DNA from: a virus
DNA length: 30,750 bases
Direction: 5' to 3' (one strand)
Virus record (IMG/VR): IMGVR_UViG_3300042470_000360
Coordinates: 1 to 30,750 of that record
The notes below the pieces were generated by a model. That model saw nothing but the letters and a program-made list of their open reading frames with translations, was not told the origin of the DNA and ran no database searches. The translations under genes and the position numbers were made by a program. Numbering within the stretch: position 1 is the stretch's first letter; each line of letters starts with the position of its first letter. Below are positions 1 to 30,750 of this stretch, one piece after another.

Positions 1-1337
1 AAGATCAACTGTTCAAAGTTAGAGATTGACCCCTGACCTTGAGCCATTGATCTAAAGCCAAATGAGATTTCGGCAAATCGTGAAGTAAGCAACGATAAAT
101 TATCAAGCACTTGTTGCACGCGCTCGTCATATTGCTGCTTTGATTCACCAGGGTTTTTGGGTAGCGTGATGCGGTTAGCTGTCATCACATCGCGGATCTG
201 CGGCACAGAGATTGAATACCCGCGGCCAAGGCTAATACCCTCTTCAATCAACTTACCAACTGCCGGTACAACGCCAGGCCTTTCAAGCACGGCTAGCACT
301 TGATCCATACCGGGTGCCTTGACTAATTCAACAACAGACTCGGCTGCCTGCCTGCGTTGTAGTGCTGTATCACCCTTCTCAATGGCTGCTTGACGAGCCT
401 TTTCATCAGCTTCAGCACGCGCTCTAATTCTGGCCGACTCTTGCTCGCGCTCAAGGGCTGCTTGCGTTGTAGTCTTGCGACCAGTGGCGCTAGGTTCTTT
501 AGGCTGTGGTGGTGCGCCAGTCTCTCTGGGCTGGGAGGGCGCGCCTGGCTGTTGGATTTGCGCAGGATCAGTACCGCCAGAGAATTGGCGATCCCAATCA
601 TCACGCCAGCCTTCCGATGCTGCTTTAGCTCTACTGCGCGTGGCAATTGAGTATTCATTAGGCGTCATCAAAAACTTGCCTAGCCCTGGTATTTCAAACT
701 CTGACTGTGTCTGGCCAGGAATGTTTTCAGGGTTGACATATTGAGCCGTACGCTTGTCAAACACCGTGCCGTTCATTGAGATTAGATAACGGTCTTGCTC
801 AAGCTTAACCATGTCCTCAATGATCTTGCCATACTGCGGTGCCGTGCGCTTTAATTGCGCAATAGCCTGCGGTGTGGGCGTGACAAAACCTGCAGGGGCT
901 GCGCCGGGGGTTGATGGAGTACCACCAGCAGTTGGAGCCGCACCCGTAGCAGTGCCAGGAGCGCCGCCCATAAGCTTATTAAATTGCTTAATCCCTTCAG
1001 CCTCTTGGCGCGCTGCAAGTTCATTGGCTGCAAGTTCGGCCTTCATTTGCGCAATCTCAATGTTTTGCTTGCGCTGGCTTTCTGCTGCAGGCCCAGCAAG
1101 TGAAGCAACATTGCTAATACTTTCACCAAATGAGCCTGATTTAGTTGGAGCCAAAAACCCTTGGGCCATGGCTAGCAAAACAGGATCAAAGAGTTGATTC
1201 CGAGACTCAAGCGCCTCTTGCAGCTTGCGCTGCGTATCAAGATAGCTTTGCCGTGCTTGAGTAAGGCCTTCACCCTCGTCAGGCAATTCTACAAAAGCAG
1301 CCCCGAGCGCACTACCAAGTGGTGATTGTTTTGCCAT
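1..1337 (-). CDS. Candidate internal virion protein, 3' end cut by window edge
   Basis: The frame is open from the ATG at 1337 to the window edge, giving at least 445 residues with no stop. An AAAGG element lies about seven bases before the ATG. The protein begins MAKQSPLGSALGAAF. It has long Gln/Glu/Ala/Arg-rich stretches likely to form helices or coiled coils (about residues 25-45, 65-95 and again after residue 285) and Pro/Gly/Ala-rich linkers (about 105-130 and 255-280). It follows two other large Ala/Gly/Gln-rich genes behind the tail nozzle gene, where podoviruses usually carry their ejection proteins. An ejected internal virion protein is therefore the best guess. No enzymatic motif was seen, and the true length is unknown. 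Confidence 0.8.
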   Translation of the reverse strand, partial: MAKQSPLGSALGAAFVELPDEGEGLTQARQSYLDTQRKLQEALESRNQLFDPVLLAMAQGFLAPTKSGSFGESISNVASLAGPAAESQRKQNIEIAQMKAELAANELAARQEAEGIKQFNKLMGGAPGTATGAAPTAGGTPSTPGAAPAGFVTPTPQAIAQLKRTAPQYGKIIEDMVKLEQDRYLISMNGTVFDKRTAQYVNPENIPGQTQSEFEIPGLGKFLMTPNEYSIATRSRAKAASEGWRDDWDRQFSGGTDPAQIQQPGAPSQPRETGAPPQPKEPSATGRKTTTQAALEREQESARIRARAEADEKARQAAIEKGDTALQRRQAAESVVELVKAPGMDQVLAVLERPGVVPAVGKLIEEGISLGRGYSISVPQIRDVMTANRITLPKNPGESKQQYDERVQQVLDNLSLLTSRFAEISFGFRSMAQGQGSISNFEQLI

Positions 1338-1347
1338 GGCTTACCTT

Positions 1348-2427
1348 TTAACCCCCACCATAAGGATATTCAAACTCGTCTGGCTCAGGAGATCCAGTCC
1401 CACCAAAGCTTGGTGGCAGATCACCCAAACCAATCAAATCAAGCTTGGCTTGATTGCTAAGTTTTTCCAATTCTTCAGGTGAAATATTGCCAGCACCAGC
1501 ACCAAACAAATCGCGCAGCGTACTGAGTGCTCGATCGCCAAATCCTTTGCCGCCAGCAGGGAAGGCAGCGCCAAGTAAAGTGCCAAGGCCAGCAATTTGT
1601 GACAAGGGTGATGGCCCGTAAACATTTGCAGGACCTTTGTAAGTCTCAGTGGTTGTAGTGGGGTAGCTATAACCACGCATTAACTGAGCCACATTAGCTG
1701 CGCGAGTAAGTGGCGCATCGACTAAAGATTGTTCGTAGGCTGTTTGCTGGCCTCCAAGCTCTGCCAGTCCTTTAGCCTCACCAAGGCCTGCAGCAAATTC
1801 AGTTTGACCGAGATTAGTTAGCGCACTAGCAGCACCTGTTTGTTGGCCCTGCTCGCGTAGCGCAGCATCCAATGCCGTTTTGTACATATTCTGCTGGGCT
1901 GCAATCTTTTGACCTTCAAGCTGCGAGGCAAAATCTGCCAAGGCCTGTCCTGATACCGTGCCAATCCGACTACCACCCATGGTGCCAGCACCACCAGAGA
2001 CGCCTAATGCTTTCAGTGCTGGCATGACATTGCGCAACAGGCTTTGCTGGCCCTGCTTTTCAATCTGATTGATTACATCAGTTTTAAATGGGTCATAAAA
2101 CTTTGAGACATCAGTGCCTGATACCTCCATCGCTGATTTGCCAGCCGTCAGTGCCTGATCTAATGGCGTCCGATACTGTCCTAAAAGATCAGGGGCCTGC
2201 GTGTAAGCAGACGCTTGTAACTTCGACATCGGTGAAATGAGTTCCTCGCCCGTATAGCGTTGGAACTGCGGCTTTCCTTCGGCATCCTTGCCCATCGTAC
2301 CGAGGGACTCGACCCCTGATTGAGCCAGCTTGCTCAAATAGTCGGTGAGATACCCAGGCGCTTGCTGTGCAGTAGTCCGCGATGTGTCAACATTCGGTGG
2401 CGCAATGCCTTCAAATAATCCAGCCAT
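1348..2427 (-). CDS. Candidate ejection/internal virion protein
   Basis: This 359-residue protein is rich in Ala, Gly, Gln and Leu and has no signal peptide or catalytic motif. The region from about residue 60 to 250 is predominantly Gln/Ala/Leu-rich and should be helical, with a Gly-rich break near 143-157 (SGGAGTMGGSRIGT). A mildly hydrophobic Gly/Ala/Leu stretch lies around 275-300, and the C-terminus is acidic and Tyr/Gly-rich. It lies between two other large virion-type genes, with 2 bases between it and the gene before. The composition and the position after the nozzle gene fit a DNA-ejection protein (P22 gp7/gp16/gp20 or T7 gp14-16 role). This is inference, because I recognise no named family. 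Confidence 0.75.
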   Translation of the reverse strand: MAGLFEGIAPPNVDTSRTTAQQAPGYLTDYLSKLAQSGVESLGTMGKDAEGKPQFQRYTGEELISPMSKLQASAYTQAPDLLGQYRTPLDQALTAGKSAMEVSGTDVSKFYDPFKTDVINQIEKQGQQSLLRNVMPALKALGVSGGAGTMGGSRIGTVSGQALADFASQLEGQKIAAQQNMYKTALDAALREQGQQTGAASALTNLGQTEFAAGLGEAKGLAELGGQQTAYEQSLVDAPLTRAANVAQLMRGYSYPTTTTETYKGPANVYGPSPLSQIAGLGTLLGAAFPAGGKGFGDRALSTLRDLFGAGAGNISPEELEKLSNQAKLDLIGLGDLPPSFGGTGSPEPDEFEYPYGGG

Positions 2428-2429
2428 GA

Positions 2430-5400
2430 TTACTTACCCTTTTTGAGGTAGTCGAGCGGAGACTTGTGTGCCGGGGGTGGCAGATCTTTTTCCTTAGTGG
2501 ATCTGGCCCTCGAGCGAATCTCGTGCATCATCTTGTAGAGTTTATCGGTTCCTGCTTTCGTTGAGCCATTACCGAGTGCGGATACCACATCGGCTGGGAA
2601 AACAAACTCGCCATCAGCAAGCCATGCTGGAATATCATCAGATTGACCATCGCCGTCACCGGCAACATGCTTGCCATCACGGAAGTCTTCTCGAGTTCCT
2701 AAGCCGCCAGCACGATACATGAACTGAGGGTTCATCGCACCGCCAGTAGCCTTTAAGGGTTCAACAAAGCCACCTTCAGCATACTCACGGTTAGTAAGCC
2801 CGAGGATGTCATCAATCGATGTTTCCTGGCCATAGGTATAGCTGGGTGTCTCAGGTTGCGGTTGCGGTAAGCCAAGTCGCTGTGAGAGCACCGCTGCGAG
2901 CGCGGGGTCGATCGAGTTCATCTCTTCAATCCTTTGTTTCATAGCTGCCAGGGGATCGATCTGCCTTTCCTGCAGCATTTTTGACTCAAGCATTTTTCCT
3001 TGCAAGCGTGCAATCTCAGGGCCAGTGATCGGACCTGCTTGTTGCGATGCTGGCAGCGCAGCCCTTGGCGTTGTAGTCACAGGTGGGGGTGGGGGTGGGG
3101 GTGGTGGAGGTGGGGGCGGTGGTGGGGTCCCGCTGATGCCCGAGACACCACTGACACCTGAAATGCCACTTACGCCAGAGACGCCGCTTACGCCAGAAAT
3201 CCCAGAGATGCCACTAACGCCAGATACGCCACTAATCCCTGAAATACCACTAACGCCTGAAACGCCGCTGATACCTGAGACGCCACTAACGCCAGAGACT
3301 CCACTTACGCCTGAGTATCCTGAAAGCCCTGACCTGCCATCGCCCTCTTTTTCGCCTTCACCTGACTTGCCTGAGAAGCCTGACTTGCCCTCTCCCTCTC
3401 CTGGGCCTTCAACTTTTCCAGAAAATCCTGACAAGCCTGACCTGCCATCGAGTTCAGTTTGAATGCCTGATTTATTGGTGCCTGATGTGCCCGTCTCATC
3501 AGTGCCTGGTCCAGTGCCAGGACCTGTCCCAGGGCCCGTGCCAGGGCCAGTGCCAGGCTTTGTGCCTAGATCAGTGCCAAGGGTGATGTCAGTAGCTATT
3601 GGCTGATCGGTGCCACCGCCACCACCTGCTGTACCACCCCCTGGAGTGCCGCCAGCAGGTTCACCACCACCTGGCTCACCACCACCGCCACCAGGTTGAC
3701 CACCACCGAGGGCTGCTTGTGCCGCGGCTAATTGTGCTGCAGCAGTAATATCATCTTGAACGGAAGTTGATGCTGCCGTTTGCGCGGCATCTGCCTGACG
3801 CGAAACCTCAGCGTACATTTTGCTGACTTCTTCACGCTCCGCATCGGTTAAGTCATCTCTGAATAATTCAATTTCAAGTGCATCGCGTGCGCCAGCCAAT
3901 TGATCAAAACCCAGCACGGCAACATCACCAGTCGCACCAAGAGCGCCGCCAAATAAAGCACGATATACAGCATTAGGATCTTCCACGCCAAGACCTAAGA
4001 TGCCACCAAGCTTTGTGAGCGTATCTTGCGCTGCTGGCGTTGAAGCCGTGATGTTTGTGCCTGTGCCACCAATAGTGCGAGTCGTTCCAACATCAGCGCC
4101 ATCACGCTCATCAATAGGTGTATCTGACTCACCTTGAACATCAAGACGCGGCATGCCCGTTTCAGGATCAATTGGAAGTCCTGTAGCAGTATCGATTTCA
4201 AATTTTATTTGCTGTGGTAAGCCACCCTGGCCTTCAAAGTAGCGCGGATCAATAAGTGAATCGCCACCAACGCCCTGGCCAGTAATGCGTGGATCGATGC
4301 CTCTTACACCAGCCTCTGAGAAGTCCTCGCCACTAACAGCTTTGGCTGCTTGCATGGCTTCAGCATCAGTTGCGCCAGCCTTTTTTGCATCTACAAAAGC
4401 CCTCTGCATAGCGCCCGATGCCAAACTTGTAATCGCACCAAGCCCATTGCCACTCATGAACTGTAGACCAGCATTCACAATCCGTAATGCATCGGATTTG
4501 TTCATGCCCGTCTCATTGGCCAAAGCATCGGCAGCAGCACTGGCACCGGCGCTTGTGAGCAGGGCTGTAGGATTAATACTTCCCGTTGTCACTAATTGCT
4601 GCACAGCACTCTTGCCAGCAGCCGCAAGCTCGTTGGGTAGCATCGAACCAATCTGACTGCCTAAAGCGCCAGCGCCAGCACTGAGCACTGAGTTTTTCAG
4701 CGCCGTCATCGGATCAGTGCCTGTGGCCAATTGCATACCAAGGTTGATCGCACCTGAGCCTAGTGCTGATGCAGCCGCTCCCGTTAAGGCGCCACCGCTA
4801 AGAAAGCCGCCTAAAGCACTGCCAGCACCAGGCAAGAACGCATTAAGCAGTAAGCCAGGCATCGGGCTGCGCAAAAAGTTTTGCAGCATATTGCCTTCGG
4901 TGCCAATTTGCTGCGTTATCTGTCCTGTGACAGGATCAAGCAAGTCATAGCGATATTGATTCTTACCAAGCCCTGCTTGGTTCTCTGACATCTTGACAAG
5001 CGAGTCACCGCTTGGCGTGACGCTCCATTCTTGACCTTGAAATGTGACTGGGTTGTAGCGCGTCTCAGTGCCACCTTCAAGGCTTTCTGTAAACCTTGAG
5101 CCTTCAATCGCTCGCTGCGCAGGCGTCAATGCCGCAAGCCTTGCCTGCTCGGTGTCGTAGTCTTGTTGTTGCTGCGCGGCTGTGTAATATGAGCCTGGCT
5201 CTTCGCCACCGCCAGAAACATAAATATCGGTAAAGGTCGGTGCTTTGACCGCGTCCAAAGGCGATGTAGTTACAGTCGCTGGCGCGCCAGGAAAGTAATC
5301 CATCAGTGACTTACCTGTGGCCCTGCGAATATCCTCGTCTGATACCCCATACTCGGACATGGCAGCACGCGTAGCTTCTTCAGTAGGCGCAGCCGCAAAG

Positions 5401-5483
5401 AACTTGCGGATGTTCTCATTCATGGCGTCTAAGCCAATGCCACCTTCGCCCGTAGCGTATTGATAAGCGCCTGAAGTGCTCAT
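2430..5483 (-). CDS. Large mosaic virion protein: collagen-like, poly-Pro and Gly-rich segments
   Basis: A 1017-residue protein whose ATG overlaps the previous stop by 4 bases. Segments in order: an Ala/Glu-rich N-terminus; a Gly/Ala/Leu-rich, possibly membrane-active stretch around 205-265; an Ala-rich helical region to about 600; Gly-rich linkers including GPGT repeats near 642-658; a run of Gly-Val/Ile-Ser collagen-like triplets at about 727-785; fifteen consecutive prolines at about 786-800; a Gln/Leu-rich helix; and a compact C-terminal domain around 928-985 with the motif SDDIPAWLADGEFVFPADVV. I recall that last motif from large proteins of aquatic phages, but not a formal family name. 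Position among the post-nozzle genes suggests an ejection or internal virion protein. The surface-type collagen and poly-Pro segments make a fibre-like or penton-type role an alternative. Confidence 0.8.
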   Translation of the reverse strand: MSTSGAYQYATGEGGIGLDAMNENIRKFFAAAPTEEATRAAMSEYGVSDEDIRRATGKSLMDYFPGAPATVTTSPLDAVKAPTFTDIYVSGGGEEPGSYYTAAQQQQDYDTEQARLAALTPAQRAIEGSRFTESLEGGTETRYNPVTFQGQEWSVTPSGDSLVKMSENQAGLGKNQYRYDLLDPVTGQITQQIGTEGNMLQNFLRSPMPGLLLNAFLPGAGSALGGFLSGGALTGAAASALGSGAINLGMQLATGTDPMTALKNSVLSAGAGALGSQIGSMLPNELAAAGKSAVQQLVTTGSINPTALLTSAGASAAADALANETGMNKSDALRIVNAGLQFMSGNGLGAITSLASGAMQRAFVDAKKAGATDAEAMQAAKAVSGEDFSEAGVRGIDPRITGQGVGGDSLIDPRYFEGQGGLPQQIKFEIDTATGLPIDPETGMPRLDVQGESDTPIDERDGADVGTTRTIGGTGTNITASTPAAQDTLTKLGGILGLGVEDPNAVYRALFGGALGATGDVAVLGFDQLAGARDALEIELFRDDLTDAEREEVSKMYAEVSRQADAAQTAASTSVQDDITAAAQLAAAQAALGGGQPGGGGGEPGGGEPAGGTPGGGTAGGGGGTDQPIATDITLGTDLGTKPGTGPGTGPGTGPGTGPGTDETGTSGTNKSGIQTELDGRSGLSGFSGKVEGPGEGEGKSGFSGKSGEGEKEGDGRSGLSGYSGVSGVSGVSGVSGISGVSGVSGISGISGVSGVSGISGISGVSGVSGVSGISGVSGVSGISGTPPPPPPPPPPPPPPPVTTTPRAALPASQQAGPITGPEIARLQGKMLESKMLQERQIDPLAAMKQRIEEMNSIDPALAAVLSQRLGLPQPQPETPSYTYGQETSIDDILGLTNREYAEGGFVEPLKATGGAMNPQFMYRAGGLGTREDFRDGKHVAGDGDGQSDDIPAWLADGEFVFPADVVSALGNGSTKAGTDKLYKMMHEIRSRARSTKEKDLPPPAHKSPLDYLKKGK
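3085..3127 (+). repeat. G-run tract with G-quadruplex potential (codes poly-Pro on the other strand)
   Basis: The plus strand carries three successive GGGGG runs separated by single T residues, then GG runs and further GGGGG and GGGG runs. This meets the usual pattern for a G-quadruplex with one-base loops. The G-rich strand is the template strand of the gene that encodes fifteen prolines here. Folding has not been tested, and the tract may simply reflect codon choice (CCC/CCA) for poly-proline. Confidence 0.7.
3130..3330 (-). repeat. Tandem Gly-Val/Ile-Ser collagen-like repeat
   Basis: The minus strand encodes an uninterrupted run of Gly-X-Ser triplets with X almost always Val or Ile, ending directly at the poly-proline tract. 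At the DNA level it is a degenerate 9-18-base repeat with mixed synonymous codons (AGT/AGC/TCA, GGC/GGG/GGT). Weaker, interrupted GLSG/GFSG triplets mixed with charged residues extend upstream to about 3460. Confidence 0.85.
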
Positions 5484-5731
5484 GGACCTGGTCTCGAGTT
5501 CACAGCGTTAACAAGTGCAGCAGCCCAGTCTTGCCAGTCATCAAACAAGTAAGGCTCAGGGATGCCTTCATTAGCAAAAATATCGATCGCTTTTAACCCG
5601 GCACCCCAAGATTTGAAATCCACATCAGGCCCAGGAATTTGCAGTTGTTGGCCAGCATAAGCCTCGCACATAAGCGAAGCCCAAGACTCGAAGGTGTGAT
5701 AACGCGGATCGTAAACCAGAGCGATCGTCAT
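5480..5731 (-). CDS. Small hypothetical protein
   Basis: An 83-residue protein overlapping both neighbours by 4 bases (ATGA type). It is Trp/Asp-rich and acidic, with the patterns FESWASLMCEAYAGQQL and FDDWQDWAAALVNAV, which look like two short amphipathic helices. There is no signal peptide or membrane segment. It sits between the nozzle gene and the first large internal virion gene, so a tail or ejection accessory role (chaperone or plug) is plausible. I do not recognise a family. Confidence 0.7.
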   Translation of the reverse strand: MTIALVYDPRYHTFESWASLMCEAYAGQQLQIPGPDVDFKSWGAGLKAIDIFANEGIPEPYLFDDWQDWAAALVNAVNSRPGP

Positions 5732-8010
5732 ACGGTATAACCCCGCACATCACCGATGTCGGCATCGACAATAATTTTACCTGCTTGATAGTCGGCGTCC
5801 ACTTGATTGGATACAAACTTGAGTCGCAAGAGCCTGCGCTGCTCTTTCATATCCACCTTGCCCGTTACGGAGTCAAAGGTATAAGGTCCCGTGATTTGAT
5901 CAGGCTGATCAGGGTAAGGCCTGCCGACTATGTAAAGGTCCATGTCGCCTTCAAGCAAGAAGTCAGGCTCCACACGCTCAAGGCGTGTCCAGCGATTCTC
6001 ACCTACTGGACTAGGCTGTGAGGGGCCGCCGGCAATCACACCAAGATCTGAAGTCGTGAATGAGCTTTCAATGGCCAGCACATTGGTGCCTTGAACAAGG
6101 TTTGTTCCTACTTCATGCTGCCATAGCGACACCAATTGCATGAGCGTATCGACGGTAATCTCAAAGTCAATCCCAACGCCATCAAGCGTTGCGGTAAGCG
6201 TATCGCCAAGCGTATAGCCTGAGCCGCGGTTGTTAATCGTGACTGAGATAACAGAGCCACCAACCACTACCATCGTGGCCGTAGCGCCAGAGCCTGAGCC
6301 GCCTGTTAGTGATTCATAGCTGTAGGTTGCATCGGCATAGCCCGAGCCTGCATCAGAAATGCTGACCTGATTGATTGCATCAGCCGTATTGACCTCGTAG
6401 CCTGCCTCGATGGGGAATCGGAACACTTGAGAAAAGTAGCCAGCAGAGCGCTGTACGCCATACGCCTCGCCTGTGTCATACCAAATGCCCTCACGAATAT
6501 TAAAAATTACACAGTCGGTACATTCAACGGCATTGCCTCGAGGATAAAACCACCAAACCTCGCCAAACCTTGGGACCTTGGAAGCCCATACCTTTTGGCG
6601 CTGGTTGTAATTCAGATTGTCAAAGAAATAGTTTTGGTTAAATGGATTGGGAATCTCTTTGACCACACCGTTATAGAGCATGAATCGGTCAACGCCAACC
6701 CAGTAGTAAATGCCGTCATATTCGATGGCAGCCGATGAGGATAAAAACGATGACTGGCTGGTGATGATGTCATAACGCCAATAAGTCGTAGCAGCAAAGT
6801 TACCCGTGCCAGGCACGCCTAGTGTCTGAGGCGTGTAGGACACGCGCACAAGGCTATCTAAGGACCAAAATAAGCCGCTAGGTGCGTTGGAACCACCACG
6901 GACAGGTAAGCCTTGCAGGATCTTGCCCGTGGCCACATTGACCTGATTGGCATCAGCAGAGGTCCAATCATCAATATCGCCAGCCGAGCAATTCCAAATT
7001 AAGCCGTCATTGCCATACACAAAAACATAAGGGTGCAACGAGACGACGCCACCAGAAATTGAGACTTCATTATCAAAGGTCAGACTTGTTGTGCCAGTGG
7101 CCGTAGCATTTTTATCTAATGTCACAGTGGTTGAAACAACTGAGACCACTCGCGTGTCAGCAGGTATGCCATACCCTTTGACTAACTGACCTTCAGCAAT
7201 CTTGATTTCGAGCGATGCAAGCGTTACGGTGGGTGAGCCGCTTGTAATGGTGCAACTATCAACTGCAAAAAGACCTGCAGCCCACAGCACTGTGCCCGTG
7301 AGAGGGCCACACAAAAGCCTGGTATTGATCTCTGAATCGATGTTATCCAGATCTTGCGATGGGTGTGCCAGCAAAAGGTTGGTTTGATAACCCACTGTGT
7401 CAGTGAAGGTGTCAAACTGCCAGGAATTGTTGTCTGATGCTACGAAGGGCGAATCAATCGATGCTACTTGCAGAATAAGCCCTGAGCCGCCACCACCGCC
7501 AAGATCAGCATCGGCAGCCGTCAACAAGTCACCAGCAACATAACGAATGCCCGGTCCTGTAATCGTTGCGGCAGTAATCACGCCTGCTGTCACTGTGATT
7601 GTGGCTCGAGCGCCGATGCCTGTGCCCGAGGTGCTATAGCTCAAAGGCACATTGGTATAGGTTGCGCTGGTATATCCCGAGCCACCATCAACGATAGACA
7701 GCGATGCTATGGGACCGCCAAAAGTGTAGTCCTGCAACCCTGAGCCAACGCCTGCATTATTGACGGGCAACACCTGCAAGCCATCGTTGTAACCGCTGTA
7801 AACATTGCTGTACTGATTGCGGACAACTACAAAAACGCCCCGAGAGGGGCCTGCTAAGTTGTTGATGATTTCGCGATAGCCACCGATCTTACGAGGGCGA
7901 CCACGCTGAAATCGTACCCAGCGCCCATCGGTATAGAACTCCTTGTCAAAAAGAGTTCCGTCTCGCTGAATGCCAGGCTTAGTATCAAGCGCAAAGACCT
8001 TTTTGGTCAT
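5728..8010 (-). CDS. Tail nozzle / packaged-DNA stabilisation protein, P22 gp10-like
   Basis: At 760 residues this is the length expected for podovirus nozzle proteins (P22 gp10 about 470, T7 gp12 about 790). The N-terminus has the pattern DGRWVRFQRGRPRKIGGY (about 28-45), which I associate with P22 gp10-type DNA stabilisation proteins. The central part (about 320-540) has the Trp/Tyr/Asp-rich beta-strand composition expected of a propeller, for example DGIYYWVGVDRFMLYNG. Two related Gly/Ser/Thr-rich inserts are present at about 101-187 and 549-626. The gene follows a fibre gene and precedes the ejection-type genes, and its ATG overlaps the previous stop by 1 base. Nozzle rings sit below the adaptor and close the DNA channel. 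Confidence 0.82.
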   Translation of the reverse strand: MTKKVFALDTKPGIQRDGTLFDKEFYTDGRWVRFQRGRPRKIGGYREIINNLAGPSRGVFVVVRNQYSNVYSGYNDGLQVLPVNNAGVGSGLQDYTFGGPIASLSIVDGGSGYTSATYTNVPLSYSTSGTGIGARATITVTAGVITAATITGPGIRYVAGDLLTAADADLGGGGGSGLILQVASIDSPFVASDNNSWQFDTFTDTVGYQTNLLLAHPSQDLDNIDSEINTRLLCGPLTGTVLWAAGLFAVDSCTITSGSPTVTLASLEIKIAEGQLVKGYGIPADTRVVSVVSTTVTLDKNATATGTTSLTFDNEVSISGGVVSLHPYVFVYGNDGLIWNCSAGDIDDWTSADANQVNVATGKILQGLPVRGGSNAPSGLFWSLDSLVRVSYTPQTLGVPGTGNFAATTYWRYDIITSQSSFLSSSAAIEYDGIYYWVGVDRFMLYNGVVKEIPNPFNQNYFFDNLNYNQRQKVWASKVPRFGEVWWFYPRGNAVECTDCVIFNIREGIWYDTGEAYGVQRSAGYFSQVFRFPIEAGYEVNTADAINQVSISDAGSGYADATYSYESLTGGSGSGATATMVVVGGSVISVTINNRGSGYTLGDTLTATLDGVGIDFEITVDTLMQLVSLWQHEVGTNLVQGTNVLAIESSFTTSDLGVIAGGPSQPSPVGENRWTRLERVEPDFLLEGDMDLYIVGRPYPDQPDQITGPYTFDSVTGKVDMKEQRRLLRLKFVSNQVDADYQAGKIIVDADIGDVRGYTV

Positions 8011-9500
8011 TAAAAGGTGCCCCCACTGATGCCACCTTTGAAGTTCCCTGTGCCAGTGGATTCAAGATTGCCACTGAAGTTGCCATCAACAGCACCCACA
8101 TTGCCACTAAAACTACCGTTGCCTGTAACGGTTAAGCCTGTGGTCTCAAACCTGGCTACCTGAGCACCGTTGGCCGCTACGCCAACACCGTTAGCGCCAG
8201 TGCGATAAATACCTGTGTCAGTGTCGCCCGTGAAAGTAATTGATGGCGCTGCTGCAGTGCCCGATGCTGTGACTAGCTTGGTGGTTGAATTAACAGCGCC
8301 CGTGACATTGATGCCATTAGCATCAGTATCTAAGACAAGATTGCCAAGTATTGAAATGCCAAAGCGCCCTGCGCCAGGCCTGTAAACGCCTGTATTGGTC
8401 TCAGAGCCAAAGTTAAGTGATGGGCTGCCAGCATTGCCATTAACAAGGCTAAACGAGGTGCCACCAGCTTGAGTAGTATTGGCATTTAGGATGTTTGTGC
8501 TGTCACAAAAGACAGTAGCCTGACCTGATGCTGGCACGGTAGCAGTGTTGGCACCTATCGCACCCGTTGAAATGGTTAGCGTTTCACCGCCAGGCGCTGA
8601 GCACTGATTGCTGATGACATAAAAATTAATGACTGGTGGCACGATAATCGTGACATTGCCAGAGAGCGTGCCATTAAAAATCATAATGGTATTGGCTGCT
8701 TCATTGGCCGTCAGCGTGTAGACACCCGTTGCGACAGTCTTGGTCAAGACGCCAAACTCAAACTGCGTGCTGACACCATAGCCAATCGTCACAAAGGCAG
8801 TGCCTGTGGACACAATGAATGCTGATTCATTAGGCGCAAAGGCTTTGCTTGCACCACCATCAATCAGTTGGCCACCCGTAGTGTTAACGGTAAGAGTGCC
8901 TGTGCCATTGTTTTTGATGAGCATGAACCAGTTATTGCCCACCGTGGCTGCTGATGGCAGAGTCACTGATGTTGCACCACCACCCCATACATAAGTCTTA
9001 GCGCGATCGCCATCAACGAATGCCTGGCTCGCTACTACTGAAACGACAGGGTGGCTTTGATTGAGCGTCAGTCCCGATGCTAAAAGGCCAGCGCCAGCAA
9101 GGGTGGCCGCATCAGCACTCGAGGTACCAGCGCCAAACTCAAAGTTGGACCAGGTGCCTGCAGCCGTGGTGTTATCGGTTAAGTAGATATAGCGCGAGGT
9201 GCCCGATGCAATTGCAACAATGGTGCCTGTGCCACCCGATGTCTTAACGGTAAAGGTGTGAGCGCCCGTGTTTTTGATCAACGCATCCTGACCTACTGAC
9301 ACCTCATCAGCAGGAGGCATGCGCAACTCAAGCCCAGCACTTGAGGCTGACACATCCATGATGCGTGCTGCAGGCGTGTCGGTGCTCAGGTTGCCGTTGA
9401 TGGGCCACACCAACTGCAAGTTTGCAGTCAGCGTGATCGATTCATACGAAACATCCGTAGGTTGGACAACATCGCCAGTAAAGGGGCTGGTATAGCTCAT
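8010..9500 (-). CDS. Tail fibre / tail-spike-like protein
   Basis: A 496-residue protein dominated by Thr, Gly, Ala, Val, Asn and Ser in alternating beta patterns, with almost no Lys or Arg, typical of trimeric phage fibres. Residues about 1-60 look like a virion-attachment region. Several related beta-modules follow, for example ADAATLAGAGLLASGL and NNGTGTLTVNTTGG. Two copies of a PS[IL]xF...TGxYRxGA module start near residues 361 and 419. The C-terminus ends NFKGGISGGTF, and the collagen-like fibre at 21766-23505 ends with a matching motif. No S74 peptidase chaperone domain is seen. It lies directly upstream of the nozzle gene, consistent with a fibre fixed to the tail. The receptor cannot be told. 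Confidence 0.8.
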   Translation of the reverse strand: MSYTSPFTGDVVQPTDVSYESITLTANLQLVWPINGNLSTDTPAARIMDVSASSAGLELRMPPADEVSVGQDALIKNTGAHTFTVKTSGGTGTIVAIASGTSRYIYLTDNTTAAGTWSNFEFGAGTSSADAATLAGAGLLASGLTLNQSHPVVSVVASQAFVDGDRAKTYVWGGGATSVTLPSAATVGNNWFMLIKNNGTGTLTVNTTGGQLIDGGASKAFAPNESAFIVSTGTAFVTIGYGVSTQFEFGVLTKTVATGVYTLTANEAANTIMIFNGTLSGNVTIIVPPVINFYVISNQCSAPGGETLTISTGAIGANTATVPASGQATVFCDSTNILNANTTQAGGTSFSLVNGNAGSPSLNFGSETNTGVYRPGAGRFGISILGNLVLDTDANGINVTGAVNSTTKLVTASGTAAAPSITFTGDTDTGIYRTGANGVGVAANGAQVARFETTGLTVTGNGSFSGNVGAVDGNFSGNLESTGTGNFKGGISGGTF

Positions 9501-9502
9501 GA

Positions 9503-10132
9503 TTAACTATCCGCGGCAATGGCCTGGCGATCAGCGATACGCAGCTTATCCTCGGCCATGAGGGTTTGCATGATGGCGTCATACTGCGCTTGCCACCCGG
9601 GTGTGCGCTCATCGTTCTTTAAAAAAGGCATGGCTTGTAAAAGCGAGCCATAAAGCAACGCTTGCGGCGCATAGACTGTGAACCAGTTGGTTTGGTTGGC
9701 AATATCCAACGGCGCTACACGCTCGTAATAAAGCACTTCAAAGTTGTAGGCGATTGTTGGTGTCGGAGCTACAAACCAGTGCGTGTAATCGTAGTCGCAA
9801 TAAAACTTGGGCACATCCGTTTGTGTCGGATCAGGCCAATACTCACGCAGGTACTCATACTTTCGTAGCAGGACAGGATAACGCTTACCTGCCACCGTGA
9901 TGTTCATTGAGACTGTTTTGTGCCAGCGTGCAGGCTTATCAATCACGGGATTGGCTGCATTCATCGTGCTGTTTTGCACGGTCAGGTTGCCCAAAAACTT
10001 GATCTGGCTGGCAATGACTTGCTCGGCAAGTCCGATGAAGGTGGGAATACGGGCAACGGTCTCGGCGTCGGTGCGCTCCAGGTACTGCTGGATGTCCGTC
10101 ACCAGGTTGTTGTAGGTCATTGCGTAGGCCAT
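9503..10132 (-). CDS. Tail adaptor protein (P22 gp4 / T7 gp11-like)
   Basis: A 209-residue protein. I prefer the ATG at 10132, which overlaps the previous stop as TAATG and has AAGAAGG about seven bases upstream; a GTG at 10138 is the alternative. The sequence has an N-terminal helical region (YNNLVTDIQQYLERTDAETV), a central strand-rich part with Trp/Tyr/Pro, and C-terminal helices (APQALLYGSLLQAMPFLK and the following Arg/Asp/Gln-rich tail). This is the layout of the portal-to-nozzle adaptor of short-tailed phages. It sits two genes upstream of the nozzle gene. A second adaptor-like protein is encoded at 24358-25428, so this may form a second ring of the connector. Confidence 0.7.
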   Translation of the reverse strand: MAYAMTYNNLVTDIQQYLERTDAETVARIPTFIGLAEQVIASQIKFLGNLTVQNSTMNAANPVIDKPARWHKTVSMNITVAGKRYPVLLRKYEYLREYWPDPTQTDVPKFYCDYDYTHWFVAPTPTIAYNFEVLYYERVAPLDIANQTNWFTVYAPQALLYGSLLQAMPFLKNDERTPGWQAQYDAIMQTLMAEDKLRIADRQAIAADS

Positions 10133-10524
10133 TACCACACCTTCTTCTTAATCGATTCGGGCTGGGGCACAAATTGCTTGCCTTGCCGCATTCCTTCACG
10201 CTTGGCTCGAGTTGTTGCCGCGTATTCAGAAGGGGTGAGCTTCTCTCGTGCTGCTTTGGGCAAGTAACGCTCGCCAGTTGCTTTGGGTCCTTGAGTGCTG
10301 GGTTTGCCACTGCGCGTACCCCAGTCCTCTTTGGTCCACTTTGAGAGCGAATTATCCGCTTTTTTAGGGCCTTTGTAACCCCCACCCGAGGCTTTGTATT
10401 TCTGTGTGGCTAGCTGTGCTTTACGGGCGCTCCATTGACCTGGATTACCGCCTTTGCCCGAGGCTTTGACTGAGGCAACAATGCGCTTCCATTTGCCTGG
10501 ATCTGACTTGGTTGCTGAACTCAT
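10132..10524 (-). CDS. DUF5872-like small basic protein
   Basis: A 130-residue, strongly basic protein (many Lys, Arg, Gly). The segment WTKEDWGTRSGKPS followed by GERYLPKAAREKLTPSEYAA (about residues 63-107) matches what I know of the DUF5872 family, found in many phages, giant viruses and some bacteria with no established function. The N-terminus (KWKRIVASVKASGKGGNPGQWSARKAQLA) carries its own Lys/Gly-rich motif. No cysteines or membrane segment are seen. It overlaps the lysozyme gene by 4 bases and the adaptor start by 1. A DNA-binding or virion packaging role would fit its charge but is speculation. Confidence 0.78.
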   Translation of the reverse strand: MSSATKSDPGKWKRIVASVKASGKGGNPGQWSARKAQLATQKYKASGGGYKGPKKADNSLSKWTKEDWGTRSGKPSTQGPKATGERYLPKAAREKLTPSEYAATTRAKREGMRQGKQFVPQPESIKKKVW

Positions 10525-10988
10525 CGCATTAACGCGGCCTCAGCCGCCCTCCTACGGGTTAGGCCTGGCAAAACCCTGCCAGCGGCTTTATTCCACAGCA
10601 AGCACTGCTCGGCAGCGCCATCCCAATCGTCAGCATCGACGCGTTTTTTGAAGGTGCTTACCCTGTAATTGCCAAGCCCACAATTGTAGACCCAGCTTGT
10701 AACCGCAGCTACGCGCCTCGGAAGCGCTTTAGCAATGCTGGGTGACATCTTGAGCAAACCACGCACGAAATACTCAACATGATGGTCTAGGGCATCTTCA
10801 CACTGCTCGATGGTCCATATCGTGCCAGGATTGATTTCAGGGCCTGTAGCGCCCCAACCTATGGTCCATGGATGACCGCGGGTACCAGGGTCGGGATAAG
10901 CCGTCACACGGCCATCAGGTAAACGCTTGGCCAGCCCTTCAAAAGGCTTGATCAATACATCCTTGCAAAGCTTTTTTGCTTCATTCAC
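10521..10988 (-). CDS. Endolysin, GH24 lysozyme (T4 lysozyme / P22 gp19 type)
   Basis: A peptidoglycan-cleaving muramidase for host lysis. Counting from the GTG at 10988 the protein is about 155 residues, the usual length. It has the GH24 catalytic arrangement: KPFEG with Glu near residue 16, then AYPDPGTRGHPWTIGWG giving the Asp and Thr of the E-D-T triad. The C-terminal pattern VAAVTSWVYNCGLGNYRVSTF and LPGLTRRRAAEA is typical of the family. No signal peptide or SAR segment is seen, so release should depend on a holin. I chose GTG 10988 because it overlaps the holin-like stop as GTGA, like other junctions here. A TTG start at 11027 would add 13 residues but has no ribosome-binding site. Confidence 0.88.
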   Translation of the reverse strand: MNEAKKLCKDVLIKPFEGLAKRLPDGRVTAYPDPGTRGHPWTIGWGATGPEINPGTIWTIEQCEDALDHHVEYFVRGLLKMSPSIAKALPRRVAAVTSWVYNCGLGNYRVSTFKKRVDADDWDGAAEQCLLWNKAAGRVLPGLTRRRAAEAALMR

Positions 10989-11470
10989 GATTTTTGGTAC
11001 TTCTCTATGCTTCTGCCAACGAACCAAAATGAAATCATCATGTTCAGCATGGCGAAGTCATCTTCATCATAGCTCTTGGTTAACACTTCAGCCCAGTTTG
11101 CATTGGTTTGAAAAGCAATCGTCAGGCCAGCAGCTTTGACAGCCACATATACGCCAAATGCAATCCAAGTAAGACCGGGGCGGGTAATAGCAGTGATAAA
11201 GCTAGCGATCCAGCCAGCCTCTTTTGCGGTCTGGGCCTGCTCTTTAAATGCCTCTTTAATTGTGTCCATCTGCTGAATGGAGTAGTCAACATACTTTTCC
11301 TCCATCTTAAACTCGCCCCGCATCTTCTCCAGGTCGGTTTGAAGTTGGAACATGGATAGCTCGTGCTGACGCTCGTTCTTTTTGTCCAAGAACTTTAGGA
11401 CTTCAGGAGCAAGTCGAAAGATGCCTCCGAAGATGCTCCCAAGTAGACCGCCACCAAGTAATTCAAACAT
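10985..11470 (-). CDS. Holin-like membrane protein (3TM GTA-holin type)
   Basis: A 161-residue protein with a Gly/Leu/Phe-rich hydrophobic N-terminus (FELLGGGLLGSIFGGIFRL), then a charged coiled-coil-like region (about 28-80), then hydrophobic segments around 85-120 (WIASFITAITRPGLTWIAFGVYVAV) and 137-153 (FAMLNMMISFWFVGRSI). The ITRPGLTWI element resembles phage and GTA holins with three membrane segments. It directly precedes the lysozyme gene, the standard holin-endolysin order. It probably forms membrane lesions that let the signal-less lysozyme reach the wall. Confidence 0.7.
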   Translation of the reverse strand: MFELLGGGLLGSIFGGIFRLAPEVLKFLDKKNERQHELSMFQLQTDLEKMRGEFKMEEKYVDYSIQQMDTIKEAFKEQAQTAKEAGWIASFITAITRPGLTWIAFGVYVAVKAAGLTIAFQTNANWAEVLTKSYDEDDFAMLNMMISFWFVGRSIEKYQKS

Positions 11471-11763
11471 CAGTGTTCTCCATTCTTGTTGATCTCTTCC
11501 TTGGCCTTTTGTGTTTCGCGCTGAATTTTCTCACCTCGGAGTTGCAACACCGTCTGGAGTTTTTCATCTAGCCTAATCAAATCGTTATCCAACATCCTGA
11601 CCCGATCAATGAGTGAAATGACAGACTTTTTTGCCTGACTCAAGGTTGGGTCAATCTCTTCGGTTGACCACTTCCAAACATAAAACACCAGATAAATAAG
11701 ACCAGCCACGGCAATCGTTGGGAAGCCATACTCCTCAACCAGTTTGCCGACATTAAAGTCCAT
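11470..11763 (-). CDS. Single-span membrane protein with C-terminal coiled coil
   Basis: A 97-residue protein with one membrane segment (about 14-31, FPTIAVAGLIYLVFYVW) followed by a long charged helix with heptad-like spacing (about 40-95, ending in Lys/Glu-rich sequence). Start and stop abut or overlap the neighbouring genes. It lies in a row of four membrane-protein genes before the lysozyme, so a holin, antiholin or spanin-like lysis accessory role is likely. I see no lipobox, so it is not an obvious o-spanin. Confidence 0.7.
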   Translation of the reverse strand: MDFNVGKLVEEYGFPTIAVAGLIYLVFYVWKWSTEEIDPTLSQAKKSVISLIDRVRMLDNDLIRLDEKLQTVLQLRGEKIQRETQKAKEEINKNGEH

Positions 11764-12045
11764 TTAATCCTTCCTGTTGTCCTCTTTCTCAGCCCTAGCC
11801 AAGCGCCCGTAATCGGGCTGCAAGCCAAGACTGTGCGTCACTTTGACATCAATGCGCTGCAATTGCGTGTTCATCGTCTCGATGCGCTTTTCAAGCTGGT
11901 TAACCATAGTTGCCACACTGTTGACGCCACTGGTAACGCCTGCCAGGATAAATTTCAGGGTTAGGAAAACAAAGTAACCGCCAACGCAAGCGGCAGCAAT
12001 AGGCAGACCCACAGAATGAATAAACACAAAAAGGTCAAGGCTCAT
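11764..12045 (-). CDS. Membrane protein with coiled coil, lysis cluster
   Basis: A 93-residue protein with a hydrophobic N-terminal region (about 3-35, LDLFVFIHSVGLPIAAACVG then YFVFLTLKFIL) that may cross the membrane once or twice. A predicted coiled coil follows at about 45-70 (VATMVNQLEKRIETMNTQL), then a charged tail. It overlaps the previous gene by 4 bases and abuts the next. The arrangement resembles small phage holins or lysis regulators. No specific family was recognised. Confidence 0.7.
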   Translation of the reverse strand: MSLDLFVFIHSVGLPIAAACVGGYFVFLTLKFILAGVTSGVNSVATMVNQLEKRIETMNTQLQRIDVKVTHSLGLQPDYGRLARAEKEDNRKD

Positions 12046-12245
12046 ATCCCAAACAATTTCTTGACAAACATGGCCGCGACACCTGGTCCAAGCAAGACCG
12101 CGGCAATCGTGATGTACAACAAGATCTCAATATGCCGCATGCGTGTGCTGCCATCTTTTAGTCGCTTTTCAATTTGTTCGTAACGCTGCGCACAAACTGC
12201 CTCGTGGACTGAAAACTTGGTTTCGATGTTTTGTTCCATGGTCAT
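12042..12245 (-). CDS. Small membrane protein with N-terminal coiled coil (XhlA-like layout)
   Basis: A 67-residue protein with a charged helical N-terminus (about 1-38, QRYEQIEKRLKDGSTRMRHI) and one C-terminal membrane segment (about 39-60, LLYITIAAVLLGPGVAAMFV). This is the layout of hemolysin XhlA-like phage lysis helpers, which act with a holin. The similarity is one of architecture and not proven homology. It overlaps the oxygenase gene before it and the membrane-protein gene after it by 4 bases each. Confidence 0.68.
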   Translation of the reverse strand: MTMEQNIETKFSVHEAVCAQRYEQIEKRLKDGSTRMRHIEILLYITIAAVLLGPGVAAMFVKKLFGI

Positions 12246-12868
12246 AAAGCATTCAAGAAAATTAACTGTGTCAGCCGACTGTTAGTCACATCGGTACCGA
12301 AGTGATCTCCCATCGAATGCCACATCCAGGGCCGAAACAAAACCAAGCGATTGGTCCGAATCGGGGCGTCAAAAACAGGCTCCCATAAGTTTTTGTTCTT
12401 GCCTTCAGTCTCAAAGAACTTGACCATGTCATCGTGCGTCGTAACACCGATGGCTTGTGCTTCGATATGGTCCCGTGGCGCTACTTCCATGCCTGACTTG
12501 CGGTGGCGATACATGGATGTGCCAGCCTGCTTGCCAGCATAATGCTCGGGCAGGCTTAGGTAAATAACCCCAGCCCAAACCTGCTGAGGCTTGGGATCAA
12601 AGTGAATGACTTGGGTTGAAGTGTCATGCTCGCAGGTAAAGCGAAAGTGGCCACAGCTTGAGGTAGGCGTTGGGAACACAATATCGCCTGTAATCGCTGA
12701 GAGCATGTTGTTAAGGTCCAATGACCAAAACGCCTGCGTGCTGTTGCACCCAGGGTAATTACGCTCTCCTGGCGCTTCATACTCAGCCTGCAGCGCAATC
12801 TGACGAATGTCTGCAAAGTTGGGGAAGAAGTCATCCACCACGATGATGCGCTTATCAAAGTTCACCAC
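12242..12868 (-). CDS. 2-oxoglutarate/Fe(II) oxygenase-like protein (DUF6445-like)
   Basis: A 208-residue protein with the iron-binding pattern of 2-oxoglutarate oxygenases: His89-x-Asp91 (IHFDPKPQ), a distal His184 in LFRPWMWHSMG, and Arg198 (SRLTQLIFLN) as the likely 2-oxoglutarate anchor. The flanking strands (WAGVIYLSLPEHY and RLVLFRP) fit the double-stranded beta-helix core. I associate the overall pattern with DUF6445. Such enzymes hydroxylate proteins, sugars or small molecules. It follows the GT32 gene with a 7-base overlap and ends the modification cassette, so a surface polymer or fibre is the most likely substrate. The assignment of the distal His (184 rather than 189) is a judgement. 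Confidence 0.7.
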   Translation of the reverse strand: MVNFDKRIIVVDDFFPNFADIRQIALQAEYEAPGERNYPGCNSTQAFWSLDLNNMLSAITGDIVFPTPTSSCGHFRFTCEHDTSTQVIHFDPKPQQVWAGVIYLSLPEHYAGKQAGTSMYRHRKSGMEVAPRDHIEAQAIGVTTHDDMVKFFETEGKNKNLWEPVFDAPIRTNRLVLFRPWMWHSMGDHFGTDVTNSRLTQLIFLNAL

Positions 12869-13563
12869 TCACCTGTCCAGTGACGCAAACCGTTTTGAGC
12901 GTAAAAGTCTCGCTTCATTTGCTCCCAGTTGCCTGCAAAGCCCTCGTGAATGACGGTCCGATGTGGTGGCACTTCCATGATGCATTTCAGACCTTGCACT
13001 TGGTTCACAGCACCGCGCATTTGCTGCATCACTTCTTCGCCTGGATTGGTATCGATGATGCCGCCAAAAAGCGTCTCTGTGATGGCGTGCATGTAAGTCT
13101 GCGCGCCCAGGAAGTAAATGCTGTCAGCGCCAAGCTTGCGACGGCCAAGCCAGTGCCTGATAGCAGATCGGTAGATCGGATTATGCGGCGCACTCAACAT
13201 GAAGTCATGCGAGAAGTCATGGTTGCGGCAAGTCGGCAAAACTTGCCGAGTGTCATCGTCAATTAGTTTTGACAGGGGCATGTTGCAAAGCCTGTCAATA
13301 TCAATGTAAAGGCCACCCTCTAAGAACATTTTGTAAAGACGCCAGATATCGGTCTTGGCCACAATGTGCAAGGGCTGAGCAAGCTCATAGTCCTCAGCCA
13401 TTTTCTCTTGCAGGTAGGCCTCGATGTCAGCATCGTCAGAGATCTGCAAGTCCCAATCAGGGTTGAGTTCAACAAGCTTTTTAAGGCCATGCTTGATGAG
13501 AGGCGCGTCACTCTTGAGCACCTCCTTGTCATTCCAGGCTATGTGAATGATTTTAGGGATCAT
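12862..13563 (-). CDS. Glycosyltransferase family 32-like (sugar-binding DXD type)
   Basis: A 233-residue protein starting with MIPKIIHIAW, the N-terminal signature of the GT32 / Gly_transf_sug group (OCH1-like and capsular transferases). The conserved block AKTDIWRLYKMFLEGGLYID (about 69-88) leads into the DXD metal and sugar-nucleotide motif Asp88-Ile-Asp90. The C-terminal part carries a His/Asn-rich acceptor region. No membrane segment is seen, so it should be cytoplasmic. Start and stop overlap its neighbours by 4 and 7 bases. Sugar donor and acceptor are unknown. Confidence 0.82.
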   Translation of the reverse strand: MIPKIIHIAWNDKEVLKSDAPLIKHGLKKLVELNPDWDLQISDDADIEAYLQEKMAEDYELAQPLHIVAKTDIWRLYKMFLEGGLYIDIDRLCNMPLSKLIDDDTRQVLPTCRNHDFSHDFMLSAPHNPIYRSAIRHWLGRRKLGADSIYFLGAQTYMHAITETLFGGIIDTNPGEEVMQQMRGAVNQVQGLKCIMEVPPHRTVIHEGFAGNWEQMKRDFYAQNGLRHWTGEW

Positions 13564-14402
13564 TTGAGACCCATTTTCTCGCGGATCTTGGTGGCTGAGA
13601 TGGAGTGCGTCGCATCGTCAAACACTTCCTGCTCAATCTTGTAGCCCACATCACGGCCATAGGTGATGTTTACAACATTGGGCACTAGCTGAATCTCATA
13701 TTGGCCCTGATACAGAGGATCAAGATCGCGCCTAATGAAGTCCTTGACCTGCTCGGCAGCAAAGGGATTGGACCCGTTCCAGCCCTGGCAATCGCGGATT
13801 TGAATGACTACCTGACCTGTCTTGGCAATCGCACGCTCAAAGAGTTTGCGATGGCCAGGATGCCAAGGTTGCCAGCGTCCAAGCATTTGAACGGTCTCTT
13901 TCTTCCAGTCAAAGCGTGGTCTGCGACGGTCATTTAAGATGTGGTCAGCGATGAAGTCAGACCACTTATCAGCGTCTTTCTCGGTAATACGAAAGTCATA
14001 GAGATCAGGTGATACGAAAGCTTTGTTTGTATCTTCATAGCGGCCCTGATCGATGGTGTCCATCCAGATCACCCAGTCAGCCTTGAAGTTGTGACGCATC
14101 TCAGGCAGCGGTGCCACAAAGTCACAGATCACATAGTCAGCATTGGCAGTCATGGCAAACTCAGCCATGCGTAAGGACTGGCGAATGCGCCCTTCATGGC
14201 TAAAGTCCCAGTCGTTATACTTCTTGCGGACCTCATCAGCATTGAACCATTTCACGCTGGGTCGATAAAAGGTGGGCACCACCTCACACTGCGCCAATGT
14301 TTCGACGGGGATCTCAGTGCTGGCCTCCAGACGCTTCTTCAAAGCCTCAGCCATAAAGGTCTTGCCTGCTCCTGGCAGGCCCATGATCAAGATTTTTTTC
14401 AT
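13560..14402 (-). CDS. APS-kinase-like P-loop kinase fused to HxGH nucleotidyltransferase
   Basis: A 280-residue two-domain protein. Domain 1 (about 1-160) has a Walker A motif GLPGAGKT (8-15) and the block FNADEVRKKYNDWDFSHEGR (53-72), which parallels the DGDNVRxGLxxDLGFSxxDR block of adenylylsulfate kinases. Domain 2 (about 170-280) is a cytidylyltransferase-like fold with GRWQPWHPGH (175-184) and ISATKIR (268-274). Similar kinase-nucleotidyltransferase fusions are known from marine phages, often named adenylylsulfate kinase. If domain 1 makes PAPS it would supply the sulfotransferase encoded at 15521-17296. The second domain resembles NMN or sugar-phosphate adenylyl/cytidylyltransferases more than ATP sulfurylase, so a NAD or sugar-nucleotide role is an alternative. 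Confidence 0.8.
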   Translation of the reverse strand: MKKILIMGLPGAGKTFMAEALKKRLEASTEIPVETLAQCEVVPTFYRPSVKWFNADEVRKKYNDWDFSHEGRIRQSLRMAEFAMTANADYVICDFVAPLPEMRHNFKADWVIWMDTIDQGRYEDTNKAFVSPDLYDFRITEKDADKWSDFIADHILNDRRRPRFDWKKETVQMLGRWQPWHPGHRKLFERAIAKTGQVVIQIRDCQGWNGSNPFAAEQVKDFIRRDLDPLYQGQYEIQLVPNVVNITYGRDVGYKIEQEVFDDATHSISATKIREKMGLK

Positions 14403-15094
14403 GCGGCTAACTTATCGTTGCGGTCAGTTGTTCGGCCATGCTTGGGGCGTCCAAGGATGGTTGTCTCAGTCTTATCAGGTGCGTCTGTAGCGTACACGCC
14501 CATTTGATGAATCGGGAAAATATCAGCACGAATCAGAATATCTAAAGGCACAGCAATACCGTACTTAATCACATGCGAGAGCAGGTTTTTAGCTACCGCA
14601 GGGTCAATTGCGTAGGCATGAGCACGGCAAATGAAATGATAATTAGGGCCTTCAGACGCGTGTGGTGGCGTAGGCATCACAGCCCATCCCTTTTGCGTTT
14701 GCTCATGGCACCCAAGATAGCAAATTGAGTTGTAAACCGCATGCTGGCGATAAGGCTGAACCATTACCGCATCATGCTCAAGAATGACAAGGGGTTTGTC
14801 ATCTTCAATGCATTTGGCCCACAGGCTTATATGTGAGAGCGCACAGGCCACTTCACCGCGTGTGAGGTAGTGGTCAGTCACCTTGATCAAGTTCATCACC
14901 TGACTGTGGTGAGCAGGTGGCTGGATGGGGTCTTCTAAGCCGTTATAGGCATCCCAAAACTGATAGGGCATACCAATCGAGGCGCAGGACTTAGCAGCTT
15001 CGTTAGCCTTGCGCTCAGATACCTCATGCCCTGGGATGCGGATAATGTAAGCCCGCTCCACAGCCATGTCATAGCTGTAGAAGAGCGACTTCAT
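14399..15094 (-). CDS. Glycosyltransferase family 25-like
   Basis: A 231-residue protein matching the GT25 layout (LPS galactosyltransferases of LgtB/LpsA type; collagen galactosyltransferases in animals). It has an N-terminal strand with AYIIRIPGHEVSERKA, then the hallmark GEVACALSHISLWAKCIEDD (80-99) followed by PLVILEHDAVM (101-111). The usual EDD metal motif reads Glu106-His-Asp108 here. The C-terminus has the Ala-His-Ala-Tyr region seen in the family. There is no membrane segment. It is coupled by ATGA overlaps to the chaperone-like gene before and the kinase fusion after. Confidence 0.8.
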   Translation of the reverse strand: MKSLFYSYDMAVERAYIIRIPGHEVSERKANEAAKSCASIGMPYQFWDAYNGLEDPIQPPAHHSQVMNLIKVTDHYLTRGEVACALSHISLWAKCIEDDKPLVILEHDAVMVQPYRQHAVYNSICYLGCHEQTQKGWAVMPTPPHASEGPNYHFICRAHAYAIDPAVAKNLLSHVIKYGIAVPLDILIRADIFPIHQMGVYATDAPDKTETTILGRPKHGRTTDRNDKLAA

Positions 15095-15546
15095 GTGGGC
15101 TTAACAGGCCAATCTAAACCGTTGAAATCAACGATGGTAGGCAAATCACGCAAGGCTTGACGGTAGGTTGCCCATGCCTCGGGAATAGCCTGACCTGCTT
15201 CCAGGTACTTGATAATGACCCAATCAGTTTCGGCAAGCCTGAAGTTGCGCTCAATGCGCCACAAGCGCCAACGCTCTGCTGCCTCGGCATCAAGCTCTTC
15301 TTGCGTCTTGGATCGCTTAACGAGCGTCCAGACTACATGATCGTCCTTGATCTCGTAGCTTTCAGAATCCCACACCTCAGTGCGCGTATCCATCGAATCA
15401 GGCTTCACTGAAACAACGGGATACCAACCCGAGCGAATCAGCGCATCTTTATCAGCACCCCAGGCTGAGACATCAGGTGGCAGTAAATTAGCACCACGCA
15501 CTACCTTCCCGTCTTCAACCTTAACCCATAGATCTAATCCTGCCAT
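15091..15546 (-). CDS. Tail/fibre assembly chaperone-like protein (Phage_tail_APC type)
   Basis: About 151 residues from the ATG at 15546, which has GGGG six bases upstream; an ATG at 15558 lacks such a site. The C-terminal half (about 90-148) contains WRIERNFRLAETDWVI and AWATYRQALRDLPTI ending in LDWPVKP. This is the conserved block of phage tail assembly chaperone-like proteins (PF16778 group), often encoded just after fibre genes. The N-terminal half is a small strand-rich domain of unknown role. Here it is two genes after the RCC1 fibre and inside the modification cassette, so a fibre-folding chaperone is the likeliest job. The start overlaps the upstream gene by 26 bases. Confidence 0.78.
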   Translation of the reverse strand: MAGLDLWVKVEDGKVVRGANLLPPDVSAWGADKDALIRSGWYPVVSVKPDSMDTRTEVWDSESYEIKDDHVVWTLVKRSKTQEELDAEAAERWRLWRIERNFRLAETDWVIIKYLEAGQAIPEAWATYRQALRDLPTIVDFNGLDWPVKPT

Positions 15547-17296
15547 GATGTACCCCATTCAAGTAATCGCTAAGTTCACTGCGAATCATTTCAAAAACAT
15601 CATCCCAAGTATCGTATTTGCTCTGCCTGAACAATCGAACAGCATCGTACCAAGGAACGCTACTTCCAGGTAAGGCCCACAAGTAATAAGGCAGGATTGG
15701 GATAGCAACCCAAGTCGGTATGCCCATCGCAGCCGATAGGTGAGCCACTGAGGTACATGATGAGATGACTAAGTCACAGCCTGCCACCGCAAGTTGCGTA
15801 TCTTGCCATGAGTCAAGCTTGGACTCAGCAATCCATTCAGGTCGATGCTGTGCGCCTTCATCACGCTGCAAGGACACAAACTCAACATCAAAGCCTTTAA
15901 CAGCGTTAAAGAGCAACTCAGGTGGGAAATACTTGCGATGATCGTGCTCGAAGTTGGGATTACCCTGCCAACGCAAACCGATACGGAATTTGTCCTTTGT
16001 GACTTGTGGGCAGGGGATATAAGCGCGACCCCACACATCCTTGTACTCAATACCTAAAGGTATTGGCGCTGACATTCCAGGCACCCAAGCATGGTGATAA
16101 ACGCCTGGGGCCGCTTCGTGAACGGCTACCGCACGCACATTGGGAACCGTTGCAAAGAGCGTTACAAGCTCGGGCGAGCAAGCCACAATCACTTGGCAGT
16201 TGCGAGCCGTAATGTCTTGCACAAAGCGCATCTGGTGAATTTGATCGCCTAAGCCACCTTCTAAGTAAAGCAAGACGGTTTGATGAGGTTGACCCTGCCA
16301 AAGCTCTGTGGGCACTTGAGGCTTGCGATTGCCGAAGACCTGCTCAATCCTACCCCTGGCAAGTAACTGCATACCTTCTTGCAGCTTGCCTTGCATCAGC
16401 ACATACAAGCCTCGGTTATAGGCTGCACGGTGGTTTTCAGGCTCAACGCGCTCAAGGTGCTGGGCAATCTCCCAAGCTTTTTGGAAGTCACCGCGACGGC
16501 CTGCTTCCAATTGCAAATCGAGGGGCTGTTTGGGTCTTGACTCTTCCGTTTCACCAAGCCAAAAGCGTGGTTGGTTAAACTCGTGATAACGGTGCCCCAA
16601 GACCTCTTGGGCTGTTTGCTTGTGCTGACGCTCAAGCTTAGGCTTGATGTCGTGCAAACCAGGGATGCCCCAAACCTCATCATCTTTCTCAGCTACTACT
16701 GAACCTTCAATGCGCTCAAAGTCATAGGTAAAAGGCTCAAGCTCCAAGAACTGATGAATGCGATCAAGCTGTGTTTTGGGGTCAGCAAGCAGGTCTTCGT
16801 ACTCAATCAAGCAAAAGGACAGGGGATCTTCCAACATGCCTGCGTGCAGCGTCACATAGCCTGTTTTGACCACATCAATGAGGTGTGTCTCGGCCAAAAA
16901 CTTTTGCACATTGTCTGGTTTAACAACACGCACAAAGGATGCAATGCAGTCAGGCACGCTGCGAACCGTTGCAATGATCTTGGGCTTTTGACCTAAGACT
17001 TTCGTCATGGTCTTCATGATCGGTGGCGCAGGCCAGCCACGGTTTTTGTCGATGATGACAGGCTTGGTAATGGTCTCGTTTTTGGCTTGCATCAACCCGC
17101 GCAACATGCGAATCATGTCATCGTCATTGCGACCTTGGACATGAATGGACTCATCACGCTCCCACTTCTCAGCCACAGCGCCCATGATGCTAATTAGCCC
17201 TGATGTTGGTGTGACATGCACCAGGGGGTTTTGATTCAGGATCGCGGCAAGAACCGTGGATCCAGAGCGTGGTAAGCCAGATAAGAAGTGCATCAT
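15521..17296 (-). CDS. Sulfotransferase-TPR-glycosyltransferase fusion
   Basis: A 591-residue three-part protein. Residues about 1-240 form a PAPS-dependent sulfotransferase domain with the 5'-phosphosulfate loop SGLPRSGSTVLA (6-17) and the 3'-phosphate site around Arg112 and Ser120 (ATVRSVPDCIASFVRV). Residues about 260-325 look like two TPR-type helical repeats (EAGRRGDFQKAWEIAQHLER then NRGLYVLMQGKLQEGMQLL). Residues about 335-580 resemble a GT-B transferase of the GT9/GT41 type, with LEGGLGDQIHQMRFVQ and the late nucleotide-sugar motif ISSCTSVAHLSAAMGIPTWV. The fusion suggests that sugar transfer and sulfation act on one acceptor. The start is MM at 17296/17293, overlapping the RCC1 gene stop. 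Confidence 0.82.
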   Translation of the reverse strand: MMHFLSGLPRSGSTVLAAILNQNPLVHVTPTSGLISIMGAVAEKWERDESIHVQGRNDDDMIRMLRGLMQAKNETITKPVIIDKNRGWPAPPIMKTMTKVLGQKPKIIATVRSVPDCIASFVRVVKPDNVQKFLAETHLIDVVKTGYVTLHAGMLEDPLSFCLIEYEDLLADPKTQLDRIHQFLELEPFTYDFERIEGSVVAEKDDEVWGIPGLHDIKPKLERQHKQTAQEVLGHRYHEFNQPRFWLGETEESRPKQPLDLQLEAGRRGDFQKAWEIAQHLERVEPENHRAAYNRGLYVLMQGKLQEGMQLLARGRIEQVFGNRKPQVPTELWQGQPHQTVLLYLEGGLGDQIHQMRFVQDITARNCQVIVACSPELVTLFATVPNVRAVAVHEAAPGVYHHAWVPGMSAPIPLGIEYKDVWGRAYIPCPQVTKDKFRIGLRWQGNPNFEHDHRKYFPPELLFNAVKGFDVEFVSLQRDEGAQHRPEWIAESKLDSWQDTQLAVAGCDLVISSCTSVAHLSAAMGIPTWVAIPILPYYLWALPGSSVPWYDAVRLFRQSKYDTWDDVFEMIRSELSDYLNGVHHGRIRSMG

Positions 17297-19035
17297 GCAG
17301 GACTGATTGATGTTTGAGTAATACCAAATGTAGCATTACCGGAACCGGCTGATATAAACCCCCAATTTGTTAATGCCCCAACCTGAACTGGCGATGATCT
17401 AGGTGTTGTGTTGCCTTGCCCAAGTTGACCATCGCTATTTCTACCCCATGACCATAGCGTGCCGTCCGTCTTTATTACAGAAGAAGTTCCGAATCCTGCC
17501 GACGCTTTATCCCAGGTTGTTAATGCACCAACTTGTACAGGAGAGGATCTTGGATATGTGTGGTTAAGCCCTAAATTTCCATATTGGTTACGACCCCAGG
17601 CATACAATTCTCCGGTTGTAAGAATTCCGAGCATGTGACAGTTAGAATAATTACCGGAAGCAACATTTATGCTTTTCCAAGTCGTTAATGCACCAAGCTG
17701 TACAGGTGAAGACATGCTAGTTGTAGAATTAATACCCAATTCCCCCCAAAGATTATGGCCCCAAACCCAAGCCGTGCCATCAGTTTTTATAGCTGCTGCT
17801 CGATAAACGCCCATGTTTATTTTTGACCATGTAGTTAATGCACCTATTTGAGTCGGAGATGATCTGGCAAAACTGCCAAAAGGATTATCATTTTGGCCTA
17901 AAACACCTTGGTAGTTCAGCCCCCAAGACCACATGGTCCCATTAGTTTTACGAGCCAGAAATGCTTGACCACCGCCAGAAATTTCTGCCCAATCGGTCAG
18001 TGTTCCGACTTGAACTGGCGATGATAAAGTTAATAAACTATTATGCCCCAAGGAACCATTGGTATTATTACCCCAAGTAAATAATTGTCCTGATACTGTC
18101 AGTGCTGCGCAAGAGGAATTATTTGTTGTCGCGCTAGCCCAAGTAGTAAGCGATCCAATTTGTACAGGGGAGGATCGGGAAATAATATTATTTTGACCTA
18201 GTTGACCTTGAGCATTATAACCCCAAGACCACATTGTTCCATCTGTTTTTATAGCCACAGCTTGGGCTTGGCCTGATACACTTGCCCAATTCAATAATGC
18301 CCCAACTTGTGTAGGAGAAGATATGGAGGCCGCACTATTTTGACCAAGTTTGCCAGCAACTCCATTTCCCCAAGAATAAAGTTGACCTTGCGTTCCCCCC
18401 GGAATCGTAGCTTCCACCCAGCCACGCCATTTCGTACCACCATCCGTTGTAAGCAATGCAATAACAGTAATGCCGTTTGCGCCGGTAGCTAAGGTCGGTG
18501 CCGTTTGTACGGTGCTGATCGTCGCAGCAGCATACTGCCCGCTCCAATACACTGAATTAGGCCAAACAATCGTATAGGCCGTACCGTCCGAGGCATTCTT
18601 CACTACGATCTGAATCAAAATCGGCGTGCCACTTGCAGGCACATTGGTAAACGAAAGTGTCGTGATGTTTGCTGCCATCGTTAAGTCGATGACATTGCCA
18701 CTGTTTAGGTTGATCGTGGTTGTAGCTGATGATGTAACGGCTTGACGGGTATTGTTGGTCAGGGCACCTGCTGCTACCGAGCCAAAGCTTAAAACACCTG
18801 CGCCATTGGTTGTCAAAAATTGCCCACTCGTGCCATCAGCCGTAGGGTACTTAAGCTCGGCAGGATTGTTGAAAAAGCGCTTGACGACACCCGATGCATT
18901 CTCGAAATACATCGTCATGTCGGTATCAGCAATGTTCAGCGCCAATTCGCCAGGACTAAGATTGGCAGCAAGGGGTAGGTTGCCCGAAGTCGTGCTGCGA
19001 TAAAGCTGGATGGGCGTGTAATTGGTTGCAGGCAT
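17293..19035 (-). CDS. Tail-fibre-type protein with seven RCC1 repeats (beta-propeller)
   Basis: A 580-residue protein preceded by a strong GGAGGT site six bases from the ATG. The N-terminal segment (about 1-85; LSPGELALNIADTDMTMYFENA) is the attachment region common in phage fibres, followed by a beta-rich linker domain to about 210. From about 218 to the end there are seven consecutive RCC1-like repeats, each with WGxNxxGxLGxN and SSPxQ[VIL]G. Seven is the number needed for a closed propeller. The repeat region looks clearly AT-richer than its neighbours: sample 60-base lines I counted by hand gave about 38-48% G+C. The domain therefore probably arrived by transfer. RCC1 propellers bind proteins or sugars, so a receptor-binding head is the likely role. 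Confidence 0.85.
   Translation of the reverse strand: MPATNYTPIQLYRSTTSGNLPLAANLSPGELALNIADTDMTMYFENASGVVKRFFNNPAELKYPTADGTSGQFLTTNGAGVLSFGSVAAGALTNNTRQAVTSSATTTINLNSGNVIDLTMAANITTLSFTNVPASGTPILIQIVVKNASDGTAYTIVWPNSVYWSGQYAAATISTVQTAPTLATGANGITVIALLTTDGGTKWRGWVEATIPGGTQGQLYSWGNGVAGKLGQNSAASISSPTQVGALLNWASVSGQAQAVAIKTDGTMWSWGYNAQGQLGQNNIISRSSPVQIGSLTTWASATTNNSSCAALTVSGQLFTWGNNTNGSLGHNSLLTLSSPVQVGTLTDWAEISGGGQAFLARKTNGTMWSWGLNYQGVLGQNDNPFGSFARSSPTQIGALTTWSKINMGVYRAAAIKTDGTAWVWGHNLWGELGINSTTSMSSPVQLGALTTWKSINVASGNYSNCHMLGILTTGELYAWGRNQYGNLGLNHTYPRSSPVQVGALTTWDKASAGFGTSSVIKTDGTLWSWGRNSDGQLGQGNTTPRSSPVQVGALTNWGFISAGSGNATFGITQTSISPA
17310..18390 (-). repeat. Seven tandem RCC1-type coding repeats
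   Basis: Seven units of about 48-55 codons each, marked by Trp-Gly...Leu-Gly and Ser-Ser-Pro-x-Gln motifs. DNA identity between units is partial, highest around the codons for SSPVQVGALTTW, where several units share nearly the same bases. That pattern suggests duplication followed by drift and leaves room for recombination between units. Confidence 0.8.
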
Positions 19036-19039
19036 TTTT

Positions 19040-19045
19040 ACCTCC
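19040..19045 (-). promoter_or_regulatory. Strong ribosome-binding site of the RCC1 fibre gene
   Basis: GGAGGT on the minus strand, six bases (AAAA plus spacing) before the ATG at 19035. It lies in a 34-base gap, in contrast to the overlapping starts around it, and points to independent, strong translation of this fibre. Confidence 0.7.
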
Positions 19046-19069
19046 GTGAATCAGTCAATTTCATCATTT

Positions 19070-19528
19070 TTAGGCTGCGCGTTCAAGGTACAAAAGGCTT
19101 TTCACAGCCCTTAAAACGATCTCTGGCGCGACAAACTTGCTGGGGTCATGCTCATAGCAGTCCCACCACAAAAACTGGTTGGGCACGAGATTAGCGCGGT
19201 CCTTGAGCAGGTTGATGTTCTCAGGGTGGCCAAAGATGTTGGGGTCCGATACTGACCACAGCACAATCCCAGGCTTGCCCAAATCCCACCCAAAGTGCTG
19301 CAAGAAGCTATCGCATGAAATCCAGGTATCGCACTCGCGGATGAGGTTGCACAAAGCATTGAGCGGCAGGTTCTTGCGAAAGTCATCAACCAACCGCGGC
19401 TCACCCTCCACTCCCACCTGTACCACAGGCTTGGGCAGCATCGGGATAAGCTCCTCCCAAAACGGGTAATCCTTGGGATTCTTCTTCCCGTTGGATAGCT
19501 TTTTGGCAAAGGGTGCGATCACAATCAT
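19070..19528 (-). CDS. C-terminal half of a GT9-like glycosyltransferase, encoded separately
   Basis: A 152-residue protein that resembles only the C-terminal Rossmann domain of GT9 (heptosyltransferase-type) enzymes: MIVIAPFAKKLSNGKKNPKD, a strand pattern VVQVGVEGE, and the late block WISCDSFLQHFGWDLGKPG followed by VLWSVSDPNIFG. Full GT9 proteins are about 300-350 residues with an N-terminal Rossmann domain. The matching N-terminal half appears as the tail of the gene just upstream (19525-20493), whose stop overlaps this ATG (ATGA). The two products may assemble into one GT-B enzyme. Alternatively this is a stand-alone fragment with binding but no catalytic role. Confidence 0.78.
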   Translation of the reverse strand: MIVIAPFAKKLSNGKKNPKDYPFWEELIPMLPKPVVQVGVEGEPRLVDDFRKNLPLNALCNLIRECDTWISCDSFLQHFGWDLGKPGIVLWSVSDPNIFGHPENINLLKDRANLVPNQFLWWDCYEHDPSKFVAPEIVLRAVKSLLYLERAA

Positions 19529-20493
19529 AAGTACAACTTTCGGTAAGCTGACTCAAGGCTTGACTTCCACTTCCAACGGTCCATTTTCGCATAAATGTTA
19601 TACATTTCGATGTCGCCAAATAAGTCTTTGGCCTCAGCGATGGACCTGCACGGGATGATCTCAGGATAGCAGCCAAACACCACAGGGTTCTTAATGGATG
19701 GCAGCACATGCTTGAAGACCACATGATCGCCCATGCCGTTGTTAAGCACCACAATCGTTGCATCTCTGAATGCCATCGTGTTGCGGAAGATCTGCTCGTC
19801 ATGCGCAAACAACTGATCGTTGTTATCCATGCGGATACCACCTGATGGCGCTTTCAGGTGCCAGGTCACTGCATTGGGTACAACCAGCAGTTTGTAGCCT
19901 TTAAGCTTCAAACCCCAACTGAATAGCGTCTCTTCGCGGTGTGCCACGCGGGACAGGCCTAGGTTGTAGTCATAAATCCCAGCACGGTACAAGAAGGTGC
20001 AGTGAAGATGATCCACCTCTCTGACCTTGTGAATGGTCTGCCACTGTGGATTTGGCTCATGATCAATGTAGTCAATCTTGCCTGTAGGCTTGGCCGTCTC
20101 AAAGTCATGGCCTGGCATAAAGACTGAGCCACCAATGCCTGCCACATCAGGCGCAATGTGCTTAGCTAATTGCTCGAGTACGCCAGGCTCAGGAAGGGCA
20201 TCATCATCCACGCGCCACACCCAGTCATAGCCCATGCAATTGGCCATTTGATGATTGTGATGCTGGCCCTTTTTGCCTGCCCAGAGCCATTCCCAAGCAA
20301 TGCCTTTGCGCTCAAGCATGAAGAAATACTTGCTGTACATCGGGTCCTGGCGCAGGTCTAAATGCTCGTCGTTATCATCAAAGATCACAAGCTTGTCAGG
20401 CTTGCGTGTCTGATTCATCACGGCCTGCAAGGCCATCGGCAAGAAGGTATGCGTGCGGCCTCGTGTCGAGATTGAGCACAGAATGCTAGGCAT
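19525..20493 (-). CDS. GT2-like glycosyltransferase with C-terminal GT9 N-half
   Basis: A 322-residue protein. Residues about 1-235 form a GT-A family 2-like transferase: SILCSISTRGRTHTFLPMAL at the start, Asp96-98 (WRVDDDALPEPGV) as metal motif, and an HREETLFSW acceptor region. Residues about 244-322 switch to a GT9-like N-terminal start (ATIVVLNNGMGDHVVFKHVL), including the Gly-x-Gly-Asp loop, and end before any GT9 C-terminal domain. That missing part is encoded by the next gene. The gene overlaps the GT2-methyltransferase gene by 8 bases. Donor and acceptor sugars are unknown. Confidence 0.8.
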   Translation of the reverse strand: MPSILCSISTRGRTHTFLPMALQAVMNQTRKPDKLVIFDDNDEHLDLRQDPMYSKYFFMLERKGIAWEWLWAGKKGQHHNHQMANCMGYDWVWRVDDDALPEPGVLEQLAKHIAPDVAGIGGSVFMPGHDFETAKPTGKIDYIDHEPNPQWQTIHKVREVDHLHCTFLYRAGIYDYNLGLSRVAHREETLFSWGLKLKGYKLLVVPNAVTWHLKAPSGGIRMDNNDQLFAHDEQIFRNTMAFRDATIVVLNNGMGDHVVFKHVLPSIKNPVVFGCYPEIIPCRSIAEAKDLFGDIEMYNIYAKMDRWKWKSSLESAYRKLYL

Positions 20494-21766
20494 GCCAGCG
20501 CCCGATCAGCAGGTTTAACCGATTCTTATCGTCAATGGCTTTAGGCGCTGTTGAGATGGCGCCTTCCTCATCGATGTACTCAAAATGAAAGCCAGGAAAG
20601 TGCGATTCATTCAGGCCATGCAACTTGTGATGCGGACCCCAAAAACCTGGTGGCTCATTCATCGGCACCGTAAACAGCAGGGTCTTGCAATGCTGCTTTA
20701 GCTTTTGCAGGATTTCAAGGCCATTGTCTAAGTGCTCGATAACCTCAAAAGCAATGATCGTGTCGTACTGATCAAAAGGGTAAGTATTGATGTCAGCATG
20801 ATGGAACTGGCAGTGAGGTGTCCATTGCTGCTCGTTGGCCACATCCACAATGATTGGATCGTAATCAAGGCCAATGTAAGGCTTGTCAGGCATGAACTGA
20901 GAGCCGTAACCACTCGAGCAACCAATCTCTAAAATGTTGCGGCCTGCATGGCTTGCAGCCCATTGATACCGAGTTGACTCTCTCGGGAAAACTGGATCGC
21001 CTTTCAAGAAGACTGCGCGCTCCCAGTAATTCGATAAACGCCAGCGATACCACTCACGGTTATACATCTTGGCAAGCTTGAGTGAGTTGCGCAAAAAGAT
21101 GTCGTGATAGTTATCAACCAGCTTGGGATCGAGCATCGTGCCCTCACCCTTGTGATAAATCGGAAAGACGCCTGTGTACTGTGAGCCATCCCACTGCTTT
21201 GGCGAGCATTCAGTCACCTCGTAGCCTGCCTCTTCAGCGCGAATGCAAAACTCGGTATCCTCGCCACCGCCCACGCCAAAGTCCATGCTGAGCAAGCCAA
21301 TCTGGCTGAATACGCGCCTGCGAATCATCACGCAAAAGAAGACTACAAAGTCACGGCCTGCAGGCTCTGACGGTCCTTTGATAACCCCTGATATGCCACA
21401 CTGAGGATTGACGAAGGGATGGTCCAGCATGTGCAGCCACTGGCTCTTTTCCTGGGGCAGCAGGACCGTGTCATTGTTAAGCAGGACAATCTTGTCAGTG
21501 CGCGTAGCTACGATGCCAGCATTGCAAGCGCCTGAATAACCCAAGGGCTTGTCATTCCAAACAACTTTGATGTGCTTCTCAAAGCCGATGCTGGTAAAGC
21601 GCTGCGTTAGCTCTTTCAGGTAGACATCGGTATTGTCCGTACAACCATTGGCCGAAATGACCAATTCCACATCGGCCATGTCGGTGTACTTGAAGACAGA
21701 CTCTAAGCAGGGCTTTAGTAGGTCATCACAATGGTTGTAGGTCGGTATGACAATTGAATACTTCAT
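20486..21766 (-). CDS. GT2 glycosyltransferase-SAM methyltransferase fusion
   Basis: A 426-residue protein. The N-terminal domain (about 1-235) is a family 2 transferase: MKYSIVIPTYNHCDDLLKPC, the nucleotide-sugar motif LLNNDTVLLP (95-104), and GGGEDTEFCIRA (167-178) with the catalytic-base-type ED. The C-terminal domain (about 275-400) is a class I methyltransferase with NILEIGCSSGYG (277-288), an acidic strand end IGLDYDP (298-304) and VIEHLDNGLEIL (342-353). It could add a sugar and methylate it, or cap a chain by methylation. It directly follows the collagen-like fibre gene with a 1-base overlap, which suggests co-expression with that fibre. Confidence 0.85.
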   Translation of the reverse strand: MKYSIVIPTYNHCDDLLKPCLESVFKYTDMADVELVISANGCTDNTDVYLKELTQRFTSIGFEKHIKVVWNDKPLGYSGACNAGIVATRTDKIVLLNNDTVLLPQEKSQWLHMLDHPFVNPQCGISGVIKGPSEPAGRDFVVFFCVMIRRRVFSQIGLLSMDFGVGGGEDTEFCIRAEEAGYEVTECSPKQWDGSQYTGVFPIYHKGEGTMLDPKLVDNYHDIFLRNSLKLAKMYNREWYRWRLSNYWERAVFLKGDPVFPRESTRYQWAASHAGRNILEIGCSSGYGSQFMPDKPYIGLDYDPIIVDVANEQQWTPHCQFHHADINTYPFDQYDTIIAFEVIEHLDNGLEILQKLKQHCKTLLFTVPMNEPPGFWGPHHKLHGLNESHFPGFHFEYIDEEGAISTAPKAIDDKNRLNLLIGRWHA

Positions 21767-23505
21767 TAGAAAGTTCCACCGTCAACCCCACCTGTGATTG
21801 CGTTAGTGCTGCCATTCACTGACAAGCCTGCATCCACAAGCACGGCTTGACTGCCCGTTGTTGAATTGGTGGCAAACAAGATAAAGCCTGCCGTTGCGCT
21901 TGCTGTAGTGGTCACATTGGTTGGTGGCGCGCCAGAGAATCCACTGACACCACTGAATCCTGAAACGCCCGAGCCGCTGAATCCAGAAATGCCCGAGAAG
22001 CCACTGAACCCTGATATGCCTGAAAACCCTGAAATGCCTGAGAAGCCACTGAACCCTGAAATCCCACTAAAGCCAGAGCGACCAGAAAACCCTGAAATCC
22101 CACTGAATCCTGATATGCCGCTAAATCCTGATATGCCCGAGAAGCCAGAGGTGCCACTAAAGCCACTGATGCCTGAGCCAGAAAAGCCTGATATGCCAGA
22201 GCCTGAGAATCCTGAAATGCCACTAAACCCTGAGAATCCACTGATGCCACTAAAGCCTGAGATACCAGAAAAACCTGAGATACCTGAGAACCCAGAGATG
22301 CCGCTAAAGCCACTAAAACCAGAGCGCCCAGAAAATCCTGATGTGCCGCTTTGGGCTACGCCATCAAGACCTGAATAGCCACTGAATCCTGAATAGCCAC
22401 TAATGCCTGAAAACCCACTAATCCCTGAAAAGCCTGAGATCCCACTAAAGCCTGAAATACCTGAAAAGCCAGAGAACCCCGAGGTGCCTGAAAAGCCAGA
22501 AATACCCGAGCCTGAGTAACCCGAGATGCCCGATCCCGAATAGCCAGAAATCCCACTGAAGCCCGATATGCCTGAAAAACCGCTGATCCCTGAGAATCCT
22601 GAGATGCCACTAAAACCTGAAGTGCCCGAGTAACCCGATACGCCAGAGCCTGAAAAGCCTGAAGTGCCGCTGTAACCCGAAATGCCACTGAACCCCGAGA
22701 TACCACTAAAGCCAGAAATGCCGCTATAGCCCGACAGGCCCAAGCCTGAGAAGCCGCTAAACCCTGAGTAGCCTGAGATACCTGAAGCACCCAGTGCATT
22801 GGTCCAAGTGCCACCAATGGCACCTTCAAACTGCGATAACTGCGTGTTAAAGCGAATCATCCCGTCTTGTGCGACAGGCCTTTGCGCAGTATTGCCCTTG
22901 GGCAGCGTCATCGATGCGGTGCCAGGCACTACTGGGTTATCAGCCAATCCCACCGTGGGATTAGCGCCATCACCTGTGCCGTTGGTTACATCAATCTCAT
23001 CAGCCGTGCCCGTAAGCGTGACAACGCCGATGCTGTTGCCACTGGTGCGCGATAAAAGGCCAACGCCTGAAGACTGCGCCAGGTTGAGAACCAAGCCTGA
23101 AAGCGACACCGTTGGGTTGCCAGCAACGCCATCGCCATCGGCAACGCTAATACCTGCCGTTCCAGCCGCGATAGAGCGCGCTGTGAGCGTTGTTGCGTTG
23201 GTCTTGACCTGAATACCTGTCCCTGCTGTTACGAGGCTTGCAGGCGCTCCAGAGAGGCTTAGAACGAGGGTTGAGCCAGCGCCGTTATCTGTGAGCGTTA
23301 AGCCACCACCTGAAGTGCTTAATTGGCGTGATTGCGAGAGTGAGCCTTCACTCGTTGCTGTGACAAAGCTGTAATTGGTTACAGGGACCGCGGCAATATC
23401 TGCCACCGTCGTTTTGACGGTGCCACCATCCTGAACGATGGGCACAAGCTCGGTACCCGTGAGGGCATCGGCGGTCGGTAACTGGGTGATGGTTTGATTG
23501 GCCAT
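21766..23505 (-). CDS. Collagen-like tail fibre (Gly-X-Ser repeats)
   Basis: A 579-residue protein. Residues 1-40 (MANQTITQLPTADALTGTEL...) form an attachment motif also found in the protein at 25835-26419. Residues about 45-240 are beta-rich fibre sequence. Residues about 241-525 are a collagen-like rod of about 95 triplets in which Gly is first and Ser (rarely Thr) takes a fixed place, with Phe, Ile, Tyr, Thr, Val or Arg as the variable residue; Pro and Lys are almost absent. Several Gly-Ser insertions break the register. The C-terminus (about 526-579) ends TGGVDGGTF, matching the end of the fibre at 8010-9500. It is probably a trimeric fibre. The dense, regular serines are candidate O-glycosylation sites. 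Confidence 0.85.
   Translation of the reverse strand: MANQTITQLPTADALTGTELVPIVQDGGTVKTTVADIAAVPVTNYSFVTATSEGSLSQSRQLSTSGGGLTLTDNGAGSTLVLSLSGAPASLVTAGTGIQVKTNATTLTARSIAAGTAGISVADGDGVAGNPTVSLSGLVLNLAQSSGVGLLSRTSGNSIGVVTLTGTADEIDVTNGTGDGANPTVGLADNPVVPGTASMTLPKGNTAQRPVAQDGMIRFNTQLSQFEGAIGGTWTNALGASGISGYSGFSGFSGLGLSGYSGISGFSGISGFSGISGYSGTSGFSGSGVSGYSGTSGFSGISGFSGISGFSGISGFSGISGYSGSGISGYSGSGISGFSGTSGFSGFSGISGFSGISGFSGISGFSGISGYSGFSGYSGLDGVAQSGTSGFSGRSGFSGFSGISGFSGISGFSGISGFSGISGFSGFSGISGFSGSGISGFSGSGISGFSGTSGFSGISGFSGISGFSGISGFSGRSGFSGISGFSGFSGISGFSGISGFSGFSGISGFSGSGVSGFSGVSGFSGAPPTNVTTTASATAGFILFATNSTTGSQAVLVDAGLSVNGSTNAITGGVDGGTF
21931..22785 (-). repeat. Collagen-like tandem coding repeat
   Basis: About 285 codons of Gly-X-Ser triplets. 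At the DNA level the region is a degenerate 9- and 18-base periodic repeat with frequent synonymous codon changes, so exact repeats are short. The mirrored plus-strand frame gives a long Pro/Glu-rich shadow frame with no independent support. Length changes by slippage or recombination are likely. Confidence 0.88.
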
Positions 23506-23846
23506 TAGGGTGACACCGCTATTCCATCGAGGTTCCCATTGTTCTCAGGCGTCTGGGTATTGCCTTCCGTCGAGACAATGACATTTTGTTGATCCGTTGT
23601 CACCAGATTATCCTGGATTGCAGCCACTGACACATCAGGTCTCGGAAAGCGCAAGTTGATGCGCTCAGTTTGCCGTGCCGGTAACCGATAAGGATCTTTC
23701 TCATCCCTGCAATTTTCCTCGCACACCATCAGCCCTGGAAAGTTGATGTCAGGCCCCAAGGTGGCGTGAGGACGCTTCATGCGACACCGATCGCAAATAC
23801 CGATCGCGATGTCGGAATAACCCTCAGTGTCAAGAAACATCGGCAT
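23505..23846 (-). CDS. Zinc-ribbon-like small protein
   Basis: A 113-residue protein with two CxxC-type pairs: Cys18-x-x-Cys21 (ICDRCRMKR) and Cys42-x3-Cys46 (VCEENCRDEKDPYRLP), a pattern expected to hold one zinc ion. The rest is Pro/Gln/Asn-rich and probably disordered. I recall similar short CDRC...CRDEKDPYRLP proteins among structural genes of aquatic phages, with no assigned function. It overlaps both neighbours by a single base (TAATG). A virion assembly or nucleic-acid-binding role is possible. Confidence 0.72.
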   Translation of the reverse strand: MPMFLDTEGYSDIAIGICDRCRMKRPHATLGPDINFPGLMVCEENCRDEKDPYRLPARQTERINLRFPRPDVSVAAIQDNLVTTDQQNVIVSTEGNTQTPENNGNLDGIAVSP

Positions 23847-24361
23847 TATTTTGTCCTACCCTGAGATTCTAGAGTAGCGCGGCGCGACGCAACTCGCTTC
23901 GCAATTTGCTCGGCAGTCTGCTTGCGACCCTTGCCTGCTTTACCACCCAGACTTCCAAAGTTATCAGGCATCTTTTTTGATCTTCCAACCAGCCAAGGCG
24001 TTGGGCGCGAAACACCCTTAAGCGGACTTACATAGTCATACCCACGACTTTTTGATATTGGCGGCTTTTTGCCGCCAGGGGCGATATTCCAGCCCATCGT
24101 ATCTGTACAACGAATTCTTGATTCAAGCTCATAGCAATAATCTTCTGAGCCAATTACCAATACCTCTTTTAACAAGTTTTCCCATCCATATTTGGCTATA
24201 GCATTGGCAAGCCTAGGATTCTCATGTCGATCATTCTTTTGCGCCCAATAGTGGCCATACTTCCATCTATGTTTAGCGTTTTTTGAAACGCCAATATAAC
24301 CTTCGCTCATAAAATCTGAGTGATGACTTGCCCTTATCCAATACAAAGTGCAGGCGCTCAT
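23846..24361 (-). CDS. GIY-YIG homing endonuclease
   Basis: A 171-residue protein with a variant GIY-YIG nuclease core: YWI (7-9), GYIGVS (21-26), Arg32 as catalytic arginine, Glu80 in YELESRI, and the terminal WNIAPGG (91-97). The C-terminal part ends with KQTAEQIAKRVASRRATL, a NUMOD-like helical DNA-binding motif. Such enzymes cut phage DNA at a specific site and spread their own gene. The gene is AT-richer than its neighbours: the line at 24121-24180 has about 32% G+C by hand count, against roughly half elsewhere. Yet its ATG overlaps the adaptor stop by 4 bases and its stop overlaps the next start. This is a clean, in-operon insertion with no intron visible. Confidence 0.85.
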   Translation of the reverse strand: MSACTLYWIRASHHSDFMSEGYIGVSKNAKHRWKYGHYWAQKNDRHENPRLANAIAKYGWENLLKEVLVIGSEDYCYELESRIRCTDTMGWNIAPGGKKPPISKSRGYDYVSPLKGVSRPTPWLVGRSKKMPDNFGSLGGKAGKGRKQTAEQIAKRVASRRATLESQGRTK

Positions 24362-25428
24362 TTCGTATAAACTGAAATATTCGGGGCCAGGTAAATCGGG
24401 CTGCGGTCGCGTTCTTCAGCCTCGGCCAGTGCCAGGTACTTACCAGCCTGGTCCTCGAGGTATTTGATGCGCTCCATGGGCACAGCAGGCAATTCCATGC
24501 TCAATTGGTGCGCCAACATGCCGATCGTGGCCAGATACCAGCGCTGTGGGATCTGCAATTCGTCAGTCAAATCACCCACATCCATGATTTGCTTGGAATA
24601 CCAGACCGTCATTTGCACATACCACTCGTTGGGGACTGGCCAGAGGTAAATTTCAGGCTGTGGGACCGTGCGATTGAACCAAAACTGGTAGGGCTGATTA
24701 GCTGTGAAGTTTTTGTTGGGCAAATTGGTGTAATCGTCGCGATTAAGCCTTGCCATCTGGATTTCACGCGAGTTATTGCCCACATAAAACTCACGCAAAG
24801 CCAGTGTTGTGCCACCAGACGCCCTTACTCGGTAGTATTGGACGCTCTGACCAGGGTCGATGTCATACCAAGCCCATTTTTTATCGGTGACAACCACTGA
24901 TCCGATGTCATACAAGGTGTTCCAAGTTGATCCATCGGTCGAATACTCGAGGGTGAGAGTCCATGTGGCACTTCCACCACCAGAAATATAGGGGAGCAGG
25001 CCGATTGACCCAGCATAAATCGGGTTGCTGGTGCCAAAATTGATCGCGATATTGCCATTAGTGCTTGTTTGCAGGCAGTAGGTATCAACATCGCTGTCCC
25101 CTGCATAGGCTGCATTGCCGCCAGCGCTGCTCGAGTAGCTGCCCGAAGGCCTTGTTAATGTGCGGTAGAGCACATTCAAGGCGTCATTGGCGCCCACTGG
25201 CAGCGTGTAAATGTACTTTTCTGGCGTTAGGCCGATGACTTCCTTCTTTATGGCCCAGTATTGGATGCCAATGTTGATCAGGTTAGTCAGTGTGAAGCCA
25301 AGCGACTCGCGTGCGGTTAGTAATTGCTCGCTAGTTAGCTCTTCAGCAAGCTTGCCACAGCGCCTCGCAGCGTGGTCAATCAGCGTTTGGACATTAAAAA
25401 CCTGGCCATAAGTATCGGAATAGGACAT
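24358..25428 (-). CDS. Tail adaptor protein (gp4/gp11-like) with inserted discoidin-like domain
   Basis: A 356-residue protein. Residues about 10-92 (FNVQTLIDHAARRCGKLAEE... EKYIYTLP) and 216-350 (REIQMARLNRDDYTNLP, PEIYLWPVPNEWYVQMTVWY, then helices LATIGMLAHQLSMELPAVPM) form the two halves of a P22 gp4/T7 gp11-type adaptor. They are split by residues about 93-215, which look like a discoidin (F5/8 type C) galactose-binding domain: AYAGDSDVDTYC, NIAINFG, TLEYSTDGSTWNTLYD, YYRVRASGGTTLALREFYVG. Adaptors bind the portal and lead to the nozzle. The insert should project outward and could bind carbohydrate or anchor a fibre. Confidence 0.8.
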   Translation of the reverse strand: MSYSDTYGQVFNVQTLIDHAARRCGKLAEELTSEQLLTARESLGFTLTNLINIGIQYWAIKKEVIGLTPEKYIYTLPVGANDALNVLYRTLTRPSGSYSSSAGGNAAYAGDSDVDTYCLQTSTNGNIAINFGTSNPIYAGSIGLLPYISGGGSATWTLTLEYSTDGSTWNTLYDIGSVVVTDKKWAWYDIDPGQSVQYYRVRASGGTTLALREFYVGNNSREIQMARLNRDDYTNLPNKNFTANQPYQFWFNRTVPQPEIYLWPVPNEWYVQMTVWYSKQIMDVGDLTDELQIPQRWYLATIGMLAHQLSMELPAVPMERIKYLEDQAGKYLALAEAEERDRSPIYLAPNISVYTK

Positions 25429-25429
25429 T

Positions 25430-25834
25430 TCACCAGCCCGGACAATTCCAGCGTTTCATGGACGCTCTGGCTCGAGATCCGCGCTCAGATTTACGCGCAA
25501 CTGGACCCATACGAGCGCAAAACGAATCACGCCTTGGCCCTCCCTGGGGCTGTGGCGCTTTTAGGTTTGATCCTGTTTCTCGATTGTACTTTGCCCGGCC
25601 CTTGGCGGTAAGACCCGCGCCTTGATCTGCCGGAAGCTTCTCACCGCGGCCAATCGCCAGGCTCGGACCGCCGTTCTTAAGCTGTTCAGGAAGCTTTGCA
25701 TACGATTTCCCCTTTACATTGGACTGCGTGTACTCTGCAGCCACATCAGGTCGAATGCCAACCTTCTTGGCAAACTTCGGATTGTTCTCGGCAGCTTTCA
25801 TGAGCCGGAACTGCGCTTTAGTCTTGGCAGGCAT
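25430..25834 (-). CDS. DUF6321-like basic protein
   Basis: A 134-residue, strongly basic protein. The N-terminus (AKTKAQFRLMKAAENNPKFA) resembles short DUF3008-like phage proteins. The C-terminal half (about 72-134; LTAKGRAKYNRETGSNLKAP, then RRDSFCARMGPVARKS and MKRWNC) matches the SFCARM-containing DUF6321 family as I recall it, seen in cyanophages and other aquatic phages with unknown function. It lies between a short fibre gene and the adaptor gene. A virion DNA-binding or head-completion role is conceivable but not shown. Confidence 0.75.
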   Translation of the reverse strand: MPAKTKAQFRLMKAAENNPKFAKKVGIRPDVAAEYTQSNVKGKSYAKLPEQLKNGGPSLAIGRGEKLPADQGAGLTAKGRAKYNRETGSNLKAPQPQGGPRRDSFCARMGPVARKSERGSRARASMKRWNCPGW

Positions 25835-26419
25835 TTAAGCTATCTGCCCCATGGTAACAATCAACGAGGGGATAGCCGGGTACGCAGGCGTCACACTCGA
25901 TGGCAATGCTTCAAGCGTTACATCCGTCGATTCAGGCAGCCAAAACAACTGCACATAGTCATTAGCATTAAGGTCCAAATAAAAGTTCCATGACGCCACA
26001 CCAAAGCCAAAAATGCTGGCGCTCTTACGCGCTGGTATGGTTACATTGGTTGCCGAGTTAGCAAGATCTGAGCCGTTGATCTTGATCCAAATCGTGACAA
26101 TGTTCTGCGCGTTATCAACATTCTTGAACTGAGCACTAAACTGAAAGTTATAAATGCCGTCATTAGGCACTGTAAAACGGCTATTGCTGACCACCGTGAT
26201 GCCATCGGTAATGTCTACCGTATTGCAAGTCATGGCCGTGCCAACAGTGGTGCTTCCCGTCTGATCTAGGGTGCTGCTAAAGCCGCCATAAGCCGCGCCA
26301 AACGCACGCAAATCACCGATGGTTGATTGCACATTCGCGCCACTTTGCACTAACGGCACAAGCTCTGCGCCCGTCAGTGTTGCGGCTGCTGGCATTGCCG
26401 AGATTTTTTGGTCAGCCAT
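25835..26419 (-). CDS. Short fibre-like protein with C1q/TNF-like beta domain
   Basis: A 194-residue protein. The first 40 residues (MADQKISAMPAAATLTGAEL...) match the N-terminus of the collagen-like fibre, pointing to the same attachment site on the virion. The C-terminal part (about 65-190) has the jelly-roll pattern of C1q/TNF-like fibre tips: FTVPNDGIYNFQFSAQFKN, ITIWIKINGSDL-like strands, and LNANDYVQLFWLPESTDVTL. GGAG lies eight bases before the ATG, which overlaps the previous stop by 1 base. It is probably a short trimeric fibre or decoration tip. The ligand is unknown. Confidence 0.75.
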   Translation of the reverse strand: MADQKISAMPAAATLTGAELVPLVQSGANVQSTIGDLRAFGAAYGGFSSTLDQTGSTTVGTAMTCNTVDITDGITVVSNSRFTVPNDGIYNFQFSAQFKNVDNAQNIVTIWIKINGSDLANSATNVTIPARKSASIFGFGVASWNFYLDLNANDYVQLFWLPESTDVTLEALPSSVTPAYPAIPSLIVTMGQIA

Positions 26420-26658
26420 TACGATTGCTCCAAAACAATTTTGCTGTTGTCTTCTTGCAGCACATACCCTGGAGAAGTCTCATCCAGGATATAAAAAGTG
26501 GTTGGCGGCAAGGTGCCGTAAGTATCAACTACGCCATCATCACCAACATCAAGGCCGTAGTCGGTGCCACCAATGACATTCTGGGCACCAACACCTAATG
26601 CAAAGCCATCCGAGGTATTGGCTTGGTTGGCAACGCTTGAGTAGCCAACAGGAGCCAT
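26419..26658 (-). CDS. Small hypothetical protein
   Basis: A 79-residue acidic protein beginning MAPVGYSSVANQANTSD and rich in Gly, Asp, Val and Thr, with no cysteine or membrane segment. I use the ATG at 26658, which overlaps the previous stop as TGATG; a TTG one codon earlier is unlikely. It lies among head and fibre genes. No family was recognised. Confidence 0.68.
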   Translation of the reverse strand: MAPVGYSSVANQANTSDGFALGVGAQNVIGGTDYGLDVGDDGVVDTYGTLPPTTFYILDETSPGYVLQEDNSKIVLEQS

Positions 26659-26960
26659 CAAATACCTGCTTGAATGAGTTTAAGCGTTGCAGTACCAGAG
26701 CCTGAGTTGACCAGCAGCTTGATGGCCGTAACTGGGAATGCATAGTTGCCATCAGCAGCCGCTACTTCGCCTGCTACCGTGGGATGACTAAACCAGTTAG
26801 AAATGGTGCCTGCAGGGTCGTCAAATGAGTGCTGGACGGTGTAATCAACCGTGCCTGATACCGTGACACCAAAGCCCACATTGAACGGGCTGATGTTGGT
26901 ATTCATGACCACGGTGCTGCTTGAGCCTACCCCGGTTTTGGATACGGTCACTACCTTCAT
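26658..26960 (-). CDS. Small beta-rich virion-type protein
   Basis: A 100-residue protein with GAAGGA six bases before its ATG. It has alternating beta patterns (MKVVTVSKTGVGSSSTVVMN, VDYTVQHSFDDPAG, NYAFPVTAIKLLVNSGSGTA) and no charged helices. I recall similar short proteins with YTVQHxFDDP and AIRL/IKLxVxSGxGT motifs among structural genes of several podoviruses, but no established function. Position after the capsid module fits a head-decoration or minor structural role. Confidence 0.7.
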   Translation of the reverse strand: MKVVTVSKTGVGSSSTVVMNTNISPFNVGFGVTVSGTVDYTVQHSFDDPAGTISNWFSHPTVAGEVAAADGNYAFPVTAIKLLVNSGSGTATLKLIQAGI

Positions 26961-26979
26961 GATTGTCCTTCAATGTGAT

Positions 26980-26999
26980 GCAGGGGCCGAAGCCCCCGC
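26980..26999 (-). other. Intergenic stem-loop with UUCG loop
   Basis: On the minus strand, GCGGGGGC-TTCG-GCCCCTGC forms an 8-bp stem (one G-T pair) closed by a UUCG tetraloop. It sits just after the TAG of the Lys/Gly-rich gene and before the next ribosome-binding site. No T-run follows, so it is not a classic intrinsic terminator. An RNA-processing or mRNA-protecting role, or partial termination, is possible. Confidence 0.7.
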
Positions 27000-27002
27000 T
27001 AT

Positions 27003-28055
27003 CTAGCACGCGCCGCCTGCTTTTCGACGGGCTTGTGGTGGCGTTACTGTGACCGATTCTTTGGTCTCAGTGACTGATCCCTTACCGCGGATCTTATCCA
27101 TCAACTTGCCGCCAAGCTCTTTGACCATGCTTACGGGATTCAAGGCATCCTCAAGGTCACGCTTGGCTTTCGCTGCGGTGGCCTCGGGATCAGCAACAGG
27201 TTTCGATACATCCACTTTACCGCCTGTGTCGTACTTAACCTTGCCGCCCTTCTTGAAAGTGCCCGATTGAATGGTATTAGCTACAGGCTTCGATACTGGG
27301 TGCTTGGGGTAGGCTACGGGTTTGCCTGAATCAACAAGTCCCCCCGTAGCGTAGTGCTTTTTTAAGGCACCACCTTTCTTGAAGCCGCCAGCATTGCCCT
27401 TCTTGACTTCGCCTGTGGTGGTATTGCTTACACCAGGCGAGGATGTTGAGACATTACCCTCAACGCCACCACCCTTGGCATACGCTTTACCGCCACGCTT
27501 GTAGCCACCAGGCTTGCCCATGGACACTTCACCCGTCTTTTTAGGCGTGTGATGCTCACCTTCAGCCGTGTCCATCTTAGTGCTTACATAGCCCTTTGCG
27601 CCCTTCTCAGAGGCTGCCACTTTGATGATGCCGCCATCTTTGTAGCCACCAGCATTGCTCATCGCAACGCCGCCTGTCGCAAGACCTTTATGAGCCTTCG
27701 ATGCTGGCATGGAAGCATGCTTTTTGAGCTTAGCTTCCGTGCCTGCCATCTTCTTCATTTCGGCTGCGTGTTCGGCTTTGGACTCGCCACCTTCTTTCAT
27801 CATGGGGCGTGCCATCTTGCGACGCATGGCCAACGATGGACGAGCAGGTGCGCGGCCGGGCAAAGTGCCCTGACCCATCTGCATGCGGCTTGGGGTTGGG
27901 CCTTCAGCAAGCCCAGCCATCACGCCGCCGTTCATCATCTTGTGGCCATCCGACTTGCCACCATGCTTCTTGGACACATGGCCGCCCTTTTTGAGCTTCA
28001 GCACAACTGAAGGCTCAGTGGTCATCATTTTGACCATCGGCTTAAACTGACCCAT
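27003..28055 (-). CDS. Lys/Gly-rich repetitive basic protein
   Basis: A 350-residue protein from the ATG at 28055, which has AAAGGA six bases upstream; a TTG five codons earlier is unlikely. It is built of Gly-Gly/Lys-Lys motifs repeated throughout (LKKGGHVSKKHGG, AGGYKDGGIIK, GGYKRGGKAYAKGG, AGGFKKGGALKKHYATGG), with Met- and His-rich stretches near the N-terminus and only one or two Cys at the end. It has no hydrophobic core and is probably disordered and strongly positive. It lies two genes after the capsid gene between strong stem-loops. Binding to packaged DNA, or acting as an internal head protein, would fit the charge. No family name is recognised. Confidence 0.75.
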   Translation of the reverse strand: MGQFKPMVKMMTTEPSVVLKLKKGGHVSKKHGGKSDGHKMMNGGVMAGLAEGPTPSRMQMGQGTLPGRAPARPSLAMRRKMARPMMKEGGESKAEHAAEMKKMAGTEAKLKKHASMPASKAHKGLATGGVAMSNAGGYKDGGIIKVAASEKGAKGYVSTKMDTAEGEHHTPKKTGEVSMGKPGGYKRGGKAYAKGGGVEGNVSTSSPGVSNTTTGEVKKGNAGGFKKGGALKKHYATGGLVDSGKPVAYPKHPVSKPVANTIQSGTFKKGGKVKYDTGGKVDVSKPVADPEATAAKAKRDLEDALNPVSMVKELGGKLMDKIRGKGSVTETKESVTVTPPQARRKAGGAC

Positions 28056-28072
28056 CTCTAGTCCTTTCAAGA

Positions 28073-28090
28073 CTGGCCCCGAAGGGCCAG
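28073..28090 (-). other. Intergenic stem-loop with UUCG loop
   Basis: On the minus strand, CTGGCCC-TTCG-GGGCCAG is a perfect 7-bp stem with a UUCG tetraloop. It lies four bases after the TAA of the beta-helix gene and just before the AAAGGA site of the next gene. No T-run follows. Confidence 0.75.
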
Positions 28091-28094
28091 AAAC

Positions 28095-29123
28095 TTAGGT
28101 TGGGTTGACAGCGATGCCGGAAGTTGCAGCAGTGGGTGCGCCACCATCGACATAGATTTGACCACGAGTGGTCGCGTCAGTGCCAAATTCAGTGATGCCT
28201 ACCATTGAGCAATCCTTCATCATCAGCAAGCCACCAGCCGAGGCAGGAAGCGTTGCCAATCCGTTCATGGTTGTGGAACCTGATTGGACGCTGTTGATAA
28301 AGGTGCACTGCTGGAACAACTGCCAACGATCGATGGCCGAAGCAGCCGATGCCAAAACGCCCAGTGGTGTTGCTGCTGAGGTTTGGAACGGAAATGTGCA
28401 ACCAATGAAGCTGTTACGGGCAGTGCCCGAGGCCAACTCAACCGTTGCATTTGCTGCAGAACGAGCCACTGTGTCAAGGCCAAGCACGCAATCAGTGAAT
28501 GTGTTTTCCTGGCTTGTGATCTTCAGCGTGCGAGCAGCAGAACCGCCTGCTGATGCTGCATCACCCATGCCCTGGATATTTACATTCTGGTACGCATTGC
28601 GTCCACCCGCCTCAAGCACACCAACCATGCTTGCAGACCCAGTGCTGAAGCCAACAAAAATGTCGATGTTGGCAAACAAGCAGCCAGCGCCCGTGACATT
28701 AATGAAGGTGTCTGCATTGAAGGTCGTAGCCGTGTAGGTGCCCGTGGGAGGTGCAATACGCGCACGCTGACCTACGCGAGTTGGAGCGCCCATGCCAATC
28801 AAATGCGTGGCATTTTTGTTCCAATTCAGCGTGCCGGTAGTGGCAGTCGGATCGATGGTCTGAGCCAAAGCTGTAGACAGGCGAGCCGTGCCACTTGATG
28901 CACCGTTACTCATCAGGACAATGACATCGTTATTGCCTGATACAGCACGGTTGATCGCAGCGTAAAGCGTTGCTAGAGGATAGTCAGCAGAGCCGTCGTT
29001 ACCGTCAGCGCCATTGACCGGGTCAACAAAGTACCAATTTCCCGAGAACGGGATGCCGCCGATGCCACCGATGACGGGAACCCCGAAGCTCGTAATCCCA
29101 TTAGGGAAGTTTGTAAGAGCCAT
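28095..29123 (-). CDS. Right-handed beta-helix (pectin-lyase-like) virion protein
   Basis: A 342-residue protein with AGGAG eight bases before the ATG. After an N-terminal strand region it has WYFVDPVNGADGNDGSADYP followed by LATLYAAINRAV (about 30-62), a typical start of pectin-lyase-fold beta-helices. Repeated coil signatures come after it: FANIDIFVGFSTG, YQNVNIQGMG, NTFTDCVLGLDT, NSFIGCTFPFQT, LFQQCTFINS, LLMMKDCSMVGI. No catalytic residues stand out. It comes directly after the major capsid gene, which suggests a head decoration or a head fibre more than a tail spike, but a spike is possible. Confidence 0.75.
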   Translation of the reverse strand: MALTNFPNGITSFGVPVIGGIGGIPFSGNWYFVDPVNGADGNDGSADYPLATLYAAINRAVSGNNDVIVLMSNGASSGTARLSTALAQTIDPTATTGTLNWNKNATHLIGMGAPTRVGQRARIAPPTGTYTATTFNADTFINVTGAGCLFANIDIFVGFSTGSASMVGVLEAGGRNAYQNVNIQGMGDAASAGGSAARTLKITSQENTFTDCVLGLDTVARSAANATVELASGTARNSFIGCTFPFQTSAATPLGVLASAASAIDRWQLFQQCTFINSVQSGSTTMNGLATLPASAGGLLMMKDCSMVGITEFGTDATTRGQIYVDGGAPTAATSGIAVNPT

Positions 29124-29136
29124 TTACTTTCTCCTA

Positions 29137-29152
29137 GCGGGGTTTCCCCCGC
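29137..29152 (-). other. Intergenic stem-loop with GAAA loop after the capsid gene
   Basis: On the minus strand, GCGGGG-GAAA-CCCCGC is a perfect 6-bp stem with a GNRA (GAAA) tetraloop. It is placed between the capsid stop (29162) and the AGGAG site of the beta-helix gene. No T-run follows. It may set the capsid mRNA end or stability. Confidence 0.7.
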
Positions 29153-29161
29153 CATCAGGGG

Positions 29162-30079
29162 TTAGACGCCAGGCGTACCGTACATTGCACGAGGATCGGT
29201 GAAGCCGACATCGTAACGCTCGGTTGCCTTGTAGCGCATGGTGTCGGTTTCAAAGTCACCTTCCATGGTCTTTTCAAGGCGGCGGCGCATCATGAGCTTC
29301 ATGCCCTCGGGCGCATCGGTCTGGACCCACCATGCAGTGCTCGAAGTCAAACGCGACAGGACCGCAGCGCCTTCATCGAGCAAGCCGATGGATTTGACTG
29401 GGTTGATGTCGTTGTTTGCTTGGCCAGCACGCAAGACGGACTTCAGTAGGACCTCAGCCTGGAAGATATTGCCAGGAGCGACGACAAGCTGTCGTGGCAC
29501 GAGGCGAATCTTTTTCCCGTTGTTGTCCACTGCCTGACGGATCTGAATGAGCATTTGCTCAAGCGAGGTCTGGCTGAGAACAGCAGCGTTGGTCAGCAGG
29601 TTGCTGAAAGTGCCATTCACGATGGGGTGCGAAGCACTGTTAAGTGCCACACCGTCGCCACCAGCATACTGACCGCCCGTGAAGGCGTTGTTCAGCACAT
29701 TGGCGCACAGGGTTTCCTTGGTTTCAACCAGGGACTGTGCCAAGTGACGGGCATAGACCGAGCCGATGCGGATGTGATCGCCATCCTCAACAAGCACTTT
29801 GGTCAGCGCGAAGGCCAAACCATAAACTGCATACACATAGCGCTTGAGGAAGAGTACGCCACCCTGCTGGTAAGTGACTGGGCTGCCGTCAGGAAGCAAC
29901 GGTGCCAAGCCAAAACCATAGAGCACTGGCTCTTCGTGGTAGTTACGGGGAATGCCGTCCTGCTCGCGGAAAACACGCGACCACTCGTCGGCACGCTGAT
30001 CATAGACTCCATCGAAACACTCGTTGAGGATTGGCTCAACTATCGACCGAAAGTCTGTACTGCGCATTGGGGCTGCCAT
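29162..30079 (-). CDS. Major capsid protein (HK97-fold, Mu gpT-like length)
   Basis: A 305-residue protein with the strongest ribosome-binding site of the window (AAGGAGGG, seven bases before the ATG). The order of elements fits an HK97-type coat protein: an N-terminal helix (RSIVEPILNECFDGVYDQ), an E-loop region around 60-90, a long helix (LAQSLVETKETLCANVLNNA), the P-domain helix TSLEQMLIQIRQAVDNNGKK, then RLVPRQLVVAPGNIFQAEVL, WWVQTDAPEGMKLMMRRRLE and the C-terminal RYDVGFTDPRAMYGTPG. The last block resembles the ends of Mu gpT-like heads (RYG.G..D.R...GS.G). The gene lies at the head of the structural operon, as expected for the most abundant protein. Confidence 0.82.
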   Translation of the reverse strand: MAAPMRSTDFRSIVEPILNECFDGVYDQRADEWSRVFREQDGIPRNYHEEPVLYGFGLAPLLPDGSPVTYQQGGVLFLKRYVYAVYGLAFALTKVLVEDGDHIRIGSVYARHLAQSLVETKETLCANVLNNAFTGGQYAGGDGVALNSASHPIVNGTFSNLLTNAAVLSQTSLEQMLIQIRQAVDNNGKKIRLVPRQLVVAPGNIFQAEVLLKSVLRAGQANNDINPVKSIGLLDEGAAVLSRLTSSTAWWVQTDAPEGMKLMMRRRLEKTMEGDFETDTMRYKATERYDVGFTDPRAMYGTPGV

Positions 30080-30086
30080 GATCTAG

Positions 30087-30094
30087 CCCTCCTT
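30087..30094 (-). promoter_or_regulatory. Strong ribosome-binding site of the major capsid gene
   Basis: AAGGAGGG on the minus strand, seven bases before the ATG at 30079. It overlaps the last bases of the upstream TAA stop. It is the best match to the 16S rRNA tail that I saw in the window, consistent with very high capsid synthesis. Confidence 0.75.
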
Positions 30095-30701
30095 AAGCAA
30101 TGGTTACGGGGTAAGCCACAGCCGTGGCATTGCTGTCATAAATTCCGTTGTACTGGAACTTAGCAATTTGCACGCGAACAATGGTGTACGCATCACCCCA
30201 AGCATTGCCGGGGTACGGGGCCAGGTCAATAACACGCAATACTTTGCTTGCGTTTGCGCTAGCGGCACTCGTGTCCATCAGGGCTTGAGACAAGCCAGTG
30301 GTCGTCGAGCCAGCGTAAGGGCTGCTTAAGTCGAACTCAGCGCCGATTGCTGTTTGTGCAATCGAGCCATTGGCCTGAATCTCATAAACGACTTGAGGAT
30401 CAGTCCAGATATAAGCAATCAACGAACCAGTCTGGTACGCAGTACCTGTGGGCCAGTAATTAGAAACACGACGGCGGCCTGTGGTGTCAGTCCACTCAAC
30501 GCCATCAAAGACGCCGTAGAGTGCATCAGTCGCATCAGCACGAACAACATAACCAGTTGCTGCGGCTAACTTGACTGCCTGACCTTTCAGGAGGTTCTGG
30601 GCATAGCCAGACTCAATAATATTGGCAAGCCCCTGCGCACGGTCGAGACCGCTGGGGTGATACGCAGGGCGCAAGCCAAATGGTGCAGAAGTTGCAGACA
30701 T
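30093..30701 (-). CDS. Head-associated structural protein (decoration or scaffold-type)
   Basis: A 202-residue protein rich in Ala, Thr, Tyr and Gly, starting MSATSAPFGLRPAYHPSGLD, with GGAG about eight bases upstream of the ATG. The start motif FGLRPAYHPSG and the strand-rich rest (GYVVRADATDALYGVFDGVEW, SLIAYIWTDPQVVYEIQA) resemble small structural proteins encoded just before podovirus capsid genes, sometimes described as capsid decoration. It has no Lys/Glu-rich helices of a classical scaffold, so decoration is the likelier role. It is 13 bases from the capsid gene and probably co-translated with it. Confidence 0.75.
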   Translation of the reverse strand: MSATSAPFGLRPAYHPSGLDRAQGLANIIESGYAQNLLKGQAVKLAAATGYVVRADATDALYGVFDGVEWTDTTGRRRVSNYWPTGTAYQTGSLIAYIWTDPQVVYEIQANGSIAQTAIGAEFDLSSPYAGSTTTGLSQALMDTSAASANASKVLRVIDLAPYPGNAWGDAYTIVRVQIAKFQYNGIYDSNATAVAYPVTIA

Positions 30702-30750
30702 TTGGAAACTCCAGGTTAACCCTCGAATACCGGGGGTCGGTTAACGGATG

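Follow-up and report, generated by a model that had tools for sequence, protein, structure and literature searches.

Does a phage that carries an APS-kinase-like gene and a sulfotransferase (ST) gene among its glycosyltransferase genes encode a sulfation system of its own? The question is raised by a 30,750-nt stretch of viral DNA (IMG/VR record IMGVR_UViG_3300042470_000360, positions 1-30,750; hereafter the window), on the minus strand of which a gene for a 591-aa ST-glycosyltransferase fusion (15521..17296) lies three genes upstream of one for a 280-aa kinase protein (13560..14402). Between the two are genes for a tail-fibre assembly chaperone (15091..15558; PF16778, E 6e-14; phrog_4912) and a GT25-family glycosyltransferase (14399..15094; PF01755, E 5e-19), the latter overlapping the kinase start. 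The surrounding genes are on the same strand. A DXD sugar glycosyltransferase (12862..13563; PF04488, E 6e-7) comes directly after the kinase. A DUF6445 protein (12242..12868; PF20043, E 1e-14) is weakly 2OG-oxygenase-like (PF13759, E 0.004, below the cut-off). An RCC1-repeat tail-fibre-like protein (17293..19035; PF00415 in 7 stretches; phrog_9017, tail fibre) is encoded directly upstream of the ST fusion, and further glycosyltransferase genes (a GT9-like fragment, a GT2 and a GT2-methyltransferase) occupy 19070..21766.

The original prediction recognized an APS-kinase-like block in the 280-aa protein, and profile and fold comparisons bear it out. The domain comprises residues 1-160 (13923..14402, minus strand), with the motifs GLPGAGKT, NADEVR (residues 54-59), DWDFS (within NDWDFS, residues 63-68) and FVAP, and it matches Pfam APS_kinase (PF01583) at 29.1 bits (cut-off 21.1, E 1.2e-6). 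The family profile found APS kinases in the PDB at E 1e-15, and APS kinases and PAPS synthetases were the first 16 among the best 60 of its 257 PDB sequence matches. The first 30 structural matches (Z 16.0-19.0) were APS kinases, PAPS synthetases or the kinase-like terminal part of fungal ATP sulfurylase, followed by gluconate kinase (Z 15.2), with T4 polynucleotide kinase at ranks 40-41 of the Foldseek list for the 280-aa model; no nicotinamide-riboside kinase was among the kinase-domain matches listed by sequence profile or fold. APS kinases thus ranked above other kinases in both the sequence-profile and the fold comparison.

In an alignment of 50 kinase sequences, G8, G13, K14, D56, R59, F67, R72, R78, F95 and P98 are invariant. 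We take the APS-binding residues of APS kinases to be the Arg of DNVR, the Phe of GFS, the next Arg and an Asn; the first three correspond to the invariant R59, F67 and R72, and the position of the presumed APS-binding Asn is Q75 in the window protein. The domain resembles CysC/apsK (TIGR00455) in its fold, its P-loop and the D-x-x-R, F-S, R and F-x-x-P positions, but the fusion scores 21.2 bits against this NCBIfam equivalog, far under the cut-off of 138.7. On the strength of sequence and modelled fold, we predict that this small domain phosphorylates APS.

What had been missed is a second domain in the same protein, an NMN-adenylyltransferase (NMNAT)-like HxGH nucleotidyltransferase (NT) at about residues 166-280 (13563..13907, minus strand; GRWQPWHPGH, YGRDVGY and ISATKIR). 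The 280-aa protein is probably a compact PAPS synthetase and not only an APS kinase, and the pairing of a simple kinase with an ST was an incomplete description of the system. Animal PAPS synthetases (PAPSS1/2) and the bacterial Sat-CysC fusions likewise join an APS kinase domain to a domain of the nucleotidyltransferase superfamily, and in human PAPSS1 the kinase comes first, as in the phage fusion. The phage NT differs from their sulfurylase domains in being NMNAT-like and about 115 aa long, far shorter than Sat, and in having no detected Sat homology: Pfam gave no Sat (PF01747) match in the 280-aa protein, and a profile comparison of NT with Sat (hhalign) gave a probability of 2.5%, with only three Sat sequences. 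We had considered homology through the GRD motif and dropped it on this comparison and because the motif reads GRG in the SAR11 rows listed. The NT fold was compared only inside the whole 280-aa model, where kinase entries fill the match list; human PAPSS1 (1x6v) aligns over model residues 1-280 with an rmsd of 21, and this match consequently holds domain by domain only. Because the sequence comparison showed no Sat homology, the argument for NT as a sulfurylase now rests on genomic context.

The nearest solved relatives of the NT domain are NMNATs (PDB profile, E 3e-10). With NadM, the archaeal-type NMN adenylyltransferase (TIGR01527), it has the GRxQPxHxGH motif and an S-x-T-x-IR region in common, but it is shorter, keeps other genomic company and does not reach the equivalog level (26.3 bits for the fusion versus a cut-off of 181.2). 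NadR also carries a kinase and an NMNAT-like domain in one chain. In a NadR-like salvage role the phage protein would act as ribosylnicotinamide kinase and NMN adenylyltransferase, perhaps rebuilding NAD against host defence; a NADAR-domain gene adjoining the kinase upstream in Stenotrophomonas phage Bhz60 fits such a role, as does the NMNAT resemblance itself. The phage kinase domain, however, is of the APS-kinase type rather than that of NadR, the NadR structures 8x7f and 1lw7 match through NT only, and the ST and aprBA neighbours described below would be left unexplained. The domain order of NadR is opposite to that of the phage fusion. We consider NAD salvage very improbable and set it aside as the leading explanation, given the resemblance of the kinase half to APS kinases and the APS and PAPS enzymes encoded nearby.

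The 591-aa protein was the other half of the original prediction. Its PAPS-type ST domain (residues 1-255; 16532..17296) matches Sulfotransfer_3 (PF13469) at 53.2 bits (cut-off 27) and Sulfotransfer_1 (PF00685) at 38.2 bits (cut-off 22), and its modelled fold resembles tyrosylprotein-sulfotransferase-like structures (Z 18-19, rmsd ~3.5 over ~235 residues). The 5' PAPS loop claimed for it, PRSGST, is present at residues 9-14, with P9, R10 and G12 invariant in 25 aligned sequences; R112 and S120, the presumed Arg/Ser pair contacting the 3'-phosphate, are invariant in the same alignment. The claimed fusion through TPR-like repeats to a GT-B domain held for the GT-B end (residues 339-584; 15545..16282), which is heptosyltransferase (GT9)-like in its modelled fold (Z 15.3-16.0 over 230-245 residues to WaaC, WaaF, TibC and a GT9 protein) and has no Pfam Glyco_transf_9 match down to E 0.1. 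The linker (residues 258-317; 16346..16525) is helical in the model, and its TPR-like character is weak (PF13432, E 7e-4, below the cut-off). Tyrosylprotein and carbohydrate sulfotransferases of the Sulfotransfer_3 type share the fold, the PRSGST loop and the conserved Arg and Ser, whereas the present ST is phage-borne and continues, in one protein, into TPR-like helices and a GT9-like domain. Bacterial TPR-sulfotransferases from Bradyrhizobium (L199) and SAR116 (L183) also combine TPR and Sulfotransfer_3 in one protein beside a kinase-NT gene, but there the TPR precedes the ST and no GT domain is among the Pfam matches listed. Sulfate transfer from PAPS is the activity predicted for the phage ST domain.

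The kinase and an ST also occur together in related phages. Among 80 window-like kinase loci fetched, 48 extended 5 kb or more upstream of the kinase, and 41 of these had an ST no farther than 5 kb upstream; in nine window-like loci, the end of the ST domain is no more than 41 nt from the kinase start. The STs are of several kinds. In one locus (L127), Glyco_transf_7C (24.4 bits, cut-off 23) is joined to Sulfotransfer_4 (E 1e-36) in a protein that ends on the kinase start; two genes upstream of the kinase in phage Bhz60 is one that matches Sulfotransfer_4 (26.2 bits, cut-off 22.8); and in Bradyrhizobium L199, two TPR-ST genes (E 2e-40 and 2e-44) directly precede it. On a tree of 80 kinases, the presence of a nearby ST needs 14 changes, at least 7 of them forced by supported branches.

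As neutral controls, we used anchors that we take to be T4-like neck genes. In the 8 kb upstream, 5 of 62 neck loci had both genes, none had either alone and 57 had neither; four of the five double-positive loci come from near-identical phages (98-100% neck identity), so that they amount to about two independent cases. In the 4 kb upstream (n = 92), 6 loci had both, 2 the kinase only, none the ST only and 84 neither; anywhere in the locus (n = 80), the first neck anchor gave 7, 3, 0 and 70, respectively. A second neck anchor (L213) gave one locus with the kinase only and 79 with neither, which is uninformative on the linkage.

The linkage is one-way, since STs are also found in phage loci that have no kinase: this was so in 16 of 56 GT25-anchored loci, and the kinase was present in none of 44 S-SKS1-type ST loci, from which it follows that phage STs can rely on another PAPS source. 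With the loci closest to the window removed, the GT25 table read 16/2/16/9 (Fisher p 0.07, shared ancestry ignored). Among 40 DLP6-like kinase loci, only 4 had an ST, as judged by the ST profile, in the 5 kb upstream of the kinase; four more (L132, L134, L148 and L163) have an ST 0.5-0.7 kb downstream of the kinase. Two tandem proteins with a PRTGS, PRSGST or NRSGST motif precede the kinase in 11 DLP6-like loci; two of these proteins had no Pfam ST match, and their profile found no solved ST and aligned with the ST profile over 15 columns only. They were not counted as STs. Strict pairing is rejected, given the STs found alone and the many DLP6-like kinase loci that have no profile ST.

Such solitary STs, for which other PAPS sources are evidently enough in some phages, would also suit a scheme in which the fusion makes some other compound with which glycans are decorated, either 3'-phosphorylated or NDP-activated, and the ST draws on host PAPS. 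The kinase does sit among glycosyltransferases, and the CDP-phosphoramidate kinase of Campylobacter is an APS-kinase-like enzyme that serves glycan decoration. This scheme, which we regard as improbable, would not explain why kinase loci have adjacent STs of several kinds or why NT is found beside aprBA.

The kinase-NT family is not phage specific, being found in SAR11, Bradyrhizobium and SAR116 genomes, and in SAR11 the two domains are fused or split. In a sample of 100 SAR11-family genomes, all drafts, 45 had NT together with aprA or the kinase, 4 had NT only, 6 had aprA or the kinase without NT and 45 had neither (Fisher p values for the genome associations were computed without regard to shared ancestry). 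NT lies 1.4-1.9 kb from aprA in 11 of the 12 genomes that have NT and aprA and no kinase, and another 6 genomes, which carry the kinase as well, have the two 2.2-4.0 kb apart. Of the 37 genomes with both NT and aprA, 20 do not have them close together: they are at least ~39 kb apart on one contig in 9 and on different contigs in 11. In one NT-aprBA neighbourhood (L264), AprA (E 1e-299) and AprB (E 7e-56) adjoin a stand-alone NT homologue; a SAR11 protein of this kind beside aprBA is about 126 aa long. NT is absent from 5 of 42 SAR11-family genomes with aprA, Sulfotransfer_3 from 8 of 35 with the kinase, and the kinase from 12 of 39 with Sulfotransfer_3.

Fifty kinase-NT genomes were searched for the familiar enzymes. 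The number with a match above the cut-off was 3 for Sat, 3 for CysD (6 if any match is counted) and 5 for canonical apsK; Sulfotransfer_3 was found in 38. In 42 of the 50 (38 titled Pelagibacter, Pelagibacteraceae or Pelagibacterales), no match to Sat or to CysD was found, so that the kinase would have no other known source of APS there. An excerpt of one paper (PMC5069961) likewise describes “Ca. Pelagibacter ubique” as having AprBA and lacking cysDNCHIJ and sat. These genomes bear on the reading that the kinase alone acts on APS, supplied by the host, and that NT does another job, such as NMN adenylylation or the making of nucleotide sugars. That NT is unrecognizable as Sat and has NMNATs as its closest solved relatives would agree with such a division; that NT tracks AprBA as well as the kinase, which are distinct APS enzymes, and that 42 genomes are devoid of Sat and CysD matches both argue against it, and we judge it unlikely.

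In the best reading, from sequence and genomic company, NT makes or uses APS, which would make the fusion a compact PAPS synthetase that supplies ST-GT enzymes. We think it likely that the phage encodes a sulfation module in which NT would transfer AMP from ATP to sulfate, the job of ATP sulfurylase, the kinase domain would add a 3'-phosphate to the resulting APS, and the ST domain of the 591-aa protein would use PAPS to sulfate a glycan assembled by the fused GT-B domain and the neighbouring glycosyltransferases. Phages add sugars, and the sugar transferred here may be the one that is sulfated, most likely on tail fibres or on a glycan of the host surface. The computation shows which domains and folds are present, the conservation of their motifs, the linkage of kinase and ST, and the association of NT with APS enzymes in SAR11-family genomes; we infer the two reactions assigned to the fusion, what accepts the sulfate and what the sulfation is for. 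More broadly, we lean towards the view that the ~115-aa NT represents a third ATP sulfurylase family, unrelated to Sat and CysDN and derived from NMNATs, which alone would perform the last step of sulfite oxidation and with the kinase would form a minimal PAPS synthetase taken up by phages for glycan sulfation. Beside aprBA in SAR11, the stand-alone NT would convert APS and PPi to ATP and sulfate.

In the titles and abstract openings of open-licence PMC papers, we found no phage PAPS synthetase-ST pair and no new ATP sulfurylase family; within these texts, the one phage paper with PAPS terms (PMC10434257) deals with a PAPS reductase gene. A self-contained route comprising sulfate activation, ST and glycosyltransferase would, if true, be a new chemical decoration of virions or host surfaces. 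The candidacy of NT as an ATP sulfurylase matters because “Ca. Pelagibacter ubique” has AprBA without a recognized ATP sulfurylase, as the excerpt of PMC5069961 indicates, and the ~126-aa SAR11 protein beside the APS reductase genes is a testable candidate for the missing enzyme. If NT is indeed a sulfurylase, it would allow ATP to be conserved from sulfite in an abundant ocean clade and would explain the annotations of these genomes as lacking sat.

The kinase gene and the gene for the sulfotransferase-glycosyltransferase fusion (ST-GT) lie in a minus-strand run of mostly overlapping genes in the window, an IMG/VR virus record of 30,750 bases. Directly upstream of ST-GT (15521-17296) comes the gene for a tail-fibre-like protein carrying seven RCC1 repeats (window 17293-19035), possibly the receptor-binding part; between ST-GT and the kinase (13560-14402) lie genes for a tail-fibre chaperone and a GT25 glycosyltransferase, and the kinase is followed by genes for a DXD glycosyltransferase and then a DUF6445 protein. 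GT2 and GT9-like genes lie further upstream, endolysin and holin-like genes downstream, and a homing-endonuclease-like gene (phrog_314, 23846-24361) near a tail-fibre-like gene. ST-GT passed the Pfam cut-offs for both Sulfotransfer_3 and Sulfotransfer_1, and comparison of its predicted model (mean pLDDT 84; pTM 0.55, at which the mutual placement of domains is unreliable) likened residues 1-255 to tyrosylprotein sulfotransferases (Z about 19) and residues 339-584 to heptosyltransferases (Z about 16).

The 280-aa kinase protein has a two-domain build. Its first 160 residues match APS kinases: a PDB search with a profile built from 52 relatives placed 16 APS kinases or PAPS synthetases at the top of the list (best E 1e-15), and the 17th match was an NMN adenylyltransferase, found via the other, nucleotidyltransferase (NT) domain, residues 166-280, which matches NMN adenylyltransferases with E 3e-10. 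When the predicted model (pLDDT 89.6) was compared with known structures, 30 entries with Z 16.0-19.0 were APS kinases, PAPS synthetases or the kinase-like end of fungal ATP sulfurylase, mostly at 1.7-2.8 Å over 128-143 residues; the next entry, gluconate kinase, had a Z of 15.2 and trailed the lowest of the 30 by less than 1. Human PAPSS1 aligned to the whole chain with an rmsd of 21, so the likeness holds domain by domain only. Across 50 sequences, the P-loop residues G8, G13 and K14 were invariant, as were D56, R59, F67, R72, R78, F95 and P98 in the rest of the kinase domain and G175, R176, Q178, P179, H181, G183, H184, R203, P213, N242, G249, R250, V252, G253, Y254, I268, A270, T271 and R274 in the NT domain. 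Some phage contigs (L172-L177) have kinase-domain genes without the NT domain. Locus L022 carries a second, degenerate kinase-domain copy with a decayed P-loop (e.g., GLPESSKNS) just upstream of the intact kinase-NT gene (L022:2299-3249), where it forms the C-terminal part of a 316-aa ORF that matches nothing in Pfam; comparable stretches occur in L027, L028, L046 and L058.

Of 50 records bearing the kinase, 20 contained Pfam Sulfotransfer_3 (19 over the cut-off), comprising 17/23 of the window-like and 3/26 of the DLP6-like records. We also searched with a sulfotransferase (ST) profile derived from the fetched loci. Of the 80 window-like loci fetched, 48 had 5 kb or more of upstream flank (the other 32 fell short of this), and 41 of the 48 had a same-strand ST no more than 5 kb upstream; for DLP6-like loci, the figure was only 4 of 40. 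The STs vary in build: some are ST-GT proteins of about 570-650 aa and others are single STs of about 260-330 aa. In L127, a Glyco_transf_7C-Sulfotransfer_4 protein ends on the kinase start, and in Stenotrophomonas phage Bhz60, where the Pfam scan found no Sulfotransfer_3, a Sulfotransfer_4 gene lies two genes upstream of the kinase; the gene directly upstream of the Bhz60 kinase encodes a NADAR-domain protein (L001:9559-10002). On a tree of 80 kinases, the 38 with an ST within 5 kb required 14 changes of that label, at least 7 of them forced by supported branches, against a mean of 27 for shuffled labels (0 of 500 as low as 14), so ST and kinase have joined up repeatedly, though the label is also inherited within clades. 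Separately, a tandem pair of proteins with an N-terminal PRTGS/PRSGST/NRSGST motif precedes the kinase in L102, L103, L105-L110, L112, L113 and L115, with the pair encoded between locus positions of about 4.0 and 6.0 kb. The two proteins tested had no Pfam ST match and the family profile found no ST in the PDB; they are possibly a diverged sulfotransferase family.

We also anchored the comparison on genes chosen without reference to kinase or ST, namely, the gene after the kinase in L022, which we take to be a neck protein gene, and its counterpart in L213. Among 62 such loci with 8 kb upstream, 5 had both genes, none had either alone and 57 had neither; all five came from the L022 anchor, and four were near-identical phages. 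With 4 kb upstream, the counts were 6 with both, 2 with kinase only, 0 with ST only and 84 with neither. Anchoring on GT25 (56 of 80 loci, at least 9 kb long) gave 29 with both, 2 with kinase only, 16 with ST only and 9 with neither (one-sided p 0.007), and removal of the loci closest to the window left 16, 2, 16 and 9, respectively (p 0.07). With the cyanophage S-SKS1 ST as the anchor, 44 loci were compared, 36 of which reached 9 kb, and none had the kinase. We concluded that the kinase predicts an ST in window-like phages, whereas an ST does not predict the kinase. This one-way linkage fits a PAPS supplier needed by some phages and dispensable to others, but the scarcity of upstream STs at DLP6-like kinase loci counts against that reading.

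The kinase-NT family is also bacterial, with at least 542 confirmed stretches in bacterial genome contigs; the best 80 are mostly titled Pelagibacteraceae, and the rest include Bradyrhizobium, SAR116 and SAR86. Upstream of the kinase in Bradyrhizobium L199 lie two TPR-ST genes (Sulfotransfer_3, E 2e-40 and 2e-44), and about 55 nt separate the end of the closer one from the first conserved kinase residue. Kinase and NT can be separate proteins, as shown by the two overlapping ORFs in a gammaproteobacterium (L221:7998-8790) and an alphaproteobacterium (L240:7977-8796). Many SAR11-family genomes encode them as separate genes, which usually adjoin each other, although L277, L278 and L279 have 4.5-6.4 kb between them. 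Among 50 genomes of unstated completeness, picked because of their kinase-NT content, 3 had Sat over the cut-off, 3 had CysD over it (6 counting any match) and 5 had canonical apsK; 42 had neither Sat nor CysD, and 38 had Sulfotransfer_3 (37 over the cut-off).

AprBA makes or uses APS, and APS kinase uses APS. In 100 sampled SAR11-family genomes (minimum completeness 70; kinase and NT called at E below 1e-20), 49 had NT and 35 had the kinase, in some cases truncated at a contig end. Genomes with a match over the cut-off numbered 42 for aprA (two extra partial matches left out), 7 for CysD and 5 for Sat, and Sulfotransfer_3 was present in 39 (37 over the cut-off). NT and aprA occurred together in 37 genomes, aprA alone in 5, NT alone in 12 and neither in 46; for ST and kinase the corresponding counts were 27 with both, 12 with ST only, 8 with kinase only and 53 with neither. 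NT accompanied aprA or the kinase in 45 genomes, with 4 having NT only, 6 having aprA or the kinase without NT and 45 having neither (Fisher p 4e-17, a descriptive value, since common descent is ignored). The 16 genomes with NT and no kinase had aprA in 12 and an ST in 2. NT and aprA were 1.4-1.9 kb apart in 11 of those 12 (376 kb in the twelfth, G193) and 2.2-4.0 kb apart in six genomes that also had the kinase; in the remaining 20 of the 37, they were far apart on one contig (9, including G193) or on different contigs (11).

Of 20 stretches inspected, 13 had NT but no kinase, and in 10 of these (L264-L271, L274 and L282) the NT gene is followed by those for a membrane protein, an AprB-like ferredoxin and AprA. 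Here NT is NMNAT-like, about 126-130 aa long and beside AprB/AprA, with a CADD-family protein nearby. In L264 (AprA, E 1e-299; AprB, E 7e-56), the membrane protein bears a weak likeness to TcuB/QmoC, the CADD-family protein precedes NT, and a TauE sulfite-exporter-family gene (E 3e-20) follows. L272 has NT beside a similar exporter, as judged by eye, and no aprBA within the stretch; L273 has NT in a different setting, and L283 is a poor stretch. Because NT is common to the AprBA and APS kinase settings, it points to APS, and we regard the NMNAT-like protein beside AprB/AprA as a candidate for the missing ATP sulfurylase. One source describes “Ca. Pelagibacter ubique” as having AprBA, for which a role in sulfite detoxification is cited, and lacking cysDNCHIJ and sat, yet it tabulates cysC for several strains and cysQ for all seven (PMC5069961). 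The cysC entries are perhaps the kinase studied here. Two others list a sulfotransferase gene in the same “Ca. Pelagibacter ubique” strain (PMC2217521) and aprABM together with sat in some SAR116 genera (PMC8547437). Profile-profile comparison of NT with three Sat sequences found no homology. An NT that interconverts ATP plus sulfate and APS plus PPi would fill the SAR11 gap.

The original prediction, that the APS-kinase-like enzyme and ST-GT form one phage sulfation system, is supported by structure and genomic company, with the corrections that the kinase also carries NT, that its family is common in bacteria and that the linkage does not run from ST to kinase. Conversion of APS to PAPS pulls the unfavourable activation of sulfate forward. 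In the module we propose, NT would activate sulfate to APS, the kinase domain would convert APS to PAPS, and the ST domain would sulfate a glycan built by the fused GT9-like domain and neighbouring glycosyltransferases. If NT has the ATP sulfurylase activity proposed above, the kinase-NT fusion would be a compact PAPS synthetase. The glycan that accepts the sulfate probably belongs either to the tail fibre, an option suggested by the adjacency of the RCC1 and fibre chaperone genes, or to the host surface.

Follow-up and report, generated by a model that had tools for sequence, protein, structure and literature searches.

Many freshwater phages appear to make a two-domain enzyme of the heptosyltransferase type permanently as two proteins, one half being fused to a GT2 glycosyltransferase. 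The window analysed here is a stretch of 30,750 bases (IMG/VR virus record IMGVR_UViG_3300042470_000360, positions 1 to 30,750). Judging from the sequences, two overlapping genes in it probably encode a single GT9-like (GT-B) glycosyltransferase in two chains that would pair into one active site, and we put the probability of this reading at about 60 %. The window's major capsid protein shares 88.5 % identity with its counterpart in the uncultured phage genome MW202545 and 75 % with the one in Caulobacter phage RW. The gene pair sits within the tail-fibre region. Between the tail adaptor and the endolysin, MW202545 has a fibre and an endo-N-acetylneuraminidase, and the window has a collagen-like SGFSG-repeat protein, several transferases and an RCC1-type fibre. 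The features of the pair are as follows.

19525..20493, minus strand: GT2 plus GT9-like N-terminal piece, 322 aa (PF00535, E 1e-5; model pLDDT 88.9, pTM 0.87; GT-A folds, Z up to 18.5).
19762..20493, minus strand: GT2 (GT-A) domain of the 322-aa protein, residues ~1-244 (Pfam; structure search).
19528..19761, minus strand: d1, the putative GT9-like N-terminal piece, ~79 aa, residues ~245-322 of the 322-aa protein (profile matches; model pLDDT ~88-95 here).
19726..19737, minus strand: GxGD motif, G253-D256, in d1 (placed on G12-D13 of E. coli WaaC by profile alignment).
19525..19528, minus strand: ATGA, in which the stop of the first gene overlaps the start of the second (ORF coordinates).
19070..19528, minus strand: d2, the 152-aa protein, a predicted complete GT9 C-terminal (donor-binding) domain on its own chain (Pfam, fold, profile).
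19295..19312, minus strand: D73...Q77-H78 motif in d2 (WaaC equivalents: D261 for D73, H266 for H78).

The preliminary description of this DNA had proposed a GT9-type enzyme spread over two genes, with one half fused to a GT2 enzyme. This was confirmed by the coordinates of the two reading frames, by their ATGA overlap and by Pfam, which finds GT2 alone (PF00535) in the 322-aa protein and GT9 alone (PF01075) in the 152-aa protein. Membership of the first 244 residues in GT2 is indicated by a GT-A fold, a DxD motif and the PF00535 match, all of which are present, and the DDD motif at residues 96-98 of this domain is invariant in 31 relatives.

The 152-aa protein is, on the evidence of sequence and predicted fold, the entire C-terminal, donor-binding domain of a GT9 enzyme, with its D...H motif. 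Its Pfam match (E 1.1e-4) falls exactly at the 22-bit cut-off and spans just the end of the profile (172-218 of 247). PF01075 is matched by 27 of the 30 relatives in its alignment, with a best E of 2.6e-8, and profile comparison of d2 with 23 bacterial GT9 proteins gave E 2e-11. The d2 model, made with an alignment of 35 sequences, has a mean pLDDT of 93.7, and every Foldseek match below E 0.001 was a GT9 structure. The best VIA-align match was WaaF (1psw; Z 16.1, rmsd 2.0, 133 residues), followed by TibC, WaaC and a Veillonella GT9 at Z 13-15; GT1-type enzymes and UDP-GlcNAc epimerases ranked below the GT9 structures, at Z 9-11. Because residues 1-151 of the model cover residues 182-348 of the WaaF chain, from the first strand of the domain, the 152-aa protein can be read as a complete GT9 C-terminal domain, and the earlier claim that the second gene encodes only the second GT9 domain holds.

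Assignment of d1 was less direct. In the model of chain 1 it is folded, with two clear strands, four helices and a pLDDT mostly of 88-95. At ~79 aa, it falls short of a full Rossmann domain; the N-terminal counterpart in single-chain relatives is ~110-130 aa. A structure search with the whole chain 1 model was dominated by the GT2 domain and was uninformative for d1. When the d1 profile was compared directly with those of bacterial GT9 proteins, no match emerged, and the match to the HTVC111P proteins alone was weak (E 0.004).

The two ends of the enzyme are connected by unsplit relatives. Two GT9-like phage proteins of ~300 aa turned up in a scan of long phage records, and one of them led to a single-chain family, of which 79 loci were found. 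In two phage records the single-chain form coexists with the split pair. For profile comparisons this family (the L498 family) was aligned together with the HTVC111P proteins, and the joint alignment matches bacterial GT9 proteins across both domains (E 2.4e-12, 224 columns). The N-terminus of the single-chain family is matched by d1 (Prob 91.6 %, E 8.3e-7) and its C-terminal domain by d2 (E 3.5e-12), so that the pieces represent opposite ends of a single enzyme. With d1 built from 224 sequences, the E-value is 2.8e-7 and the score 46.7, compared with a shuffled maximum of 24.4, and none of 300 column shuffles reached the observed score. The match spans the first ~48 residues of d1; no counterpart was demonstrated for the remainder of d1, nor for the linker of ~30 aa in the single-chain proteins. 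The single-chain proteins (~290-300 aa; the L498 family, Pelagibacter phage HTVC111P gp53 and the related PHROG 8954) resemble the pair in their N-terminal GxG region and C-terminal domain. They differ from it in being one chain, joined by the linker, and in the Lys that follows GxG in the L498/HTVC111P alignment, where d1 has Asp. This single-chain family, with Lys replacing the GT9 Asp after GxG, is represented at L496 389-1291, in a record that has the split pair as well.

From its profile matches and model, d1 is best described as a shortened GT9-like N-terminal domain, with a catalytic-type GxGD motif, that forms the tail of a GT2 enzyme. The preliminary description had taken residues 244-322 to be the first Rossmann domain of GT9. 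The GxGD motif and the match to the single-chain N-terminus are consistent with this, but the domain is shortened and its relationship to bacterial GT9 is recognizable only via phage intermediates.

Only four residues, G12, D13, D261 and H266 in WaaC numbering, are invariant in the bacterial GT9 alignment, and their counterparts are divided between the two proteins: chain 1 contributes G255-D256, and chain 2 contributes D73 and H78. In WaaC, D13 has been proposed to act as the catalytic base, and the Asp and His of the C-terminal domain lie at the donor. D256, H257, D73, Q77 and H78 were found in all 224 paired loci and G255 in 223 of them, though these counts are somewhat biased, as the retrieval patterns contain parts of the conserved motifs. 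Both d1 and d2 are under purifying selection (median dN/dS 0.11 for GT2, 0.10 for d1 and 0.12 for d2, with a d2 maximum of 0.23).

The two-gene state is real, natural and long-established in these phages. The GT2-d1/d2 pattern recurs in several hundred viral stretches and is thus not due to chance. The classification of loci drew on six viral scans, to which the four contigs of the genome scan and the region from P19250A were added. The search for phages with fused reading frames that had been proposed earlier revealed no fused d1-d2 form among ~250 distinct loci with both halves; the natural split, which had been expected to be unusual, is fixed in all of these. A four-base overlap is present in 225 (205 ATGA, 16 GTGA and 4 TTGA), and nine have other close arrangements of d1 and d2. 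A further 17 were scored as gene-separated, but one of these (L461) is a second d1 copy, leaving 16 with an intervening gene. In the loci inspected, the halves are separated by a methyltransferase (e.g. PF08241 in L216, 2501-3001), another GT2 (L435 2318-3001), both of these (L452 1836-3001) or a small ORF (L430).

The 24 long phage records (34-200 kb) each have a single d1 and a single d2, and the two halves invariably share a gene cluster. Where the upstream side is present, d1 is invariably fused to GT2, and no d2 without d1 was found among loci with more than ~350 nt of upstream sequence. Homologues of the 152-aa protein occurring widely alone, which the preliminary description had named as evidence against its proposal, were thus not seen. 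The bacterial genome scan produced only four matches, all in metagenome-assembled contigs. Two bacterial-bin contigs that were translated contain the same GT2-d1/d2 pair followed by phage-like genes, and are read as phage DNA in bins. We note that in L118 (3260-4225) the GT2 part contains a TAG in frame, and the first gene there may therefore be broken or misassembled.

In nearly all loci the two frames are one base apart at the junction, which could suggest a single fused product made by programmed frameshifting or readthrough, or a split that is an artefact of assembly or mutation, but this is very improbable. No slippery site is kept at the gene junctions, the last sense codon of the first gene varies (TTA, CTA, ACA, GCA or GTA), and the first codon of the second gene varies across loci only among ATG, GTG and TTG. 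The junction is in another frame in L118 and L208 and lacks an overlap in L212, and ATGA overlaps are common in the operon, accounting for 6 of the 15 junctions examined. For the family, a fused product is refuted by the whole genes that lie between the halves in 16 loci. Together, the absence of fused forms, the intervening genes, the start-codon variation, the lack of a slippery site and the single copy of each half rule out that the split is explained in general by a recent stop/start, by an assembly error or by frameshifting. The earlier suggestion of a simple stop/start in this phage is not supported, as the split is fixed across the family and genes can intervene. We give as little credence to the idea that d2 is a decaying, functionless GT9 remnant. 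It holds only one of the two GT-B domains, but the dN/dS values given above, its intact state in hundreds of loci, the invariant D and H and the confident fold all argue against decay.

A more serious alternative, though still an unlikely one, is that d1 now serves the GT2 enzyme only as an accessory subdomain at its C-terminus and that the 152-aa protein acts by itself, in homo-oligomeric form or partnered by the GT2 domain, no GT9-like site being rebuilt. In line with this, d1 is predicted to fold well alongside the GT2 domain (pTM 0.87) and is far smaller than a GT9 N-domain. The evolutionary distances of d2 also agree no less closely with those of the GT2 domain than with those of d1; in a mirror-tree comparison, r was 0.45 for d1 and d2 and 0.42-0.51 for equal-length GT2 windows and d2, indicating no special coupling. 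Moreover, in some relatives a d1 close to that of the window stands beside a divergent d2 (84 % and 58 % identity to the window, respectively, in L075), as recombination between the halves would give. The ~79-aa length of d1, the missing direct match to bacterial GT9 and the lack of any extra d1-d2 distance correlation likewise count against pairing, and the co-occurrence of d1 and d2 could be explained by operon linkage. However, an accessory role for d1 does not sit easily with the finding that d2 never lacks d1 where sufficient upstream sequence is present, with the retention by d1 of the GT9-type GxGD Asp in 224 of 224 loci, or with the alignment of d1 and d2 to opposite ends of one single-chain enzyme.

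Under the preferred reading of one GT9-like enzyme in two chains, chain 1 would be a GT2 enzyme that ends in a shortened GT9 N-terminal domain with GxGD, and chain 2 the whole GT9 C-terminal nucleotide-sugar-binding domain. The four-base overlap may couple translation, so that both chains are produced together, and the GT-B cleft would arise from their pairing. The GT2 and GT9-like sites may work successively on one glycan, for which the likeliest substrate would be the phage's own fibre, e.g. the neighbouring Gly-x-Ser collagen-like protein. A fuller version of this scheme can be offered only tentatively. In it, a GT-A enzyme carrying half of a GT-B enzyme would recruit the other half in trans, and the resulting two-chain complex would add two successive sugars to the Gly-x-Ser fibre, while exchange of the donor half by recombination would change the sugar.

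The collagen-like protein, which has long SGFSGISG repeats, is encoded directly upstream of the transferase genes (21766-23505, minus strand). Gly-x-Ser repeats were found in 66 of 140 non-redundant family loci compared with 0 of 80 pelagiphage GT9 loci and 0 of 29 bacterial GT9 loci, but as the control loci are shorter, and the bacterial ones non-viral, this association is a lead rather than proof. It points to the fibre of the phage itself as the substrate. Near the collagen-like gene there are also a DUF6445/2OG-oxygenase-like protein and a GT25 protein (12242-12868 and 14399-15094, minus strand), a combination that is reminiscent of collagen hydroxylation and glycosylation. Other neighbours on the minus strand include a 280-aa protein with kinase-like (APS kinase/KTI12) and cytidylyltransferase-like parts (13560-14402), and an RCC1-type propeller following a tail-fibre-like N-terminus (17293-19035). 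A 591-aa protein (15521-17296, minus strand) has sulfotransferase and TPR parts and a C-terminal part that looks GT9-like by eye, with a weak profile match (E 0.001).

Split GT-B enzymes are already known, namely the MurG-like Alg14/Alg13 of eukaryotes and EpsE/EpsF of bacteria and archaea (PMC4973528, PMC8993221), and GT-B domains produced separately can self-assemble into an active enzyme (PMC10937113). Like the phage pair, Alg14/Alg13 and EpsE/EpsF have separate genes for an N-terminal acceptor half and a C-terminal donor half (PMC4973528, PMC8993221). However, they belong to GT1/GT28 (MurG-like), their N half is membrane-anchored and re-fused forms exist, whereas the phage pair is GT9-like and phage-borne, has a much smaller N half located behind a GT2 domain, and no re-fused form of it was found. 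A split of the GT9 type is new as far as we could find, no description of a split GT9 enzyme or of the GT2-d1/d2 pair having been found in the open-access literature. The E. coli GT9 heptosyltransferases WaaC and WaaF share with the pair the C-terminal fold and sequence and the invariant G-D and D...H, but are single chains, about 320-348 aa long, in which the N-domain accounts for ~180 aa; heptose or LPS specificity is not implied for the phage pair. The two domains in one chain that are a feature of Pfam GT9 are likewise absent from the pair (0 fused of ~250). Among isolated phages, Methylophilaceae phage P19250A (GenBank accession number KX815270) has the same two genes, P19250A_0025 and P19250A_0026, with the same ATGA overlap and 61-62 % identity, and both are annotated as hypothetical proteins.

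If the halves pair, these genes would show that natural splitting of GT-B enzymes extends beyond the MurG/Alg13-14 lineage, in a form that is common in freshwater phages and has a second transferase tethered to it. The pair would also be a small natural system for the assembly and exchange of GT-B donor and acceptor domains, for which engineered chimeras have been used (PMC10937113), and a function would be provided for two gene families that are annotated as hypothetical in an isolated phage.
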